From the NCBI GenBank assembly GCA_020444545.1, contig JAHLKT010000001.1, positions 62,001-126,000 of the forward strand: a DNA stretch of 64,000 bases. Direction: 5' to 3'. Within the stretch, counting starts at the first letter, position 1, and every line of letters starts with the position of its first letter. The notes under the pieces were generated by a model that was given only the letters and a program-made list of their open reading frames with translations, was not told the origin of the DNA and did not search any database. Positions 1 to 64,000 of the stretch are shown here, one piece after another. Source of the stretch: Desulfarculaceae bacterium. GTDB lineage: Bacteria; Desulfobacterota; Desulfarculia; Desulfarculales; Desulfarculaceae. The translations under genes were made by a program, and so were the position numbers.

Positions 1-1
1 C

Positions 2-910
2 GTGCCCACGGTGAGCAAGCCGCCCCTGACCCTGGGCCACGAGATCGCGGGCACCGTGCTGGCCGGCCCCGACGCCCTTATCGGCAAGAACGTGATCGTG
101 CCGGCGGTCATGCCCTGCGGCAACTGCCCCATCTGCGACCAGGGCCGCGGCAACCGCTGCCTGGCCCAGAAGATGCCGGGCAACTCCCTGGGCATCTACG
201 GCGGCTTCTCCAGCCACATCCCGGTCCCGGCCGGCGACCTGTGCGTGGTGGACGATCCCAAGTTCCCGCTGAGCCACTATGCGGTGGTGGCCGACGCGGG
301 CACCACGCCCTACCAGGCGGCCATGCGCGCCGACCTGAAGGACGGCGACCTGGTGATCATCACCGGCATCACCGGCGGCGTGGGCGTGTACATGGGCCAG
401 ATCGCCAAGGCCCTGGGGGCCAAGGTGGTGGTGGGCATGGCCCGCAACCAGGCCAAGCTGGACCGCGCCCTGAACTTCGGAGTCGACTACGTGATCAACT
501 CCAAGGGCAAGGACGTCAAGGAGGTCAAGGGCGAGTTCGGGGCCATCTGCAAGGAGGCCGGGGTTCCCAAGAACGTGGGCTGGAAGATCTTCGAGTGCAC
601 CGGCACCGCCGGGGGCCAGGAACTGGCTCTGGCCTTCCTGTCCTTCCTGGGCAAGATGGTGGTGGTGGGCTTCGGCATGCAGAGCAACAAGTACATGCTC
701 TCTAAGCTCATGGCCTTCGACGCCGAGATCATCGGCACCTGGGGCTGCCTGCCCGAGTACTATCCCAAGGTCTTGGAGATGGTCCAGGACGGCCGGGTTC
801 AGATCGAGCCCTTCCTGGAGACCAAGCCCATGAGCACCATCCAGGAGGTCTTCGAACAGCAGCACAACGGCCTGTTCGACAAGCGCCAGGTCCTGGAGCC
901 TGACTTTTAG
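2..910 (+). CDS. had: 6-hydroxycyclohex-1-ene-1-carbonyl-CoA dehydrogenase (5' partial)
   Basis: Zinc-dependent medium-chain alcohol dehydrogenase that oxidises 6-hydroxycyclohex-1-ene-1-carbonyl-CoA to the 6-oxo compound with NAD+ in the lower benzoyl-CoA pathway (also called bamQ). The 302 visible residues open near GHEIAGTV (12-19). Structural-zinc cysteines lie at 39, 42, 45 and 53, and a Rossmann glycine stretch (TGGVGVY) near 124. Family members have about 360 residues, so some 50-60 N-terminal residues lie left of the window and the GTG at base 2 is not the true start. The downstream neighbours oah and dch encode the adjoining pathway steps, which is the main reason for choosing this dehydrogenase over other members of the superfamily. 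Confidence 0.88.
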   Translation: MPTVSKPPLTLGHEIAGTVLAGPDALIGKNVIVPAVMPCGNCPICDQGRGNRCLAQKMPGNSLGIYGGFSSHIPVPAGDLCVVDDPKFPLSHYAVVADAGTTPYQAAMRADLKDGDLVIITGITGGVGVYMGQIAKALGAKVVVGMARNQAKLDRALNFGVDYVINSKGKDVKEVKGEFGAICKEAGVPKNVGWKIFECTGTAGGQELALAFLSFLGKMVVVGFGMQSNKYMLSKLMAFDAEIIGTWGCLPEYYPKVLEMVQDGRVQIEPFLETKPMSTIQEVFEQQHNGLFDKRQVLEPDF

Positions 911-987
911 GCCGCTGGACAGCTTTTAACCAGACAGTTTTTAATTCGGTCTTTTATAGCAAGACTATCAAATCCTAGGAGGAAAAT

Positions 988-2145
988 ATGTCTCTTGACT
1001 GGATGCCGAGAGAAAGCGAACTGAAAAACCACCTTCTGTTCGAGGAGGACATGGTTCGCGGCCGCTACTGGGGCAACGACGAGGACGCGCCCTGCGTGGT
1101 CTACACCAAAAAGCCCCTGGTCAACCCCAAGACCGGCGAAGAGGTTCCGGAACTGTACGTGGCCGAGGTTCGCCTGAACAACCCGCGCCAGTACAACTCC
1201 TATACCACCACCATGGTCAAGGGCGTGATCGCGGGCTTCCGCGCCGCCTCCGGCGACCGCTCGGTGGTGGCCACGGTGTTCACCGGCACCGGCTTCGACG
1301 CCTTCTGCACCGGCGGCAACACCAAGGAGTACAGCGAGTACTACTCCAAGCGGCCCAATGAGTACGGCGAGTACATGGACCTGTTCAACGAGATGGTGGA
1401 CAGCATCCTGATGTGCAAGAAGCCCACCATCTGCCGCGTGAACGGCATGCGCGTGGCCGGCGGCCAGGAGATCGGCATGGCCTGCGACCTGGCCGTGACC
1501 AGCGACTTGGCCATCTTCGGCCAGGCCGGCGCCCGCCACGGCTCGGCTCCGGACGGCGGCTCCACCGACTTCCTCCCCTGGATGCTCAACATGGAAGACG
1601 CCATGTGGAACTGCGTCTCCTGCGAGATGTGGAGCGCCTATAAGATGCGGGCCAAGAACCTGGTCTCCAAGGTCGTGCCCGTGCTCAAGGACGGCGACAA
1701 GTTCATCCGCAACCCCATGATCATCACCGACCGCTACGTGGACGGCGGCGAGATCGTCTACGGCGAGTTCCTCAAGGACCGCGAGGCCCTGGGCGAGGCC
1801 AAGGCCAAGATGAAAGAGCTGCCCCGCGACGCGGCCATGCTCGACGGCGAAGTCAACAAGATCATCTGGACCTTCGCCAACCTGTTCCCCGGCTGCGTGA
1901 TGAAGTCCATCGACGGCATCCGCGCCAAGAAGAAGTACTTCTGGGACCAGGCCAAGCTGCCCAACCGCCATTGGCTGATGGCCAACATGAACTACGAGGC
2001 CTTCCTGGGCTTCGGCGCTTTCAACACCAAGAAGATCACCGGCTCGGACGTGATCGACTTCATCAAGTTCCGCCAGCTCATCGCCGAGGGCGCCGAGGCC
2101 GGCGACGAGACCTTCGCCGCGGTCATGGGCAAGCCCAAGGACTAA
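988..2145 (+). CDS. bamA: 6-oxocyclohex-1-ene-1-carbonyl-CoA hydrolase
   Basis: Ring-cleaving crotonase-family hydrolase (Oah/BamA). It adds water and opens the ring of 6-oxocyclohex-1-ene-1-carbonyl-CoA to give 3-hydroxypimelyl-CoA, the step widely used as a marker of anaerobic aromatic degradation. The 385-residue length matches the family, which is longer than ordinary crotonases. Characteristic blocks include the N-terminal SLDWMPRESELKNHLLF, CTGGNTKEYSEYYSKRPNEY and RVAGGQEIGMACDLAV. A strong AGGAGG lies 7 bases before the ATG. It sits 77 bases after had in the same direction. A strong hairpin with a T-run follows it, before dch. Confidence 0.95.
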   Translation: MSLDWMPRESELKNHLLFEEDMVRGRYWGNDEDAPCVVYTKKPLVNPKTGEEVPELYVAEVRLNNPRQYNSYTTTMVKGVIAGFRAASGDRSVVATVFTGTGFDAFCTGGNTKEYSEYYSKRPNEYGEYMDLFNEMVDSILMCKKPTICRVNGMRVAGGQEIGMACDLAVTSDLAIFGQAGARHGSAPDGGSTDFLPWMLNMEDAMWNCVSCEMWSAYKMRAKNLVSKVVPVLKDGDKFIRNPMIITDRYVDGGEIVYGEFLKDREALGEAKAKMKELPRDAAMLDGEVNKIIWTFANLFPGCVMKSIDGIRAKKKYFWDQAKLPNRHWLMANMNYEAFLGFGAFNTKKITGSDVIDFIKFRQLIAEGAEAGDETFAAVMGKPKD

Positions 2146-2170
2146 ACCGGGCTGCATAGCCAAGACAATC

Positions 2171-2210
2171 GGCGGGCCGGGCCTCAGGCCCGGCCCGCCT
2201 ACTTTTTTTT
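2171..2210 (+). terminator. Intrinsic terminator/attenuator inside the aromatic operon
   Basis: A 13-bp perfect GC stem (GGCGGGCCGGGCC, loop TCA, then its complement, 2171-2199) is followed by eight Ts (2203-2210). The ribosome-binding site of dch starts at once (AAGGAG, 2211-2216), so the structure lies between oah and dch. It should limit read-through into dch or stabilise the upstream mRNA end. Confidence 0.85.
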
Positions 2211-2223
2211 AAGGAGCGAAGCG

Positions 2224-2991
2224 ATGGCCTTTGAGCACATCAAGCTGGCGGTGGCGGACGGGGTGGCGACCCTGACCCTGGACCGCGAGCCCCTAAACGT
2301 CCTGAACATCGCCATGATGAAAGAGATCAACCAGGCCCTGGACAGCCTGGACCCCGCCGGGCTCAAGGTGCTGCTGATCAACGCCACGGGCAAGGCCTTC
2401 AGCGCCGGGGTGGACGTGGGCGAGCACCTGGGCGACCAGGTTAACGAGATGATCGAGGTGTTCCACGGCATCTTCCGGCGCATGGAAAAGCTGGGGGTGA
2501 TCTCGGTGGCCTCGGTGCAGGGCGCGGCCCTGGGCGGCGGCTGCGAGGTGGCCGCCTACTGCGACCTGGTGGTGGCCTCGGAGAAGGCCAAGTTCGGCCA
2601 GCCCGAGATTCTGGTGGGCGTGTTCCCGCCGGTGGCCGCCCTGGTCTTCCCCCGCCAGATGGGCTACAAGAAGGCCCTGGAGCTCATCGTGACCGGCGAC
2701 GTGATTGGCGCGGCCGAGGCCAAGTCCCTCGGCCTGGTCAACCAGGTGGTGCCGCCCGAGGAGCTGGAGAGCGCCACCCAGGCCCTGGTGGCCAAGCTCA
2801 CCGGGCTCTCCTCGGTCATCCTCCAGGTGACCAAGAAGGCCGTCGTGAAGGGCCTGGACCAGGCCAAGCGCGAGGACGCCCTGGAAAAGATCGAGAAGAT
2901 ATACCTCAAGGAATGCATGTCCACCCACGACGCGGAAGAGGGCCTCAAGGCCTTCCTGGAAAAACGCAAGCCCGAGTGGACCGGCAAGTAG
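2224..2991 (+). CDS. dch: Cyclohexa-1,5-diene-1-carbonyl-CoA hydratase
   Basis: Enoyl-CoA hydratase/crotonase-family protein of 255 residues, the usual length. By context it is the hydratase (Dch/BamR) that converts cyclohexa-1,5-diene-1-carbonyl-CoA, the product of benzoyl-CoA reductase, to 6-hydroxycyclohex-1-ene-1-carbonyl-CoA, the substrate of the first gene here. Oxyanion-hole regions are visible as AFSAGVDVGEH (near 58-68) and GAALGGGCEVAAYCDL (near 100-115). AAGGAG precedes the ATG by 7 bases. A general enoyl-CoA hydratase is the alternative; the three-gene cluster favours Dch. It may have partly independent expression because a terminator-like hairpin precedes it. Confidence 0.85.
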   Translation: MAFEHIKLAVADGVATLTLDREPLNVLNIAMMKEINQALDSLDPAGLKVLLINATGKAFSAGVDVGEHLGDQVNEMIEVFHGIFRRMEKLGVISVASVQGAALGGGCEVAAYCDLVVASEKAKFGQPEILVGVFPPVAALVFPRQMGYKKALELIVTGDVIGAAEAKSLGLVNQVVPPEELESATQALVAKLTGLSSVILQVTKKAVVKGLDQAKREDALEKIEKIYLKECMSTHDAEEGLKAFLEKRKPEWTGK

Positions 2992-3010
2992 CCTCCCCTC
3001 CGCATAATTA

Positions 3011-3044
3011 AAAAGCCCCCGGCCAGCCAAGGCCGGGGGTTTTC
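3011..3044. terminator. Bidirectional intrinsic terminator
   Basis: A 9-bp stem, CCCCCGGCC (3016-3024) with GGCCGGGGG (3031-3039), has TTTT on the right and AAAA on the left. It serves dch on the plus strand and the converging secreted-protein gene on the minus strand. Confidence 0.85.
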
Positions 3045-3058
3045 CTTTGCGCGCAAGC

Positions 3059-3529
3059 CTACTGCTTGCTGATGGTCACGCGATAGGTGTATTTCTGCCC
3101 GCTGCCAAAGGGCCCCTCGGTCTGGGCCTGCAAGCCGCTGTGGTAGAGCTGCGCCTGAAGCTGGGGCTGGCCGCCCGAGGCCATCCGCCAGGAAACGGTG
3201 CCCAGGTTCAAATACACGGCCCCGCCGTTGCCCTGGCCCATCTGCTGGGACTCGGTGCCATAGGGCCCCAGGGTGGAGCCGTTGGCAAAGCCGCTTCCCG
3301 CCGAGTTGGGCTGCTGGCCCGGAGACCATTGCCCCTCTTGCAGCATATAGCCCATGATCGTGATGTCTTCCTGGCTCTGGTTGATAATGGTGACGCTGAT
3401 GGAGTTGAAGGTGATGCCCCATCCCCAGCCCGACCCCGACTGGGCCAGGACGGCCGGAGCGGCCAGCAGGGCCAAGAGCAGCGCAGCGGCCGCGAATATC
3501 GAGCGGCGCGGTAGTCTTTTTCGGCTCAT
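3059..3529 (-). CDS. Small secreted protein of unknown function
   Basis: A 156-residue protein I do not recognise. The ATG at 3529 is chosen because GGAGG lies 10 bases upstream and a clear Sec signal follows: the positively charged MSRKRLPRRS, a run of Ala/Leu, then VLAQS as a likely cleavage site near residue 30. The mature part is rich in Gly, Gln, Ser and Asn with beta-type alternation, and it contains no cysteine pairs or catalytic motif I can name. It converges on dch across a shared terminator and is divergent from the copper genes. An in-frame extension to 3637 exists but would bury the signal peptide. Confidence 0.8.
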   Translation of the reverse strand: MSRKRLPRRSIFAAAALLLALLAAPAVLAQSGSGWGWGITFNSISVTIINQSQEDITIMGYMLQEGQWSPGQQPNSAGSGFANGSTLGPYGTESQQMGQGNGGAVYLNLGTVSWRMASGGQPQLQAQLYHSGLQAQTEGPFGSGQKYTYRVTISKQ

Positions 3530-3738
3530 GGGGTTGTTCCCTCCGAGAATGGTCTTATTATCTATAAGTATAGGCGCTTGCGCCCTGGCCAAACCAGTTG
3601 GTCGGCCGGGGCAAGACATGCTAGGCACGACTAACAATGTTAAGCATTAGCGCAATTTGCTCTCGGGGGTTATGATTGTAACTAAGCAATTAAGCCAACC
3701 CAGCCGCACGGCGCGCGACCATCAACCTGGAGTAAATC

Positions 3739-3942
3739 ATGGAAACCAAGACTGTTAAGATTCCGGATATGTCCTGCGGTCACTGCCTGGCCACCATCAA
3801 GCGCGAAGCCGCCGAGATCGCGGGCGTGAGCAGCGTGGAAGGCGACGTGAACAGCAAGGACGTGACCATCGCCTGGGACGCCCCTGCCACCTGGGACCAG
3901 ATCGAGGCCCAGCTCAAGGACGCCGGCTACCCCCCCAAGTAA
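3739..3942 (+). CDS. copZ: Copper chaperone, heavy-metal-associated domain
   Basis: A single-domain HMA protein of 67 residues with the metal site MSCGHC (Cys13 and Cys16), a CopZ/Atx1-like cytoplasmic carrier that would hand Cu(I) to the ATPase encoded next. The beta-alpha-beta-beta-alpha-beta length is standard. It lies 18 bases upstream of copA in the same direction, so the two are very probably one operon. TGGAG precedes the ATG. Metal identity is inferred from the partner gene; the MxCxxC motif alone would also fit other soft metals. Confidence 0.88.
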   Translation: METKTVKIPDMSCGHCLATIKREAAEIAGVSSVEGDVNSKDVTIAWDAPATWDQIEAQLKDAGYPPK

Positions 3943-3960
3943 GACCTGAAGGAGCATAGC

Positions 3961-6408
3961 GTGGCCCAGCAGCACGCCGAGCTGCCGGTGGTGGGCATGA
4001 CCTGCGCCCGCTGCGCGGCTAATGTGGAGCGCACCCTCAACAAGAAGGTTGAGGGGGTGACGGGCGCCTCGGTGAACTTCGGCACCGAGACCGTGTCGCT
4101 GGACTATGACCCGGACCAGGTGAGCCTGGAGGATCTGGCCACGGCGGTCAAGGACGCGGGCTACCAGCTCATCGTGCCGGAAAAATCCAAGCACGTGGAC
4201 CTGCCGGTGGTGGGCATGACCTGCACCCGCTGCTCGGCCAACGTGGAGCGCACCCTCAACAAGAAGGTGGACGGGGTCGTGGAGGCCCACGTCAACTTCG
4301 CCACCGAGACCGCCTCCATCGACTACGACCCCAGCAAGACCAGCCTTGAGGCCATGGCCGCGGCGGTGAAGAACGCGGGCTACGAGCTGATCCTGCCCGT
4401 GGAGGGCGAGGGCGCCGAAGACCCCGAGGCCGTGGCCCGGGCCGCCGAGCTGGCCGCCCAGCGACGCTTCTTCTGGGTGGGCGTGGCCTTCACCGTGCCC
4501 CTTTTCGTCTTGTCCATGGGCCGCGACTTCGGCCTGGTGGGGGCCTGGTCCCATGCCGCCTGGGTCAATTGGCTCTTTTTCGCCCTGGCCACGCCGGTGC
4601 AGTTCTATACCGGCGGCGGCTTCTACGTGGGCGGCTGGAAGAGCATCAAGGGCGGCGCGGCCAACATGGACGTGCTGGTGGCCCTGGGTTCCTCGGTGGC
4701 CTACTTCTATTCCTTGGCCCTGCTCCTGTTCCCCGGCCTGGGCGCCCACGTCTATTTCGAGACCTCGGCGGTGATCATCACCCTGATCAAGCTGGGCAAG
4801 CTCTTGGAGGCCAAGGCCAAGGGCGAGGCCTCGGCGGCCATCCGCAAGCTCATGGACCTGGCCCCCAAGAAGGCCCGGGTGCTCGACGACCAAGGCAATG
4901 AGATCGAGATACCGGCCGGCCAGGTGCAAAAGGGCCAGATCGTCATCGTCAAGCCCGGCGAGTCCATCCCCGTGGACGGGGTGGTGGTCTCCGGGGCCTC
5001 GGCGGTGGACGAGGCGGCCATGACCGGCGAGTCCATCCCCGTGGACAAAAAGCAAGGCGACCAGGTTTTCGGGGCCACGGTGAACCAGCAGGGCCTGTTG
5101 CGCATCGAGGCCACCGGGGTGGGCTCCGACACCGCCCTGGCCCAGATCATCCGCCTGGTGCGCGCGGCCCAAGGCTCCAAGCCGGCCATCCAGCGCCTGG
5201 CCGACCAGGTGGCCGCGGTGTTCGTGCCGGTGATCATCATCGTGGCCCTGGGCACCTTCGCGGCCTGGTGGATATTGGGCGGCGAGTTCGTGCCGGCCAT
5301 GATCCGCATGGTGGCCGTGTTGGTCATCGCCTGCCCCTGCGCCTTGGGCCTGGCCACGCCCACCGCCATCATGGTGGGCACCGGCAAGGGCGCCAGCCTG
5401 GGCATCCTCTACAAGAACTCCGAGGCCCTGGAGACGGCCCACAAGCTCTCCAAGGTCATGTTCGACAAAACCGGCACCATCACCAAGGGCGAGCCCCAGC
5501 TAACCGACTGGGAGCCCCTGGGGAGCGCCGGCGACGAGGCCCTGGGCCTCATCGCGGCGGCCGAGAGCGGCTCGGAGCACCCCATCGCCCGCGCGGTGGT
5601 GGACGGGGCCAAGGCTCAGGGCGCGTCCCTGGGGCAACCCGGCGAGTTCACCGCGCACAGCGGCTTCGGCATCGAGGCCGTGGTGGACGGGCACCAGCTC
5701 AAGGTGGGCAAGCCGGGCTGGTTCGTTGATCAATGCGGCCCCGAGCTGGAGCAGCAGGTGGCCGAGCTTTCCGGCCAGGGCAAGACGGTGATGCTGGCCG
5801 CCATCGACGGCGCGCTGGCGGGCCTGTTGGCCGTGGCCGACCAGGAGAAGCCCGGCGCGGAGCAGGCCATCGCCGAGCTCAAGGAGATGGGCATCACCCC
5901 GGTGATGATCACCGGCGACAACGCCCGCGCCGCCCAGGCGGTGGCCGCCAGGGTGGGCATCAGCGAGGTGGTGGCCGAGGTCTTGCCCGAGAACAAGGAC
6001 CAGAAGGTGCGCGAGGCCCAGGCCGACGGCTCGGTGGTGGCCATGGTGGGCGACGGCATCAACGACGCCCCGGCCCTGGCCCGGGCCGATGTGGGCATCG
6101 CCATCGGCAGCGGCACCGACATCGCCATGGAGGCCAGCGACATCACTCTGGTGGGCGGCGAGCTCAGCGGGGTGAGCCGGGCCATCAAGCTCTCCAAGGC
6201 CACCATGGTCACCATCAAACAGAATCTGTTCTGGGCCTTTTTCTACAACGCCGCCCTGGTGCCCATCGCGGCGGGCGTGCTGCACCAAGTCATGTGGCTG
6301 CCCATCTACATCCGCGACCTGCACCCCGTGCTGGCGGCAGGGGCCATGGCCTTCTCCTCGGTGAGCGTGGTCACCAACTCGCTTAGGCTGGGCCGCAAGA
6401 AAATCTAA
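3961..6408 (+). CDS. copA: Cu(+)-exporting P1B-type ATPase
   Basis: An 815-residue inner-membrane pump that exports Cu(I) with ATP hydrolysis. It has two N-terminal HMA domains (CARC at 15-18, CTRC at 88-91), a membrane region with the transport motif CPC at 458-460, the phosphorylation site DKTGT at 502-506, the SEHP nucleotide-binding motif and the hinge GDGIND. The GTG start has AAGGAG 7 bases upstream and begins [15 protein letters not shown]. The two HMA domains are strikingly alike, sharing PVVGMTC and [11 protein letters not shown], which suggests internal duplication. The upstream chaperone gene supports copper as substrate. Confidence 0.95.
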
Positions 6409-6430
6409 GACAGCTTCGGCTGAAACAAGA

Positions 6431-6468
6431 AGCCCCCGCCTCCGGCCGTAGCCGGGAGCGGGGGCTTT
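6431..6468 (+). terminator. Terminator after copA
   Basis: The hairpin AGCCCCCGC...GCGGGGGCT, with a second inner pairing CCGGC/GCCGG, lies 23 bases past the copA stop. The T-run is short (CTTTCC). The left flank is A/T-mixed, so weak bidirectional use is possible. Confidence 0.65.
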
Positions 6469-6494
6469 CCGCGTTTCTGGGAAACCGAGGCCGG

Positions 6495-6745
6495 AAAGAT
6501 TTCTTGTGCCCGCGGCACGCCTGATAGCCGAGCTATCGGGGCCAGCAGAGAATAAGAGCTGGTTGGGAATGAAAAAGAATCCGGGTGGCCTCGACAGCTC
6601 GGCTGTCGAGGTTGCGGAGCGCAGCGGAGCAACAAGAGGTTCGGCTAGGCGCTTCGATTTCGCCGTGATGATACGGTGGAGCGATAAGCTGTGCTGAACC
6701 TCTTGCGCCTGCGGCACCCAGATAGCGTAGCTATCTGGGCCACCC
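6495..6745 (+). repeat. Dispersed three-hairpin repeat, copy A
   Basis: About 250 bases that align throughout with the reverse complement of 11349-11603. Three palindromes occur in the same order: CTGATAGC/GCTATCGG at 6521-6539, TCGACAGC/GCTGTCGA at 6591-6609 and CCCAGATAGC/GCTATCTGGG at 6717-6739. They are separated by conserved spacers such as AAGATTTCTTG (start), GTTGCGGAGCGCAGC (from 6611) and CTGAACCTCTTGCGCC-like sequence before the third hairpin. I see no open frame resembling a transposase and no tRNA. Family unknown to me. Confidence 0.8.
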
Positions 6746-6945
6746 CGGAGCAGCAAAAGAAGTTTGGAATAAGGGAGCCGAGCCGGGGGCGGGGGCTTCG
6801 ATCAGGCCGGACGCCCGGTCATGACCGCACTCAGCGGGCGGCAATCTCCAAACCGCTTGTCACCGCAGCCAAGCCTGCCGCTGCTCTTTGCCCCCCTTCT
6901 TCCCTTCCAAACCTCTTCTCTTTTTTCTTTTCTTGCTCTTCCCGC
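6746..6945. other. Non-coding remainder with partial repeat modules
   Basis: After copy A, the stretch AGAAGTTTGGAATA (6760-6773) resembles the spacer that follows hairpin 1 in copy B. An inverted counterpart (TTCCAAACCTCTTC) lies near 6904-6917. The rest is pyrimidine-rich towards 6945 and contains no gene I can support. Confidence 0.5.
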
Positions 6946-7830
6946 TTAATCAAAAGGCTGGTTGCCGATGCCCCGGCCCATCACCTCCAGGGTGTCGGAG
7001 AGCACAACGAAGGCGTTGGGGTCCACCGCGCGCACCAGTTCCTTGAGCCGCCCCAGGTTCTGGATGCTCACCACCGAATAGAGCATGTTCTGCTCGTCGC
7101 CGGTAAAGGCTCCCCGGGCCGGGATCACCGTGGCCCCGCGCCCCAGGCCTTGCAGGATGCCCTGGGAGATGCTCTTCCACTGCGGCGAGATGATGAACAC
7201 CGCCTTGCGCTGGCTCAGGCCGGTGAGCACCACGTCGGTCACCTTGGCGCTCACGAACAGGTAGATGAAGGTGTAGAGCGCCTCGTCCAGGCCCGCGGTA
7301 TATGCCGCGCCCAGGAGCACCAACACGTTGAAGGCCATGGCCGTGGTTCCCGGCCGGATGGACCAGCGATAACGCAGCACCACCGAGAGGATGCTCACCC
7401 CGCCCACCGAGCCCAAGGAGCGCATGACCAGGCCCATGCCCGTGCCGGTGGTGATGCCCGCCAGGATGGCCGAGAGGATCTTGTCCTCCACCGGCACCGG
7501 GATCACCACCCACTTGAGCGCGGCGGCCAGGATGACCGCACCCGCCAGGCTGTAGAAGAAAAAGCGGTGCCCCACCAGGCGCCAGCCCACCAGGAACACG
7601 GGTATGTTGAGCAGGATGCTGAACACGGCCACCGAGCACACCGGGGCCAGGTAGTAGACCAGCATGGCCAGGCCCACGATGCCCCCGCCCACGAAATGGT
7701 GGGTTAGTAGGATACCGTTAACCGCCAGGCCGATGAGGCCGCAGCCCAGAGATATCAGGAATAGGTTATAGGCCACCCGGCGCGTCTGCGTCAGGGATGG
7801 AGGCTTCAGCTTGCCGATTGCGATCCGCAT
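6946..7830 (-). CDS. YitT family membrane protein (DUF161/DUF2179)
   Basis: A 294-residue integral membrane protein. The first two thirds hold five or six hydrophobic helices, with glycine-rich segments typical of the YitT family (for example NGILLTHHFVGGGIVGLAML and GITTGTGMGLVMRSLGSVGG). The last 80 residues form a soluble DUF2179-like domain (FIISPQWKSISQGILQGLGRG...YSVVSIQNLGRLKELVRAVDP). Function in the family is poorly defined. It is a lone minus-strand gene between repeat copy A and a divergent TetR gene. Its leader carries a terminator-like hairpin about 60 bases before the ATG. Confidence 0.85.
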   Translation of the reverse strand: MRIAIGKLKPPSLTQTRRVAYNLFLISLGCGLIGLAVNGILLTHHFVGGGIVGLAMLVYYLAPVCSVAVFSILLNIPVFLVGWRLVGHRFFFYSLAGAVILAAALKWVVIPVPVEDKILSAILAGITTGTGMGLVMRSLGSVGGVSILSVVLRYRWSIRPGTTAMAFNVLVLLGAAYTAGLDEALYTFIYLFVSAKVTDVVLTGLSQRKAVFIISPQWKSISQGILQGLGRGATVIPARGAFTGDEQNMLYSVVSIQNLGRLKELVRAVDPNAFVVLSDTLEVMGRGIGNQPFD

Positions 7831-7892
7831 GGTCTTGAGTCCCGGGCCGTGGGCCCGCCCGCCGGCCCCGAGGGCCTGGGCGGGGTTAGTGC

Positions 7893-7934
7893 AAAAAAAT
7901 AGGAACGGCCAACCCGGGCGGGGTCGGCCGTCCT
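7893..7934 (-). terminator. Terminator-like hairpin in the yitT leader
   Basis: On the minus strand AGGACGGCCGACCC pairs, with minor imperfections, with GGGTTGGCCGTTCCT, followed by ATTTTTTT (7899-7893). It lies 63-104 bases upstream of the yitT start. There is no minus-strand gene just upstream that it could terminate, so attenuation of yitT or the end of a short RNA are the obvious readings. Confidence 0.65.
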
Positions 7935-8037
7935 CACTCTTAGAAAATACTACCGCTCGGCTCGTAATGCACGCTCGCGGCGCAAAAAAATCCCGCGCAT
8001 GGTGCTTATTTCAGGGCATTGCCCCCCCAAACCTTGC

Positions 8038-8064
8038 TTGACAGTCTTGGGAGGCTGTTATAAT
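8038..8064 (+). promoter_or_regulatory. Sigma70 promoter of the tetR-dsrP unit
   Basis: TTGACA (8038-8043) and TATAAT (8059-8064) both match consensus, separated by a short 15-base spacer. Transcription would begin near 8071, directly at the palindromic operators. Confidence 0.7.
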
Positions 8065-8076
8065 CTGCGCCTTATT

Positions 8077-8121
8077 GAACACGTTCATTAAATGAATGCG
8101 TTCATTAATAGAACATGTTCT
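8077..8121 (+). promoter_or_regulatory. Cluster of three palindromic operator sites
   Basis: GAACACGTTC (8077-8086), AATGAATGCGTTCATT (8091-8106) and the perfect AGAACATGTTCT (8110-8121) lie between the promoter and the TetR gene. They share GAAC/GTTC half-sites. The location at and just after +1 fits autorepression by the adjacent TetR protein. Confidence 0.6.
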
Positions 8122-8139
8122 GTAATCCCAGGAGCGCCC

Positions 8140-8781
8140 ATGACCCCACCCACCCCGGACAATCCCCTCGGCAATCGCCGGGCCCAGCAAAAGGCCCATA
8201 CCCGGGAGCTGATCCTGGAGGCGGCCAAGGAGCTGTTCGAGACCCTGGGCTACGGCAAGACCACCATCCGGGCGGTGGCCAAGTTCGCCGGGGTGGGGGT
8301 GGGCACGGTGATGAGCCACTTCAAGGACAAGGCCTCGCTACTCTCCGCCGCCATGGTGGAGGACTGGGAACTGACCCGCGAGAAGGCCCGGACCACCCTG
8401 CCCCAAGGCGCTAGTGTCCGTGACCAGTTCCTGCACGCCACGCGGGTCTTTTTCGAGTATTACCTCCGTCGGCCCTCCCTTTCGCGCAACTTGCTAAAGG
8501 AAGTTTTCTTCACCCCCGAGGTGCGCAGCCCCTGGATGAGGGCCCAGGAGGAGGCCATGATAGCGGCGGGTTCGGAGGCCTTGCTCCTGGCCCAGGAGCA
8601 GGGCGAGATCAAACCTGAAGTTGATTGTCCGGTGTTGATGCAGGCCATGTTCTCCAACTACGTCTTCGTCTGCCTGTGGGGGCTCGGCCAGCCGGAGCCC
8701 GATGTCGAGGAAATGGACCGGATGTTGGCCAAGCTGATTGACCTGACCTTGCAGGGCGCGCTGGTTACGCCCCGAGGTTGA
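8140..8781 (+). CDS. TetR/AcrR family transcriptional regulator
   Basis: A 213-residue repressor. The N-terminal helix-turn-helix spans about residues 20-65 (TRELILEAAKELFETLGYGK...AVAKFAGVGVGTVMSHFKDK), and a C-terminal ligand-binding helical domain follows. The ATG at 8140 has AGGAG at 8130-8134; an upstream in-frame ATG at 8092 lies inside the operator cluster and is less likely. It is followed after 52 bases by dsrP in the same direction. The ligand is unknown. The nearby palindromes suggest control of its own operon, and hence of the DsrP-like module. Confidence 0.88.
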   Translation: MTPPTPDNPLGNRRAQQKAHTRELILEAAKELFETLGYGKTTIRAVAKFAGVGVGTVMSHFKDKASLLSAAMVEDWELTREKARTTLPQGASVRDQFLHATRVFFEYYLRRPSLSRNLLKEVFFTPEVRSPWMRAQEEAMIAAGSEALLLAQEQGEIKPEVDCPVLMQAMFSNYVFVCLWGLGQPEPDVEEMDRMLAKLIDLTLQGALVTPRG

Positions 8782-8833
8782 CGGCGAGCCGCCGCGGAAA
8801 GGACCCTGCCCCGCGGCAAAGAGAGGGAATGCA

Positions 8834-10024
8834 ATGTTGGAGTTGGCCCTGAAAGGCAACCGAGCCTATTGGACCTGGCTGTGCGCCCTGGCGGCCCTGG
8901 TCCTGACCGGGTTCGCCGTATATCTCTACCAGTACCACCAAGGCCTCATGGTCACCGACATGAGCCGCGACGTGTCCTGGGGCCTGTACATTGCCCAGCT
9001 CACCTTCCTGGTGGGCGTGGCCGCCAGCGCGGTAATGCTGGTGCTGCCCTATTATTTGCACCACTACAAAGACTTCGGGCGCATCACCATCCTGGGCGAG
9101 TTCCTGGCCATCGCCGCGGTGATCATGTGCATGCTCTTCGTCACCGTGGACCTGGGCAAGCCCAGCCGGGTGCTCAACATATTTTTGCACCCCACCCCGG
9201 GCTCGGTGATGTTCTGGGACGTGAACGTGCTCCAGGGCTATCTGATCCTGAACCTGATCATCGGCTGGGTGACCCTGGAGGCCAACCGCAAACAGCTGCC
9301 CCCGCCGGGCTGGGTCAAGCCGCTCATCTACCTGTCCATACCCTGGGCGGTGTCCATCCACACCGTGACCGCCTTTCTCTACGCGGGCCTGGCGGGCCGG
9401 GGATACTGGCTCACCGCCATCCTGGCCCCGCGCTTTCTGGCCTCGGCCTTTGCCGCCGGGCCGGCGGTGCTCATCCTGCTGGCCCTGGTGCTGCGCCGGG
9501 TGGCCGGCTTCGACTGCGGCCGCCGGGCCATCCAGACCCTGGCCAAGATCGTGACCTACGCCATCATCCTGCATTTGTTCTTCTTCTTCCTGGAGGTGTT
9601 CACGGTCTTTTACTCGGACATCCCCTCTCACACCGCGCACTTCAAGTACCTCTATTTCGGGCTGCACGGCGAAGGCAACCTGGTGGGCTGGATGTGGGCC
9701 GCCCTGGTCATGGGCTTCGGCGCGGTGACGCTTCTGTTGGTGCCGCGCTGGCGGGGGCGCCATGGCCTCCTGGCCCTGGCCTGCGTGATGGTCTTCGGCT
9801 GCACCTGGATCGACAAGGGCCTGGGCATGATGGCCGGCGGCTTCATCCCCAGCCCCCTGCACGAGGTGACGCAATACTCCCCCACCTGGGTGGAGCTGGT
9901 CATCACCCTGGGCATTTACTCCCTGGGCGCGCTCATGGTCACGGTGCTCTACAAGGTGGTCCTGGGGGTCAAGCGGGAGACCGGCGACGAGCGGCCGGTA
10001 GCCCCGGCGCAAGAGGCGGCGTGA
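8834..10024 (+). CDS. dsrP: DsrP/NrfD-type membrane quinol oxidoreductase subunit
   Basis: A 396-residue polytopic protein of the NrfD/PsrC superfamily with about ten hydrophobic helices. Segments such as SRDVSWGLYIAQLTFLVGVA, ILGEFLAIAAVIMCMLF and LIYLSIPWAVSIHTVTAF match my recollection of DsrP, the quinone-interacting subunit of the DsrMKJOP complex of sulfate reducers. The other subunits (DsrM, K, J, O) are not in the window, so this may be a paralogue in a reduced complex. AGAGGG precedes the ATG. The stop overlaps the GTG of a small membrane protein, indicating tight coupling. Subfamily assignment is from memory of the family, not a search. Confidence 0.8.
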   Translation: MLELALKGNRAYWTWLCALAALVLTGFAVYLYQYHQGLMVTDMSRDVSWGLYIAQLTFLVGVAASAVMLVLPYYLHHYKDFGRITILGEFLAIAAVIMCMLFVTVDLGKPSRVLNIFLHPTPGSVMFWDVNVLQGYLILNLIIGWVTLEANRKQLPPPGWVKPLIYLSIPWAVSIHTVTAFLYAGLAGRGYWLTAILAPRFLASAFAAGPAVLILLALVLRRVAGFDCGRRAIQTLAKIVTYAIILHLFFFFLEVFTVFYSDIPSHTAHFKYLYFGLHGEGNLVGWMWAALVMGFGAVTLLLVPRWRGRHGLLALACVMVFGCTWIDKGLGMMAGGFIPSPLHEVTQYSPTWVELVITLGIYSLGALMVTVLYKVVLGVKRETGDERPVAPAQEAA

Positions 10025-10464
10025 AGGCCGACTGGCAAACCACGCCCCTGATCCTGGCCGGCCTGATGTGCCTGGCCCTGGCCCTGCTGCACCTGGAGAT
10101 CATCATCATGGGGGCCCCGGCCTATGTCTACTTCGGGGCCGGGGAGCGCATGGCCGAGCTGGCCCGGGAGGGATCCTGGCTGCCCGGGCTGCTCACCGCC
10201 CTGGTAGCCCTGCTCCTGGCCATCTTCGGGGCCTACGCCCTGGCCGGGGGCGGGGCCATCCGCCGCCTGCCCTGGCTGCGGCCCATGCTGCTGGGGGTCT
10301 GCGCCGTGTTTTTGGTGCGCGGCGCGCTGGCCGTGCCCCAGGGCGTAAGCTGGTTGGGCGGCGGCGGCACGGGCAAGGAGCTGAGCTTCTCGCTCTTCTC
10401 CCTCTTGCTGGGCCTGCTCTTTGCCTGGGGCCTGGTCATCCGCTGGCACAGGATGAGAGACTGA
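10021..10464 (+). CDS. Small four-helix membrane protein, partner of DsrP
   Basis: A 147-residue protein starting at a GTG that overlaps the dsrP stop by four bases. It begins (M)KADWQTTPLILAGLMCLALALLH and has four hydrophobic segments, near residues 8-26, 57-78, 85-104 and 121-140, with short charged linkers (EIIIMGAPAYVYFGAGERMAELAREGSW between helices 1 and 2). I do not recognise a family. Position and overlap suggest it accompanies the DsrP-like subunit, perhaps as a stabilising or quinone-site protein; that is inference. Confidence 0.75.
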   Translation: MKADWQTTPLILAGLMCLALALLHLEIIIMGAPAYVYFGAGERMAELAREGSWLPGLLTALVALLLAIFGAYALAGGGAIRRLPWLRPMLLGVCAVFLVRGALAVPQGVSWLGGGGTGKELSFSLFSLLLGLLFAWGLVIRWHRMRD

Positions 10465-10544
10465 GGCGTTGAATCCCCTTGCCATGGCCCCGCTTCCCTG
10501 AAAAAATGGCCGCGCCGACCAACCTTCATCCGGGAAGCGCCGCC

Positions 10545-10991
10545 ATGAGCTATATCCAGTCCTATTACCCCGCCGAGGCCACCTGCTACGGCTGCGGCCC
10601 GTCCAACCCCCATGGCCTGCAAATCCATAGCTACTGGGACGGCGAGATCGCCACCTGCGCCTTCACCCCCGGGCCGGAGCAGACGGCCTATCCCGGCGTG
10701 GTCTACGGCGGGCTCATCGCCAGCCTCATCGACTGCCACTCCATCGCCACGGCCATCGCCGCCGCCTACCAGTCCGAAGGCCGGGCCATGGACACGGAGC
10801 CCGGCATCACCTACGTCACCGGCAACCTCAACGTGTCCTACCTCGCTCCCACCCCCTTGGGGCCGGAGCTGACTCTCAAGGCCTGGATCAAGGAGGCGGG
10901 CCCCAAAAAGTCCGTGGTGCTCTGCGAGCTGAGCGCCGAAGGCAAGGTCACCGCCAAGGGCGAGACCATCGCGGTGCGCTTCGGGGGGTAG
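10545..10991 (+). CDS. PaaI/hotdog-fold thioesterase family protein
   Basis: A 148-residue hotdog-fold protein. It shows CYGCGPSNPHGLQI (about 13-26), a start common to PaaI-like acyl-CoA thioesterases, then PGVVYGGLIASLIDCHSIATA, the helix that normally carries the catalytic acid, and a final strand AKGETIAVRF. The ATG at 10545 follows GGGAAG; an upstream in-frame ATG at 10479 would add an unconserved 22-residue tail. The likely substrate is a small or medium acyl-CoA, but the sequence does not fix it. It sits 80 bases after the DsrP module and directly abuts the next gene. Confidence 0.82.
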   Translation: MSYIQSYYPAEATCYGCGPSNPHGLQIHSYWDGEIATCAFTPGPEQTAYPGVVYGGLIASLIDCHSIATAIAAAYQSEGRAMDTEPGITYVTGNLNVSYLAPTPLGPELTLKAWIKEAGPKKSVVLCELSAEGKVTAKGETIAVRFGG

Positions 10992-11345
10992 ATGGGGATG
11001 GGGTCCAAAAGCCTCAAGCGCATCCGCTGGACAGCCCGCATCCTGTCGCTAGCTATCTTGGCTTTTGGCCTGCCCTTTTACTTTGGCTACGGCAACCCCC
11101 TGCCCTTCCTCAACCCGGCCTACTCCCTCCTGGACAACGCCTGGTTGTGCATCTTTCCCCTGATGTTCCTGGGGCTCATCCTGGGCTGGAAGTATGAAAG
11201 GCTAGGCGGCTGGCTGGTCTGCGCGCCCATAGCGGTTGGCATGGTATTGGGCCTGGCCATGGATGGCGAGCTAGTGGTGCACATGCTGGTGCCCCTGGCG
11301 GTGGGGGTGTTGTACCTGGTGGTTGGGTATAAGCGATCCGCCTGA
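10992..11345 (+). CDS. Small integral membrane protein, unknown
   Basis: A 117-residue protein whose ATG immediately follows the stop of the thioesterase gene, so it is co-translated. After a basic N-terminus (KSLKRIRWTAR) there are three or four hydrophobic helices: LSLAILAFGLPFYFGY, LCIFPLMFLGLILGW, LVCAPIAVGMVLGLAM and LVPLAVGVLYLVVGY. No cysteine or charged motif suggests a catalytic role. I do not recognise the family. A start at the second ATG (10998) is equally possible. Repeat copy B begins right after the stop. Confidence 0.72.
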   Translation: MGMGSKSLKRIRWTARILSLAILAFGLPFYFGYGNPLPFLNPAYSLLDNAWLCIFPLMFLGLILGWKYERLGGWLVCAPIAVGMVLGLAMDGELVVHMLVPLAVGVLYLVVGYKRSA

Positions 11346-11348
11346 CAT

Positions 11349-11603
11349 GGGTGGCCCAGACAGCTCGCCTGTCTGGGTGCCGCAGGCAAAAAAAGGTTCA
11401 GTACAACCCCTCGCACCTACCGAACCGTCTGTTTAGTCGCACCACACCGCCCAACCTCCTGTTGCTCCGCTGCGCTCCGCAACCCCGACAGCAAGCTGTC
11501 GGGGCCACCCGGACTCTTCTTCATTCCAAACCTCTTCTTCTCCCTCTTCCTCCCTGCTGCCCCCGATAGCTCGCCTATCGGGGTGGCGCAGCCACAAGAA
11601 ATC
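11349..11603 (-). repeat. Dispersed three-hairpin repeat, copy B
   Basis: The reverse complement aligns with copy A end to end. Hairpins are CCCAGACAG/CTGTCTGGG (11355-11377), CCCCGACAGC/GCTGTCGGGG (11483-11504) and CCCCGATAG/CTATCGGGG (11561-11583). Bases inside the stems differ from copy A in a paired way (GATAGC versus GACAGC with matching GCTATC versus GCTGTC), while the module between hairpins 2 and 3 (GTTGCTCCGCTGCGC...) is identical over 23 bases. Confidence 0.8.
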
Positions 11604-11625
11604 TTCCCTCGCCCCAATTAATTTA

Positions 11626-11664
11626 CCCGGGCAATATTGACAGTCGAATTTTACCCTGGTAAAA
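11626..11664 (+). promoter_or_regulatory. Two palindromic boxes upstream of the DUF2239 gene
   Basis: TTTACCCGGGCAA (about 11622-11634) and the 7-bp-arm palindrome TTTTACC-CT-GGTAAAA (11649-11664) share the half-site TTTACC. They lie within 75 bases of the DUF2239 start, with TTGACA (11636-11641) between them as a possible -35. Probable operator and promoter region. Confidence 0.5.
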
Positions 11665-11696
11665 ATGCCTCCTACTCATCACGGAGGTTTCGCGTC

Positions 11697-12302
11697 ATGC
11701 AACAGAGGCAAAGCAGCGAGTGCGCCGCTTTCGAAGGCTCCCGCTGCCTGGCCAGCGGCGAGCTGCACCAGGTGGCCCGCGAGGTGAAGGGCTTTTTGGA
11801 TAGCAACCAGAATGTGTCGGTGCTCATCTTCGACGCCGAGACCGGCAAGCCGGTGGAGCTGGACTTCCGGGGCACGGAGGCCGAGGTCCTGGCCCGCCTG
11901 GAGCCCGCCACGCCGGACGCCGCGCCCGCCGAGGCCCCTGCCCCGGCCAAGCGCGGGCCGGGACGCCCCAAGCTGGGGGTGGTCTCGCGGGAGGTGACGC
12001 TGTTGCCCCGGCACTGGGATTGGCTGAACGCCCAGCCAGGGGGGGCCTCGGTGACTCTGCGCAAGCTGGTGGAGCAGGCCAAGAAGGCCAACCAGGGCCG
12101 CGAGGCGGTGCGCCGGGCCCAGGAGGCGGCCTACGGCTTCATGTCGGCCATGGCCGGCGACCTGCCCGGCTTCGAGGAGTCCACCCGCGCCCTGTTCGCG
12201 GGCGATGCGGGCCGCTTCAACGAGCTGACCGAGCCCTGGCCCCAAGGGGTGCGCGAGTTCGCCCGCAAGCTGGCCGCGCCCGCCTTCCCGGCTGCTCAAT
12301 AA
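11697..12302 (+). CDS. DUF2239 family protein
   Basis: A 201-residue protein of the DUF2239 family. The first 60 residues form a small alpha/beta region (FLDSNQNVSVLIFDAETGKPVELDFRG). A Pro/Ala-rich linker with the AT-hook-like RGPGRPKLG (about 86-94) follows, then the conserved VSREVTLLPRHWDWLNAQPGGASVTLRKLV block. The C-terminal half is helical. The ATG at 11697 is chosen for ACGGAGG 10 bases upstream. The family has no assigned function; the linker motif and the palindromic boxes upstream make a DNA-binding autoregulator plausible. Repeat copies B and C flank the gene on either side. Confidence 0.82.
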   Translation: MQQRQSSECAAFEGSRCLASGELHQVAREVKGFLDSNQNVSVLIFDAETGKPVELDFRGTEAEVLARLEPATPDAAPAEAPAPAKRGPGRPKLGVVSREVTLLPRHWDWLNAQPGGASVTLRKLVEQAKKANQGREAVRRAQEAAYGFMSAMAGDLPGFEESTRALFAGDAGRFNELTEPWPQGVREFARKLAAPAFPAAQ

Positions 12303-12308
12303 AAAACA

Positions 12309-12337
12309 GCGGCCCCGGCATCATGCGCCGGGGCCGC
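12309..12337 (-). terminator. Hairpin between the DUF2239 gene and the minus-strand operon
   Basis: The 11-bp perfect stem GCGGCCCCGGC/GCCGGGGCCGC has, on the minus strand, a following TGTTTTTT. It best serves as the terminator of the rpoD operon coming from the right, and may also stop the plus-strand gene weakly. Confidence 0.7.
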
Positions 12338-12349
12338 CCTCAACAAACT

Positions 12350-12412
12350 TTCCTTATCTCTGCTGCCCCCGATAGCTCTGCTATCGGGGCGCCCTAGGCG
12401 CAAGAAATCTTT
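12350..12412 (-). repeat. Dispersed repeat, partial copy C (first module only)
   Basis: Reverse complement: AAGATTTCTTGCGCC, then the hairpin CCCCGATAGC-TCT-GCTATCGGGG (12367-12389 on the plus strand), then GGCAGCAGAGATAAG. This matches the hairpin 1 module of copies A and B; hairpins 2 and 3 are absent. Confidence 0.75.
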
Positions 12413-12421
12413 CGCGCCGCC

Positions 12422-12799
12422 CTAGCCCAAATCCACCTCGTCGGCCGGGCGGCCTCCCCGCAGGCCCCAGTTCTCCTTGGGCGACTCGATCAGATGCACG
12501 AACACGTTCTCCGGGCTCAGGCCGGTATGGCGGCGCACCACCGCGTCCAGGGCGGCCACCAGGCGGGCCTTGACCTCGCGGGTGCGGCCGGAGAACAGGT
12601 GCAGCTCCACCAGCACGAAACCGGGGTCGCGCTCCGGGTGCACGCTGCGCTGGGCCTGGGGCGCGGCATAGACGATGACCTTGCCGAACTGGGGCGGCAC
12701 CCCCAGGCTCTCCACCACCGCGTGGCGCAGCTCATCGGCCAGGGCGGCGCGGCCCTCAAGGGGCAGGCTCTCGCTAAGGTGCACCACGGCCACGGGCAT
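12422..12799 (-). CDS. Tautomerase superfamily protein
   Basis: A 125-residue protein with Pro directly after the initiator Met (MPVAVVHLSESLP), the catalytic N-terminal proline of the 4-oxalocrotonate tautomerase superfamily. A C-terminal block (LSPENVFVHLIESPKENWGL) resembles tautomerase monomers of about 125-130 residues. The substrate cannot be told; keto-enol tautomerisation or dehalogenation-type chemistry are both known in the family. It is the last gene of the minus-strand run that starts at yqeY, 7 bases after the preceding gene. Confidence 0.8.
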   Translation of the reverse strand: MPVAVVHLSESLPLEGRAALADELRHAVVESLGVPPQFGKVIVYAAPQAQRSVHPERDPGFVLVELHLFSGRTREVKARLVAALDAVVRRHTGLSPENVFVHLIESPKENWGLRGGRPADEVDLG

Positions 12800-12806
12800 G
12801 GGCGGC

Positions 12807-13277
12807 CTACTTGCGGCCCGGATCGGGAATGCGCGGGAGCATGGCCCCGGGTCGGTTGCCCTGGGAGGCGGCCGGCGGGGCGCTGGCCTTGATTTCGCCG
12901 TAAAAGGCGCGGCCCAGCTCGGAGACCGGCTTGCCGTCCCGCTCGAAGCGCAGGGCCATCCAGATGGTGGTGCGGCTGAAGTTGTGGCTGAAGCGGTAGA
13001 GTTTCAGGCAGGGGTTGGACTCGGCCAGGGGCTTTAGCTTGCGCCTAACCTCGCGCGAGCTGTTGACCCGGGTGAGGTAGGAGACCTCCAGACCCGGGCC
13101 GTTGGCCACGAATAGCTTGTAGTCCCCGATGGCGGCGCGGGTCAGAAACACGTTCACCCCCTGGGCCGACCAGGCAACGCCAGAGGCCACCGGCTGGTCC
13201 GGGGGCAGCCCTCGGGCCCAGGCAGGGGCGGCCAGCAGGGCCAGGGCCAGCAGGCAGCCTGCCAGGATGCGTCTCAT
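12807..13277 (-). CDS. Secreted/periplasmic protein of unknown function
   Basis: A 156-residue protein with a clear signal peptide (MRRILAGCLLALALLAAPAWA, cleavage near residue 21). The mature part alternates hydrophobic and polar residues and includes VNVFLTRAAIGDYKLFVANG, LKLYRFSHNFSRTTIWMALRFERDGKPV and a Pro-rich tail. I recognise no family. It lies 31 bases after rpoD and 7 bases before the tautomerase gene, so it is probably expressed with them, though a weak internal promoter cannot be excluded. Confidence 0.75.
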   Translation of the reverse strand: MRRILAGCLLALALLAAPAWARGLPPDQPVASGVAWSAQGVNVFLTRAAIGDYKLFVANGPGLEVSYLTRVNSSREVRRKLKPLAESNPCLKLYRFSHNFSRTTIWMALRFERDGKPVSELGRAFYGEIKASAPPAASQGNRPGAMLPRIPDPGRK

Positions 13278-13308
13278 GATGTAGGTCTCCCGGCTGGGGC
13301 GGCGCGTA

Positions 13309-15066
<1,758 letters not shown>

Positions 15067-15069
15067 GCT

Positions 15070-16878
<1,809 letters not shown>

Positions 16879-16881
16879 AGG

Positions 16882-19368
16882 CTAGTCCCTCAGCTCGGCC
16901 ACGGTGACCCCGGCCCCGCCCTCGCCCCGCACCCCGGCCCGGATGGAGGCCACGGCCGGGTGCTTCTCCAGATAGGCCCGCACCCCCGCGCGCAAACGGC
17001 CGGTGCCCACCCCGTGCACCAGCTTCACCTCGCGGCGGCCGGCCACCAGGGCCTGGTCCAGGGCCTTATCCACTAGAGGCAGGGCGTCTTCCACCGTCTT
17101 GCCGATGAGCTTGAGCTCCAGGCCGTCGCCCCCGCTGGCCTGCACCGCCACGCCCTTGGCCGGGCGGGGCTTCTGCGCGCTGGGCTGGGTGTGGGCCCCG
17201 TCGGGCAGGGCCTCCAGCTCGGCCAGGGGCACCATGACCCGCACCCCGGCCACGCCCACCGAAACCGGCACCGCCTCGCGGCCCTTGCTGGGCGCTTCCA
17301 AAAGCACTCCCTGCTGGCCCAGGCGCAGCAGGCGCACCGGGCTGCCTTCCTTGAGGCCTTTCACCTCGCCGGAATCGGACGCAGCCGGGGATTCGGGAGC
17401 GCCGGCGGCCTTTTCCACCGCGCCCAAGGCCTCGCGCCGCGCGGCGTAGAGATCCTGGCGCACCGCGCCCGCCTTGATCTGCTCGCCTTCTTCCTTCTTT
17501 TCCTCGGCCTGCTGCAAGATCTCGGATAGCTGCTTTTCCAGACGGGCGGCCACCTCGCGCACCCGGCGCTTGCCCTCGGCCAGGGCCCCGGCCCGCTCCT
17601 GGGCCGCCTGGCGCTTGAGCCGCTTGGCCTCGTTGCGCTCGTTCTGGGCGGCCAGGCGCTCGCTGGCGGCGGCGGCCCGCTCGCGGCGGGCCTCCTGGCG
17701 GGCGGCCTCGGCCTCCCTGAGGAGGGCCACGGTCTGGCGCTCGGCGGTGTCCAGGTCCGCCTCGGCCGCGGCGATGATGCCCTTGGGGAAGCCCAGGCGC
17801 GCGGCCACCCCCAGGGCGTCGCTGAATCCCGGCGCGCCGTAGTGCAGCTGGAAGGTGGGCGCGCCGGTGGCCCGGTCAAAGGCCACGGAAACGTTCTGGG
17901 CGTGGGAGTGCAAATTGGCGTAGGCCTTGAGCCGGTGATAGTGGGTGGTGGCCAGCACCGTGGCCCCCCGCTGGGCCAGCCAGTCCAGAATCGCCGTGGC
18001 CAGGGCCGAGCCCTCGCTGGGGTCGGTGCCGTTGCCTATCTCGTCGATGAGGAACAGGGCCCCCGGCCGCGCCCGCCGCACCATGTCGGCCAAGCGGCCG
18101 GCGTGGGCGGTGAAGGTGGAGAGGTCGCGGCCCAAATCCTGGTCGTCGCCCACCTCGGCCGCCACCCAGGAATAGAGCGCCACCCGGCTGCCCCGGTCCA
18201 GGGGCGGATGCATCCCGCACATGGTCATCAGGGTGACCAGGCCCAGGGTCTTCAGGGTGACGGTCTTGCCGCCCGCGTTGGCCCCGGAGATCACCAGTAC
18301 CCGGCTCTCCGGGTCCAGGCGCAGATCGATGGGCACGCAGGCGCCCTTGCCCAGAGAGGCGCGCCAGGCCAACAGGGGATGCCGCGCCTTGATCAGCTCC
18401 ACCTCGCCCTCGGTCAGCCGGGGCTCGGAGCAATCCAAACGCTCGGCCAGGCGGGCCTGGGCCAAGAGGCAGTCCAGCTTGGCCAGGGCGGAAACGTTCT
18501 CCTTGAGAGCCTGGGACTGCTCGGCCAGCTGCATCGCCGCCCGCTGCAAGACGCGGATCTCTTCCTCGCGCTCCTGGGCGCTCAAGAGGGCCAGGCGGTT
18601 GTTGCCCTCCACCGCGCTCAGGGGCTCCACGAAGCAGGTGGCCCCGGAGCCCGAGGTGTCGTGGATGATGCCCGCCACCCGGCCCTTGGCGTCGGCCTTC
18701 ACCGGCACCACGAAGCGCCCGGCCCGCTGGGTCACCACTTGATCCGAAAAGGCGCTGCCCAGGCCGCTGTCGCCCACCAGGCCCATTAGCTCGGCCCGGA
18801 GGCTCTCGCGCGCCCGGCCCGCCTCGCGGCGCACCCGGGCCAGCTCCGGGCTGGCCGCCGAGGACACCGAGTGCCCCGGCCCGATGATGGCGCGCAGCTC
18901 CTTGGCCAGGGCGGGCAAGGGGGTGATCTGGTTGGCCAGGCGGAAAAGCTCGTCGTGCACGCCCTCGCTGGGGGCCAGGAAAGAGACCGCGCGCCCGGCC
19001 GCGCCCAGGAAGTCGGCCATGACCTCCAGCTCCTCGGGCACCAGGAAAGCGCCCACCGGACCCAGGCGGCCCAGCAGGGGGCGCACGTCGTCCAGGCCGT
19101 CCAGGGAGGGCCGCCCGTACTCTTCCATGAGCTCGCGGAGCTGGCTCAGGCGGCGCAGGCGGCGCTCCACCACGGCGCGGTCCGGGCAGGGGCGCAGGGC
19201 CCTGGCCCGCTCCGCCCCCAGGGGGCTCACGGCCAAGGAGGCCACCCGGTCCAGCAGGGGGGCCAGCTCCAAGACGGCCAGGGTCTGGGCGTCGGCGCAG
19301 GGCTCCGCCCCGGCCCCGGGATCGCCCCGGCCCGGGCCTTTATCTATGGGGCCTGAGTAATAGTGCAT
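16882..19368 (-). CDS. mutS2: Endonuclease MutS2
   Basis: An 828-residue MutS2. The N-terminal lever and clamp region is followed by the MutS ATPase with Walker A GANAGGKT and Walker B LFLIDEIGNGTDPSEGSALA. Then come a long charged coiled coil (about 520-640) and a C-terminal Smr nuclease domain with LVHGVGTGRLRAGVRAYL. Members act in recombination suppression or ribosome rescue rather than mismatch repair. The start is uncertain: no good ribosome-binding site lies before 19368 and the first 25 residues (rich in Gly/Pro) look unconserved, so a downstream start is possible. Confidence 0.93.
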   Translation of the reverse strand: MHYYSGPIDKGPGRGDPGAGAEPCADAQTLAVLELAPLLDRVASLAVSPLGAERARALRPCPDRAVVERRLRRLSQLRELMEEYGRPSLDGLDDVRPLLGRLGPVGAFLVPEELEVMADFLGAAGRAVSFLAPSEGVHDELFRLANQITPLPALAKELRAIIGPGHSVSSAASPELARVRREAGRARESLRAELMGLVGDSGLGSAFSDQVVTQRAGRFVVPVKADAKGRVAGIIHDTSGSGATCFVEPLSAVEGNNRLALLSAQEREEEIRVLQRAAMQLAEQSQALKENVSALAKLDCLLAQARLAERLDCSEPRLTEGEVELIKARHPLLAWRASLGKGACVPIDLRLDPESRVLVISGANAGGKTVTLKTLGLVTLMTMCGMHPPLDRGSRVALYSWVAAEVGDDQDLGRDLSTFTAHAGRLADMVRRARPGALFLIDEIGNGTDPSEGSALATAILDWLAQRGATVLATTHYHRLKAYANLHSHAQNVSVAFDRATGAPTFQLHYGAPGFSDALGVAARLGFPKGIIAAAEADLDTAERQTVALLREAEAARQEARRERAAAASERLAAQNERNEAKRLKRQAAQERAGALAEGKRRVREVAARLEKQLSEILQQAEEKKEEGEQIKAGAVRQDLYAARREALGAVEKAAGAPESPAASDSGEVKGLKEGSPVRLLRLGQQGVLLEAPSKGREAVPVSVGVAGVRVMVPLAELEALPDGAHTQPSAQKPRPAKGVAVQASGGDGLELKLIGKTVEDALPLVDKALDQALVAGRREVKLVHGVGTGRLRAGVRAYLEKHPAVASIRAGVRGEGGAGVTVAELRD

Positions 19369-19412
19369 ATACGACCGGCCAGGAAGCCTCTCGCGGATGG
19401 CAACCGGCTTGT

Positions 19413-19859
19413 TCAGGACTGCAAACGCTGGCGCACGAGTTGGTTAACCAGCTTGCCGTCGGCCTGTCCCCCCAGCTTGGCCATGGCCGCCTTCATCACC
19501 GCGCCCATGTCCTTCATGCCCTGCGGCTGCACCTCGGCGAACACCTCGTCCAAAGCCTTGGCCACGGCCGCCTCGTCGAGCTGGGCCGGCAGATAGGCCT
19601 CGATGATGGCCAGCTCGGCCTTCTCCCGGTCGGCCAGGTCCTGGCGCCCGCCCTTTTCGTACTGGTCGATGGAGTCGCGGCGCTGCTTGGCCATGGAGGC
19701 CAAGACCTTCAGCTCCTCCTCGTCGGTCAGAGGCTCGCGCTTTTCCTTTTCCTGGTTCTTCAGGGCGGCCCGGATCAGCCGCAGACAGGAGGTGGCCAAC
19801 TCATCCTTGGCTTTGAAGGCGGTTTTATAGTCCGCCTCGACGGTTTGAGCCAGACTCAC
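19413..19859 (-). CDS. yqeY: GatB/YqeY domain-containing protein
   Basis: A 148-residue YqeY-like protein, helical throughout, related to the tRNA-binding C-terminal domain of the GatB amidotransferase subunit. Visible blocks are DELATSCLRLIRAALKNQE, EKAELAIIEAYLPAQLDEA and VMKAAMAKLGGQADGKLVNQ, all typical. The GTG at 19859 is preferred because GGGGAGGA lies 7 bases upstream and it gives the normal length; a longer frame to 19943 is probably untranslated. The gene heads the minus-strand operon and is divergent from the deacetylase gene. Its precise cellular role is not established. Confidence 0.9.
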   Translation of the reverse strand: MSLAQTVEADYKTAFKAKDELATSCLRLIRAALKNQEKEKREPLTDEEELKVLASMAKQRRDSIDQYEKGGRQDLADREKAELAIIEAYLPAQLDEAAVAKALDEVFAEVQPQGMKDMGAVMKAAMAKLGGQADGKLVNQLVRQRLQS

Positions 19860-20031
19860 GGGAACGTCCTCCCCGCCCAAGGGCTCCAAAAAACTGAATA
19901 AATGGATGCTGTCCAGCATACCAGCGCCCCGGGGGGCTGTCAACCGGACCAGAGGTGCGAACCTTGCCCCCCCGGGTGCTCTAATGCTATCCTGTGCCGT
20001 CTATTTTTCACACCCCGCGAGGTATTTTTTC

Positions 20032-21174
20032 ATGGCCCCCAACCCGTCAAGGGACCAGCCCGCCTACCTCTACAGCGACGAGTTCCAGCGCTTCGACTAT
20101 GGGCCGGAACATCCCATGCGGGTGCGCCGTTTGGCCATGACTCACGAGCTGTTGGGCCTGCTGGGCATGGAGCCGCCCTGCGAGCCCTTCTCCCCGGCGG
20201 GCATGGCCGAGATGATGCTCTACCACGACCGCCGCTACCTGGAGACCCTCAGGGAGCTTTCGGCCTGCCCCGAGACCACGGGCTACATCGCCTTCGGCCT
20301 GGGGCCGGGCGACAACCCGGTGTTCCCCGGGGTCTACGACTGGTCGGCCCTGCTGGCCGGAGCCACCCTGGCCGCCACCCGCCTGGTGGCCGAAGAAGGC
20401 GCTCCCGCCGCCTTCACCATGGCCGGTGGCATGCACCACGCCCTGGCTGCGCGGGCCGCCGGCTTCTGCTACATCAACGATGCGGTGCTGGCCATCCGCC
20501 GCCTGGTGGCCAAGGGCAAGCGCGTGGCCTACGTGGACCTGGACGCCCACCACGGCGACGGGGTGCAGTGGGCCTTTTACGACAGCGACCAGGTGCTCAC
20601 CATCAGCCTGCACCAGCACCCGGCCACCCTGTTCCCGGGCACCGGCTTTTTGGAGGAGATGGGCCGCGAACAGGGCAAGGGCTACTGCGTGAACCTGCCC
20701 CTGTGGCCCGATACCGACGACGACGTGTACATGATCGCCTTCGAGCAGGTGGTGCCTCCGCTGATCGAGGCCTTCCAGCCCGACTACGTGGTCAGCCAGA
20801 TGGGGGTGGACACCTTTTTGGCCGACCCCCTGGCCAACCTGAACCTCACCACCCGGGGCTTCGGTCACGCGGCGCGGCGTCTCAAGAACCTGGCCTGGGG
20901 CCGCTGGATCGTGCTGGGCGGGGGCGGTTACCATTTGGTAAACGTGGCCCGCGCCTGGACCCTTCTCTGGGCCATCCTCAGCGACCAGGAGGACCGCCTG
21001 CCCGTGGAGCTGCCCGGCGATTTCGCGCTGCGCCACATGCTGCGCGGCGACGAGAGCCAGCTGTTGGACGACGACACCAAGCTACGGGGCCGTCACTGGC
21101 ACCGCGCCCAGCGCGACGCCGCCGAGGCGGTGGAGTTCATCAAGAAAAACCATTTCCCCATTCTGGGGGCCTAA
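20032..21174 (+). CDS. Histone deacetylase family protein (AcuC-like)
   Basis: A 380-residue zinc hydrolase of the arginase/deacetylase fold. It has the catalytic His-His pair in MAGGMHHALAARAAGFCYIN, the zinc-binding aspartate and histidine in VAYVDLDAHHGDG, the third ligand region in VSQMGVDTFLADPLANL, and the GGGGYH loop. Bacterial relatives include AcuC, which deacetylates acetyl-CoA synthetase, and acetylpolyamine amidohydrolases; length and the DAHHGDG motif favour AcuC. The ATG at 20032 is chosen because the family-like sequence begins just after it and GCGAGG precedes it; an upstream in-frame start at 19906 adds unconserved residues. Confidence 0.88.
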   Translation: MAPNPSRDQPAYLYSDEFQRFDYGPEHPMRVRRLAMTHELLGLLGMEPPCEPFSPAGMAEMMLYHDRRYLETLRELSACPETTGYIAFGLGPGDNPVFPGVYDWSALLAGATLAATRLVAEEGAPAAFTMAGGMHHALAARAAGFCYINDAVLAIRRLVAKGKRVAYVDLDAHHGDGVQWAFYDSDQVLTISLHQHPATLFPGTGFLEEMGREQGKGYCVNLPLWPDTDDDVYMIAFEQVVPPLIEAFQPDYVVSQMGVDTFLADPLANLNLTTRGFGHAARRLKNLAWGRWIVLGGGGYHLVNVARAWTLLWAILSDQEDRLPVELPGDFALRHMLRGDESQLLDDDTKLRGRHWHRAQRDAAEAVEFIKKNHFPILGA

Positions 21175-21214
21175 GCTTGCCTCAAGGCCCTTCCCGTTGT
21201 AATCTCACGGCATA

Positions 21215-21634
21215 ATGACCTCAAAACAAGCCCAAACCGACCGTCCGCCCTTTGATTGCAAGCGCTGCAACATCTGTTGCCAGGGCTGGGGCGGCATATT
21301 CTTCGAGACCGAGGGCATCCCGGCCGCCGCCGCCCTGCTGGACATGAGCCCCGAGGAGTTCACCGCCGCCTACCTGGCTCCCAAGGACGGGCGCTGGGAG
21401 GTGCTCTGCGACGAGGACGGGGCCTGCCGCCTGCTGGGACCAGAGGGCTGCCGGGTGCACCAGGCCAAGCCGGCCATCTGCCGCCTGTGGCCATTCTTCC
21501 CCAACATCCTGGCCAAGCGCACCGCCTTCGAGGACGCGCGCCAAGGCTGCCCGGGCATCGACGACGAGGTGAGCTACGAGGACTTCGTGGCCTTCGCCCG
21601 CGAGCTGGGCTACAGCGAGGAAAGCACATCATGA
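21215..21634 (+). CDS. YkgJ family cysteine cluster protein
   Basis: A 139-residue protein with the cysteine cluster typical of the YkgJ/zinc- or iron-chelating family: [15 protein letters not shown] (about 14-28), [20 protein letters not shown] and ICRLWPFFP, plus a last Cys in QGCPG. Biochemical function is unknown; metal binding is likely. It lies 40 bases after the deacetylase gene, and its stop overlaps the start of icd (ATGA), so it is translated with isocitrate dehydrogenase. Confidence 0.88.
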
Positions 21635-22860
21635 GCCGCCCCCAACTCAGCCGCGCCCTGCCCCAAGGGGCCGAGTTCATCGCCCTGAACGACGACGCCT
21701 CCCTGAGCGTCCCCGCCTTTCCGGCGGTGGGCTACATCGAAGGCGACGGCATTGGCCCGGACATCTGGCGGGCGGCCCGCCTGGTGTTGGACACCGCGGT
21801 GGAGCGGGCCTACGGAGGGGCGCGGGGCATCAAGTGGTACGAGCTGATGGCCGGGGAAAAAGCTTTTGAGCAGACCGGCGAGTATCTGCCCGAGTCCACC
21901 GTGGCCGACATCCGCGCCCTCAAGGTTGCTATCAAGGGCCCCCTGACCACTCCGGTGGGCGGCGGCTTCCGCTCCATCAATGTGGCCCTTCGGCAGATCC
22001 TGGACCTCTACGCCTGCATCCGCCCGGTGCGCTACATCCCCGGCGTGCCCAGCCCGGTCAAGCAGCCCGAGCTGGTGGACATGGTGATCTTCCGCGAGAA
22101 TACCGAGGACGTGTACGCGGGCATCGAGTGGGCGGCGGGCTCGGCCGAGGCCGAGCGGCTCATCGCCTTTTTGCGCGACGAGCTGGGGGCCAAGCTGCGC
22201 GACCAATCGGCCATCGGCATCAAGCCCATGAGCAAGTTCGGCTCCCAGCGGCTCATCCGCCGGGCGATGGACTACGCCCTGGCCCGGGGCCGCGAGTCGG
22301 TCACCCTGGTACACAAGGGCAACATCCAGAAGTTCACCGAAGGCGCCTTCAAGGAATGGGGCTATGAGCTGGCCCGCGAGGAATACGCGGGGCGTTGCGT
22401 GAATGAGGGCGACGAGCTGAGCCAGGGCCAGGTGGTTCTCAAGGACCGCATCGCGGACAACATGTTCCAGCAAGCTTTGCTCAGGCCCCAGGAGTTCGCG
22501 GTGCTGGCCACGCCCAATCTGAACGGCGACTATCTTTCCGACGCCTTGGCCGCCCAGGTGGGCGGGCTGGGCATGGCCCCCGGGGCCAACATCGGCGACG
22601 AGGCGGCGGTTTTCGAGGCCACCCACGGCTCGGCCCCCAAGTACGCGGGCCAGGACAAGGTTAACCCAGGATCGGTGATCCTGTCGGGGGCCATGCTCCT
22701 GGAGCACCTGGGCTGGGTTGAGGCAGCGGAAAAGATCGCGCCCGCCCTGAGCCGGGCCATCGAAGGCGGCGAGGTCACCTACGACCTGGCCCGCCAGATC
22801 CCCGGCGCGCGGGAGGTGCCCTGCTCCATCTTCGCCGCGCGGGTGGCGGAGCGCTTGTAA
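21631..22860 (+). CDS. icd: Isocitrate dehydrogenase (NADP-type)
   Basis: A 409-residue dimeric isocitrate dehydrogenase that converts isocitrate to 2-oxoglutarate and CO2. Recognisable blocks are [32 protein letters not shown] with the active-site Ser and Arg, [13 protein letters not shown], and [18 protein letters not shown], whose Lys-Tyr pair is associated with NADP specificity. The ATG overlaps the ykgJ stop and is preceded by GAGGAAA. Since it supplies 2-oxoglutarate, it also connects to the nitrogen signalling genes further right, though they are not co-transcribed. Confidence 0.96.
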
Positions 22861-22865
22861 AGGCC

Positions 22866-23603
22866 ATGCACGGGGGGGCCAAGGCGCTGCGCAACCTGGG
22901 CCGCAGCCTGCGCTCCCTTCTCTTCCCCTCTTGTTGCGCCGCCTGCGGCGGGCCGGTGGACGACGGCGAGCTGCTGTGCCTTGCCTGCGAGGCCGAGGTG
23001 GAGCCCTTGGCCGGCCAGGCCTGCGAGCGCTGCGGCCGCCCCGGCGCGGCCTGGCTCTGCGCCTCCTGCCAGAGCGACCCGCCGCCCTTTGACGCGGCCC
23101 GCTCCCTGGTGCGCCACCAGGGCCCCCTGGCCGAGCTGGTGCGCGGCTTCAAGTATCAGCGCCGCTATTGGCTGGGCGCGGGCCTGGCCCGGCGTCTGGG
23201 CGCGGCCCCGCGCTCCCATTGGGCCACCGCCGACCTGGTGGCCCCGGTGCCCCTGCATCCCCGGCGGCTGATCAGCCGGGGCTTCAACCAGGCTTTGAGC
23301 CTGGCCAAGGGCCTGCCCCTGGGCGACAAGGGCCCGGAGCTGGCCCCGGACCTGCTTCTGCGCCTGCGCCACACCAGGCCCCAGGTGGGCCTGGCCCCCG
23401 AAGAGCGGCGGGCCAACGTGTCCGGGGCCTTTGGGGTGAATCCGGCTTGGGAGGGACGTCTGGCCGGAGCTTGGGTATTATTAATAGACGACGTTTTCAC
23501 CACCGGGGCCACGGCAGCCGAATGCGCCCGGGTGCTCAAGGACAAAGGCGCGGCCCGGGTGGAGGTGCTCACCCTGGCCCGGGCCACGGGAGGCGAGGCA
23601 TGA
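22866..23603 (+). CDS. comF: ComF family phosphoribosyltransferase-like protein
   Basis: A 245-residue ComF-type protein. An N-terminal zinc finger with CxxC pairs (SCCAACGGP, then CLACEAE, CERCGRP and CASCQSD) is followed by a type I phosphoribosyltransferase domain with the PRPP-binding loop VLLIDDVFTTGATAAE near residues 205-220. Family members are linked to DNA uptake in competent bacteria and to amidophosphoribosyl chemistry in others. It lies 5 bases after icd and overlaps lepB by four bases (ATGA). Confidence 0.92.
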   Translation: MHGGAKALRNLGRSLRSLLFPSCCAACGGPVDDGELLCLACEAEVEPLAGQACERCGRPGAAWLCASCQSDPPPFDAARSLVRHQGPLAELVRGFKYQRRYWLGAGLARRLGAAPRSHWATADLVAPVPLHPRRLISRGFNQALSLAKGLPLGDKGPELAPDLLLRLRHTRPQVGLAPEERRANVSGAFGVNPAWEGRLAGAWVLLIDDVFTTGATAAECARVLKDKGAARVEVLTLARATGGEA

Positions 23604-24259
23604 AGCGCGGCGCGAAACAGAGCCAGGCGCAGGACGCCAAACGCGAGATCACTGAGAAGCTCAGGGCCTTTTTGCGCGGCTGGGGCGGGGCCCTGCTCTG
23701 GGCCCTGGTGCTCAGCGCGGTGCTCCGGGCCGGGGTGGTGCAGGCCTCCTGGGTGCCCAGCGGCTCCATGCAGCCCGCGCTCCTCATCGGCGACCACATG
23801 GTGGTCAACAAGCTCTGCTACGACCTCAAGCTGCCTTTCACGAGCATTACCCTGCTGCCCCTGGGCGAGCCCCAGCGCGGCGACGTGGTGGTGTTCCGTA
23901 ACCCCAAGGGCCAGGGCGACGACCTGGTCAAGCGCATCATCGGCCTGCCCGGCGAAACGGTGGCCATGATCGGCACCCAGGTCTACATCAACGGCCAGGC
24001 CCTCGAGGCCGATTGGGGGCGCTACAGCGGACGCTCCCACCAGGGCGACGCCTTCGGCCCCTTCCGGGTGCCGGAGGACAGCTACTTCATGATGGGCGAC
24101 AACCGGGACAACTCCTATGACTCGCGCTTCTGGAACCAGGGCCAGGGCGGCTTCGTGCCCCGGGGGGACATCGTGGGCCGGGCCGAGGTGGTGCTGTGGT
24201 CCTGGAAACAGTTTCCGGTGAGCCTGCGCTGGTCCCGCTCGGGCCACCTTATCCGCTGA
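23600..24259 (+). CDS. lepB: Signal peptidase I
   Basis: A 219-residue inner-membrane serine protease that removes Sec and Tat signal peptides. One N-terminal membrane segment ([18 protein letters not shown], about 31-48) precedes the catalytic Ser in [21 protein letters not shown] and the catalytic Lys in [12 protein letters not shown]. The conserved box E ([14 protein letters not shown]) is present. The start codon overlaps the comF stop. Many exported proteins in this window would be its substrates. Confidence 0.96.
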
Positions 24260-24270
24260 GGCGGGGAGCC

Positions 24271-24762
24271 ATGCCTAGCAGCCAAACCAAGATCATGGAC
24301 GCGGCGGCCGCCGCCGAAGCGGCCCGCGCGGTGCGGGCCCGGGGCGGCAAGGTGGTTTTCACCAACGGCTGCTTCGACCTTTTGCACGCGGGTCACGTGG
24401 ACATCCTGGAGCGGGCCCGCGCGCTGGGCGACTATCTGGTGCTGGGCCTCAACAGCGACCAATCGGTGCGCTCCCTGGAAAAAGGCGTGGAGCGCCCAGT
24501 GGTGCCCCAGGAGCTCAGGGCCCGGGTGGTGGCCGGGCTGGCCTCGGTGGACGCGGTGGTCATCTTCGGCCAGTCCACCCCGGCCGAGCTCATCGCCGAA
24601 GTGCTGCCCGACGTGCTGGTCAAGGGCGGCGACTGGCCCGAGGACAAGATCGTGGGGGCCGACACGGTGCGGGCCCATGGGGGCGAGGTGTACAGCCTGC
24701 CCCTGGTGGAAGGCCTATCCACCACCGGCCTGGTGGAGAAGCTCACTAAGCCCCGCCCTTGA
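24271..24762 (+). CDS. rfaE2: D-glycero-beta-D-manno-heptose 1-phosphate adenylyltransferase
   Basis: A 163-residue nucleotidyltransferase matching the C-terminal half of HldE. It makes ADP-heptose for lipopolysaccharide inner core. Motifs: [20 protein letters not shown] with the HxGH signature, [12 protein letters not shown], and the C-terminal STTGLVEKL with its ISTT-like site. The kinase half (RfaE1) is absent, so the bifunctional enzyme is split in this organism. ATG at 24271 follows GGGGAG; it is 11 bases after lepB. It supports a Gram-negative envelope. Confidence 0.93.
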
Positions 24763-24786
24763 CAAGCCCCCAGATGGCGGGACAAT
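24759..24786 (+). promoter_or_regulatory. Sigma70 promoter of the DUF2333 gene
   Basis: TTGACA (24759-24764, overlapping the rfaE2 stop), 16 bases, then GACAAT (24781-24786). It lies 42 bases upstream of the next start codon. Confidence 0.6.
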
Positions 24787-24827
24787 AGAGAAGACCCGCC
24801 GGGACGAAAGCAAGGGGAGGAAAGCTC

Positions 24828-25862
24828 ATGGCCAAGGACAAGCTGAATGACGGCGAGCCCCGGCGCGCCGGGTGGCTGAATCCCTTCGGCTCCGGCCTGG
24901 GCCCCGGCGGCCGCGTCTGGCGGGCCGTACTATTGGTGGTGGTGCTCTACTTCGTCTGCGCGCCCTTCGTCATGTGGTACGAGTACAACCGCGCCTTCCC
25001 CGAGTTTTTCAACCCCGCCCCCCCGGCCAACGCGCCTTCGGAGATGCCGGCCCTCAATACCTCGGGCGTGGTGTTCAGCGACACCCTTGTCACCCTGGGC
25101 AACAACATGCTGGGCGCCTGGCTGCCCAACGACGTGATCTACCCCTCGGTGCTCATGGACAATCCCCAGAACTTCCAGCTCGGCGAGTTGGAAGTTCTGC
25201 GCTACTGCACCCGGGCGCTCCGCGATAAGCTATCGCGCCAGCGCACCACCGACCGCATCGACAAGCACGCGGACCGGGCCTTCACCGATTTTTCCAACAA
25301 TCCCCATCTGTGGATATTCCCGGCGGCCGAGAGCAAGCTCAGCGACGGGGTGCGGGCCTTGGGGCTCTACCGCCAGGGCCTGATCAAGGGCACCAGCCAC
25401 TTCTACCCCCGGGTCGACAACCTCATCGAGCTCTTGGACCAGTTCACCAGCCTCTTGGGCGGGGTGGACACCCGGCTGGCCAACGCCCCCCGCGACGTGG
25501 GGGAGCGCCTGAGCGAGGAGACCGCCGGCGACGCAACCCAGCAGGGCGAGAAGCGCATGAGGGTGGCGGTGCCCTGGTCCCAGATCGACGACAATTTCTA
25601 CTTCGGCCGGGGCGTGGCCTACGCCATGTACGAGGCGATGCTGGCGGTGCGCTGGGAGTTCCGCGACGTGATCGAGCTCAAGCGCTCCAGCGAGCTGATG
25701 GACACCATCGTGGACGAGCTCAGGCTGGCCCACTTCGAGCCCCTGGTGGTGCTCAACGGATCGCGGGACAGCATTTTCGCCAACCACAGCCTCAAGCTGA
25801 TGGCCACCCTGGAAAACGTGCGCCAGAAGATGATCAACCTCCAGCAGATGCTGGAGCGCTAG
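24828..25862 (+). CDS. DUF2333 family protein, membrane-anchored
   Basis: A 344-residue protein of the DUF2333 family. One N-terminal hydrophobic segment (VWRAVLLVVVLYFVCAPFVMW, about 30-50) anchors it, and the rest is probably periplasmic and helical. Typical blocks are SDTLVTLGNNMLGAWLPND, DNPQNFQLGELEVLRYCTR and FYPRVDNLIELLDQFTSLLGG. No function is assigned to the family. GGGGAGG lies 9 bases before the ATG and it has its own promoter. It occurs mostly in proteobacterial envelopes, in line with its anchor. Confidence 0.87.
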   Translation: MAKDKLNDGEPRRAGWLNPFGSGLGPGGRVWRAVLLVVVLYFVCAPFVMWYEYNRAFPEFFNPAPPANAPSEMPALNTSGVVFSDTLVTLGNNMLGAWLPNDVIYPSVLMDNPQNFQLGELEVLRYCTRALRDKLSRQRTTDRIDKHADRAFTDFSNNPHLWIFPAAESKLSDGVRALGLYRQGLIKGTSHFYPRVDNLIELLDQFTSLLGGVDTRLANAPRDVGERLSEETAGDATQQGEKRMRVAVPWSQIDDNFYFGRGVAYAMYEAMLAVRWEFRDVIELKRSSELMDTIVDELRLAHFEPLVVLNGSRDSIFANHSLKLMATLENVRQKMINLQQMLER

Positions 25863-25898
25863 GCTCCGGCCATAGGGAAGGGTCCGCCGATTTCTGCC

Positions 25899-26096
25899 AT
25901 GACCAACCTGCGTTGTCCCCAGTGTTTGTTTTGCGAAGAGTTGGATCTGGAAAAGGAGCTGATCCGCTGCACCAATGCCGACGTGGCCGCCGAGGCCGCC
26001 TGGGAGGAGCTTTACTACTCCCAGGGCTATTTGGAGCTGCCCCTGCCCGCGCCGGAAGACAAGCCCTGCTTCTGGTTCGTGCGCAAGAACGACTAG
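25899..26096 (+). CDS. Small CxxC-containing protein, unknown
   Basis: A 65-residue frame with CPQCLFCEELDLEKE near the start, a third Cys pair candidate in IRCTNAD, and a distinctive end PCFWFVRKND. The three-plus-one cysteines suggest a zinc ribbon, though spacing is irregular. The ribosome-binding site is poor (AGGGAAGGG lies about 15 bases upstream), and I do not recognise a family. Same-strand position 36 bases after the DUF2333 gene supports it being real. Confidence 0.6.
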   Translation: MTNLRCPQCLFCEELDLEKELIRCTNADVAAEAAWEELYYSQGYLELPLPAPEDKPCFWFVRKND

Positions 26097-26136
26097 CGGC
26101 CCTTTATCGTGGAGCAGGCTCAGCAGCCGATCGAAT

Positions 26137-26299
26137 GTTCATGAAAACCTCATCCAAATCGGCGAAGCCAGGCGCCGGCAGACAAGGCGTCCGGCAAGCG
26201 ACAACCGGAGGCGTAGCTGAAGCTACGTCGAGGTTGGAGCGCAGCCGGCAACACAGTATGCCGGTGGCTGGCACAGCCGGCCTCGCTATTCGCGTGAAC
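26137..26299 (+). repeat. ERIC-like long imperfect palindrome in the nadE leader
   Basis: A 163-base nested structure. The outermost arms GTTCATG (26137-26143) and CGTGAAC (26293-26299) pair. Inside, GCCAGGCGCCGGCA pairs imperfectly with TGCCGGTGGCTGGC (near 26259-26272). Then CCGGC/GCCGG, CAACC/GGTTG, and an inner hairpin GGCGTAGC-TGAA-GCTACGTC (26210-26229). It ends 6 bases before the nadE start codon. It has the nested form of intergenic consensus (ERIC/REP) elements and no coding potential. Confidence 0.75.
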
Positions 26300-26305
26300 T
26301 AGCCA

Positions 26306-28030
26306 ATGCCCACCCTCCGCATCGCCCAAGCCCAGATAAACCCCACGGTGGGCGACATCAGCGCCAACCAGGAGCTGATCCTTGACTACGCCCGCCGGGC
26401 CCATCAGGCCGGGGCCCATCTGGTCACCTTCCCCGAGCTGGCCGTGATCGGCTATCCGCCCGAGGATCTCCTGCTCAAGCCGCGCTTCCTCATGGACTCC
26501 ATGGCCGCGGTGCGGGAGCTGGCCGCCCAGTGCCCGCCCATCAACCTGGTGGTGGGCTTTGCCGACGCGGACCTGGAGCAGGGGCTGTGCTACAACGCCG
26601 CCGCGGTGATCAGCAAAGGCGAGGTCCGGGCGGTGTACCGCAAGAAGGAGCTGCCCAACTACGGGGTGTTCGACGAGAAGCGCTACTTCGCGCCGGGCAA
26701 TGACTGCCTGCTCCTGGACCTGGGCGGCGCGCGCCTCATGCTCACCATCTGCGAGGATGTGTGGGTGGCCGGCGATGAGTGCGAGCTTTGCGCCCGGAAG
26801 CACCAGGCTCAGGTGACGCTCAACATCTCTGCCTCGCCCTTCCACGCGGGCAAGCTGGACGAACGCAAGGACATCGTGGCCCGCTTCGCGGCGGCCACCG
26901 GGTCCTACGTGTTCTACAACAATCTGGTGGGCGGCCAGGATGAGCTGGTATTCGACGGCGGCTGCCTGGCCGAGAGCCCGGAGGGCCATACCCTGGCCTG
27001 CTCGCCGCGCTTTGTTCAAGATTTGCAGATCGTGGACCTGGAGCTGCCCCCGGCGGCGGAGCTGCCCAGCCTGACCAGCGACCCACGGGTGCGGGTGGTG
27101 GAGCTGCCCCTGGAGGGCGAGCGGCCCGCCGCTCCCCTGGCCCCGGTGTGCGCCCCGGAGATGGGCTACCTGGCCGAGACCTACCAGGCCCTGGTTTTGG
27201 GCACCCGGGATTACATAAAGAAGAACGGCTTCAAGCGGGTGGTGCTGGGCCTGTCCGGGGGCATCGACAGCGCCTTCACCGCGGCGGTGGCCGTGGAGGC
27301 CCTGGGGGTGGAAAACGTCACCGGCGTGACCATGCCCAGCCAGTTCACCAGCAACGAGACCCGCTCGGACGCCGAGCTCTTGGCCGCCAACCTGGGCATC
27401 CAGCTGATCACCGTGCCCGTGGCCCACATCTACCACATCTATTTGGACGAGATGCGCGAAGCCTTCGGGCCGGGCGCGCCCGGGGTGGAGCACGAAAACC
27501 TCCAGGCGCGCATCCGGGGCAACATACTCATGGCCCTGTCCAACCGTTTCGGCTGGCTGGTCTTGACCACGGGCAACAAGAGCGAGACCGCGGTGGGCTA
27601 CTGCACCCTGTACGGCGACATGGCCGGGGGCTTCGCGGTGATCAAGGACGTGCCCAAGACCCTGGTCTACGAGCTGGCCGCCCATGTAAACGAATCCGCC
27701 GGGCGCGAGCTGATCCCGGCCAGCACCATCGAGCGGCCGCCCTCGGCCGAGCTTCGGCCCGACCAAAAGGACAGCGACTCCCTGCCCCCCTACGAAGTGC
27801 TCGATCCCATCCTCAGGGCCTACGTGGAAGAGGACATGGTCCTGGACGAGATCGTGGCCCTGGGCCACGACTTCGCCATGGTGCGGGACATCATCCGCCT
27901 GGTGGACATCAACGAGTACAAGCGCCGCCAGGCCCCGCCCGGGGTGAAGATCACGCCCAAGGCCTTTGGCCGCGACCGCCGCCTGCCCATCACCAACCAC
28001 TACCGCCCCGGCTTCGACCGCCGAAACTAA
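26306..28030 (+). CDS. nadE: Glutamine-dependent NAD+ synthetase
   Basis: A 574-residue two-domain enzyme making NAD+ from deamido-NAD+. The N-terminal nitrilase/glutaminase domain has FPELAVIGYPPEDLL (catalytic Glu), RKKELPNYGVFDEKRYF (Lys) and LTICEDVW (Cys). The C-terminal synthetase has the PP-loop VVLGLSGGIDSAF and TGNKSE. Length is normal for the fused form. No clear Shine-Dalgarno precedes the ATG at 26306; the ERIC-like structure ends 6 bases upstream and may affect initiation. Confidence 0.95.
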   Translation: MPTLRIAQAQINPTVGDISANQELILDYARRAHQAGAHLVTFPELAVIGYPPEDLLLKPRFLMDSMAAVRELAAQCPPINLVVGFADADLEQGLCYNAAAVISKGEVRAVYRKKELPNYGVFDEKRYFAPGNDCLLLDLGGARLMLTICEDVWVAGDECELCARKHQAQVTLNISASPFHAGKLDERKDIVARFAAATGSYVFYNNLVGGQDELVFDGGCLAESPEGHTLACSPRFVQDLQIVDLELPPAAELPSLTSDPRVRVVELPLEGERPAAPLAPVCAPEMGYLAETYQALVLGTRDYIKKNGFKRVVLGLSGGIDSAFTAAVAVEALGVENVTGVTMPSQFTSNETRSDAELLAANLGIQLITVPVAHIYHIYLDEMREAFGPGAPGVEHENLQARIRGNILMALSNRFGWLVLTTGNKSETAVGYCTLYGDMAGGFAVIKDVPKTLVYELAAHVNESAGRELIPASTIERPPSAELRPDQKDSDSLPPYEVLDPILRAYVEEDMVLDEIVALGHDFAMVRDIIRLVDINEYKRRQAPPGVKITPKAFGRDRRLPITNHYRPGFDRRN

Positions 28031-28091
28031 GGCGCTGAGGCCCGAACCCACCCCTAGGTGGGAAAATTCTTATTTACAAAAATGTTATGCG

Positions 28092-28120
28092 TTGAATTTG
28101 TGCCTACCTAGTGGTACGTT
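28092..28120 (+). promoter_or_regulatory. Possible sigma70 promoter of the enhancer-binding protein gene
   Basis: TTGAAT (28092-28097), 17 bases, TACGTT (28115-28120). The TACC-N4-GGTA site at 28105-28116 overlaps the spacer and -10, as for an autorepressing activator. The -10 match is modest. Confidence 0.4.
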
Positions 28121-28146
28121 TGCCCATTATTTCGTACCAAGCAGTA
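28105..28146 (+). promoter_or_regulatory. Two TACC-N4-GGTA sites upstream of the regulator gene
   Basis: TACCTAGTGGTA (28105-28116) and the one-mismatch TACCAAGCAGTA (28135-28146), 30 bases apart, or about three helical turns. The same motif stands before the porin and glnA genes. Proposed binding sites of the sigma54 activator encoded next. Confidence 0.6.
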
Positions 28147-28171
28147 GCCACAAGCAAAATGAGAGCGGCGA

Positions 28172-29737
<1,566 letters not shown>

Positions 29738-29754
29738 ATTAACCCCTCTTTTCA

Positions 29755-29766
29755 TACCAATCGGTA
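29755..29766 (+). promoter_or_regulatory. TACC-N4-GGTA site upstream of the porin-amtB-glnK operon
   Basis: TACCAATCGGTA lies about 100 bases upstream of the sigma54 -24 element, a usual distance for an upstream activating sequence. It lies just past the regulator's stop codon, before its terminator. Confidence 0.6.
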
Positions 29767-29787
29767 GCCTTTCCGGGCCCGCCAATC

Positions 29788-29816
29788 TCGCCCCCATTTT
29801 GGGGGCGATTTTTTTT
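29788..29816 (+). terminator. Terminator of the enhancer-binding protein gene
   Basis: The 8-bp stem TCGCCCCC/GGGGGCGA (29788-29795 and 29801-29808) is followed by eight Ts. Confidence 0.9.
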
Positions 29817-29831
29817 CGCGTGATAATTTAA

Positions 29832-29847
29832 CAAGTTATATAACTTG
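29832..29847 (+). promoter_or_regulatory. Perfect 16-bp AT-rich palindrome before the sigma54 promoter
   Basis: CAAGTTATATAACTTG is a perfect palindrome 20 bases upstream of the -24 element. On the minus strand it continues as GATCAAGTTATAT, which partly resembles an IHF site. It is either a bending site or an operator for another regulator. Confidence 0.45.
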
Positions 29848-29866
29848 ATCGCCTCCTGTGCAGCTC

Positions 29867-29881
29867 TGGCACACACTTTGC
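29867..29881 (+). promoter_or_regulatory. Sigma54 promoter of porin-amtB-glnK
   Basis: TGGCAC (29867-29872), five bases, TTGC (29878-29881): an exact match to the -24/-12 consensus with correct spacing, 110 bases before the porin start. Confidence 0.85.
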
Positions 29882-29991
29882 CATTAGGAAACCCCAGAAG
29901 CGTTCCCCAGTGGACAGATAAACGGCCCAAAGGCTTGGCTGGCCGAGGGCCTTAACTAGAGAGCACAGAGCACATCAGGAGGAAATGAGTT

Positions 29992-30765
29992 ATGAAGAAG
30001 TTGGTAATCTGTATGTTGTTGGCCTTGAGCCTGGCGATCCCTGGCACCTTCGCCGCCGCCACCCCGGCCCAAGCCAAACTGACCCCCACGGTTGACCTCG
30101 AGGTCGGCTTCAACAGCAAGTACGTGTGGCGCGGCATCGTGGTGGTGGACGACTGGGTAGCCCAGCCCTCCTTTACCGCGGGCGTCGGCGGCTTCAGCTT
30201 CAACGCCTGGGCCGACTACATGCTGACCGACCAGAACGGCCGCCAGAACGAGATCGACGAGATCGACCTGACCGTGGACTACACCTTTGACCTGGGCGCC
30301 TTCTCCATCCCGGTGGGCGTCATCCGCTACACCTTCCCGGGCAGCACCCTGGCCGACACCACCGAGTTCTACGCTGGCGTCAGCTACAACTGGATCGTCA
30401 CCCCCAGCCTGACCATCTACAAGGACGTCCAGGAGTCCAACGGCTTCTACGTCCTGGGCGCCCTGGACTACGCCCTGGATCTTCCCAAGCTCGGCGACGG
30501 CATCACCTGGGCCCTGAACGTGGGCGCCAGCATTGCCTACGGCAGCGACGACAACAACGAGTTCTACTACAACGGGACCGACAAGAGCGGTTTCACCGAC
30601 TACAGCGGCTACATCTCCCTGCCCTTCAGCTTTGCTGAGTACTTCACGGTCACCCCGCAGGTGGTCTTCACCGGCCTGGTCGACGGCGACATCAAGGACA
30701 ACATGAAGCCGCTCCAGGACGACAACAACGTTTACTTCGGCGTGGTGCTGGGCGCCTCGTTCTAA
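29992..30765 (+). CDS. TorF-like outer-membrane beta-barrel protein
   Basis: A 257-residue exported protein. A signal peptide (MKKLVICMLLALSLAIPGTF, cleavage likely after AQA near residue 27) is followed by many amphipathic strands ending with the aromatic C-terminus GVVLGASF typical of outer-membrane barrels. The start of the barrel (VDLEVGFNSKYVWRGIV) is the recognisable block of the TorF putative porin family. AGGAGG lies before the ATG. It is first in a sigma54-controlled unit with amtB and glnK, so it may be the outer-membrane route for ammonium or another nitrogen compound; that is inference from context. Confidence 0.85.
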   Translation: MKKLVICMLLALSLAIPGTFAAATPAQAKLTPTVDLEVGFNSKYVWRGIVVVDDWVAQPSFTAGVGGFSFNAWADYMLTDQNGRQNEIDEIDLTVDYTFDLGAFSIPVGVIRYTFPGSTLADTTEFYAGVSYNWIVTPSLTIYKDVQESNGFYVLGALDYALDLPKLGDGITWALNVGASIAYGSDDNNEFYYNGTDKSGFTDYSGYISLPFSFAEYFTVTPQVVFTGLVDGDIKDNMKPLQDDNNVYFGVVLGASF

Positions 30766-30783
30766 AGACGGATTAGAAACCGA

Positions 30784-30818
30784 GGCCCGGCCGGATAGGC
30801 ACCCCGGCCGGGCCGTTT
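30784..30818 (+). terminator. Intercistronic hairpin between porin gene and amtB
   Basis: The 11-bp stem GGCCCGGCCGG/CCGGCCGGGCC (30784-30794, 30804-30814) is followed by only GTTTCC. It looks like an attenuator or mRNA stabiliser that would let the porin be made in excess over AmtB, rather than a full terminator. Confidence 0.6.
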
Positions 30819-30837
30819 CCAAAGGAGCAGTTGGGAA

Positions 30838-32178
30838 ATGATCAAGCGCGTGATGGCTTCTCTGATCACCCTGACGGGAGTGGGGCTCTTGACCGCCCTG
30901 CCCGCCTGGGCAGAAGAGGCCGCCAAAGCACCCAAGGTAAACGACCTGGACACGGTCTGGGTGCTATTGGCGGCCTACTTGGTCTTCTTCATGCAGCCTG
31001 GGTTCGCCATGGTGGAAGCCGGCCTAACCCGGGCCAAGAACGCGGCCAACATCCTCGCCAAGAACTTCATGGACTTCGCGTTCGCCAGCATTCTCTACTT
31101 CCTCGTAGGATATGCCTTCATGTTCGGCGAAGGCAACAGCTTTATCGGCATGAGCGGCTTCGGCCTCTCCGGCCTGGCCAGTGAAGGCCTGCCGATCTGG
31201 GCCTCCTGGATGTTCCAGGCGGTCTTCTGCGGCACCGCCGCCACCATCGTCTCGGGCGTCATGGCCGAGCGCACCAAGTTCCCCAGCTATCTGATAGCGA
31301 CCGCGCTGCTGACGGCCATCATCTACCCCATCATCGGTCACTGGACCTGGGGCGGCGGCTGGCTGTCCGAGATGGGCTTCTTCGACTTCGCCGGCTCCAC
31401 CATCGTGCACGGCACCGGTGGCTGGGTTGGCCTGGTCGGCGCCATCATCCTCGGCCCCCGCATCGGCCGCTACGGCCCGGACGGCAAGAGCCGCGTCCTG
31501 GCCGGTCACAACATCCCCTTGGCCGCCCTCGGTGTGTTCATCCTGTGGTTCGGTTGGTTCGGGTTCAACCCCGGCAGCCAGCTGGCCGCCTCGGGCACCG
31601 AAAACGCCATGGCCATCGCCCTTATCACCATCAACACCAACCTGGCCGCCGCGGCCGGCGCCATGGGAGCCATGTTCCTGGTGTGGGCCATGTACGGCAA
31701 GCCTGACCTCACCATGTGCATGAACGGCGCCCTGGCGGGCCTGGTGGCCATCACCGCGCCCTGCGCCGTGGTCAGCCCCTGGGCCGCCATCGTCATCGGC
31801 CTCATCGCCGGCGGCATCGTGGTCATGGGCGTGAGCCTGTTGGACAAGCTGCACATCGACGACCCGGTGGGTGCGGTGCCGGTCCACGCCTTCAACGGCA
31901 TGTGGGGCACCATTGCGGTGGGCATCTGGGGCCAGAAGGCCCTGGGCCTGGGCAACGACGGCCTGCTGCATGGCGGCGGCTTCACCCAGTTGGGCATCCA
32001 GATCATGGGCACCGTTGTCTGCGCCGTGTTTGCCATGGTGTGCATGGCGGTGGTATTCCTGGCGGTGAAGGCCATCATGGGCCTGCGCGTGACCAAGGAA
32101 GAGGAAGTCCGCGGTCTGGACATTGAAGAACACGGTATGGAAGCCTACTCCGACTTCCAGATCTTCACCACCAGGTAG
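30838..32178 (+). CDS. amtB: Ammonium transporter
   Basis: A 446-residue AmtB/Mep/Rh channel. A cleavable signal peptide (MIKRVMASLITLTGVGLLTALPAWA) precedes eleven membrane helices. The twin pore histidines are visible in STIVHGTGGWVGLVGA and VGAVPVHAFNGMWG, and the Phe gate region in FGWFGFNPGSQ. GGAG lies 12 bases before the ATG. It is followed 17 bases later by a PII gene, the conserved amtB-glnK pairing in which PII blocks the channel when ammonium is plentiful. Confidence 0.97.
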   Translation: MIKRVMASLITLTGVGLLTALPAWAEEAAKAPKVNDLDTVWVLLAAYLVFFMQPGFAMVEAGLTRAKNAANILAKNFMDFAFASILYFLVGYAFMFGEGNSFIGMSGFGLSGLASEGLPIWASWMFQAVFCGTAATIVSGVMAERTKFPSYLIATALLTAIIYPIIGHWTWGGGWLSEMGFFDFAGSTIVHGTGGWVGLVGAIILGPRIGRYGPDGKSRVLAGHNIPLAALGVFILWFGWFGFNPGSQLAASGTENAMAIALITINTNLAAAAGAMGAMFLVWAMYGKPDLTMCMNGALAGLVAITAPCAVVSPWAAIVIGLIAGGIVVMGVSLLDKLHIDDPVGAVPVHAFNGMWGTIAVGIWGQKALGLGNDGLLHGGGFTQLGIQIMGTVVCAVFAMVCMAVVFLAVKAIMGLRVTKEEEVRGLDIEEHGMEAYSDFQIFTTR

Positions 32179-32195
32179 AAAGGAGGGGAAGGTCA

Positions 32196-32537
32196 ATGAA
32201 AATGATAATCGCCTACATCAAGCCCGAGCGCTTGAACGACGTGAAGCAGGCCCTGTACGAAGCCGAGGTGTTCAACATGTCGGTCACCAACATCGTGGGC
32301 TCGGGCCGCCAGCGCGGCTTCTCCGAGACTTACCGCGGCGTCGCACAGGAAGTAAACCTCCTCAAGAAGGTGCGCATCGAGATCGGCCTCAACGACGACT
32401 TCGTGGAGTCGGCCAAGGCGGCCATCATCAAGGGCGCCCGCACCGGCGAGATCGGCGACGGCGTCATGTTCGTGCTGCCGATGGAGGAATCCATCCGCAT
32501 CCGCACCGGCGAGCAGGGCCCGCCCGCCATGGGCTAG
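32196..32537 (+). CDS. glnK: Nitrogen regulatory PII protein
   Basis: A 113-residue PII protein, with the T-loop in GRQRGFSETYRGVAQEV and the C-terminal ATP/2-oxoglutarate-binding end IRIRTGEQGP. Counting from the start, Tyr46 is kept, but position 51, uridylylated in enterobacterial GlnB/GlnK, is Gln. Covalent control by GlnD is therefore unlikely for this copy, and regulation would rest on effector binding and contact with AmtB. AAAGGAGGGG precedes the ATG. It is the last gene of the sigma54 unit. Confidence 0.95.
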   Translation: MKMIIAYIKPERLNDVKQALYEAEVFNMSVTNIVGSGRQRGFSETYRGVAQEVNLLKKVRIEIGLNDDFVESAKAAIIKGARTGEIGDGVMFVLPMEESIRIRTGEQGPPAMG

Positions 32538-32559
32538 GGCCGAAACCTGAACCACTTAC

Positions 32560-32594
32560 CGGGCTCGGGAGGCTTGCATGGCCTCCCGGGCCCG
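32560..32594 (+). terminator. Hairpin after glnK
   Basis: CGGGCTCGGGAGGC pairs with GCCTCCCGGGCCCG (14 positions, one mismatch) 22 bases after the glnK stop. There is no T-run, so it may act with Rho or as a 3' stabiliser. Confidence 0.6.
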
Positions 32595-32643
32595 TATATG
32601 CTGGGGATTAACAACTGGTTGGTCGCCCCGCATTGAGGGCACC

Positions 32644-32687
32644 TACCATTTGGTAGTTTTAGCCTAAATTCAGCATACCGATCGGTA
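32644..32687 (+). promoter_or_regulatory. Two TACC-N4-GGTA sites upstream of glnA
   Basis: TACCATTTGGTA (32644-32655) and the perfect palindrome TACCGATCGGTA (32676-32687), 32 bases apart, lie roughly 80-120 bases upstream of the sigma54 promoter. This is the position and phasing expected of upstream activating sites. Confidence 0.65.
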
Positions 32688-32764
32688 GGGTTACGAAGGC
32701 CTCTTTCCGGGGCTTTCTGGAGATATAGCCAGCAATTCACACAGTTAGGCAGCGGCACCTGGTT

Positions 32765-32779
32765 TGGCTCGGAAATTGC
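32765..32779 (+). promoter_or_regulatory. Sigma54 promoter of glnA
   Basis: TGGCTC (32765-32770), five bases, TTGC (32776-32779), with correct -24/-12 spacing and one deviation from consensus. It leaves a leader of roughly 110 bases before glnA. Nothing else gene-like is present in the 365-base gap 32538-32902. Confidence 0.75.
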
Positions 32780-32902
32780 TTAGTCATTCCAGAGCTACCA
32801 AATTTGTAAAGTGCCGCTCCGATAAGCCCTGGCCAGGTTGGCCTTCGGGGCGAAACCCGCGGCCAAGGTCAAGCCCATTTGATCTCAAGGAGGAATACGA
32901 GC

Positions 32903-34234
32903 ATGGCAAAAATGACCAAAGAAGGCGTCCTTAAGGCGGTAAAGGACAACAACGTTAAGTTCATCCGCCTATGGTTCACCGACATTCTGGGCGTGATGAA
33001 GAGCTTCGCCATCACCCCCAACGAGCTGGAGACGGCGCTTTCGGAGGGTATGGGCTTTGACGGCTCTTCCATCCAAGGCTTCGCGCGCATCGACGAGTCG
33101 GACATGATCGCCATGCCCGACATCTCCACCTTCCAGCTGCTGCCCTGGCGCAACCAGGAAAGCGGCGCCGTGGCCCGCATGTTCACCGACGTGCTCAACC
33201 CCGACGGCACCCCCTATGAGGGCGACCCCCGCTACGTGCTCAAGCGTCAGCTGAAAAAGGCCGCCGACAAGGGCTACACCATGTACGTGGGCCCGGAACT
33301 CGAGTTCTTCTACTTCAAGGACGCCTACGGCACCGAGTACCTGGACGAGGGCGGCTACTTCGACCTGACCCCCCTGGACGTGGCCAGCGACCTTCGCCGC
33401 GACACCATCCTGGCGCTCGAGAAGCTGGGCATCACCGTGGAGTACTCCCACCACGAGGTGGCCCCCAGCCAGCACGAGATCGACCTGCGCTACGCCGAGG
33501 CCCTGCAAATGGCCGACGCCGCCATGACCTACCGCCTGACGGTCAAAGAGATCGCCATGATGCACGGCGTGTACGCGACCTTCATGCCCAAGCCGGTCTT
33601 CGGCGAGAACGGCTCGGGTATGCACACCCACCAGAGCCTGTTCAAGGGCAAGAAGAACCTGTTCTTCGACGCCAAGGATGAGTTCGGCCTGAGCAAGGAA
33701 GGCAAGAGCTACATCGCGGGCCTGCTGAAGCACGCCCCGGAGTTCACCTCCATCATCGCCCAGTGGGTCAACAGCTACAAGCGCCTGGTGCCCGGCTATG
33801 AGGCCCCGGTGTACGTGGCCTGGGCCCGCCGCAACCGCTCCGCCCTGGTGCGCGTGCCCATGTACAAGCCCGGCAAGGAGATGGCCACCCGCTGCGAGCT
33901 GCGCTGCCCCGACCCCGCCTGCAACCCCTACCTGGCCTTCGCGGTCATGCTGGCCGCCGGCATGAAGGGCATGGAAGAGGGCTACGAGCTGGCCGCTCCG
34001 GTCGAGGAAGACATCTTCGAGATGAACGCCAAGCAGCTCAAGAAGCACAAGATCAGCGCCCTGCCCGCCACCCTGGGCGACGCCATCGCGCTGACCGCCA
34101 AGAGCTCGCTGGTCAAGGAAACCCTGGGCGATCACGTGTTCGAGAAGTTCCTGGAGAACAAGACCGCCGAGTGGGACGCCTTCCGTCTGTACGTCACCGA
34201 CTGGGAGCTGGACCGCTACCTCTCCATCCTGTAG
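32903..34234 (+). CDS. glnA: Glutamine synthetase, type I (alpha subgroup)
   Basis: A 443-residue dodecameric GSI that assimilates ammonium into glutamine. ATG at 32903 has AAGGAGG 9 bases upstream. Motifs: MGFDGSSIQGFARIDESD, VGPELEFFYF, HHEVAPSQHEIDLRY and NRSALVRVPMY. The segment that carries the adenylylated Tyr in GSI-beta (NLYDLP) is replaced by DIFEMNAKQL..ALPATL, as in GSI-alpha, and the subgroup's feedback-related Arg in GFARIDESD is present. Adenylylation is thus not expected. Expression should follow the sigma54 promoter and the TACC-N4-GGTA sites. Confidence 0.97.
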   Translation: MAKMTKEGVLKAVKDNNVKFIRLWFTDILGVMKSFAITPNELETALSEGMGFDGSSIQGFARIDESDMIAMPDISTFQLLPWRNQESGAVARMFTDVLNPDGTPYEGDPRYVLKRQLKKAADKGYTMYVGPELEFFYFKDAYGTEYLDEGGYFDLTPLDVASDLRRDTILALEKLGITVEYSHHEVAPSQHEIDLRYAEALQMADAAMTYRLTVKEIAMMHGVYATFMPKPVFGENGSGMHTHQSLFKGKKNLFFDAKDEFGLSKEGKSYIAGLLKHAPEFTSIIAQWVNSYKRLVPGYEAPVYVAWARRNRSALVRVPMYKPGKEMATRCELRCPDPACNPYLAFAVMLAAGMKGMEEGYELAAPVEEDIFEMNAKQLKKHKISALPATLGDAIALTAKSSLVKETLGDHVFEKFLENKTAEWDAFRLYVTDWELDRYLSIL

Positions 34235-34259
34235 CTTTCGGCTCTATGCAAGCATCCCG

Positions 34260-34292
34260 CCGGGGAGCCCTTCGGGGCTCCCCGGTTTTTTT
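34260..34292 (+). terminator. Terminator of glnA
   Basis: The 11-bp perfect stem CCGGGGAGCCC/GGGCTCCCCGG around a TTCG-type loop is followed by seven Ts. Confidence 0.95.
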
Positions 34293-34336
34293 GCGCCGGG
34301 CTTTGCAAGCCGACGCCGCATAGGCTATAAAGCGGC

Positions 34337-35182
34337 GTGAACCCCAACCCGGAGCCGCCCTTGCCGCCAGAAGAAAACCAAAGCCTGCACGCGCCGGGAG
34401 ACCATCTTCTCCTGGTGGACGAAAAGGACCGGCAATATTTGATCCAGGTGCCGGACCCTTTGCTCAAGGTGCGCCTCAAGGGCGAGATGCTGGACCACCC
34501 CACCCTGGCCAACCTGCACTCCGGAGAGCTGCTGGTCACCCCCCAGCGCCGCCACTACCTGGTGTTCGTGCCCACCCTGGAGCAGGTGGTGATGAACATG
34601 CCCCGCCAGGCCCAGGTGATCTTCCCCAAGGACCTGGCCCTGTTACTTTTTTTCGGCGACGTGGCGCCCGGCATGACCGTGATCGAGGTGGGCACCGGCC
34701 ACGGCGCCCTCACCATGTCCCTGCTCAGAGCCTTGGGGCCCACCGGACGCCTGATCAGCTTCGACGTGCGCCGCGATCACCTCAACCGCACCAAGAAGAA
34801 CGTGGCCGCCTATCTGGGGGAGGAGTTCCTGGAGCGCTGGGAGCCGGTGATGGCCAACCCGGTGGAAGACGGCTTCGGCGAATACGACTGCGACCGCATG
34901 TTTAGTGACATCCCCGAGCCCTGGACCCTCATGGAGGGCGCCTCCGAAGCGGTGCGGCCCGGCGGCATCTGGGCGGCCTATCTTCCCACGGCCATGCAGC
35001 TCATGCGCCAGATGGAGGCCCTGCAAAACGAGCGCGCCTTCTGCCTGCCCAGCTCCTTCGAGGCCATGCAGCGCTACTGGCAGGTGCGGCCGCCTTCGGT
35101 GCGCCCCTCCCACGCCATGCGCGGCCACACCGGCTTCATCATCCTGGGCCGCCGCCGCTGGCTGCCTCCCCGCCCCGAATAG
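34337..35182 (+). CDS. trmI: tRNA (adenine-N1)-methyltransferase, TrmI family
   Basis: A 281-residue SAM-dependent methyltransferase. Residues 1-85 form the N-terminal small domain. Motif I is VIEVGTGHGALTMSLL (about 115-130), followed by LISFDVRRDHLNRTKKNV and the acidic motif DRMFSDIPEPW in place of the usual DLPEPW. This is the pattern of bacterial/archaeal TrmI that makes m1A58 in tRNA. The GTG start is the most upstream plausible one; no strong ribosome-binding site is visible and a slightly later start is possible. It lies 44 bases past the glnA terminator. Confidence 0.87.
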   Translation: MNPNPEPPLPPEENQSLHAPGDHLLLVDEKDRQYLIQVPDPLLKVRLKGEMLDHPTLANLHSGELLVTPQRRHYLVFVPTLEQVVMNMPRQAQVIFPKDLALLLFFGDVAPGMTVIEVGTGHGALTMSLLRALGPTGRLISFDVRRDHLNRTKKNVAAYLGEEFLERWEPVMANPVEDGFGEYDCDRMFSDIPEPWTLMEGASEAVRPGGIWAAYLPTAMQLMRQMEALQNERAFCLPSSFEAMQRYWQVRPPSVRPSHAMRGHTGFIILGRRRWLPPRPE

Positions 35183-35219
35183 GCTGGGAAGGGCAGCTTG
35201 TCCGTGATATAAAGGGTTT

Positions 35220-35645
35220 ATGATCGTCTTTGACCTCCAGTGCGACCAGGGTCACGCCTTTGAAGGTTGGTTCGACGACCTCAAGGACCTGGAAAAGCAG
35301 CTAAAGAAGAAGCTGGTCGCCTGCCCGGTGTGCGGCAGCGAAGCGGTGAAACGGGTGCCCTCGGCCTTTGCCATCTCCAAGGGACGCAGCCAGGCGGACC
35401 ACGAGAAGGCGGCCAAGATGCTGGGCCGCTCCTTGCAGCGCTATTTCCAGGAAAACTTCGAGGACGTGGGGCCGCAGTTCGCCAAGGAGGCGCTCAAGAT
35501 CCACTACGGGGTCAGCGAGTCGCGCAACATCCGGGGGGTCTCCACCAGCGAGGAAGAGAAAATGCTCCAAGAAGAGGGCGTGGACTTCTTCAAGGTGGGA
35601 ACCGAGGCGCCGCCCCAAAGCGACAGCAGCGAGGAAGACGACTAG
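35220..35645 (+). CDS. DUF1178 family protein
   Basis: A 141-residue DUF1178 protein. The N-terminus is a zinc-ribbon-like region (MIVFDLQCDQGHAFEGWFDD, later ACPVCGSEAVKRVPSAFAIS). The middle contains GPQFAKEALKIHYGVSE, characteristic of the family, and the C-terminus is acidic. The function of the family is unknown. It sits 37 bases after trmI. Its stop codon overlaps the stop of a convergent small gene on the minus strand. Confidence 0.88.
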   Translation: MIVFDLQCDQGHAFEGWFDDLKDLEKQLKKKLVACPVCGSEAVKRVPSAFAISKGRSQADHEKAAKMLGRSLQRYFQENFEDVGPQFAKEALKIHYGVSESRNIRGVSTSEEEKMLQEEGVDFFKVGTEAPPQSDSSEEDD

Positions 35646-35833
35646 GTCTCGGTCTCCCGGGGCTTTTGCCTGCCCTGCCCGGCCGCCTCGGCCGCGCAGG
35701 GCGCGTTTTTGGCTACCAGACGTTTCAGCTTGGCGCAGTAGAGGGCCGCGAAGGTGCGGCAGGAACCCGCGCCGTCCACCGCCTCGTCGCGGGGGAAGCT
35801 GGCTTCCGGACAGCTGAGATCGCACCAACGCAT
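35642..35833 (-). CDS. Small cysteine-rich protein, convergent with DUF1178 gene
   Basis: A 63-residue frame starting MRWCDLSCPEASFPRDEAVD, with further cysteines in GSCRTFAALYC and KNAPC. The spacing Cys4, Cys8, then three more suggests metal binding. GGGGAG lies 7 bases before the ATG at 35833, and an in-frame extension to 35869 exists. The pattern WCxxxCPxASFP...GSCRTF...LYC looks familiar from small conserved deltaproteobacterial proteins, but I cannot name it. Its stop shares bases with that of the DUF1178 gene. Confidence 0.65.
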   Translation of the reverse strand: MRWCDLSCPEASFPRDEAVDGAGSCRTFAALYCAKLKRLVAKNAPCAAEAAGQGRQKPRETET

Positions 35834-35935
35834 ACCCACTCCCCAAAATCTAGACAAGATATAGTTCACAACTTCCCGCCGGGAAATGTCATCATATTAA
35901 TAACTACGCAACTGCCTGTCCACGGATTGCATAAG

Positions 35936-37129
35936 ATGAAAAAATTATCAGAGATTATTGCCAATAATGAAGAATGGCTGATGGCCCGGATCCTTGCCTA
36001 TGCCAAGGAACACGACTATACCATGTACACCTCCACCCTGATGGAGGCCTGGCGCTTGTCCATATCCGGGCTTTCGGAATCTATTCTAACGGCCATCCAA
36101 AATTACCCGGATATTCCGGAGCTCTCGCCCGAAGAGGAGTTTGCCGACGACCCGGTGGCCCGCTTCGGCATTTATGAAGCCCAAAAACACCGCCGGCGGG
36201 GCGTGCCTCTGCCCATGTTCCTGGGGCTGATGAAGTACTACCGCCAATCCTACCTGGACTTGCTGGCCGCCCAGGACTGGCCGCCTGACACCTTGGCGCG
36301 CCACGCCCTTTTCCTCAACCGGGTCTTCGATCGCATTGAGATCAGCTTTGTCGCCGAATGGGCGGACAAAAGCCCGGGGCAGTCGTTGAGTGAGTTGCAA
36401 GCCGGCAACCGGTTCATGACCAACGAAAAAAACAAGTACCTGACCATTTTCGAGAGCATTCCGCTGCCGGTAATCATCCTCAACCCGGACGAAACCATCG
36501 ACAACATGAACCTGGCCGCGGCCATGTTTTTACGGGGAGAGGCCCTGGCCGGGGGGCATTATTACGCCCCGCCCGAGGAAATATCCCCAAAACATGCGGC
36601 CGCCGACCAGGGGCGCCTGGACGCGGTCGCCCTGTTCGACCTATTGCCTTGGCTGCCCCGGGAGCTGGACCGTTGCAAAAATGAAGGCCTGAAAAACACT
36701 CATTTTACGAAAGAGATCAACATCCTGGACCAAACCAAGCTCTTGGGGGTCACCATAACCAAGAGCCTCGACATCAGCGATAAATTCACCGGGACCATAA
36801 TCATCTTCGAGGACCTCACCCCCATCGCAAGAGAGCATCAGGCCCTGCTCGAACAAGAAAAGCTGAACGCCGCCTTGGAAACCGTGGGCATGGTCTATCA
36901 CGAACTCACCCAACCCCTGCAAGTGATACTCGGCATGTCGGAAATCATGCAACTCGACCTCTCCTTCTCCCTGGAGGGAAAAGAGCAGTTGGAGCAGATC
37001 GGCCTTGCCGCGCGCAAGCTCGCCAGCATAATAAATAAATTAGACAAAATCAAAACTTACAAGAACAAGCCCTACGTAGGCCAAGCCTCGATTCTAGACC
37101 TGGAGGAATCGGTCAAGAGCGAGGATTGA
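35936..37129 (+). CDS. RsbRD_N-PAS-DHp sensor protein lacking a kinase ATPase domain
   Basis: A 397-residue signalling protein. Residues about 8-150 resemble an RsbT co-antagonist (RsbRD) N-terminal domain (SPEEEFADDPVARFGIYEAQ, LPMFLGLMKYYRQSYLDLL). A PAS domain follows (about 165-290, FESIPLPVIILNPDETIDNM). The end is a HisKA-type DHp helix pair with the phosphoacceptor H322 in VYHELTQPLQVILGMSE. The protein stops after KPYVGQASILDLEESVKSED, with no N, G1 or G2 boxes of a HATPase domain. The following 190 bases hold no remnant of one. The region 35870-36000 is AT-richer than its surroundings. It shares its DHp and C-terminal signature with the protein at 60570-61088. Confidence 0.85.
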   Translation: MKKLSEIIANNEEWLMARILAYAKEHDYTMYTSTLMEAWRLSISGLSESILTAIQNYPDIPELSPEEEFADDPVARFGIYEAQKHRRRGVPLPMFLGLMKYYRQSYLDLLAAQDWPPDTLARHALFLNRVFDRIEISFVAEWADKSPGQSLSELQAGNRFMTNEKNKYLTIFESIPLPVIILNPDETIDNMNLAAAMFLRGEALAGGHYYAPPEEISPKHAAADQGRLDAVALFDLLPWLPRELDRCKNEGLKNTHFTKEINILDQTKLLGVTITKSLDISDKFTGTIIIFEDLTPIAREHQALLEQEKLNAALETVGMVYHELTQPLQVILGMSEIMQLDLSFSLEGKEQLEQIGLAARKLASIINKLDKIKTYKNKPYVGQASILDLEESVKSED

Positions 37130-37211
37130 TCCGGTGCGGGCCCCAACGGCGGGAAGGTACGGCGGCCACGGACAAGGGCCGTTCCAGGCGAGGCCCCGGC
37201 CCCTCCGCCGG

Positions 37212-37260
37212 TTGACAAAGACCACCCCCCTTGATAGCTTGAAAAGCTGGAATTTTCGAG
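37212..37260 (+). promoter_or_regulatory. Promoter and palindrome upstream of cinA-thpR-recA-alaS
   Basis: TTGACA (37212-37217), 17 bases, TAGCTT (37235-37240). An 8-7-8 palindrome CTTGAAAA...TTTTCGAG (37238-37260, one mismatch) overlaps the -10 and start point, where a repressor such as LexA would act. It does not match any SOS box I know. Confidence 0.5.
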
Positions 37261-37318
37261 AATGACCGGCGGTTTGGAGCCGGTTATCCGGGGGCGGGGC
37301 AACACGGAGCGAGGCGCT

Positions 37319-38581
37319 ATGCGCGGGGCGATCATCTGCATCGGCGACGAGCTGGTCAGCGGCCGGGTGGCCGACACCAACTCCCGTTTCGCCCTGAGCC
37401 GCCTAAGCCCCCTGGGCTTCCGCTTCGGCTCGGTGCTCATGGTGGGCGACGACATGGAAGCCATCGCCGGGGCCTTGGACCAGGCCCTGGCCTCGGCCGA
37501 CTTCGTGTTGGTCAGCGGCGGCTTGGGGGCCACGGAAGACGACATAACCGCCTCCGCCGCGGCCCGCCACTTCGGCCTGGCCCTGGCCGAGAGCCGACGC
37601 ATGATCGACAACCTGCGCGAGTGCTTCGCGGCGGTGGGGCGCAACCTGCCGCCCGGGGTGGAGCGCATGGCCCAGCTGCCCCAAGGGGCCGAGGTGCTGG
37701 ACAAGGCCTGCGCCGGATTCCGGCTCACCACTCCGGGCGACCAGCCGGTATACTTCCTCCCCGGGGTGCCGGAGGAGAACCGCCGCCTTTTGGAGCGGCT
37801 GGTGCTGCCCGCCCTGGTGCAGCGCTTCGCGCCCGAGCAGGTGGCGGTGAGCCGCAAGTTCACCGTCTTCGGCCTGGGCGAGAGCCAGATCGGCCTCAGG
37901 CTGGCGGGCCTCACCTCGGGCTACCCCGAGGTGACGGTGGGCTTCTACCCGGTGTTCCCCTGCGAGCAGGTGGTGCTGAGCACCCGTAGCCGCCAACCGG
38001 AGGCAGCCGCCGCCCTGCTGGAACGCCTGGTGGACGAGGCGTCCCACCGTTTGGAAGGTTTGGTGGTGGCTCACGGCGCGGACACCCTGGCCGACGTGGT
38101 GGCCCAACGCATGATCGCCGAGAAGCTGACCCTGGCCCTGGCCGAGTCCTGCACCGGCGGTCTCATCGGCCACCTGGTCACCGGCGTGGCCGGGTCCAGC
38201 GCCTTTTTCGAGCGCGGCCTGGTCACCTACTCCAACCGGGCCAAGATGGAGCTGTTGGGCGTGAGTCCCGAGACCCTGGAGGCCCATGGCGCGGTGAGCG
38301 CCGAGACCGCGGCCGAGATGGCCGAGGGCGCGCGCCGCGAGGCGGGCACGGACATAGGCCTGTCGGTCACCGGCATCGCCGGGCCCGACGGCGGCACACC
38401 GGAAAAGCCGGTGGGCACCGTGTTCTTCGGCCTGGCCGCCGAGGGCGGGGTCAAGACCCTGCACCGGCGTTTCTTGGCCTTCGCGGACAGCCGCGCGCAG
38501 ATAAAGCAGCTGAGCGCCCACACCGCCCTGGACCTGCTGCGGCGCTATTTGGAAGACCATGCGCTGCTTCATCGCCCTTGA
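37319..38581 (+). CDS. cinA: CinA family protein (nicotinamide-nucleotide amidohydrolase)
   Basis: A 420-residue CinA. The N-terminal molybdopterin-binding-like domain begins AIICIGDELVSGRVADTNSR and contains VSGGLGATEDDITA. The C-terminal amidohydrolase domain has LALAESCTGGLIGHLVTGVAG and VTGIAGPDGGTPEKPVGTV. It deamidates NMN in pyridine-nucleotide salvage and may cleave ADP-ribose; it is also often linked with recA in operons, as here. ATG at 37319 is preferred over the in-frame 37262 because GGAG precedes it and homology starts there. Confidence 0.94.
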   Translation: MRGAIICIGDELVSGRVADTNSRFALSRLSPLGFRFGSVLMVGDDMEAIAGALDQALASADFVLVSGGLGATEDDITASAAARHFGLALAESRRMIDNLRECFAAVGRNLPPGVERMAQLPQGAEVLDKACAGFRLTTPGDQPVYFLPGVPEENRRLLERLVLPALVQRFAPEQVAVSRKFTVFGLGESQIGLRLAGLTSGYPEVTVGFYPVFPCEQVVLSTRSRQPEAAAALLERLVDEASHRLEGLVVAHGADTLADVVAQRMIAEKLTLALAESCTGGLIGHLVTGVAGSSAFFERGLVTYSNRAKMELLGVSPETLEAHGAVSAETAAEMAEGARREAGTDIGLSVTGIAGPDGGTPEKPVGTVFFGLAAEGGVKTLHRRFLAFADSRAQIKQLSAHTALDLLRRYLEDHALLHRP

Positions 38582-39149
38582 GATGCCCCCGGCGGTGAAG
38601 GAGCACGCCGCCGGGCTGATCAAAGAGCTCAAGTCCGCCGGGGCGGACGTGAAATGGGTGGCCCCGGAGAACCTGCACCTCACGCTCCAATTTTTGGGCG
38701 AGGTGGAGCCGGAGCGGCAACCGGGCCTGGAGGCCGCCCTGGCTCGAGCCTGCGCGGGCCGTCCGCCCCTGAAGCTGGCCATTACCGGCTGCGGAGCCTT
38801 CCCGGGGATCAAGAAGCCCCGGGTGATTTGGCTAGGCCTGGCGGGCATGATCGAGGAACTGGCTGAGCAGGCCAAGGCCATACAGGCGGCCAACCAGCCC
38901 CTGGGCTTCGAGCCCGAAACGCGGGCCTTCAAGGCCCACCTGACCCTGGGCCGCGTGCGCGAGCGGCGCGGCAAGAAAAAGGCCGCGCCCCTGGGGCCGC
39001 TCAGCCGAGAGCTGGCCGGCCTGGCCGGGCACCGGGGGCCGGAGTTCGCGGCCAACCGGGCCGTATTGATGCAAAGCACCCTGACCAGTTCAGGGCCGAT
39101 TTATAAGCCCCTTTTCGGCGCCACCCTCGGGGACGGCGCGGGAGGATAG
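38559..39149 (+). CDS. thpR: RNA 2',3'-cyclic phosphodiesterase
   Basis: A 196-residue 2H phosphoesterase (LigT/ThpR). The two catalytic HxTx motifs are visible in [13 protein letters not shown] (about 42-54) and [14 protein letters not shown] (about 127-140). It hydrolyses 2',3'-cyclic phosphates on RNA ends. The start begins [11 protein letters not shown], a standard family N-terminus, and overlaps the cinA end by 23 bases. It lies 8 bases before recA. Confidence 0.94.
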
Positions 39150-39157
39150 CTGGAACC

Positions 39158-40201
<1,044 letters not shown>

Positions 40202-40215
40202 GGAGCCCGCATCCC

Positions 40216-42867
<2,652 letters not shown>

Positions 42868-42920
42868 CCGGCCGGGCCGGGTTCTACCCACCCTGCTCCC
42901 CGACCAAACAATGCCCCGAC

Positions 42921-42958
42921 AAAAAAGGGACGCCCACTCGGGCGTCCCTTCGCTTTTT
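42921..42958. terminator. Bidirectional terminator between alaS and bamD
   Basis: The 10-bp stem AAGGGACGCC/GGCGTCCCTT (42925-42934, 42941-42950) has TTCGCTTTTT on the right and, on the minus strand, TTTTTT after the stem. It ends both converging operons. Confidence 0.9.
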
Positions 42959-42972
42959 GCTATGTGCTTCGC

Positions 42973-43761
42973 CTAGAGCGGGCTGGCCTCCGGGCCGGTG
43001 AGCACGTCCGGAGCCTCCACGCCGGGGATGGGCGTGGTCAGGTCGCGGCGGTCGATGCCTTGGCCTTCGCGCTCCTTGGCGGGCAGGGCGGACCATTTTT
43101 CCTGGGCCTGCCTGAGGTAGTTCATGGCCTCGTTATACAGGCCCACGTCCGGGTACTGGGTGAGCACCCGTTTGAAGCGGCCCATGGCCGCGCGGTAGGA
43201 CTTGGTCTGGAAGTAGTACTTGCCCACCACCATGTCGTGGGCGGCCAGGCGGCGGGTGGCTTCCTGCAGCCGGGGCTGGCAGCGCACCGCCCACTCGCTC
43301 TGGGGATACTGCTTGATCAGGCGCTGGAAGGTCTGCATGGCCTTGCGCGCGTTCTCCGGGTCGCGGTCCGGGGTCAGCATCTGGTCGAAGTAGACCATGC
43401 CCATCTGGTAGATGGCGTAGGGCACCGCGTCGTTCTTGGGGTGCAGGCGGATGAAGTCCTCATAGGCCAGCACCGCCTCTTCGTAGCGCTTGGACTTGAA
43501 GTAGGCGTCGCCCACCCGAAGATCGGCCAAGAGCGCGAAGCGGCTGTAGGGGAAGCGGTCCTTGAGGGCCTGGAACAGGTTGGCCGACTCGTCGTACTGC
43601 CCTTCGCGGTAGAGGGTCTCGGCCTCGTTGGCCAGCACCTGGGCCGGGGTGTCGAAGGCATCGTCCGTGGCGCTTTTCTGCCCCCCGAACCAACCGCATC
43701 CCCCCGCCGCCAGCAGAACCAGCAGCAGGCCCAGAACCGCCAACCTGAATTTCTTAGTCAT
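42973..43761 (-). CDS. bamD: Outer-membrane assembly lipoprotein BamD
   Basis: A 262-residue lipoprotein of the Bam complex that inserts beta-barrels into the outer membrane. The lipobox LAAGGC puts the lipidated Cys at 22. Five TPR-like repeats follow, for example EAETLYREGQYDESANLFQALKD-type helices, RYEEAVLAYEDFIRLHP, and QTFQRLIKQYPQSEWA. Length and repeats match BamD/ComL. The start overlaps the trxB stop by 8 bases, so it is co-translated with the thioredoxin pair. Other periplasmic TPR lipoproteins are a less likely alternative. Confidence 0.9.
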   Translation of the reverse strand: MTKKFRLAVLGLLLVLLAAGGCGWFGGQKSATDDAFDTPAQVLANEAETLYREGQYDESANLFQALKDRFPYSRFALLADLRVGDAYFKSKRYEEAVLAYEDFIRLHPKNDAVPYAIYQMGMVYFDQMLTPDRDPENARKAMQTFQRLIKQYPQSEWAVRCQPRLQEATRRLAAHDMVVGKYYFQTKSYRAAMGRFKRVLTQYPDVGLYNEAMNYLRQAQEKWSALPAKEREGQGIDRRDLTTPIPGVEAPDVLTGPEASPL

Positions 43762-44677
43762 GGACCTCTTCCAGATAACGCTGGGCCGCGTAGGTGGCCA
43801 CCGCCCCCTCGCCGGCCGCCACCACGATCTGCCGAAGCAGCTTGCTGCAGCAGTCTCCCGCGGCGAAAACGCCGTTAAGGCTGGTGTGCTGGGTGCGGTC
43901 GCAGATGATGAACCCTTGCCGGTCCATGTCCACCGTGCCGCGCAGGAACTCGGTGTTGGGCGTGGTGCCCACGAAGACGAATGCCCCGTCGCAGGGCAGC
44001 TCGTACTCCGTGTCGTCCTTGAGCCTTTTCAGGCGCACCGCTTCCACCTTGTTCTCGCCCACGATCTCCAGGGGAGCCTGCGACCAGAGCACCTCGATTT
44101 TTTCGTTGCTAAGCACCCGCTCGGCCAAAACCCCGGCTGCCCGGAGCTCGTCCCGGCGGTGCACCAGGTACACCTTGGAGGCGAAGCGGGTGAGGAACAC
44201 CGCCTCCTCGGCGGCGGTGTCGCCGCCCCCGAAACATATCACCACCTGATCGCGGTAGAAGGGCCCGTCGCAGGTGCCGCAGTAGGACACGCCCTTGCCG
44301 GTGAGGAGCTCTTCGCCGGGCACGCCCAGCTTCCTGGGCTGGGCCCCCACGGCCAGGACTACAGCCTTGGTGCGCATCTCGCCGTCCGGGGTGGTGAGCA
44401 CCTTGCATTTGCCGTCGGCCACGACCTTGATGATCTCCTTGTTCTCGATCACCAGGCCGAACTTCAGGGCGTGGTCGCGCATACGGTCGGCCAGGTCGAA
44501 ACCGGTCACGCCGTCCACGTCGCCGGGCCAGTTCTCCACCATGTCGGTGGTGAGCACCTGGCCGCCGGGGCTAAGGCGCTCCAGAAGCACCGCGTCCATG
44601 CGGGCGCGGGCCGCGTAGAGCCCGGCGGTGAGGCCGGCCGGCCCCCCGCCCACTATTATCATGTCGTGGGTGTGCAT
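43754..44677 (-). CDS. trxB: Thioredoxin reductase
   Basis: A 307-residue low-molecular-weight thioredoxin reductase. It has the FAD-binding GGGPAGLTAGLYAARA, the redox-active pair in SYCGTCDGPFYR, the NADPH-binding GGGDTAAEEAVFLTRFA, and the final GVFAAGDCCSKLLRQIV. It transfers electrons to the thioredoxin encoded 15 bases upstream. An NADPH-type glycine motif is present, although cofactor preference (NADH, F420 or NADPH) varies in anaerobes and cannot be fixed here. Confidence 0.95.
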   Translation of the reverse strand: MHTHDMIIVGGGPAGLTAGLYAARARMDAVLLERLSPGGQVLTTDMVENWPGDVDGVTGFDLADRMRDHALKFGLVIENKEIIKVVADGKCKVLTTPDGEMRTKAVVLAVGAQPRKLGVPGEELLTGKGVSYCGTCDGPFYRDQVVICFGGGDTAAEEAVFLTRFASKVYLVHRRDELRAAGVLAERVLSNEKIEVLWSQAPLEIVGENKVEAVRLKRLKDDTEYELPCDGAFVFVGTTPNTEFLRGTVDMDRQGFIICDRTQHTSLNGVFAAGDCCSKLLRQIVVAAGEGAVATYAAQRYLEEVHD

Positions 44678-44692
44678 GTGCCGCGCCCGGGC

Positions 44693-45022
44693 TTAGCCCA
44701 GCTGCTTGCTGATGGCCGCCTCCAGGTGCGACTTGCTCACCGCGCCGGTGATCTGGTCCGCCACCTTGCCGTCCTTGAAGATGATCAGGGTGGGGATGGC
44801 CCGGATGCCGTACTGGCCGGGGGTCTTGGGGCTCTCATCCACGTTGAGCTTGGCCACCTTCAGCTTGCCGGCGTACTGCTCGGCCAGCTCCTCCACCACC
44901 GGGGCGATGGCCCGGCAGGGACCGCACCAGGAGGCCCAGAAGTCCACCAGGGTGGGGGTCGCGTTGTTCAGAACCTCGGTCTCAAAGCTGTCGTCGGTCA
45001 CCTGCAAGACGTTGTCAGACAT
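44693..45022 (-). CDS. trxA: Thioredoxin
   Basis: A 109-residue thioredoxin with the canonical active site WASWCGPCRAIAPV (Cys pair near 34/37) and the cis-proline region GIRAIPTLIIFKDGK. It is the first gene of trxA-trxB-bamD. GGAG lies 9 bases before the ATG. A good sigma70 promoter lies about 90 bases upstream. Confidence 0.97.
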   Translation of the reverse strand: MSDNVLQVTDDSFETEVLNNATPTLVDFWASWCGPCRAIAPVVEELAEQYAGKLKVAKLNVDESPKTPGQYGIRAIPTLIIFKDGKVADQITGAVSKSHLEAAISKQLG

Positions 45023-45110
45023 GCCAGAAATGCTCCTTTACCCGAACCGTGGAATAGACGCGTACCTCCCCGCGCCCATTATTGCTCCTAGCCCTTTGGG
45101 GTCGCTTAAT

Positions 45111-45139
45111 TTTATATGCGTTGGCCAGGGGTTTGTCAA
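45111..45139 (-). promoter_or_regulatory. Sigma70 promoter of trxA-trxB-bamD
   Basis: On the minus strand TTGACA (45139-45134), 17 bases, TATAAA (45116-45111). The region 45023-45215 holds this promoter and the short leader of radA in the other direction. Confidence 0.75.
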
Positions 45140-45215
45140 TGTAACAGGCGGTTTCCACCAAAGCTGTCCCCCGGGCGCCGCCTCGGGTATTATGGTGGGG
45201 CAACGGGAGGTTGAC

Positions 45216-46556
45216 TTGGCCAAACGCGCCACTATTTTCGTTTGTCAGAGTTGCGGGGCCTCTCAGCCCAAGTGGCTGGGCCAGTGCCCGGCCTGCGAGA
45301 GCTGGGACACCCTGGTGGAGGAGGCCGCCTCCCCCGCCGCCAAGGGCAAGGCCGCCCCGCCCGGCCGCACCCAACCGCTCACCGGCACCCTGGAGCGCCC
45401 GGAGCATCGCCTGGCCTCGGGCATCGAGGAGCTGGACCGCGTATTGGGCGGCGGGCTGGTGGGAGGCATGGTGGTCCTGGTGGGCGGCGAGCCGGGCATC
45501 GGCAAGTCCACCCTCATGCTCCAGGCGGCCGAGTCCCTGGGCCGCTCCGGCGGGCGGGTGCTCTATGTCACCGCCGAGGAGTCGGCCCGCCAGGTGGGCC
45601 TGAGGGCCGCGCGCCTGGGCCTGGCCGGGGCGGGGGTGGAGCTGTTGGCCGACACCTCCCTGGAGACGATTCTGGCCACCACCGTGGAGGGCGGCTTCAC
45701 CGCCGTGGTGGTGGACTCCATTCAGGCGCTCAAAAGCGGTGAGCTGGCCAGCGCCCCCGGCGCGGTGGGCCAGGTGCGCCACTGCGCCGCCGAGCTGGCC
45801 GGCGCGGCCAAGGCCACGGGCAGCGCACTTTTTCTGGTGGGCCATGTGACCAAGGAAGGCGCCCTGGCCGGTCCCCGCGTGCTGGAGCACCTGGTGGACA
45901 CGGTGCTCTACTTCGAGGCAGAGCCCTCCATGCGCCTCAGGCTGCTCAGGGCGGTGAAGAACCGCTTCGGGGCCACCGACGAGGTGGGCGTGTTCGAGAT
46001 GGGCGAGCGCGGCCTGGCCGGGGTTAGCAACCCCTCGGCCATGCTCCTGGCCCACCGCCCGGCCTCGGCCCCTGGCAGCGCGGTGTGCGCGGCCATGAGC
46101 GGCACCCGGCCCCTGTTGGTGGAGGTGCAGGCCCTGGTGAGCCCCTCGGGCCTGGCCATGCCCCGCCGCCAGGCCCTGGGCGTGGACCCCGGCCGCCTGC
46201 ACATGCTCTGCGCCGTGCTGGCCATCCACGCCGGGCTGGACCTGGGGGGCCACGACGTGTTCGTCAACGTGACCGGCGGGGTGCGCCTCACCGAGCCCGC
46301 CGCGGACCTGGCCGTGGCCGCGGCCATCGCCAGTTCTTTGGCCAACCGCCCCCTGCCGCCTTCGGCGGTGTGCTTCGGCGAGGTGGGACTGGCCGGAGAG
46401 CTACGCGCCGTGGGGCGCTCGGCCGCCCGCATGGCCGAGGCCGCCCGCCAGGGCTTTGGCCAGGCCCTGTGCGCTCCGGGCAAGACCGCCCCGCCCAAGG
46501 GCCTGCAAATCCTCGGCGCCCCGCGCCTGGACCAAGCCCTGGCCCTGCTCTGGTAA
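45216..46556 (+). CDS. radA: DNA repair protein RadA
   Basis: A 446-residue RecA-like branch-migration protein. The N-terminal C4 zinc finger is CQSCGASQPKWLGQCPAC, Walker A GEPGIGKSTLML, and the RadA signature KNRFGATDEVGVFEM (KNRFG) is present. The C-terminal Lon-like domain contains DVFVNVTGGVRL. TTG at 45216 is the likely start: GGGAGG lies 5 bases upstream and it gives the standard N-terminus MAKRATIFVCQSC. An ATG at 45192 in frame is too close to the ribosome-binding site sequence to use it. Confidence 0.95.
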   Translation: MAKRATIFVCQSCGASQPKWLGQCPACESWDTLVEEAASPAAKGKAAPPGRTQPLTGTLERPEHRLASGIEELDRVLGGGLVGGMVVLVGGEPGIGKSTLMLQAAESLGRSGGRVLYVTAEESARQVGLRAARLGLAGAGVELLADTSLETILATTVEGGFTAVVVDSIQALKSGELASAPGAVGQVRHCAAELAGAAKATGSALFLVGHVTKEGALAGPRVLEHLVDTVLYFEAEPSMRLRLLRAVKNRFGATDEVGVFEMGERGLAGVSNPSAMLLAHRPASAPGSAVCAAMSGTRPLLVEVQALVSPSGLAMPRRQALGVDPGRLHMLCAVLAIHAGLDLGGHDVFVNVTGGVRLTEPAADLAVAAAIASSLANRPLPPSAVCFGEVGLAGELRAVGRSAARMAEAARQGFGQALCAPGKTAPPKGLQILGAPRLDQALALLW

Positions 46557-46634
46557 CCATGGCCTGCTCCGCCCGAAACCGGTTATCATGGTCCGGGAAA
46601 TTCATGGTTTTGTTTTAACAGCGAGGTCTTGCCT

Positions 46635-47300
46635 ATGCCCCGGCGCTCCAAGCTAGACAAGAGCCTGTTGGCCGCCGCTTGCCTGGCCCTTTTGCTTGCC
46701 CTGGTTTCCTGCGGGGGCGGCGGGGGCGGCGGCGGGGGCGACGGCTTCTCCAGCCAGGACTACCAGTTTCTCTACACCTACAACGCCTCGCGCCTGAGCG
46801 GCCACACCATCCGCTGGGCCAACCTGCCCATCAGCGTGTCGGCCGGGGCCTTCCCCAGCGCGCCGGCGGCTTTCAACCGCTGGAACAGCGCCTCCGGGGG
46901 CCGGGTGCGCTTCTCCTTCGGCTCGGGCAGCAACATAACCGTGTCCTACCGCTCCACCAGCTCCTGGTGCGGCCTGACCACCGTCCGCTGGAACAGCGCG
47001 GGGCAGATCACCGACGCGGAGGTGTACATCGCGCGCGACCAGAGCAGCTGCTCGGGCGGCGAGGCGGACACCCTGGCCCACGAGGCGGGGCACGCCATCG
47101 GCTTTTTGGGCCATGACGGCGAGGGGCTGATGAACCCCTTCGGAGGCCAGCCCATCAGCGACCAGGAGTCGCGCTTCATGAGTTTGCTATACTCTCTGGG
47201 GCCGGGCACGGACATCACCGGCGACCTGGGCAAGTCCCGCGTTACCAGCGGAACCTACGACAAGAGCGGCAACAAGACCTACACCCTGACCATCCAATAG
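46635..47300 (+). CDS. Matrixin-like zinc metalloprotease, predicted lipoprotein
   Basis: A 221-residue exported protein. A signal peptide with lipobox LALVSC places the lipidated Cys at 26, followed by about nine glycines. The catalytic domain carries HEAGHAIGFLGH (His149, Glu150, His153, His159), the extended zinc-binding motif of metzincins, and GLMNPF shortly after as a Met-turn-like element. The domain is small, as in bacterial matrixins. GAGG lies 8 bases before the ATG. It is followed by another lipoprotein gene 8 bases later. Substrate unknown. Confidence 0.83.
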   Translation: MPRRSKLDKSLLAAACLALLLALVSCGGGGGGGGGDGFSSQDYQFLYTYNASRLSGHTIRWANLPISVSAGAFPSAPAAFNRWNSASGGRVRFSFGSGSNITVSYRSTSSWCGLTTVRWNSAGQITDAEVYIARDQSSCSGGEADTLAHEAGHAIGFLGHDGEGLMNPFGGQPISDQESRFMSLLYSLGPGTDITGDLGKSRVTSGTYDKSGNKTYTLTIQ

Positions 47301-47308
47301 GAGGGCAC

Positions 47309-47725
47309 ATGCGCATCTGGCTGATAGCGGTTCTGGCCCTGGCCATGTTGAGCAGCCTGGCCTGCAAGGACGAGAGCGCGGCGGGCAAGCCCGCGGAACA
47401 GGGCCACCGCCAGTACGCCATGATTTTCGACCTGCCCTGCGCCACGGTGCAGGACCAGGTGCGCGCGGCCATGCGCTCCAACCCCGGCCTGGGTCTGGCC
47501 TCGGAGCGCCAGGCTCCCCTGGGCGTGGCCCTGATCACCCCGGAGCACCAGGGCGACCAGCGCCGCTGGAGCGCCACGGTGCTGGTGCAGTGCGCCGACC
47601 GCCAGAGCTCGCGCATCGAAACCAGGGTAAAGGCCGAGCGCCGGGTGAACGGCCAGTGGGTGCCGGCCGGCGACGCCCCGGCCATGGAAAAGGATATTCT
47701 GGATAAGGTGATGCCCAAGCCGTAG
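47309..47725 (+). CDS. Small lipoprotein of unknown function
   Basis: A 138-residue protein with the signal peptide MRIWLIAVLALAMLSSLAC (lipobox LSSLAC, Cys19). The mature domain shows alternating strands: YAMIFDLPCATVQDQVRAAM, LGVALITPEHQGDQRRWSAT and SSRIETRVKAERRVNGQWVP. Such a fold is common in small periplasmic ligand-binding lipoproteins, but I recognise no named family. GGAGG precedes the ATG. Probably co-transcribed with the matrixin gene. Confidence 0.78.
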   Translation: MRIWLIAVLALAMLSSLACKDESAAGKPAEQGHRQYAMIFDLPCATVQDQVRAAMRSNPGLGLASERQAPLGVALITPEHQGDQRRWSATVLVQCADRQSSRIETRVKAERRVNGQWVPAGDAPAMEKDILDKVMPKP

Positions 47726-47765
47726 GCGTAGAGGCGGCTTCGCCAGACGGCGGGATACCGCGTTG

Positions 47766-47791
47766 CCGCCCCTTGGGGCGGTTTCGCTTTT
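47766..47791 (+). terminator. Terminator after the lipoprotein pair
   Basis: The 7-bp perfect stem CCGCCCC/GGGGCGG around TT (47766-47781) is followed by TTTCGCTTTT. It overlaps the stop region of the converging minus-strand gene. Confidence 0.8.
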
Positions 47792-48437
47792 AGTAGATTT
47801 GCACGCCCTTCTCGTGGATCTCGAATTCCACCTTGGCCAGGGTCTCGCCCGCCAGGGGACGCCCGTGGTCGAATCCCGCGAAACGGCTGATCACCAGGGT
47901 GCGCGGCCCGTAGATGCGGCTGGCCTCCCACTGGGCCTTGCTGGTCACCGAGTGCAGCCCACCCAGGGAGAGCACCTTGCTCGACCCGTGGGGCTTGGAC
48001 CATATCCAGCTTATGGCCAGGGGCCGCTCGAAGCCGGTCCGCTTGACCAAAACCTTCAACTGGGGCTTGGCGTAGAGCGCCGCCGGCCGGCCGAAGTACC
48101 AGGTGAACACCACCTGGAGGCCGTTGTCCTTTTGATCCTTGGGGCTGTAAAAGACGTAGAACTCGGTGCGCTCGTCGATCTCCACCCGGCGGGGCACCGC
48201 CTGCGCCTGGCAGGGGCGGCCCAGCAGCTCCATGGGGTTCAGCTTGTCGTCGGCGATGCGCTTTTTGGTGAAGGCGCTCAGCGGCACGATGATCAGCTCA
48301 TCCGAGGCCAGCTGGCTGCCCAGGGTGCAGGCGCCCTTGGCCTTGCCGCCGCTCTGGCCACAGGCCGGGGCCAGGGCCAAAACCAGGCAGATCAGGCCCA
48401 CCAACCAAGTGCGCGTATGGGGAGGGAAAAAGCTCAC
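47790..48437 (-). CDS. Exported protein, possible lipoprotein, unknown
   Basis: A 215-residue protein. An N-terminal hydrophobic stretch (WLVGLICLVLALAPAC) ends in a possible but atypical lipobox with Cys26. The mature sequence is mixed alpha/beta, with EIDERTEFYVFYSPKDQ, LQVVFTWYFGRPAAL and LVISRFAGFDHGRPLAG. No catalytic motif is evident and I do not recognise the family. It is a lone gene 44 bases downstream of the PEP-CTERM gene on the same strand. Confidence 0.75.
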   Translation of the reverse strand: MSFFPPHTRTWLVGLICLVLALAPACGQSGGKAKGACTLGSQLASDELIIVPLSAFTKKRIADDKLNPMELLGRPCQAQAVPRRVEIDERTEFYVFYSPKDQKDNGLQVVFTWYFGRPAALYAKPQLKVLVKRTGFERPLAISWIWSKPHGSSKVLSLGGLHSVTSKAQWEASRIYGPRTLVISRFAGFDHGRPLAGETLAKVEFEIHEKGVQIY

Positions 48438-48481
48438 CCTGCCATTTTAGGCGGGGCGGCGGCGCGGGGCAAGCGGGTGGC

Positions 48482-49198
48482 TCAGGCGCGGCGGCGGCGT
48501 CGGCGGCGACGCCAGCCCAGGAAGGCCATGGCGCTGCCCATGAGCAGTAGAGTGCCCGGCTCCGGGGTGCCGGCCACCGGCGAGGAGTAGTTCACGCTCA
48601 GGCTGGGCCGCCAACCGGCGGACTTGTAGTCCGAGGAGGCGTAAAAGGAGTAGTTCCAGTTGGAGCCGGTGCCCACGATCACCCAGCCCAGGTTCTTGGC
48701 CCCGTCGGCCCAGGCCTGCAAGGACGCGGTCACGTCGATGTCCAAAAAGCCCCTGCTGCCCGGGTCGCTGAAGGTGGCGTCGGCCGTGCCCGCGGTCTGC
48801 TTGCCGATGTCCACCCCATCCCCCAGGCTGTTCCAGGTGCTCTTGGCGCTCCAGTCCTCGGTCATGCGGTAGAGCGCGCGCTCTCCCGAGCCCGAGCCGG
48901 TGTAGAGGTACAGGCGCAGGGTGGCGTTGCTGATGGTGCTGTCCAGGGGGATCTGGTTCTTGCCGTCGCCGAAGATGTCGTCAAAGCGCATCAAGGACTC
49001 GTAGCCCGTGCCGCCGCTGAACTGGTACACCCCGCTGTAGGCGTAGTCGCCGTAGTTGGCGTTGGGGCTGTACTTGTTGAGCATGGTGTCGGTGATGCCG
49101 GACTTGTAGTCGAAGCTGATGCTGTCGGCCCAGGCCGGAATGGCGAGCACCAGCAGCAACCCCACGGCCAAGGCGGCGCGCAGCACACGGCTAAACAT
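48482..49198 (-). CDS. DNRLRE-like domain protein with PEP-CTERM sorting signal
   Basis: A 238-residue exported protein. The signal peptide (MFSRVLRAALAVGLLLVLAIPAWA) precedes a beta-rich domain of the DNRLRE type (DTMLNKYSPNANYGDYAYSG, ESLMRFDDIF, ATLRLYLYTGSGSG), found in surface and carbohydrate-associated proteins. The end is a PEP-CTERM signal: TPEPGTLLLMGSAMAFLGW followed by a run of eight arginines. Such proteins are sorted by exosortase and often belong to exopolysaccharide systems; no exosortase is in the window. ATG at 49198 is used; a TTG four codons upstream is possible. Confidence 0.87.
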   Translation of the reverse strand: MFSRVLRAALAVGLLLVLAIPAWADSISFDYKSGITDTMLNKYSPNANYGDYAYSGVYQFSGGTGYESLMRFDDIFGDGKNQIPLDSTISNATLRLYLYTGSGSGERALYRMTEDWSAKSTWNSLGDGVDIGKQTAGTADATFSDPGSRGFLDIDVTASLQAWADGAKNLGWVIVGTGSNWNYSFYASSDYKSAGWRPSLSVNYSSPVAGTPEPGTLLLMGSAMAFLGWRRRRRRRRA

Positions 49199-49256
49199 GA
49201 AAACCCCCAACAGGACAGGACTTTTTGGCGGGGCAGGTTCCCTCCAATGTCTCTTT

Positions 49257-49284
49257 ATTGTAAACTTCCGAAATTTATTGTCAA
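49257..49284 (-). promoter_or_regulatory. Sigma70 promoter of the PEP-CTERM gene
   Basis: Minus strand TTGACA (49284-49279), 16 bases, TACAAT (49262-49257), about 60 bases upstream of the start. Confidence 0.65.
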
Positions 49285-49293
49285 GGCAATGTG

Positions 49294-50460
49294 TTAGGAG
49301 CCATGCTCCTCGGCGAGGGCGGCCAGGCGGGCCCGGATTTGGGCCGGAGGCAGGCCGGTCTCCAGAGCGATGCGCCCCACCTCGTCGGCCTCGGGGTGCA
49401 CCCGCCAGGCCCCGCCCACCCAGGCCCGCTTCACCTTGGCCGGGCCCCAGGGGCTGTCCACGGTGATCACCTCCCGGGGCAGGGTGCGCCGCTCCACGGG
49501 CCTGAGGCGCACCCCCAGGCTGGTGGTCTGCTCCAGCACCAGGGCGGCCAGCTCCTCGGCCAGCTCGGGCGGGCTCATCACGCTCAGGCTGAAGCCCAAG
49601 CGGCCCTTTTTCATGATCAACGGCGCGGCGGCCGCGTCAAGGGCCCCGGCCTGCATCAGCCGGGCGATGACCAGGGGCAGGTCCTCGGGGTTCATGTCGT
49701 CCAAATGGGCCACGATCTCCACGATGCGGTCGCCGGACCCGGCCGCGTCCTCCCGGCCCAGCCACAGGCGCAGGATGTTGGGCAGCTCGCCGCTGGGGCG
49801 GGTGCCCCCGCCGATGCCGGTCTTGGCCAGGCTCATGGCCGGGGGCGGGCCGAACTCGTGGGCCAGGGCGCTGAGGATCGCCGCGCCGGTGGGGGTTACC
49901 GTCTCGCCCTTGATGGGCGAGGGATACACCGGCAGGCCTTCAAGCAAATTGAGCACCGCCGGGGCGGGCAGGGGCAATACGCCGTGGGCCGCCTTCACCG
50001 TGCCCGAGCCCATGGGCAGGGGCGAGCAGACGATGCGCGGCGAGCCCAGCCAGACCAGGCCCGCGCAAAAAGCCACCACATCGGCGATGGCGTCGGCCGC
50101 GCCCACCTCGTGGAAATGCACCTCCTCGGGGGTGGTGCCGTGCACCCGAGCCTCGGCCTCGGCCAGGCGGCGGAACACCTTGGCCGCCGGGCCGCCGATG
50201 TTCTCGGGCAGGCGCGCCAAGAGCTTCAGGATGTGGCTCAGGTGGCGGTGGTGATGCTCGTGCGGGGCCTTGACCTCCAGGCGGTTGGCCAGGATGCCCA
50301 GGTGCTCGGCCGTGGCGGCGGAGACCTCCACCTGCTCCAGGCCCATGGCTTTTAGGTGCCCGGCCAGCTCTTCCACCGGCCAGCCCAGGCCGATGAGCCC
50401 TCCGGCCAGCATGTCGCCCGAGGCCCCGCCGCAGGCGTCCACGTAGAGCAGCTTGCCCAT
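49294..50460 (-). CDS. larC: LarC-family nickel-pincer cofactor insertion protein
   Basis: A 388-residue LarC/DUF111 protein. It starts MGKLLYVDACGGASGDMLAG, has the His-rich segment APHEHHHRHLSHI (about 66-78) typical of the family, then EVHFHEVGAADAIADVV and TPTGAAILSALAHEFG. In lactate racemase maturation LarC inserts nickel into the pyridinium bis-thiocarboxylate nucleotide. LarA, LarB and LarE are not in the window, so the client enzyme is unknown. The start overlaps the lon stop (ATGA), indicating translational coupling. Confidence 0.9.
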   Translation of the reverse strand: MGKLLYVDACGGASGDMLAGGLIGLGWPVEELAGHLKAMGLEQVEVSAATAEHLGILANRLEVKAPHEHHHRHLSHILKLLARLPENIGGPAAKVFRRLAEAEARVHGTTPEEVHFHEVGAADAIADVVAFCAGLVWLGSPRIVCSPLPMGSGTVKAAHGVLPLPAPAVLNLLEGLPVYPSPIKGETVTPTGAAILSALAHEFGPPPAMSLAKTGIGGGTRPSGELPNILRLWLGREDAAGSGDRIVEIVAHLDDMNPEDLPLVIARLMQAGALDAAAAPLIMKKGRLGFSLSVMSPPELAEELAALVLEQTTSLGVRLRPVERRTLPREVITVDSPWGPAKVKRAWVGGAWRVHPEADEVGRIALETGLPPAQIRARLAALAEEHGS

Positions 50461-52940
50461 CACTTCTTGGCTTTCTTCTTGGCCGGGGCCTTGGGGGCCG
50501 CCTTCTTGGGGGCCGGCTTGGCCGCCTTCTTGGGCGCGGCCTTTTTCTTGGCCGGCTTGGCGATGGGCCACTCCGAGAGCACCAGGGGCAAAAGCTGATC
50601 CATGTGCCCCACCGGGGTGATCTTGAGCTTGCGGCGCACCTTGGCCGGTATCTCGCTCATCTCCTTCTGGTTCTTCTCGGGCACCAACACGCGGGCCAGG
50701 CCCGAGCGCTGGGCGGCCAGGGCCTTTTCCTTGAGCCCGCCGATGGGCAGCACCTTGCCGGTGAGGGTCACCTCGCCGGTCATGGCCACGTCCTCGCGCA
50801 CCGGCACCCCGGTCAGGGCGCTGATGATGGCCGTGGCCAGGGTGACCCCCGCGCTGGGGCCGTCCTTGGGGATGGCGCCGGAAGGCACGTGCACGTGCAG
50901 GTCCATGTCGTCGTACCAGCCTTTTTTAAGCCCCAGCTCCTTGGCCCGGGAGCGGGCATAGGACAGGGCCGCCTGGGCCGACTCGCGCATCACCTCGCCC
51001 AGGGAGCCGGTGATGGTCAGGCTGCCCTTGCCCTCCACCGCGCTCACCTCCACCCGCAGCACCTCGCCGCCCGCCGAGGTCCAGGCCAGGCCAGTGGCCA
51101 CCCCCACCTCGCCCTCGCCCCGCTCCTCCTCGGGCAGGAACTTGGGCACGCCGAGGTAGCGGTGCAGGTTCTGGGCGGTGACCTTGTAGGGGCCCTCGCC
51201 GCCCTCGGCCACCTTGCGGGCCGCCTTGCGGCACACCGAGCCGATCTCGCGCTCCAGGTTCCGAAGCCCCGCCTCGCGGGTGTAGGAGCGGATGATCTCC
51301 AACAACGCCGCCGGGCTCAGCGATATCTGCTCGGGCTTGAGGCCGTTCTCCTTGAGCTGGCGGGGGATCAAAAAGCCCTGGGCAATGGTCACCTTGTCTT
51401 CCTCGGTGTAGCCCGAGAGCTCGATCACCTCCATGCGGTCCCACAGGGCGTCGGGGATGGTGTCTTCCACGTTGGCCGTGGTGATGAACATCACTTTGGA
51501 AAGGTCGAAAGGCAGGTTCAGGTAGTGATCCGAGAAGGCGTTGTTCTGCTCCGGGTCCAGGACCTCCAGAAGCGCGCTGGTGGGGTCGCCCCGGTAATCG
51601 GAGCCCACCTTGTCCACCTCATCGATCATGAACACCGGGTTGTTGGTGCCCGCGCTCTTGAGCCCCTGGATAATGCGGCCGGGCAGGGCTCCGATGTAGG
51701 TGCGGCGGTGGCCCCTAATCTCGGCCTCGTCGCGCACCCCGCCCAGGGAGATGCGCACGAACTTGCGCCCCAGGGCCCGGGCGATGGAGCGGCCCAGGGA
51801 GGTCTTGCCCACCCCCGGTGGGCCGATGAAGCACAGGATCGGCCCTTTCATCTTGGGGTTGAGCTTCCTGACCGCCAAATACTCCAGGATGCGCTCCTTG
51901 ACCTTCTCCAGGTCGAAGTGGTCCTCGTCCAGAATCTTGGCCGCCTTTTTCACGTCCAGGCGGTCCTTGCTGCCGCTGGACCAGGGCAGGTCCAGAATCC
52001 AGTCCAGGTAGGTGCGGATGATGGAGGCCTCGGCGCTCTCGGGCTGCATCTGCTCCATGCGGCTCAGCTGCTTCAGCGCCTCCTCGCGCACCTCGGCGGG
52101 CAGGCGCTTTTTCTCCAGGCTCTGGCGCAGCTCGCCCAGCTCGCGGGCGCGGTCGTTCTCGTCGCCCAGCTCGCGGCGGATGGCCCGGAGCTGCTCGCGC
52201 AGGTAATACTCCTTCTGACCCCGGCTCATCTCTTCCTGGGCCTCGGACTGTATCTTGGCCTGAAGGGTGGAAACCTCCAGCTCGGTGCCCAGGTGCTCGT
52301 GCACCTTGGTCAGGCGCATCACCGGGTCGCTCTCCTCCAGGATGCCCTGGGCCGCCTTGGTCTCCAGGCGCATGTTGGAGGCCACCAGGTCGGCCAGGCG
52401 GCCGGGCTCGTCCACCGAGCCCAGAATGGCCTGCACGTCGCTGGTCAACAGGCCGCGCAGGGCCAAGATCTTCTCGGAGGCCTCGCGGGCCGAGCGCATC
52501 AGGGCCTCGGACTCGGGGCCGGGCTTTTCCTCCACCGGGTCGGGCAAGGTTTGCAGGCTCACCCGGAAGTAGGGCTGCTCCTGCTCCCAGAGGTCGATGC
52601 GCGCCCGGGCCAGGCCCTGCACCAGCACCTTGAGCCTGCCATCGGGCATCTTGAGCTGGCGCATGATCACCCCGACCGTGCCCACCTCGTAGAGGTCCTC
52701 GGGCAGGGGATACTCCACGTTCTGGTCGCGCTGGGTGGCCAGGAACACGTGCTGGTCCTCGGCCATGGCCGCTTCCACGGCGGCCACCGAGTTCTCGCGG
52801 GCCACGAACAGGGGCAGGATCATGTAGGGGAAGACCACCACGTCCCGCACGGGAAGCAGGGGCATGCTGTCGGGCAGTTCCTGCTCCTCGAACGGCTCGA
52901 CCGGAACGGCCTGCTCCTCATCTTTTTTCTTGCGCACCAT
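50460..52940 (-). CDS. lon: ATP-dependent protease Lon with Lys/Ala-rich tail
   Basis: An 826-residue Lon. The N-terminal substrate-recognition domain begins LPLLPVRDVVVFPYMILPL, the AAA domain has Walker A GPPGVGKTSL, and the peptidase domain has the catalytic Ser in KDGPSAGVTLATA. After the normal end (VGHMDQLLPLVLSEWP) there are about 40 extra residues made almost only of Lys, Ala and Pro (for example AAPKKAAKPAPKKAAPKAP), resembling histone H1-like tails. The first codon follows a leader of about 70 bases from a sigma70 promoter. Confidence 0.96.
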   Translation of the reverse strand: MVRKKKDEEQAVPVEPFEEQELPDSMPLLPVRDVVVFPYMILPLFVARENSVAAVEAAMAEDQHVFLATQRDQNVEYPLPEDLYEVGTVGVIMRQLKMPDGRLKVLVQGLARARIDLWEQEQPYFRVSLQTLPDPVEEKPGPESEALMRSAREASEKILALRGLLTSDVQAILGSVDEPGRLADLVASNMRLETKAAQGILEESDPVMRLTKVHEHLGTELEVSTLQAKIQSEAQEEMSRGQKEYYLREQLRAIRRELGDENDRARELGELRQSLEKKRLPAEVREEALKQLSRMEQMQPESAEASIIRTYLDWILDLPWSSGSKDRLDVKKAAKILDEDHFDLEKVKERILEYLAVRKLNPKMKGPILCFIGPPGVGKTSLGRSIARALGRKFVRISLGGVRDEAEIRGHRRTYIGALPGRIIQGLKSAGTNNPVFMIDEVDKVGSDYRGDPTSALLEVLDPEQNNAFSDHYLNLPFDLSKVMFITTANVEDTIPDALWDRMEVIELSGYTEEDKVTIAQGFLIPRQLKENGLKPEQISLSPAALLEIIRSYTREAGLRNLEREIGSVCRKAARKVAEGGEGPYKVTAQNLHRYLGVPKFLPEEERGEGEVGVATGLAWTSAGGEVLRVEVSAVEGKGSLTITGSLGEVMRESAQAALSYARSRAKELGLKKGWYDDMDLHVHVPSGAIPKDGPSAGVTLATAIISALTGVPVREDVAMTGEVTLTGKVLPIGGLKEKALAAQRSGLARVLVPEKNQKEMSEIPAKVRRKLKITPVGHMDQLLPLVLSEWPIAKPAKKKAAPKKAAKPAPKKAAPKAPAKKKAKK

Positions 52941-53015
52941 GGGCTGTCCCCGGGCTCGCGGGCCCGTAAAATTGGGGCTTTGGTTTAAACATACCCTTTT
53001 CGCCGAAATTAAATC

Positions 53016-53043
53016 ATCCTAACAAAAACCCGGCCCCTGTCAA
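53016..53043 (-). promoter_or_regulatory. Sigma70 promoter of lon
   Basis: Minus strand TTGACA (53043-53038), 16 bases, TAGGAT (53021-53016). It leaves a leader of about 70 bases to the lon ATG. Confidence 0.6.
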
Positions 53044-53159
53044 TGCGGCCCCCCCGGCCGGGCCCCGTTGGGGCCGCGCCCGATTTTGCAGACATTTCCA
53101 GGGTATTTACATGGGGCCGCGATTCTGCCAAGTTTAGGCATACCCTCGGAGGTCCGATC

Positions 53160-55649
53160 TTGCCTGGCGAGAACAAAGCCCCCATGCGCCTGCGCACCAT
53201 ATTGATGATCCTGTCGCTGCTGGCCCTGGTGTCCACGGCGGTGGGCGGGCTCTATTACTACTACTCTCTGCAAGACTCGGCCCTGGTCCTGGCGCGGCGC
53301 CGGGCGGCCGGACAGACCGAGGTGCTCACCAACCAGATTTCCTCTTTCCTTTCGCAAAACCAGAAGCCGGCCCGGGCCCTGGCCAGCCTGGGCGAGATGC
53401 GCCGCGCCCTGGCCGACCCCAACGAGGCCAGGCTGGAGGCGGCCAACCAGGTGCTGGACCGCTTCCAAAAGGCCTTGGACGTGGACGTGTGCTATCTGCT
53501 CAACGCCCAGGGCCTGACCATCGCCAGCTCCAACCGCAACTCCCTGGACAGCTTCGTGGGGCACAACTTCTCCTTCCGCCCCTACTTCAAGCAGGCCATG
53601 GCCGGCCACCCGGCCAAGTACCTGGCCCTGGGCACCACCAGCAAGAAGCGCGGCGCCTACTACTCCAGCCCGGTGTGGGGCCCCGGCGGCCTGCCCTGGG
53701 GCGTGGCGGTGATCAAGGCGCCCATCGGCCTGCTGGAGACCAGCATGGAGCAGGGCGACATGGACGCCACCCTCCTGGTGGGGCCGCATGACGTCATCTT
53801 CTCGTCCTCCCGCCCGGAGTGGGTCAACAAGACCCTGTGGCCCAGCAGCCTGGAGCACTGGGAGGCCATCGCCCGCACCCGGCAGTTCGGCGACGGGCCC
53901 TGGCCCTGGAGCGGCATCCGCCGCACCGGCGAGCACAAGGTGACCGACCAGCGGGGCGAGGAATACCTCTACTACACCCGGCCGGTGGCCAACTTCCCGG
54001 GCTGGCAGGTCTACTACTTCACCGATCTGTCCATGGTGACCCAGTGGGCCTTCAAGCCCTACGTGCAGACCACCGGGGTGGTGGTGCTGGGCTTGTGCAT
54101 CTTCGCGGGCCTGGGGGTGTATTTCCTCTACCGCAAGGCCTCCCAGGAGATAAACCGCCGCCGCAGCGCCGAGTTGGAGCTGAGGCGCAGCGAGGAGCGC
54201 TACCGCCGCCTCTACCACAAGACCCCGGCCCTGCTGCACTCCATCGACATCAATGGCCGCCTGGTCAACGTGAGCGACTACTGGGCCGAGGCCATGGGCT
54301 ACAACGACCAGGAGGTCATCGGCCGCCGCCTCACCGACTTCCTCACCCCGGAGAGCCGCCGCCACGCCCAGAGCGAGGTGCTGCCCCGCTTCTTCCGCAC
54401 CGGCAGCGCCAAGGACATCTCCTACCAGTTCGTCAAGAAAAACGGCGAAGTGGTGGACGTGCTCTTGTCGGCCATTGCCGAGCGCGACGACGAGGGGCGC
54501 ATCGTCAACTCCCTGGCCGTGCTGGTGGACGTGACCACTCTCAAGCACACCGAGGAAGAGCTCAGGCAAGCCCAGGAGAAGCTGAGCGAATACTCCCGCG
54601 ACCTGGAGCGCCAGGTGCGCCAGCGCACCCGGGAGATCACCAGCTTCATGAAGTACGCGCCCGCGGTGGTCTACATGAAGGACGCCGAGGGGCGCTACAT
54701 CATGGTCAACTCCCGCTTCGAGGAGCTGTTCGGCCTGAGCATGGAGGAGGCCTGGGGCAACACGGTGACCGAGCTGTTCCCCCCGGAGATCGCGGGGCGC
54801 TTCCGGCGCTACGACCAGATGGTGGTGCGCGGCAAACAGCCGGTGCAGGCCGAGGAGCGCATCCCCCAGGAGAGCGGGGTGAGCACCTACCTCTCGGTGC
54901 GCTTCCCCATCATCAACGAGAGCGGCGAGGTGAGCCGGGTCTGCGGCATCATGCTCAACATCACGGACCTCAAAAAGGCCCAGGAGAGGCTGCGCCTGCT
55001 CTCGGGCAGCATAATGGAGAGCCAGGAAAAAGAGCGCCGGGCCATCGCGCGGGAGCTGCACGACGAGCTGGGCCAGGTGCTCACTGCCCTGCGCATCGAC
55101 GCGGTGTGGCTGCGCCAACGCCTGAGCGAGGCGGACCCCAAGGCCGGGGCCCGGGCCGACACCATGTGCGCCCTGATCGACCAGACCATCAGCGAGGTGC
55201 GCGGCATCGCCACCCGCTTGCGCCCGCCCGCCCTGGAGGACCTGGGCCTGGCCGACGCCCTGGAGTGGCACACCAGCGACTTCGAAAAGCGCACCGGCAT
55301 CGCCTGCGTGTTCAGCTCCAACGGCCTGCCCGAGGTGGAGGACCCCCTGGCCATCGCCACCTACCGCGTGGCCCAGGAGGCGCTGACCAACGTGGCCCGC
55401 CACTCCGGGGCCACCGATGTGGAGGTGGAGCTGGCCAGCCATGAGGGCCTTTTGGAGCTCACGGTGCGCGACAACGGCGACGGCTTTTCGGTGGAGCTTT
55501 TGAGCGAGGGCGAGGAGCTGGGCATCGCGGGGATGCGCGAGCGCGCCGCCCTGGCCGGGGGCTCGCTGAGCATAAAATCGGCCCCGGGCGCGGGCACCGA
55601 GGTTCGCCTGGTCTTGCCCCTCAAGCCCGGCCTGGGAGAGTCGCTATGA
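53160..55649 (+). CDS. NarX-type sensor histidine kinase with Cache and PAS domains
   Basis: An 829-residue membrane sensor. The first membrane helix (about 13-32, ILMILSLLALVSTAVGG) and a second (TTGVVVLGLCIFAGLGVYFLY, about 300-320) enclose a periplasmic double-Cache-like domain with NRNSLDSFVGHNFSFRPYF. Two PAS domains follow, then a HisKA_3 domain with H634 in ARELHDELGQVLTALR, and a HATPase domain (RDNGDGFSVELL, GIAGMRERAALAGGSL). TTG at 53160 is chosen since GGAGG lies 7 bases upstream; ATG at 53184 is the alternative. It overlaps its response regulator gene by four bases. Confidence 0.92.
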   Translation: MPGENKAPMRLRTILMILSLLALVSTAVGGLYYYYSLQDSALVLARRRAAGQTEVLTNQISSFLSQNQKPARALASLGEMRRALADPNEARLEAANQVLDRFQKALDVDVCYLLNAQGLTIASSNRNSLDSFVGHNFSFRPYFKQAMAGHPAKYLALGTTSKKRGAYYSSPVWGPGGLPWGVAVIKAPIGLLETSMEQGDMDATLLVGPHDVIFSSSRPEWVNKTLWPSSLEHWEAIARTRQFGDGPWPWSGIRRTGEHKVTDQRGEEYLYYTRPVANFPGWQVYYFTDLSMVTQWAFKPYVQTTGVVVLGLCIFAGLGVYFLYRKASQEINRRRSAELELRRSEERYRRLYHKTPALLHSIDINGRLVNVSDYWAEAMGYNDQEVIGRRLTDFLTPESRRHAQSEVLPRFFRTGSAKDISYQFVKKNGEVVDVLLSAIAERDDEGRIVNSLAVLVDVTTLKHTEEELRQAQEKLSEYSRDLERQVRQRTREITSFMKYAPAVVYMKDAEGRYIMVNSRFEELFGLSMEEAWGNTVTELFPPEIAGRFRRYDQMVVRGKQPVQAEERIPQESGVSTYLSVRFPIINESGEVSRVCGIMLNITDLKKAQERLRLLSGSIMESQEKERRAIARELHDELGQVLTALRIDAVWLRQRLSEADPKAGARADTMCALIDQTISEVRGIATRLRPPALEDLGLADALEWHTSDFEKRTGIACVFSSNGLPEVEDPLAIATYRVAQEALTNVARHSGATDVEVELASHEGLLELTVRDNGDGFSVELLSEGEELGIAGMRERAALAGGSLSIKSAPGAGTEVRLVLPLKPGLGESL

Positions 55650-56281
55650 TCAAGGTCCTGTTGGCCGACGACCACAGCATCGTACGGGCGGGGCTCCGCA
55701 GCCTCATCGAAGACACCGGGGACATGGTGGTCTTGGTGGAGGCGGCCGACGGCCGCGAGGCCATCCGCCAGGCCCTGGAAAACCCGGTGGACGTGGCCGT
55801 GGTGGACCTTTCCATGCCCGGCATGGACGGCCTGGAGGTGCTCAACCAGCTGGCCACGGCCAAACCCGAGCTGCCCATCATCGTCTTGACCATGCACGAG
55901 GAGGAGCAGTACGTGGTGCGCTCCATCAGCGCCGGAGCCAAGGGCTACATCACCAAGCGCTCGGCCCCGGAGCAGCTGGTCAGCGCCATCCGCCAGGTGC
56001 ACGGCGGGGGCCGCTATCTCAGCCAGGAGGCGGCGGAGCTTCTGGCCCTGCGCGTGGCCCGGGGCGAGCAGGGCAGCCCCCTGGACAGCCTTTCCAACCG
56101 CGAGGTGCAGGTGCTCCGCGCCCTGGCCCTGGGCCAGACCAACCGGGAGATCGCCGAGACCTACCACATCAGCGTGAAAACCGTGGACACCTATCGTTTT
56201 CGCCTGCTCAAAAAGCTGAACCTGCGAAACAACGCCGACCTGTCGCGTTTCGCCATCGCCCAAGGCCTGGTCGAACCGTAA
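55646..56281 (+). CDS. NarL/LuxR-family response regulator
   Basis: A 211-residue response regulator. The receiver domain has the acidic pocket LLADDHSIVRAG, the phospho-acceptor Asp in VVDLSMPGMDGLEVL and the conserved Lys in GAKGYITKRSAP. A LuxR-type helix-turn-helix ends the protein (LSNREVQVLRALALGQTNRE, HISVKTVDTYRFRLLKKL). The start overlaps the sensor gene stop (ATGA), so the two form a cognate pair. Its likely target is the adjacent TRAP transporter operon, by position only. Confidence 0.94.
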   Translation: MIKVLLADDHSIVRAGLRSLIEDTGDMVVLVEAADGREAIRQALENPVDVAVVDLSMPGMDGLEVLNQLATAKPELPIIVLTMHEEEQYVVRSISAGAKGYITKRSAPEQLVSAIRQVHGGGRYLSQEAAELLALRVARGEQGSPLDSLSNREVQVLRALALGQTNREIAETYHISVKTVDTYRFRLLKKLNLRNNADLSRFAIAQGLVEP

Positions 56282-56585
56282 CCGCAGCCTAAAACCCTAT
56301 GATTCCGGACTATTGCAATATCTTGTAAGAAATTCTTTTACACAAGAATCAGAGTTGTTCCAATTTACCTGTTGCCCGCCTATTTTATAACCTAAGCTCA
56401 CCTGATAGGGGTGACTGCAAAAAGACGGGGCGCCTGCTTCCGCTGCCGCCGAGACCAAAATGGCGGAGCGCTCTTCCCTGCCCCGAAAAAGAACCATTGG
56501 CGAGGAATGAGCTTATCGGCCGCAACCGGCCGTCGGCTCTGGTTTAGGCAGTAAACGTCCATCATTTACCTATGGGAGGGATCCT
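56282..56585 (+). other. Regulatory gap before the TAXI-TRAP operon
   Basis: About 300 bases, AT-richer than the surroundings and without a supported gene. It contains an imperfect palindrome TCTTGTAAGAA...TTCTTTTACACAAGA (56321-56347) and, near the end, TATGGGAGGGATCCT with the ribosome-binding site of the next gene. I find no convincing sigma54 or strong sigma70 promoter; the palindrome could be a site for the neighbouring NarL-type regulator. Confidence 0.4.
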
Positions 56586-57575
56586 ATGAAAAAGGCTCTT
56601 ATCTTTGCTCTGGCCGCCGCTCTGGTGGTGGGTCTGGGCATGGTGCCGGCTCCGGCCATGGCCAAGGACTACAAGGTCAAAGTCGGCGGCGGCCCCACCG
56701 GCGGAACCTTTAACACCTTCGCCAACGGCGCGGCGGTCTACATCCCCAAAGTCAATTCCGACATCAAGGCCAGCGCCGTGGGCAGCGGCGGCTCGGTGGA
56801 GAACGTCAAGCGCGTGAACAACGGCGACAGCACCATCGGCCTGTGCTATGCCGTGGACAGCGCCCTGGGCTTCGCGGGCAAGCTGCCCAAGGACTCCAAG
56901 AAGTACAACAAGATCCGTTCCATGGGCTACCTCTACGGCGCCCCGGCCCAGCTGGTGGTTCGCGCCGACAGCAGCTACAAGAGCGCCATGGACTTGAAGG
57001 GCAAGCGCGTGGCCGTGGGTAACGCCGGTTCCGGCGCCGCCGCCAGCGCGGAGCGCTTCTTCCGCCACATCGGCGTGTGGGACCACTTCAAGCCGACCTT
57101 CCTGGGCTACTCGGCCGCGGCCAGCGCCTTTAAGGACGGCAAGCTGGACGCCTTCTGGGTGCTGGTGGGTTATCCCAACCGCTCCATCATCGAGGCTTCG
57201 GTGCAGGTCAAGATCCGCCTGATCGACGTGAACAAGGACGCGGTGAAGACCGGCTTCTACAAGGCCTTCGCCTACAGCCCCACCACCATCCCCGAGAACA
57301 CCTACTACAAGGGCATGCCTCCCTGCGAGACCTTCCAGGACTCCACCATCCTGACCACCAACAAGGACGTGCCCGAGGCGCTGGTCTACAAGATCATGAA
57401 GACCCTGTGGTCCGAGAAGGGCATGCAGGCCATGGTGGCCGCCAAGAAGACCTTCAAGGCCATGACCCTGCAGAACAACTTCCGGGGTGCCTCCGTGCCG
57501 CTGCACAAGGGCGCCTATAAGTTCTGGACCGAGCAGGGCCTCAAGATTCCGGACAACCTGAAGCCCATCGACTAA
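56586..57575 (+). CDS. TAXI family TRAP transporter substrate-binding protein
   Basis: A 329-residue periplasmic solute receptor. The signal peptide MKKALIFALAAALVVGLGMV ends near APAMA|KDYKVK. The family start VGGGPTGGTFNTFANGAAVY and the segment SGGSVENVKRVNNGDSTIGLC are typical of TAXI receptors, as are GNAGSGAAASAERFF and the C-terminal IPDNLKP. TAXI systems import 2-oxoglutarate, glutamate and other carboxylates; the substrate here cannot be read from sequence. GGGAGGG precedes the ATG. The membrane component follows. Confidence 0.93.
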   Translation: MKKALIFALAAALVVGLGMVPAPAMAKDYKVKVGGGPTGGTFNTFANGAAVYIPKVNSDIKASAVGSGGSVENVKRVNNGDSTIGLCYAVDSALGFAGKLPKDSKKYNKIRSMGYLYGAPAQLVVRADSSYKSAMDLKGKRVAVGNAGSGAAASAERFFRHIGVWDHFKPTFLGYSAAASAFKDGKLDAFWVLVGYPNRSIIEASVQVKIRLIDVNKDAVKTGFYKAFAYSPTTIPENTYYKGMPPCETFQDSTILTTNKDVPEALVYKIMKTLWSEKGMQAMVAAKKTFKAMTLQNNFRGASVPLHKGAYKFWTEQGLKIPDNLKPID

Positions 57576-57665
57576 TCCCCCACGGGTGAACCTCAGGGGG
57601 GAGGGTCGAGCTACCCTCCCCCCTTTTTTAAAAAACCCGCCTACATACAAGCCAAGAGGTTGGCC

Positions 57666-60002
57666 ATGAGCGACGACCCCAAGAACAAGAAAGTCGACGC
57701 CTACGATGAGGAGGCAGCCCTCCAGGATTCGGCTGTCGACAAGGAAAAGCTCGACGAGATAGTCCGCAAGGACGCCGCCGTGGGACGCTCCATGAGCGGT
57801 TTCTGGGCCTGGTTTACCGCCGGCCTGGGCGTGTTCATGGTCCTGTTCTACTTCTACAACGCGGGCATCCTGCCGGTGGACACCCAGTACTTCCTGGGCA
57901 TCTACGTGTTGATCACCTATATCCTGGTGTTCATCAACTACCCCGCCACCACCAAGCGCACCAGCCAGCCGGGATATTACCTGGACAACCTCATACCCTT
58001 CGTGGCGGTGGGCATGTTCGCGTACCTGATGCTGGACATGCTGTTCTTGCAGAACCCCGATGACCCCGGCATCACCTTTAATTTCCTGGTCGTGATCCCC
58101 AGCGTGATCGTGGCGGCCGTCTTCTTCCTGCCTATCAAGCATTGGGGCTGGACCGACCGGGAAAAGCCCATCGCCATGGACCTGGCCCTGGCGGCCATCG
58201 CCGCCTTTGTCATCGGCTACTGGATCACTGAGTACGAGGCCCTGAACTACCGCATGGGCTCCGAGACCCCTCTGGACACCGCGGTGAGCATCGTGGGCAT
58301 CCTGGTGTCCCTGGAGGTGGCCCGCCGGGTGCTGGGCTGGTCCATGACCCTGGTGGGGGTGGCCTTCCTGTGCTATGCCTTCTGGGGCAACCTCCTGGAG
58401 TACATCCCGGTTCTCGACTCCTTCGCCCACACCGGCTTCGCCATGGACCGGGCCATCAACCACATCTATCTGAAGCAGGAGGGCGTGTTCGGCATCATGG
58501 CCTCGGTGCTGGTCACCTACGTCATCCTGTTCATTTTCTTCGGCAGTTTCCTCAAAGCCTCGGGCTGCTCCCGCTTCTTCCTGGACCTCCCCATGGCCCT
58601 GGCGGGCCGCACGGTGGGCGGCCCGGCCAAGGTGGCGGTGATGGCCTCTGGCTTCTTCGGCTCGGTGTCCGGCTCGGCCATCGCCAACACCGTGAGTACC
58701 GGCGCCTTCACCATCCCCCTGATGAAAAAGGCGGGCTTTAGGCCCCACGTGGCCGGGGCCATCGAGCCCAGCGCCTCCATCGGCGGCATGTTCATGCCGC
58801 CCATCATGGGAGCGGGCGGCTTCCTCATGGCCGAGTTCACCGAGATCCCCTATGTGGACATCATGAAGATGGCCATTTTCCCGGCGGCCATCTACTTCCT
58901 CAGCGTGTTCGTGATGGTCCACTTCGAGGCCAAGCGCTATGGCCTGGTGGGCAACAAGGACCCCAACGCCCCCACCGCCTGGGACATCCTCAAGGCGCAG
59001 TGGCTGTTGTCCGCGCCCCTGGTGATCATCGTGGTGCTCATGCTCCTGGGCTACTCCCCGGGCATGGCCGCCTTCTGGGCCACGGTGAGCTGCGTGGCGG
59101 TTTCCTGGACCACCAAGGACAACAAGATGGGCCTCAAGGAGGTGCTGGGGGCCATGATCGAGGGCGCGCGCAACACCCTGATCATCGGGGCCACGGTGGG
59201 GGTCATCGGCATCATCGTGGGCACCATCGCGCTGACCGGCATCGGGCTCAAGTTCAGCCAGATCATCATCGAGCTCTCCAGCGGCTCGCTGCCCATCGCC
59301 ATCCTGCTCATCGGCCTGGCCTCGCTGGTGCTGGGCATGGGTGTGCCGGTCACGGCGGCCTATCTGATCACCGCGGTCTTGGCCGTGGGCGCGGTCAGCG
59401 AGATGATCGCCCAAACCCAGTTCGGCATGAGCTTCCGGGACCTGGAGGTGACTCCCGAGCTGGTTCAGGCGGGCTACGCCTCCTGGGCCCTATTGGCATC
59501 ACACATGATCGTGTATTGGTTCAGCCAGGACTCCAACATCACGCCACCGGTGTGCGTGGCGGCCTACGCCGGAGCGGCCATTGCGGGCTCCGACCCCTGG
59601 AAGACCGGTTGGACCAGTTTCAAGTTCGCCAAGATGCTCTACATCGGGCCTTTCCTCTTCGCTTTCGCACCGGGTTTCCTGCTGGGGGGCGACTGGCATG
59701 ACATTGTGCTGGCCTACATAACCATCACTCTGGGCACCATCGCCTTCGGCTCACTGACCATGGGGTACATGCTTTGCCCCACCACCTGGTACGAGTGGGT
59801 CGTCTTTGCGGCGGCCACCGCCTTGCTGTTCTTCCCGGGCCTCTTGCACTCCTGGACCCCGGTGCCTAAACTGGGGGCCGACTTCATCGGCATAGCCTTG
59901 GTGGCGTTGGTCTACATTTCGCAGAAGGCGCGCATCAAGAAGGACCCGACCCTCACCCTGCCCATTTATGAGCGGCAGAAAATGCAGGAGGCAGCGGCAT
60001 GA
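57666..60002 (+). CDS. TRAP transporter fused DctQM permease
   Basis: A 778-residue integral membrane protein combining the small (DctQ-like) and large (DctM-like) subunits, as is usual for TAXI systems. Roughly the first 220 residues hold four to five helices. From about 230 the large DctM part includes SGFFGSVSGSAIANTVSTGAF and IEPSASIGGMFMPPIMGAGGF, hallmark sodium and substrate-site loops. The ATG at 57666 is used with GAGG 6 bases upstream; a TTG two codons earlier is in frame. Its stop overlaps the usp start (ATGA). Confidence 0.93.
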   Translation: MSDDPKNKKVDAYDEEAALQDSAVDKEKLDEIVRKDAAVGRSMSGFWAWFTAGLGVFMVLFYFYNAGILPVDTQYFLGIYVLITYILVFINYPATTKRTSQPGYYLDNLIPFVAVGMFAYLMLDMLFLQNPDDPGITFNFLVVIPSVIVAAVFFLPIKHWGWTDREKPIAMDLALAAIAAFVIGYWITEYEALNYRMGSETPLDTAVSIVGILVSLEVARRVLGWSMTLVGVAFLCYAFWGNLLEYIPVLDSFAHTGFAMDRAINHIYLKQEGVFGIMASVLVTYVILFIFFGSFLKASGCSRFFLDLPMALAGRTVGGPAKVAVMASGFFGSVSGSAIANTVSTGAFTIPLMKKAGFRPHVAGAIEPSASIGGMFMPPIMGAGGFLMAEFTEIPYVDIMKMAIFPAAIYFLSVFVMVHFEAKRYGLVGNKDPNAPTAWDILKAQWLLSAPLVIIVVLMLLGYSPGMAAFWATVSCVAVSWTTKDNKMGLKEVLGAMIEGARNTLIIGATVGVIGIIVGTIALTGIGLKFSQIIIELSSGSLPIAILLIGLASLVLGMGVPVTAAYLITAVLAVGAVSEMIAQTQFGMSFRDLEVTPELVQAGYASWALLASHMIVYWFSQDSNITPPVCVAAYAGAAIAGSDPWKTGWTSFKFAKMLYIGPFLFAFAPGFLLGGDWHDIVLAYITITLGTIAFGSLTMGYMLCPTTWYEWVVFAAATALLFFPGLLHSWTPVPKLGADFIGIALVALVYISQKARIKKDPTLTLPIYERQKMQEAAA

Positions 60003-60478
60003 GCCTGACCCCCATCAAAAAAGTGCTGTGCGCCGTCGACTTCTCGGACTACTCCGCCGACGTGGTCAGCGACGCCTTCACCCTGTGCGACAACCATGGG
60101 GCCGAGCTCTTGTTGGTCAACGTGGTCAACGAGCGCAACTACGAGGAGCTGGAGCGCCTGGCCGGCCGCTTCGAGATGCTCGACGGGGTGGCCGGGCGGG
60201 CCATCAGCGACAAGGAGGAGCAGCGGGCCAAGCGGGTGCGCGAGATTCTGGGCGCGGCCCAGGACCAGGGCCTGCCCCTGGACTCGGTAACCCACTCCTC
60301 GCGCATCGCGGTGGGCTTGCCCTACGAGCGCATCCTGGAGGTGGCCGAGGAGTTCGGCGCGGACCTGATCATCATGGGCGCCAAGGGGCGCGGCTCCCTG
60401 GCCAAGGCCCTGCGCTTCGGCTCCACGGCGGAGAAGGTCTTTCGCCGGGCCCAGTGCCGGGTGATGTTCGTGCGCTAG
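59999..60478 (+). CDS. Universal stress protein, UspA family
   Basis: A 159-residue UspA-fold protein. It opens IKKVLCAVDFSDYSADVVSDA and has the ATP-binding end IIMGAKGRGSLAKALRFGST followed by AEKVFRRAQCRVMFV. It overlaps the permease gene by four bases and is part of the transporter operon. Universal stress proteins tied to TRAP permeases, such as TeaD with TeaABC, regulate transport by ATP-dependent binding; a similar role is inferred here. Confidence 0.92.
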   Translation: MSLTPIKKVLCAVDFSDYSADVVSDAFTLCDNHGAELLLVNVVNERNYEELERLAGRFEMLDGVAGRAISDKEEQRAKRVREILGAAQDQGLPLDSVTHSSRIAVGLPYERILEVAEEFGADLIIMGAKGRGSLAKALRFGSTAEKVFRRAQCRVMFVR

Positions 60479-60500
60479 GCGCGGCCAAACCAAAACAAAC

Positions 60501-60532
60501 AGGGGCTCTCCTTCGGGAGGGCCCCTCTTTTT
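60501..60532 (+). terminator. Terminator of the TRAP-usp operon
   Basis: AGGGGCTCTCC pairs with GGAGGGCCCCT (one mismatch) around a TTCG loop, followed by CTTTTT. The minus strand has GTTTGTTTTGG after the stem, so it may also end the converging gene. Confidence 0.9.
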
Positions 60533-60569
60533 GCCTGCTGCTTGCACGGCGGTGGATTGGCGCCTTGGC

Positions 60570-61088
60570 TCAGTCCAGGTCCAGGATGTGCTGGTCCTTG
60601 TAGTAGGGCTTGCGGCGGTAGGCAGTTATCCGGTTGAGCTTGGTAATGAGCTGGGCCAGCTTCTTGGCGCTGTCCAGGATGTTGCTCAGGTACTTGTGCA
60701 GCTTGGAGTCTTCCGGCACATCGAGAAGGGCCATCTCGGCGGCCCCCATGATCACCTGAAGGGGCTGGTTGAACTCGTGGCTCACCGTCCCCGCCGTCTC
60801 CAGGACCACCTTCAGGCGCTCCGCTTCCAGCCGCCGGGCATACTCCCGGGACGACTCCCGCCAGCGGCGAACCGCGAAGGCCCCGAAGGCCAAGGACAGG
60901 ATGGCCAAGAGAACCACCACCTCGTCCAGTTCGTAGTCCTCGTAGTGGTGCACCGTGTCCACCAGCCACTCGAAAACGTCCAGCCGGGAGGAGACCCAAA
61001 ACACCACGCCCGCAATGAGCAGGATGACCAGCAGCTCCCGCATGGGATGGGAGGACGGCGACTTGGGGTTTTGCTCAGGGGCAGACAT
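60570..61088 (-). CDS. Membrane-bound DHp-only protein lacking a kinase ATPase domain
   Basis: A 172-residue protein with two membrane helices (about 17-34, RELLVILLIAGVVFWV, and 56-74, EVVVLLAILSLAFGAFAV) and a short coil. A HisKA/DHp helix pair follows with H104 in VSHEFNQPLQVIMGAAEMAL. The chain ends just after AYRRKPYYKDQHILDLD, without any HATPase motif. AGAGG precedes the ATG. The DHp and the ending (KPY....ILDL) match the end of the protein at 35936-37129. It is convergent with usp. A truncated kinase is possible, but no ATPase remnant is seen downstream. Confidence 0.82.
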   Translation of the reverse strand: MSAPEQNPKSPSSHPMRELLVILLIAGVVFWVSSRLDVFEWLVDTVHHYEDYELDEVVVLLAILSLAFGAFAVRRWRESSREYARRLEAERLKVVLETAGTVSHEFNQPLQVIMGAAEMALLDVPEDSKLHKYLSNILDSAKKLAQLITKLNRITAYRRKPYYKDQHILDLD

Positions 61089-61165
61089 TCCACGGCCTCT
61101 GCAAGGGTTGGAAAAAGGTTCTGCGAGCCCCGCGGGGGCTTCTCCTATTCAAATTGTAGCTTATT

Positions 61166-61936
61166 CTAAATCTCGAATACCAAGCTGGGCTGGTCCTGAT
61201 CCGCAGCGGCCAGGCCGGGGGCGTGCCCGCCCGGGGCCAGGGCGGCCTTGGCGGCGGCCTCGGCCAGGTGGGGCAGGTTGTTCTGCTGGGAGATGTGGGC
61301 CAGGAGCACCTGCTTGAGCCCCGCGTGGCAAAGCTCGGCCAGAAGCCCGGCCCCTTCCTGGTTGGACAAATGCCCCTGCGGCCCGCGCACCCGCTGCTTC
61401 AGCCAGGGCGGATAGGAGCCCGAGGACAGCATCTCGGGGTCGTGGTTGTGCTCCAGGATGAGGCCGCCGCAGCCGCCCAGGCGCTGGGTCACCAGACCGG
61501 TGACCTTCCCCAAGTCGGTGCACACCCCCAGGCGGGCCGCTCCCGCGCTGATCACCAGGCCCACCGGGTCCACCGCGTCGTGGGACACGGTGAAGGGATG
61601 CACCTCCAAGCCGTTGAGGCTGAAGGTGGAGCCCGCCTCCATGGGCTGGTGGCGCGTCCCCTTCCTGTCCTTGGTGGCCGCCCAGGTGGCCGGGGTGGCC
61701 ACGGCCACGGCGTTCAGGCGCTTGGCCAAAACCCGCAGGCCCCGGATGTGGTCGCCGTGCTCGTGGGTGATGAGAATGGCTTTGATTTTGTGGGAGGGCA
61801 GGCCGCGCGCCTCCAGGCGGAGGATGGTCTGCTTGGCGCTGAGCCCGCAGTCGATGAGCAGGGCGCTCTCCCCGGCGGACACGTAGATGCAGTTGCCCTT
61901 GGAGCCGCTGGCCAGGGAGCAGAAGGTGAGCCCCAT
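61166..61936 (-). CDS. Metallo-beta-lactamase fold hydrolase (YycJ/WalJ-like)
   Basis: A 256-residue MBL-fold protein. It begins MGLTFCSLASGSKGNCIYVS, as in YycJ-like proteins, followed by LLIDCGLSAKQTILRL and the metal-binding motif ITHEHGDHIRGL. Further ligands lie in FTVSHDAVDPVG, VCTDLGKVT and LEHNHDPEML. Family members are putative 5'-3' exonucleases or phosphodiesterases. The ATG at 61936 fits the family N-terminus and lies one base after the dut stop codon, so the genes are coupled. Confidence 0.9.
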   Translation of the reverse strand: MGLTFCSLASGSKGNCIYVSAGESALLIDCGLSAKQTILRLEARGLPSHKIKAILITHEHGDHIRGLRVLAKRLNAVAVATPATWAATKDRKGTRHQPMEAGSTFSLNGLEVHPFTVSHDAVDPVGLVISAGAARLGVCTDLGKVTGLVTQRLGGCGGLILEHNHDPEMLSSGSYPPWLKQRVRGPQGHLSNQEGAGLLAELCHAGLKQVLLAHISQQNNLPHLAEAAAKAALAPGGHAPGLAAADQDQPSLVFEI

Positions 61937-61937
61937 A

Positions 61938-62384
61938 TTATCCCGTGCTGCCGAAGCCGCCCTCGCCCCGTTGGGTGTCGGGCAGCTCGCCGGCCTCGGC
62001 CAGCTCGGCCTGCACCACCGGCGCGATGACCAACTGGGCGATGCGGTCACCCCGCTGAAGCACCACGGCTTCGGGGCCCAGGTTGACCAGGCCCACCTTG
62101 ACCTCGCCGCGATAGTCCGCGTCGATGGTGCCCGGCGCGTTGACCACGGTGAGGCCCTTTTTGATGGCCAGGCCGGAGCGGGGCCGCACCTGTCCCTCAT
62201 AGCCCGCCGGTATGGCCAGGGCCAGGCCGGTGGGCACCATCACGATGTCGCGGGGATCGATGGTCAGGGGCTCGTCCAGGGCGGCGGGCAGGTCCAGGCC
62301 GGCGGCCAGCTCGCTCTCGTAGGCCGGGAGCTTGAGCCCCTCGCCGTGAGGCAGCCGCTTGACCAAGACCTTGGGGCGGCTCAT
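61938..62384 (-). CDS. dut: dUTP diphosphatase (dUTPase)
   Basis: A 148-residue trimeric dUTPase that hydrolyses dUTP to dUMP and pyrophosphate. Motif 1 is [13 protein letters not shown], motif 2 RPRSGLAIK, motif 3 [19 protein letters not shown], motif 4 [11 protein letters not shown], and the Gly-rich motif 5 is [10 protein letters not shown]. The ATG at 62384 overlaps the stop of the M16 peptidase gene (ATGA). Confidence 0.96.
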
Positions 62385-63634
62385 GCCCCGGCCTCCGCGG
62401 CCAGGCCATCGGCGTCGGCCGGGCCCAAAACGGTGATACCCAGTTTGGTGGGGTCCAGGCACTGGGCCGCGATGCGGGTGAGGTCGTCCACCGTCACCGC
62501 CTCGATGTTGGCCACCACCTCTTCCATGGGAACCTCGCGGCCGAAGTTGTATTCGCTGCGGGCCAGGCGGGACATGCGGCTGTCCGAGTTCTCGGCGGCC
62601 AGGAGGATGGAGCCCTTGGTGTGCTCCTTGGCGTGGGCCAGCTCCTCCTCGCCCACCGGCTCCACGGCCAGGCGGGCCATCTCGTCCTTGACCACCTTGA
62701 GCGCCTCGGGCGAGCGGCCCGGGGCCACGCCCAAATAGACCCCGAAGAGCCCGGCGTCGCTGTAGGAACTGAGATAGCTGTACACCGCGTAGGCCAGGCC
62801 GCGCTTCTCGCGCACCTCCTGGAACAGCCGCGAGCTCATGTTGCCGCCCAGGATCACATTGAGCAGAGCGGCGGCGAAACGGTCCGGGTCCACCACCGAG
62901 GGGCCGGGAGCCCCCATGGCCACGTGCACCTGCTCGCTGTCGCGCTGGTGCACCCACAGGCCGGGCCGGGGCTCGGGCGGCTGGCGGTGGTTGCGCCCTT
63001 CGCCCATGGGCAGGCCCGAAAGGGCCGGGGCCAACAGATCCAGCAGACGCTCGTGCTCCAGGTCGCCGACGGCCGAGACCACCAGCTTGGAGGGCACGTA
63101 AGAGGTGGCCAGATAGTCCACCAGGTCCTCGCGGCTCACCGCGCTCACGCTCTCGGTGGTGCCCAGCACCGGCCGCCCCAGGGGGTGGCCGGGCAGGAAG
63201 TCCTGGCCGAACATGACGTGCACCAGCTCGTCGGGGGTATCCTCCACCGCGCAGATCTCCTGCATGATCACCTGGCGCTCGCGCTCCAGCTCGGCGGCCG
63301 GGTAGGCCGGGAACAGGAAGATGTCGGTGAGCAGGTCGGCGATCTCGGGCAGAAGCTCGGCCAGGGTGCGGGCGTGGAAGCAGGTCACTTCCTTGGAGGT
63401 GAAGGCGTTGGCCATGCCCCCCATGCGGTCCAGCTCACGGGCAATGGCCAGGGCATCGCGCTTGGCGGTGCCCTTGAAGGCCATGTGCTCGATGAAGTGG
63501 CTGATGCCGCCTTGGGTCGGCTCCTCGTCGCGGGAGCCGACCTCCATCCACAAGCCCGCGGTCACCGAGTAGGCGTGTTCCAGCCTCTCGGTGACAACGC
63601 GGACTCCGTTATCCAGTGTGGTTTTGTTGATCAC
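62381..63634 (-). CDS. M16 family zinc peptidase
   Basis: A 417-residue pitrilysin-like peptidase related to processing peptidases (YmxG/PqqF type). The inverted zinc motif is [11 protein letters not shown] (HxxEH, about 46-50), with the downstream Glu in [18 protein letters not shown]. The C-terminal homologous domain includes [27 protein letters not shown]. It starts 8 bases after the pnp stop. The order pnp-M16 peptidase-dut is common across many bacteria, and its specific substrate is not known. Confidence 0.94.
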
Positions 63635-63642
63635 AGTTGCCT

Positions 63643-64000
63643 TTAGTCGCGCCTGGGACGGCTGGCGCCTCGGGGAGGACGGCCGCCGCTCGGACGGTCG
63701 TTTTGCACCTCGCCACCCTCGGGAGGCGGCAGCAGGGCCTTGCGGCTCAGGCGCACCTTGCCGCGGTCGTCCACGCCCAGCACCTTCACCTTGACCTTGT
63801 CGCCTTCCTTGAGCACGTCGGTGACCGCGCGCACGCGGGTGTGGTCCAGCTCGGAGATGTGCACCAGGCCGTCGCGGCCGGGAAGGATCTCCACGAACGC
63901 GCCGAAGTCCATGATCTTGACCACGGTGCCTTCGTACACCGCGCCGGCCTCCACCTCCTGGGTGAGGTCCTTGATCATGGCCAGGGCCTTCTTGCCGGCC
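63643..64000 (-). CDS. pnp: Polyribonucleotide nucleotidyltransferase (C-terminal part, cut by window)
   Basis: The last 118 residues of PNPase, continuing beyond the right edge. Visible are the end of the KH region ([19 protein letters not shown]) and the S1 RNA-binding domain with [30 protein letters not shown] and [21 protein letters not shown] basic, Gly/Arg/Pro-rich tail follows ([14 protein letters not shown]). The enzyme degrades RNA 3' to 5' by phosphorolysis. Its M16, dut and MBL neighbours follow in a tight operon. Confidence 0.94.

Follow-up and report, generated by a model that had tools for sequence, protein, structure and literature searches.

The sensor gene and its neighbourhood

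The window, i.e., the whole stretch of 64,000 nucleotides that was analysed, derives from contig JAHLKT010000001.1 of a Desulfarculaceae bacterium (GCA_020444545.1) and contains the sensor gene that is listed with its domains in Table 1. Its neighbours are housekeeping genes, which we take to be glnA, trmI, fmdB and cinA as recognised from their translations, and a two-component partner is absent from the neighbourhood. The GC content of the sensor gene is 0.55 vs. 0.61 and 0.67 on its two sides. Scans of the window or the gene region for tRNAs, Rfam families and tandem repeats were empty. Between fmdB and the sensor gene lies a small Cys-containing ORF of 63 aa on the minus strand (window 35642-35833, start MRWCDLSCPEASFP), a counterpart of which is recognisable in the fmdB-cinA gap of all five genus genomes without the sensor gene (5/5).

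Table 1. Features of the sensor gene and of a related gene, in window coordinates
Feature	Position	Strand	Details
ATPase-less sensor gene	35936..37129	+	397 aa, ATG to TGA; both orthologs share start and end
N-terminal all-helical domain, residues 1-147	35936..36376	+	predicted globin fold, divergent from Pfam Protoglobin (AlphaFold2, VIA-align)
His85 codon	36188..36190	+	on the invariant (proximal) His of protoglobin domains (hhalign)
PAS domain, residues about 166-294	36431..36817	+	low-confidence insert at 204-227 (Pfam, model)
DHp (HisKA) helical hairpin, residues 295-373	36818..37054	+	Pfam, model
His322 (phosphoacceptor) codon	36899..36901	+	family alignment
Gln326 (H+4) codon	36911-36913	+	family alignment
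Conserved C-terminal tail KPY...ILDL	37064..37096	+	predicted beta-hairpin; end of family module
Stop codon of the sensor ORF	37127-37129	+	TGA
Spacer up to cinA	37130..37321	+	ATPase remnant: none
Second family member	60570..61088	-	172 aa, DHp-only, hydrophobic N-terminus

The initial annotation had described a sensor that ends after the phosphoacceptor (DHp) domain without an ATPase, and had seen no ATPase remnant in the next 190 bases; both statements were borne out by the ORF, Pfam, the downstream frames and a genome-wide search. Pfam located HisKA at residues 317-369 of the target (25.4 bits, just below the cut-off of 26.9), matched PAS weakly and gave no HATPase match in the protein, while in the two orthologs (L010 and L011) HisKA scored 31.9 and 35.1 bits, both above the cut-off. 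ATPase was absent from frames 1-3 between the stop codon and cinA (37322), and the search of the whole genome with HATPase_c gave no match at window 37100-37400. The combination of HisKA and HATPase_c that defines a sensor histidine kinase is not found in the target, which is a HisKA-only protein, with a C-terminal HisKA that carries the phosphoacceptor His and with HATPase neither in the protein nor just downstream. Its motif reads HELTQPL, with Gln at H+4, and departs from the HisKA phosphatase motif H-E/D-x-x-T/N.

A search of 98 genomes revealed full orthologs in two genomes of the same genus (G005 and G007; 59 and 56% identity), with alignments that begin at residue 1 of the target and chains that end 0 and 13 residues beyond the aligned end. 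Both orthologs occupy the same fmdB-cinA slot as the target. Within the genus, cinA was found in 8/8 genomes and the order glnA-trmI-fmdB-cinA is kept where the contig allows (in G003 only trmI to cinA is within reach). The sensor gene is present between fmdB and cinA in three of the eight genomes, all three without ATPase, and absent there from the other five, among them G001, the closest relative by CinA (88%). An intact kinase at this locus in relatives, named beforehand as evidence to the contrary, was looked for in the fmdB-cinA slot of the eight genus genomes and none was found. A pseudogene or frameshift was ruled out by the orthologs ending at the same place, and for the same reason the target is not considered a truncated kinase. 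Judged by these sequence comparisons, the sensor gene is an accessory, fast-evolving gene that is conserved in truncated form. G001 and G002 have another gene between fmdB and cinA (L275 and L278), by eye a pyridoxamine-oxidase-like flavin protein; the slot looks like a site of gene turnover.

Predicted sensor and output domains

The initial annotation had assigned RsbRD_N and PAS domains to the sensing part. The PAS domain was retained by weak Pfam matches and by the model, while Pfam did not match RsbRD_N at E values of up to 10, either in the protein or in 7/7 N-domains scanned alone, though the predicted fold is a globin as in RsbR. The AlphaFold2 model of the target (pLDDT 76.4, 36 sequences) consists of a helical N-domain, PAS, DHp and a tail hairpin. 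VIA-align matched residues 1-147 to 3pmc (Z 13.8), 2w31, 4uiq and 4zvb (13.2), HemAT (12.4), 3zta (12.1) and RsbR-N (10.9). Going by their titles, the matches listed for the N-domain are globins or proteins related to them, e.g., phycobiliproteins. With 2w31, 127 residues were aligned at Z 13.2 and rmsd 2.4, a Z that is at the edge, as helical folds can reach about 13 by common arrangement. In independent hhalign profile comparisons with 24 protoglobin domains of the phylum, His85 fell on the single invariant column (E 0.0004 and 0.0002, calculated for one comparison, at a probability of only 36 and 48%). Of 16 N-domains, 14 have this His and 15 share Tyr28. Pfam Protoglobin gave no match in the protein or in the N-domains scanned alone, and a PDB sequence search with the N-domain profile returned chance matches only and no globin. 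We regard the N-domain as a predicted globin-type sensor. According to PMC4976288, a proximal His and a distal Tyr distinguish haem from non-haem RsbR globins, and the N-domain could plausibly bind haem and serve as a gas or redox sensor.

The same N-domain was found in 12/198 phylum genomes, with GGDEF, a complete kinase, LuxR-type GerE or an ATPase-less DHp as outputs. The target's own genome (G000) encodes a paralog of this sensor at C1:949449-951173 (L030:4449-6173, L292), where the globin-like N-domain is joined to PAS domains and to DNA-binding of the LuxR type.

Regarding the output, the model of a relative that consists of DHp alone (L036; mean pLDDT 84.9) comprises a helical hairpin and then the tail beta-hairpin. 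In the target, the tail hairpin is placed at residues 377-380 and 384-387, with low confidence there (52-59). Both models are monomers, and dimerisation would be expected by analogy with the DHp family. Among solved structures, the DHp model was matched best by the DHp of GacS in complex with RetS (Z 9.0, rmsd 1.4, 59 residues); such a Z lies within the range that common arrangements give for helical hairpins. Spo0B and ChpT rows were absent from the VIA-align list, an absence that carries no weight. The best PDB sequence matches of the family module profile described below (LvrB, FixL chimeras, CckA and ZraS) end near position 66-72 of 86, while HK853-type chains align to position 83, suggesting that the tail may sit where the catalytic domain would begin.

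The tail-marked DHp family

The proposed search for C-terminal HisKA proteins with a KPY-x5-ILDL-type tail and no HATPase yielded a large family of 183 distinct modules. The profile A1 was built from 35 modules of the 98-genome search that match residues about 285-394 and end there. On the target's own genome it gave five matches at E < 1e-24 reaching the tail and 40 ordinary ones at E > 1e-11, almost all ending far short of the tail. In this genome a HATPase follows within 600 nt after 49/56 HisKA matches and is missing after seven, five of which are tail-marked, the target being one of the five; HisKA tallies thus exceed the number of true kinases. Two weak HisKA matches outside the family, also with no HATPase within 600 nt, are located at G000 C3:185182-185367 and C3:219107-219310. 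Homologs of the second family member in the window were found in G001 and G006 (L018, L041).

For the pattern scan A1 was too diverse, and it was replaced by the narrower profile A2 with the seed A[AVI]CHE[LMF]NQ. A protein was assigned to the family when the module profile was matched through the Y-x5-I-[LI]-D tail and the chain ended within 29 residues. From 266 loci 224 distinct modules were obtained, 184 reaching the tail and 40 not; L227 (score 34.1), an ordinary kinase with a weak alignment to the tail, was moved out of the 184, leaving 183. Profile scores are at least 76.5 for the 183 members vs. at most 47.0 for the 40. The chain ends at most 29 residues past the module in 180/183 members (five residues past it in the target) and continues into further domains in three. 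HATPase is carried by 38 of the 40 modules not reaching the tail, and the set of ordinary kinases used below (n = 39) was formed by adding L227 and omitting L174:2364-3497 and L255, which have no tail and no HATPase in the ORF. Among the 183 family proteins HATPase is present in two, L250:1633-3093 and L265:4148-5965, where the module has Thr at H+4 and precedes a second DHp and a HATPase on one chain. Furthermore, L262:4456-6162 combines a receiver, a tail-marked DHp, a second receiver and GGDEF in one chain, and the phospho-Asp of the second receiver is, by eye, apparently replaced.

Pfam analysis of 131 members identified HisKA in 129, Response_reg in 41 and HDOD in 4, with the most frequent PAS model in 68 and the most frequent GAF model in 18; HATPase was found in 0/131 by the dedicated HATPase model and was absent among the 25 of 48 Pfam families listed. 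Matches at E 1e-20 or better occur in about 74/297 phylum genomes (hand count), and at E 1e-8, where ordinary kinases are included, in 280/297. The named loci belong mostly to Desulfobacterota; Calditrichota, Latescibacterota and Raymondbacteria are each represented by one MAG so labelled. Given this large, uncharacterised family built alike, the target is probably a genuine component of the relay type rather than a defective kinase.

The phosphoacceptor His and the Pro at H+5 are each present in 183/183 members. Since the seed fixes H+1, H+3 and H+4, residues at these positions were counted in the 101 unseeded members alone. Among these, which are mostly the best-scoring ones and represent related sequences rather than independent events, His was found in 101, Glu at H+1 in 90, Gln at H+4 in 93, Thr, Asn or Ser at H+4 in 8 and Pro at H+5 in 101; in the tail, Tyr was found in 94 (Phe in 7), Ile in 96 and Asp in 98. 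At these loci, H+4 of the 39 ordinary kinases is occupied by Asn (32), Thr (3), Ser (2) or Gln (2). FixL-type proteins likewise have Gln at H+4, and an argument on phosphatase activity is thus an analogy with a few tested kinases. For HisKA proteins, Willett and Kirby (PMC3510030) describe an acidic H+1 as a requirement of kinase activity and a Thr or Asn at H+4 as one of phosphatase activity, and for CrdS the same source gives no measurable phosphatase activity with N375Q and names the acidic H+1 as a kinase-specific residue. By this rule the family would have retained the needs of His phosphorylation and lost those of receiver dephosphorylation, and strong phosphatase activity is improbable for the target, which has Gln instead of Thr/Asn at H+4.

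An N-terminal receiver is present in 56/183 members and its Asp is kept in all 56. A same-strand two-component neighbour within about 200 nt was found for 18/29 seeded and 5/24 unseeded receiver-DHp members that were testable, and for 5/48 seeded and 6/63 unseeded testable members without a receiver; 8/80 A2 loci that gave no separate module, most of which look like repeat records, were omitted from the neighbour count. A HATPase protein is located directly upstream of a receiver-DHp gene at nine loci, which are not independent, as seven of them are labelled Desulfosarcina; the four of these upstream proteins scanned with Pfam are HisKA_2 kinases. Such two-gene loci are L128:3671-5276 and the orthologous L127, L130, L135, L138, L141, L149, L152 and L180. 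A stand-alone receiver directly follows the module gene at L139, L178 and L189, and a non-receiver member at L129. All five Pfam-scanned kinases from family loci (5/5) have a phosphoacceptor domain of their own.

Proposed role and relation to known systems

We propose, at about even chances, that the target is a sensor-gated dimeric histidine phosphotransfer (HPt-like) protein that is phosphorylated in trans. The sensor would comprise the predicted globin-fold domain plus PAS, and the DHp output would serve as a histidine phosphotransfer domain and not as half a kinase. The protein would dimerise via the DHp helices. His322 would receive its phosphate in trans, from the catalytic domain of a different kinase or, by back-transfer, from a receiver that is already phosphorylated. 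Signals perceived by the globin/PAS part could then alter how readily the His takes phosphate or hands it to a receiver. The invariant His and H+5 Pro argue for this reading, being more than simple dimerisation needs, as do the acidic H+1 (90/101) and the Gln at H+4 (93/101 vs. 2/39 ordinary kinases). In addition, receiver-DHp members make up 56/183 of the family, all with the receiver Asp, and the operons of relatives put the module between two-component steps, with a HisKA_2 kinase upstream or stand-alone receivers downstream. Spo0B and ChpT provide a precedent. However, the target has no adjacent kinase or receiver, in common with all but 6/63 of the testable unseeded non-receiver members, and the apparent loss of the phospho-Asp from the second receiver of L262 also speaks against phosphotransfer.

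Among the roles listed in the initial annotation, acceptance of phosphate from another kinase thus fits best, with the invariant His, the acidic H+1 and the relay-like architectures and operons, while there is little in favour of mixed dimers or an antagonist. Conservation of H and H+1 would equally fit phosphorylation within mixed dimers. A mixed-dimer or docking regulator, whose DHp pairs with that of a full kinase or fills its catalytic domain so as to raise or lower kinase activity (cf. RetS on GacS), nevertheless appears rather unlikely: the GacS-RetS complex is the best structural match, L250 and L265 carry the module directly ahead of a complete DHp-HATPase, and the 49 complete kinases among the 56 HisKA domains of the genome are candidate partners, but a Z of 9 is common for helical hairpins, and docking alone needs neither an invariant His nor an invariant Pro. 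We also consider it improbable that the protein is a stand-alone response-regulator phosphatase, in which a DHp dimer would bind a phosphorylated receiver and speed its hydrolysis under control of the sensor. EnvZ reportedly shows phosphatase activity without its catalytic domain, going by the title of Zhu et al. 2000, and 8/101 unseeded members have Thr, Asn or Ser at H+4. Such a role was also suggested for archaeal HisKA-only proteins (Galperin et al. 2018, PMC5847659), but the target and 93/101 unseeded members have Gln at H+4, the very change that abolished CrdS phosphatase activity, and 90/101 keep the acidic H+1, which in CrdS is given as needed for kinase and not phosphatase activity (PMC3510030).

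The chain might also be one half of a split kinase that receives its catalytic domain in trans from a separate ATPase-only protein, which seems very unlikely. Of the 66 HATPase matches in the genome, 17 have no HisKA match within 600 nt upstream, but HATPase lists without HisKA include gyrase, MutL, Hsp90, CheA, HisKA_2 and HisKA_3 kinases and anti-sigma kinases, and the 17 may be such proteins. EnvZ does function when split, as cited in PMC3591291; no HATPase match, and hence no adjacent catalytic-only partner, is found near the target gene, and the five scanned kinases of family loci each have their own phosphoacceptor domain. Finally, the low GC (0.55 amid 0.61-0.67) and the presence in just three of eight genus genomes could suggest a decayed or mis-sequenced kinase, but orthologs at 56-59% identity end identically, no ATPase remnant is present and 180/183 relatives end likewise, so that this explanation is extremely improbable.

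Returning to phosphotransfer, a broader and more doubtful possibility, which we put forward tentatively, is that the tail-marked modules constitute a distinct dimeric phosphotransfer class that arose from DHp, in which the hairpin replaced the ATPase and Gln at H+4 ended phosphatase activity. Placed behind receivers, PAS, GAF, HDOD or globin sensors, they would form relays (kinase, receiver, DHp, receiver) in Desulfobacterota, with the target as a haem-globin-gated relay node. If true, the target would let a gas or redox signal steer phosphate flow without being a kinase.

HisKA proteins without HATPase have already been published as a class. They account for 1556 of 42417 HisKA proteins in SMART (PMC3591291), phosphoacceptor or phosphatase roles were suggested for the archaeal ones (Galperin et al. 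2018, PMC5847659), and P2CS classifies HisKA-only proteins as 'phosphotransfer proteins' (PMC2716373). Like the target, the non-enzymatic HK-like proteins of these accounts have an N-terminal sensor or receiver and a C-terminal HisKA with the conserved His and no HATPase; they are an architectural class described there mainly for archaea, whereas here we deal with a single bacterial family with a hairpin tail and Gln at H+4. Neither the tail-marked family, nor the H+4 contrast, nor a globin-type sensor on a HisKA-only protein was found in the literature searched. HisKA-only proteins are known by annotation and usually filed as kinases, by which HisKA counts overstate kinase numbers (7/56 matches here), and the terminal tail, the H+4 change and the receiver-linked operon members make the question of relay, phosphatase or docking testable.

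The DHp of FixL is of the HExxQPL kind, as in the target, and FixL chimeras and LvrB are the best PDB sequence matches of the module; however, FixL has a HATPase, and these matches end near 66-67 of 86, ahead of the tail. Spo0B and ChpT are not known to have autokinase activity and carry a degenerate catalytic-like C-terminal domain, which is absent from the target, where the chain ends after the hairpin; they also have no sensor domains, unlike the target. What they share with it is a DHp with a phosphorylatable His, which in these DHp-type phosphotransferases serves a relay (PMC5231405). Globin-coupled sensors (HemAT, EcDosC, AfGcHK) resemble the target in the predicted globin fold (Z about 12-13), the His at the position of the proximal His and the modular outputs including GGDEF, but the target has no Pfam Protoglobin match, its output is an ATPase-less DHp and its haem binding is putative. 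The N-terminal non-haem globin domain of RsbR also shares the globin fold with the target's N-domain (Z 10.9); Bacillus RsbR is described as being without the haem residues (PMC4976288), whereas N-domains of the target type keep the His in 14/16.

Follow-up and report, generated by a model that had tools for sequence, protein, structure and literature searches.

DHp-only proteins that end in a conserved β-hairpin form one large family, here called DHpT, among relatives of sulfate reducers. A profile spanning the DHp domain and the ending collected 197 distinct members. The architecture is found in P0001, a 172-residue protein encoded in the window, which is the whole 64,000-nucleotide stretch analysed from contig JAHLKT010000001.1 of a Desulfarculaceae bacterium. 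Judging from sequence, we put at roughly one in two the probability that DHpT proteins are kinase-less, sensor- or REC-gated phosphotransfer proteins, which would carry phosphate from Asp~P to other RECs.

Anatomy of P0001 and its locus

The P0001 gene lies on the reverse strand at 60570..61088 and was assigned as a membrane-anchored DHp-only protein from its open reading frame, its translation and a Pfam HisKA match. The frame is intact. Two membrane helices precede a HisKA (DHp) domain that contains HEFNQPLQVIMG, and KPYYKDQHILDLD then stands directly before the stop; the chain reads MSAPEQ...SHEFNQPLQVIMG...KLNRITAYRRKPYYKDQHILDLD, followed by the stop codon. The PF00512 HisKA match covers residues 99–151 (E 3.6e-11), and nothing else in Pfam is significant. 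Neither PF02518 HATPase_c nor Hpt (PF01627) matches P0001 at E up to 10, and the frame stops after the hairpin. Of the two domains that make a histidine kinase, HisKA and HATPase_c, P0001 hence has the former but not the latter.

All features of P0001 are on the reverse strand. The first membrane helix (residues 14–33; 60990..61049) is hydrophobic (RELLVILLIAGVVFWVSSRL) and coincides with an AlphaFold helix of the same extent. The second (about residues 54–72; 60873..60929) is continuous with a coiled coil in the AlphaFold helix 54–123. The DHp helical hairpin comprises residues 80–152 (60633..60851), as delimited by the HisKA match and a fold match to ZraS. The DHp domains of P0001 and ZraS align within 1.5 Å over 78 residues with a Z of 9.5, which is near the level of unrelated helical proteins. 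The PDB searches returned ordinary kinase DHp domains, also at fold scores near that level. By family conservation, His104 (60777..60779) is the predicted phosphoacceptor, and it is followed by E105 (+1) and Q108 (+4). The C-terminal signature YRRKPYYKDQHILDLD (residues 157–172; 60573..60620) is predicted to form a β-hairpin, with AlphaFold strands 157–162 and 166–171.

A universal-stress-protein-like gene is convergent with the P0001 gene, and an intrinsic-terminator-like hairpin (60501..60526, forward strand) lies between the two, just past the P0001 stop. No HATPase remnant is found downstream of the P0001 gene in the window. The upstream neighbour, separated by 77 bp, encodes a 256-residue metallo-β-lactamase-fold protein (61166..61936, reverse strand), YycJ-like by eye. 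The order of M16 peptidase, dUTPase-like, metallo-β-lactamase-fold and DHp genes is kept in genome G172, as are the gene sizes (locus L062); the neighbours were named by eye from sequence motifs, without family search. No two-component partner is visible beside the P0001 gene, which is an orphan at this locus. The two-helix membrane module (60873-61049) has the pattern EW....KYE.W..D......RRW.E, and no Pfam model matched it in P0001. As the module also heads two kinase-DHp proteins (L253, L255) and a third signalling protein (L254), it looks like a borrowed sensor module.

Nearly full-length orthologues of P0001 with the same ending are present in two genomes of the same genus, G172 (73%) and G248 (62%), and none was found outside the genus among 20 genomes sampled from the family. 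The dN/dS values against the two are 0.19/0.59 and 0.31/1.41, a ratio of about 0.2–0.3. The window encodes a sister DHp-only protein of 397 residues with a weak PAS match (35936..37129, forward strand), whose DHp and ending are at 36845-37105. It has HELTQPLQVILG and NKPYVGQASILDLE in common with P0001, the two DHp ends are 44% identical, and its HisKA score is just under the Pfam cut-off (25.4 versus 26.9). Within the genome, the match of five proteins reaches the last residue of the query or the one before it, and all five stop there or at most 20 residues on. They are P0001, the 36-kb protein, a 229-residue REC-DHp protein, a GAF/DUF484-type DHp protein of about 300 residues, and a 616-codon frame with PAS-like repeats recognised by eye. 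The full kinases of the genome match over the DHp domain only and then continue into HATPase; the shared terminal match of the five is therefore more than chance. The genome has 66 HATPase_c matches versus only five Hpt matches, all of the latter within long frames of 517–1069 codons, with none free-standing and the P0001 gene not among them. Outside the DHpT family, a 460-codon frame (L030:484-1863; G000:C3:185083) has a diverged DHp (HRVRNALVVLSG), ends soon after it and lacks an ATPase domain.

A conserved hairpin ending defines the family

Among the 197 members, 186 stop within 40 residues of the ending, and none runs straight from the ending into a HATPase of its own. Of the 11 exceptions, most carry on into REC or REC-GGDEF; in two, what follows is a second kinase, complete with HisKA and HATPase. 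In these two (L103:1558-3090 and L119:5224-7038), the DHp-only unit precedes the kinase, giving two DHp domains per chain. Because the ending is part of the profile, members were partly selected for having it, but not for terminating after it.

At E 1e-14, a broader profile matched 61 of 158 Desulfobacterota genomes with one to five matches each, although a few matches covering only positions 3–77 look like ordinary kinases. In another collection, of named genomes, a separate search yielded 80 loci; all 80 are terminal, and most are from Desulfobacterota. It also returned contigs labelled Cloacimonadota, Latescibacterota, Raymondbacteria and Myxococcales; for occurrence beyond Desulfobacterota the evidence comes from individual contigs. 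The contig scan was built from closer sequences; alignment A2 had no sufficiently conserved stretch. Taken over the 197 members, the same ending occurs across many families and several phyla. No description of the family was found in the literature searched, whose reach left out subscription journals above all.

The putative phosphoacceptor His is kept in 196 of 197 members, Glu+1 in 184, Asn+3 in 158, Gln+4 in 178 and Pro+5 in 196. T, S or N stands at +4 in 19 members, including a group from kinase-REC-DHpT operons. In the ending, Tyr is present in 183 members (Phe in 11 more), Ile in 185 and Asp in 179, followed by Ile or Leu. The resulting pattern Y.....I.D[IL], with Tyr, Ile and Asp each kept in more than 90% of members, makes the signature KPY....ILDL, first read from P0001 and the 36-kb protein, real and stronger than it first appeared. 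In the AlphaFold models of both P0001 and the REC-DHpT protein of L186, the second DHp helix is followed by the ending folded as a hairpin of two strands, which in L186 are 201–204 and 207–210. The pLDDT values are 85.7 and 89.8, respectively, from different alignments; both are monomer models, which do not display the dimer. From a comparison with typical kinases, the ILDL strand may be descended from the first CA strand. We considered the ending as mere CA-domain debris, which its conservation and hairpin fold rule out.

The preliminary description had seen in P0001 two membrane helices, the DHp domain of the 36-kb protein and no ATPase domain, and had read the pair as evidence against accidental truncation and for a family of dedicated phosphoacceptor or adaptor proteins. 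The open reading frame and the sequence are as it quoted them, the helices agree with the AlphaFold model, and Pfam finds only HisKA in P0001. In place of the two sequences that it knew, there are about two hundred distinct members, which do not generally continue into HATPase domains.

Input domains, fusions and operons

The N-terminal parts of DHpT proteins are PAS, GAF, HDOD, membrane modules or, in about 40%, REC. Among 82 non-REC members, HisKA PF00512 matches 81, PAS profiles up to 60, GAF 23 and HDOD 5; Cache, CHASE, MASE11 and propeller occur once each. The propeller stands together with Y_Y_Y domains, as is usual in hybrid kinases, in one scanned member, probably that of L069 by its length; two DHp-only proteins, L069:5983-9732 and L072:2259-6005, reach 1250 residues. 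REC is N-terminal in 61 of 171 members with a called gene, on both sides in six more, and only after the DHp unit in one. The N-terminal fused REC keeps Asp57 (40/40), Thr87 (40/40) and Lys109 (39/40), as well as the acidic residues.

An operonic REC or HATPase neighbour is present for 24 of 64 REC-DHpT genes and 7 of 85 non-REC members, compared with 20 of 750 (2.7%) other genes of the same loci (p 2e-17 and 0.014, respectively). In the typical REC-DHpT set, an unorthodox HisKA-HATPase-REC-(REC)-Hpt kinase is followed by REC-DHpT and sometimes by a single-domain REC of 128 residues. A simple role for REC-DHpT as a stand-in for a missing Hpt was dropped. Because the neighbouring kinases already carry an Hpt, DHpT would serve there as a third His or as output domain, not as an Hpt replacement. 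In a second set, one operon combines a complete kinase with a single-domain REC and a GAF/PAS-DHpT protein that has T or S at +4 (L098, L124, L127). These operons resemble kinase-Spo0F-Spo0B in layout; L102 and L132 are similar, but less clean.

Six single chains have the order REC-(PAS)-DHpT-REC-GGDEF without an ATPase, placing the DHp domain between two receivers (L080:4955-6658, L111:5095-6981, L113:5515-7164, L116:5074-7071, L128:206-2221 and L138:5536-7167). Five of the six retain the Asp of the second REC; in L080 this REC has lost both Asp and Lys. By domain order, such a chain may relay phosphate from Asp to His to Asp within one protein, with a diguanylate cyclase as output.

Discussion

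In the mechanism that we propose, DHpT would dimerise through the DHp bundle. Having no ATPase, P0001 would not phosphorylate itself. His104 would instead accept a phosphoryl group from a receiver Asp, be it that of a hybrid-kinase REC, of its own fused REC where present, or of a free REC, and would pass it on to another receiver. Control of this transfer would fall to the N-terminal part, whether membrane module, PAS, GAF or REC, which gates the DHp domain of a normal kinase as well, and the β-hairpin perhaps closes the bundle and shapes a receiver-docking face where the CA linker would be. This Asp-to-His-to-Asp scheme with N-terminal gating is the simplest that fits all members. Several observations count against a relay: non-REC members, including P0001, are mostly orphans, with 7 of 85 having a two-component neighbour; the unorthodox kinases beside REC-DHpT already carry an Hpt; and the second REC of L080 is without its Asp and Lys. 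In the histidine kinase CrdS, Glu+1 serves the kinase activity and the +4 residue is needed only for the phosphatase activity, which the +4 substitution N375Q abolished to a level where none was measurable (PMC3510030). By analogy, the Glu+1/Gln+4 pattern fits a phosphotransfer-competent, phosphatase-poor DHp domain. Gln+4 also occurs in alignments of complete kinases, e.g., of FixL type, so it does not prove a loss of phosphatase activity.

Four other readings were weighed. It is unlikely that DHp-only proteins act as adaptors or dominant partners, which would heterodimerise with or dock on complete kinases or receivers and modulate them without passing phosphate, as in RetS-GacS and RocA-CovS. 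The DHp domain is indeed a dimerisation module, a complex of the GacS DHp with RetS has been solved (7n0e), the kinase-like membrane protein RocA acts on CovS (PMC7028121), and a two-component neighbour is lacking for P0001 and for most members without REC. However, RocA works without its His (PMC7028121), whereas that of DHpT is nearly invariant, and an adaptor role leaves the REC-DHpT-REC-GGDEF chains and the intact RECs unexplained. The near-invariant His, the REC fusions and the phosphorelay operons thus favour the dedicated phosphoacceptor of the two roles left open by the preliminary description, whose expectation of a family is supported by these sequences. Quite unlikely, too, is a split kinase following the logic of CheA3/CheA4, in which a separate ATPase, belonging to another kinase or to a HATPase-only protein, would phosphorylate the DHp domain in trans, and the DHp domain would then feed receivers. 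That HisKA and HATPase might reside on separate proteins has been suggested (PMC3591291), two members have a complete HisKA-HATPase kinase in the same chain, and the widely kept Glu+1, being a kinase-step residue in CrdS (PMC3510030), would suit trans-phosphorylation equally. Yet no consistent HATPase-only neighbour was seen at the member loci, and the adjacent kinases scanned are complete. Moreover, Spo0B and ChpT, phosphotransferases that have no kinase activity, have an acidic +1 residue too.

More doubtful still is a phosphate sink or phosphatase, which would damp signalling by draining receivers, either accepting their phosphate or hydrolysing Asp~P. Phosphate transfer from a receiver back to a DHp His is chemically nothing unusual, and T, S or N at +4, including in the kinase-REC-DHpT operon group, is compatible with phosphatase activity; the prevailing Gln+4 argues against it, CrdS N375Q having no measurable phosphatase activity (PMC3510030). 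We give almost no credence to accidental truncation of histidine kinases. Each member does have the N-terminal half of a kinase, but the same ending recurs in 197 distinct members from many families and several phyla, and it is a conserved hairpin of its own. For P0001, truncation or a frameshift is ruled out by the same ending in its orthologues and in the family, by purifying selection and by the lack of a HATPase remnant downstream.

Among known systems, phosphotransfer through DHpT would most resemble Spo0B and ChpT, in which a phospho-His on a DHp four-helix bundle without autokinase activity stands between receivers in a relay (PMC3433190, PMC9981736). The differences are that DHpT comes with diverse sensor parts or with RECs and that, according to the models, only a short β-hairpin follows its DHp domain, with no CA-like domain. 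Spo0B keeps a degenerate CA-like C-terminal domain. The same holds for ChpT (PMC3433190). The P2CS database has a class of 'phosphotransfer proteins' with HPT or HisKA and without HATPase or receiver (PMC2716373). P0001 and the 36-kb protein fit this definition and P0001 would be listed there, but it is a bookkeeping class that implies no shared ending or relatedness, and REC-fused DHpT falls outside it. Proteins of kinase-like architecture without HATPase have also been described as a family within the genome of the archaeon Archaeoglobus fulgidus (Galperin 2005, PMC1183210), a likeness drawn from their description, not from sequence. CheA3/CheA4 of Rhodobacter sphaeroides likewise have a phosphoacceptor on a protein without ATPase (PMC3591291), but their acceptor is a CheA P1 domain instead of DHp, and their partner is known. 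RocA and RetS are similar as kinase-like proteins that act on other kinases. The best reading, by analogy, is that DHpT would have a Spo0B/ChpT-like logic without the CA-like domain.

More tentatively, Desulfobacterota and some other phyla may have turned sensor-plus-DHp halves into sensor-gated valves, a second checkpoint in multistep relays that would include the REC-DHp-REC-GGDEF route to a c-di-GMP synthase. If phosphotransfer by DHpT is true, more than a third of the Desulfobacterota genomes sampled have one to five proteins each that kinase censuses misclassify, and a kinase's sensor half serves bacteria as a relay gate without becoming a kinase. Signals in these anaerobes would then be integrated along a route open to experiment; in the window's genome, kinases number in the dozens and Hpt proteins are scarce. 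The family would also be a natural setting in which to learn how a DHp domain functions when it has no ATPase.
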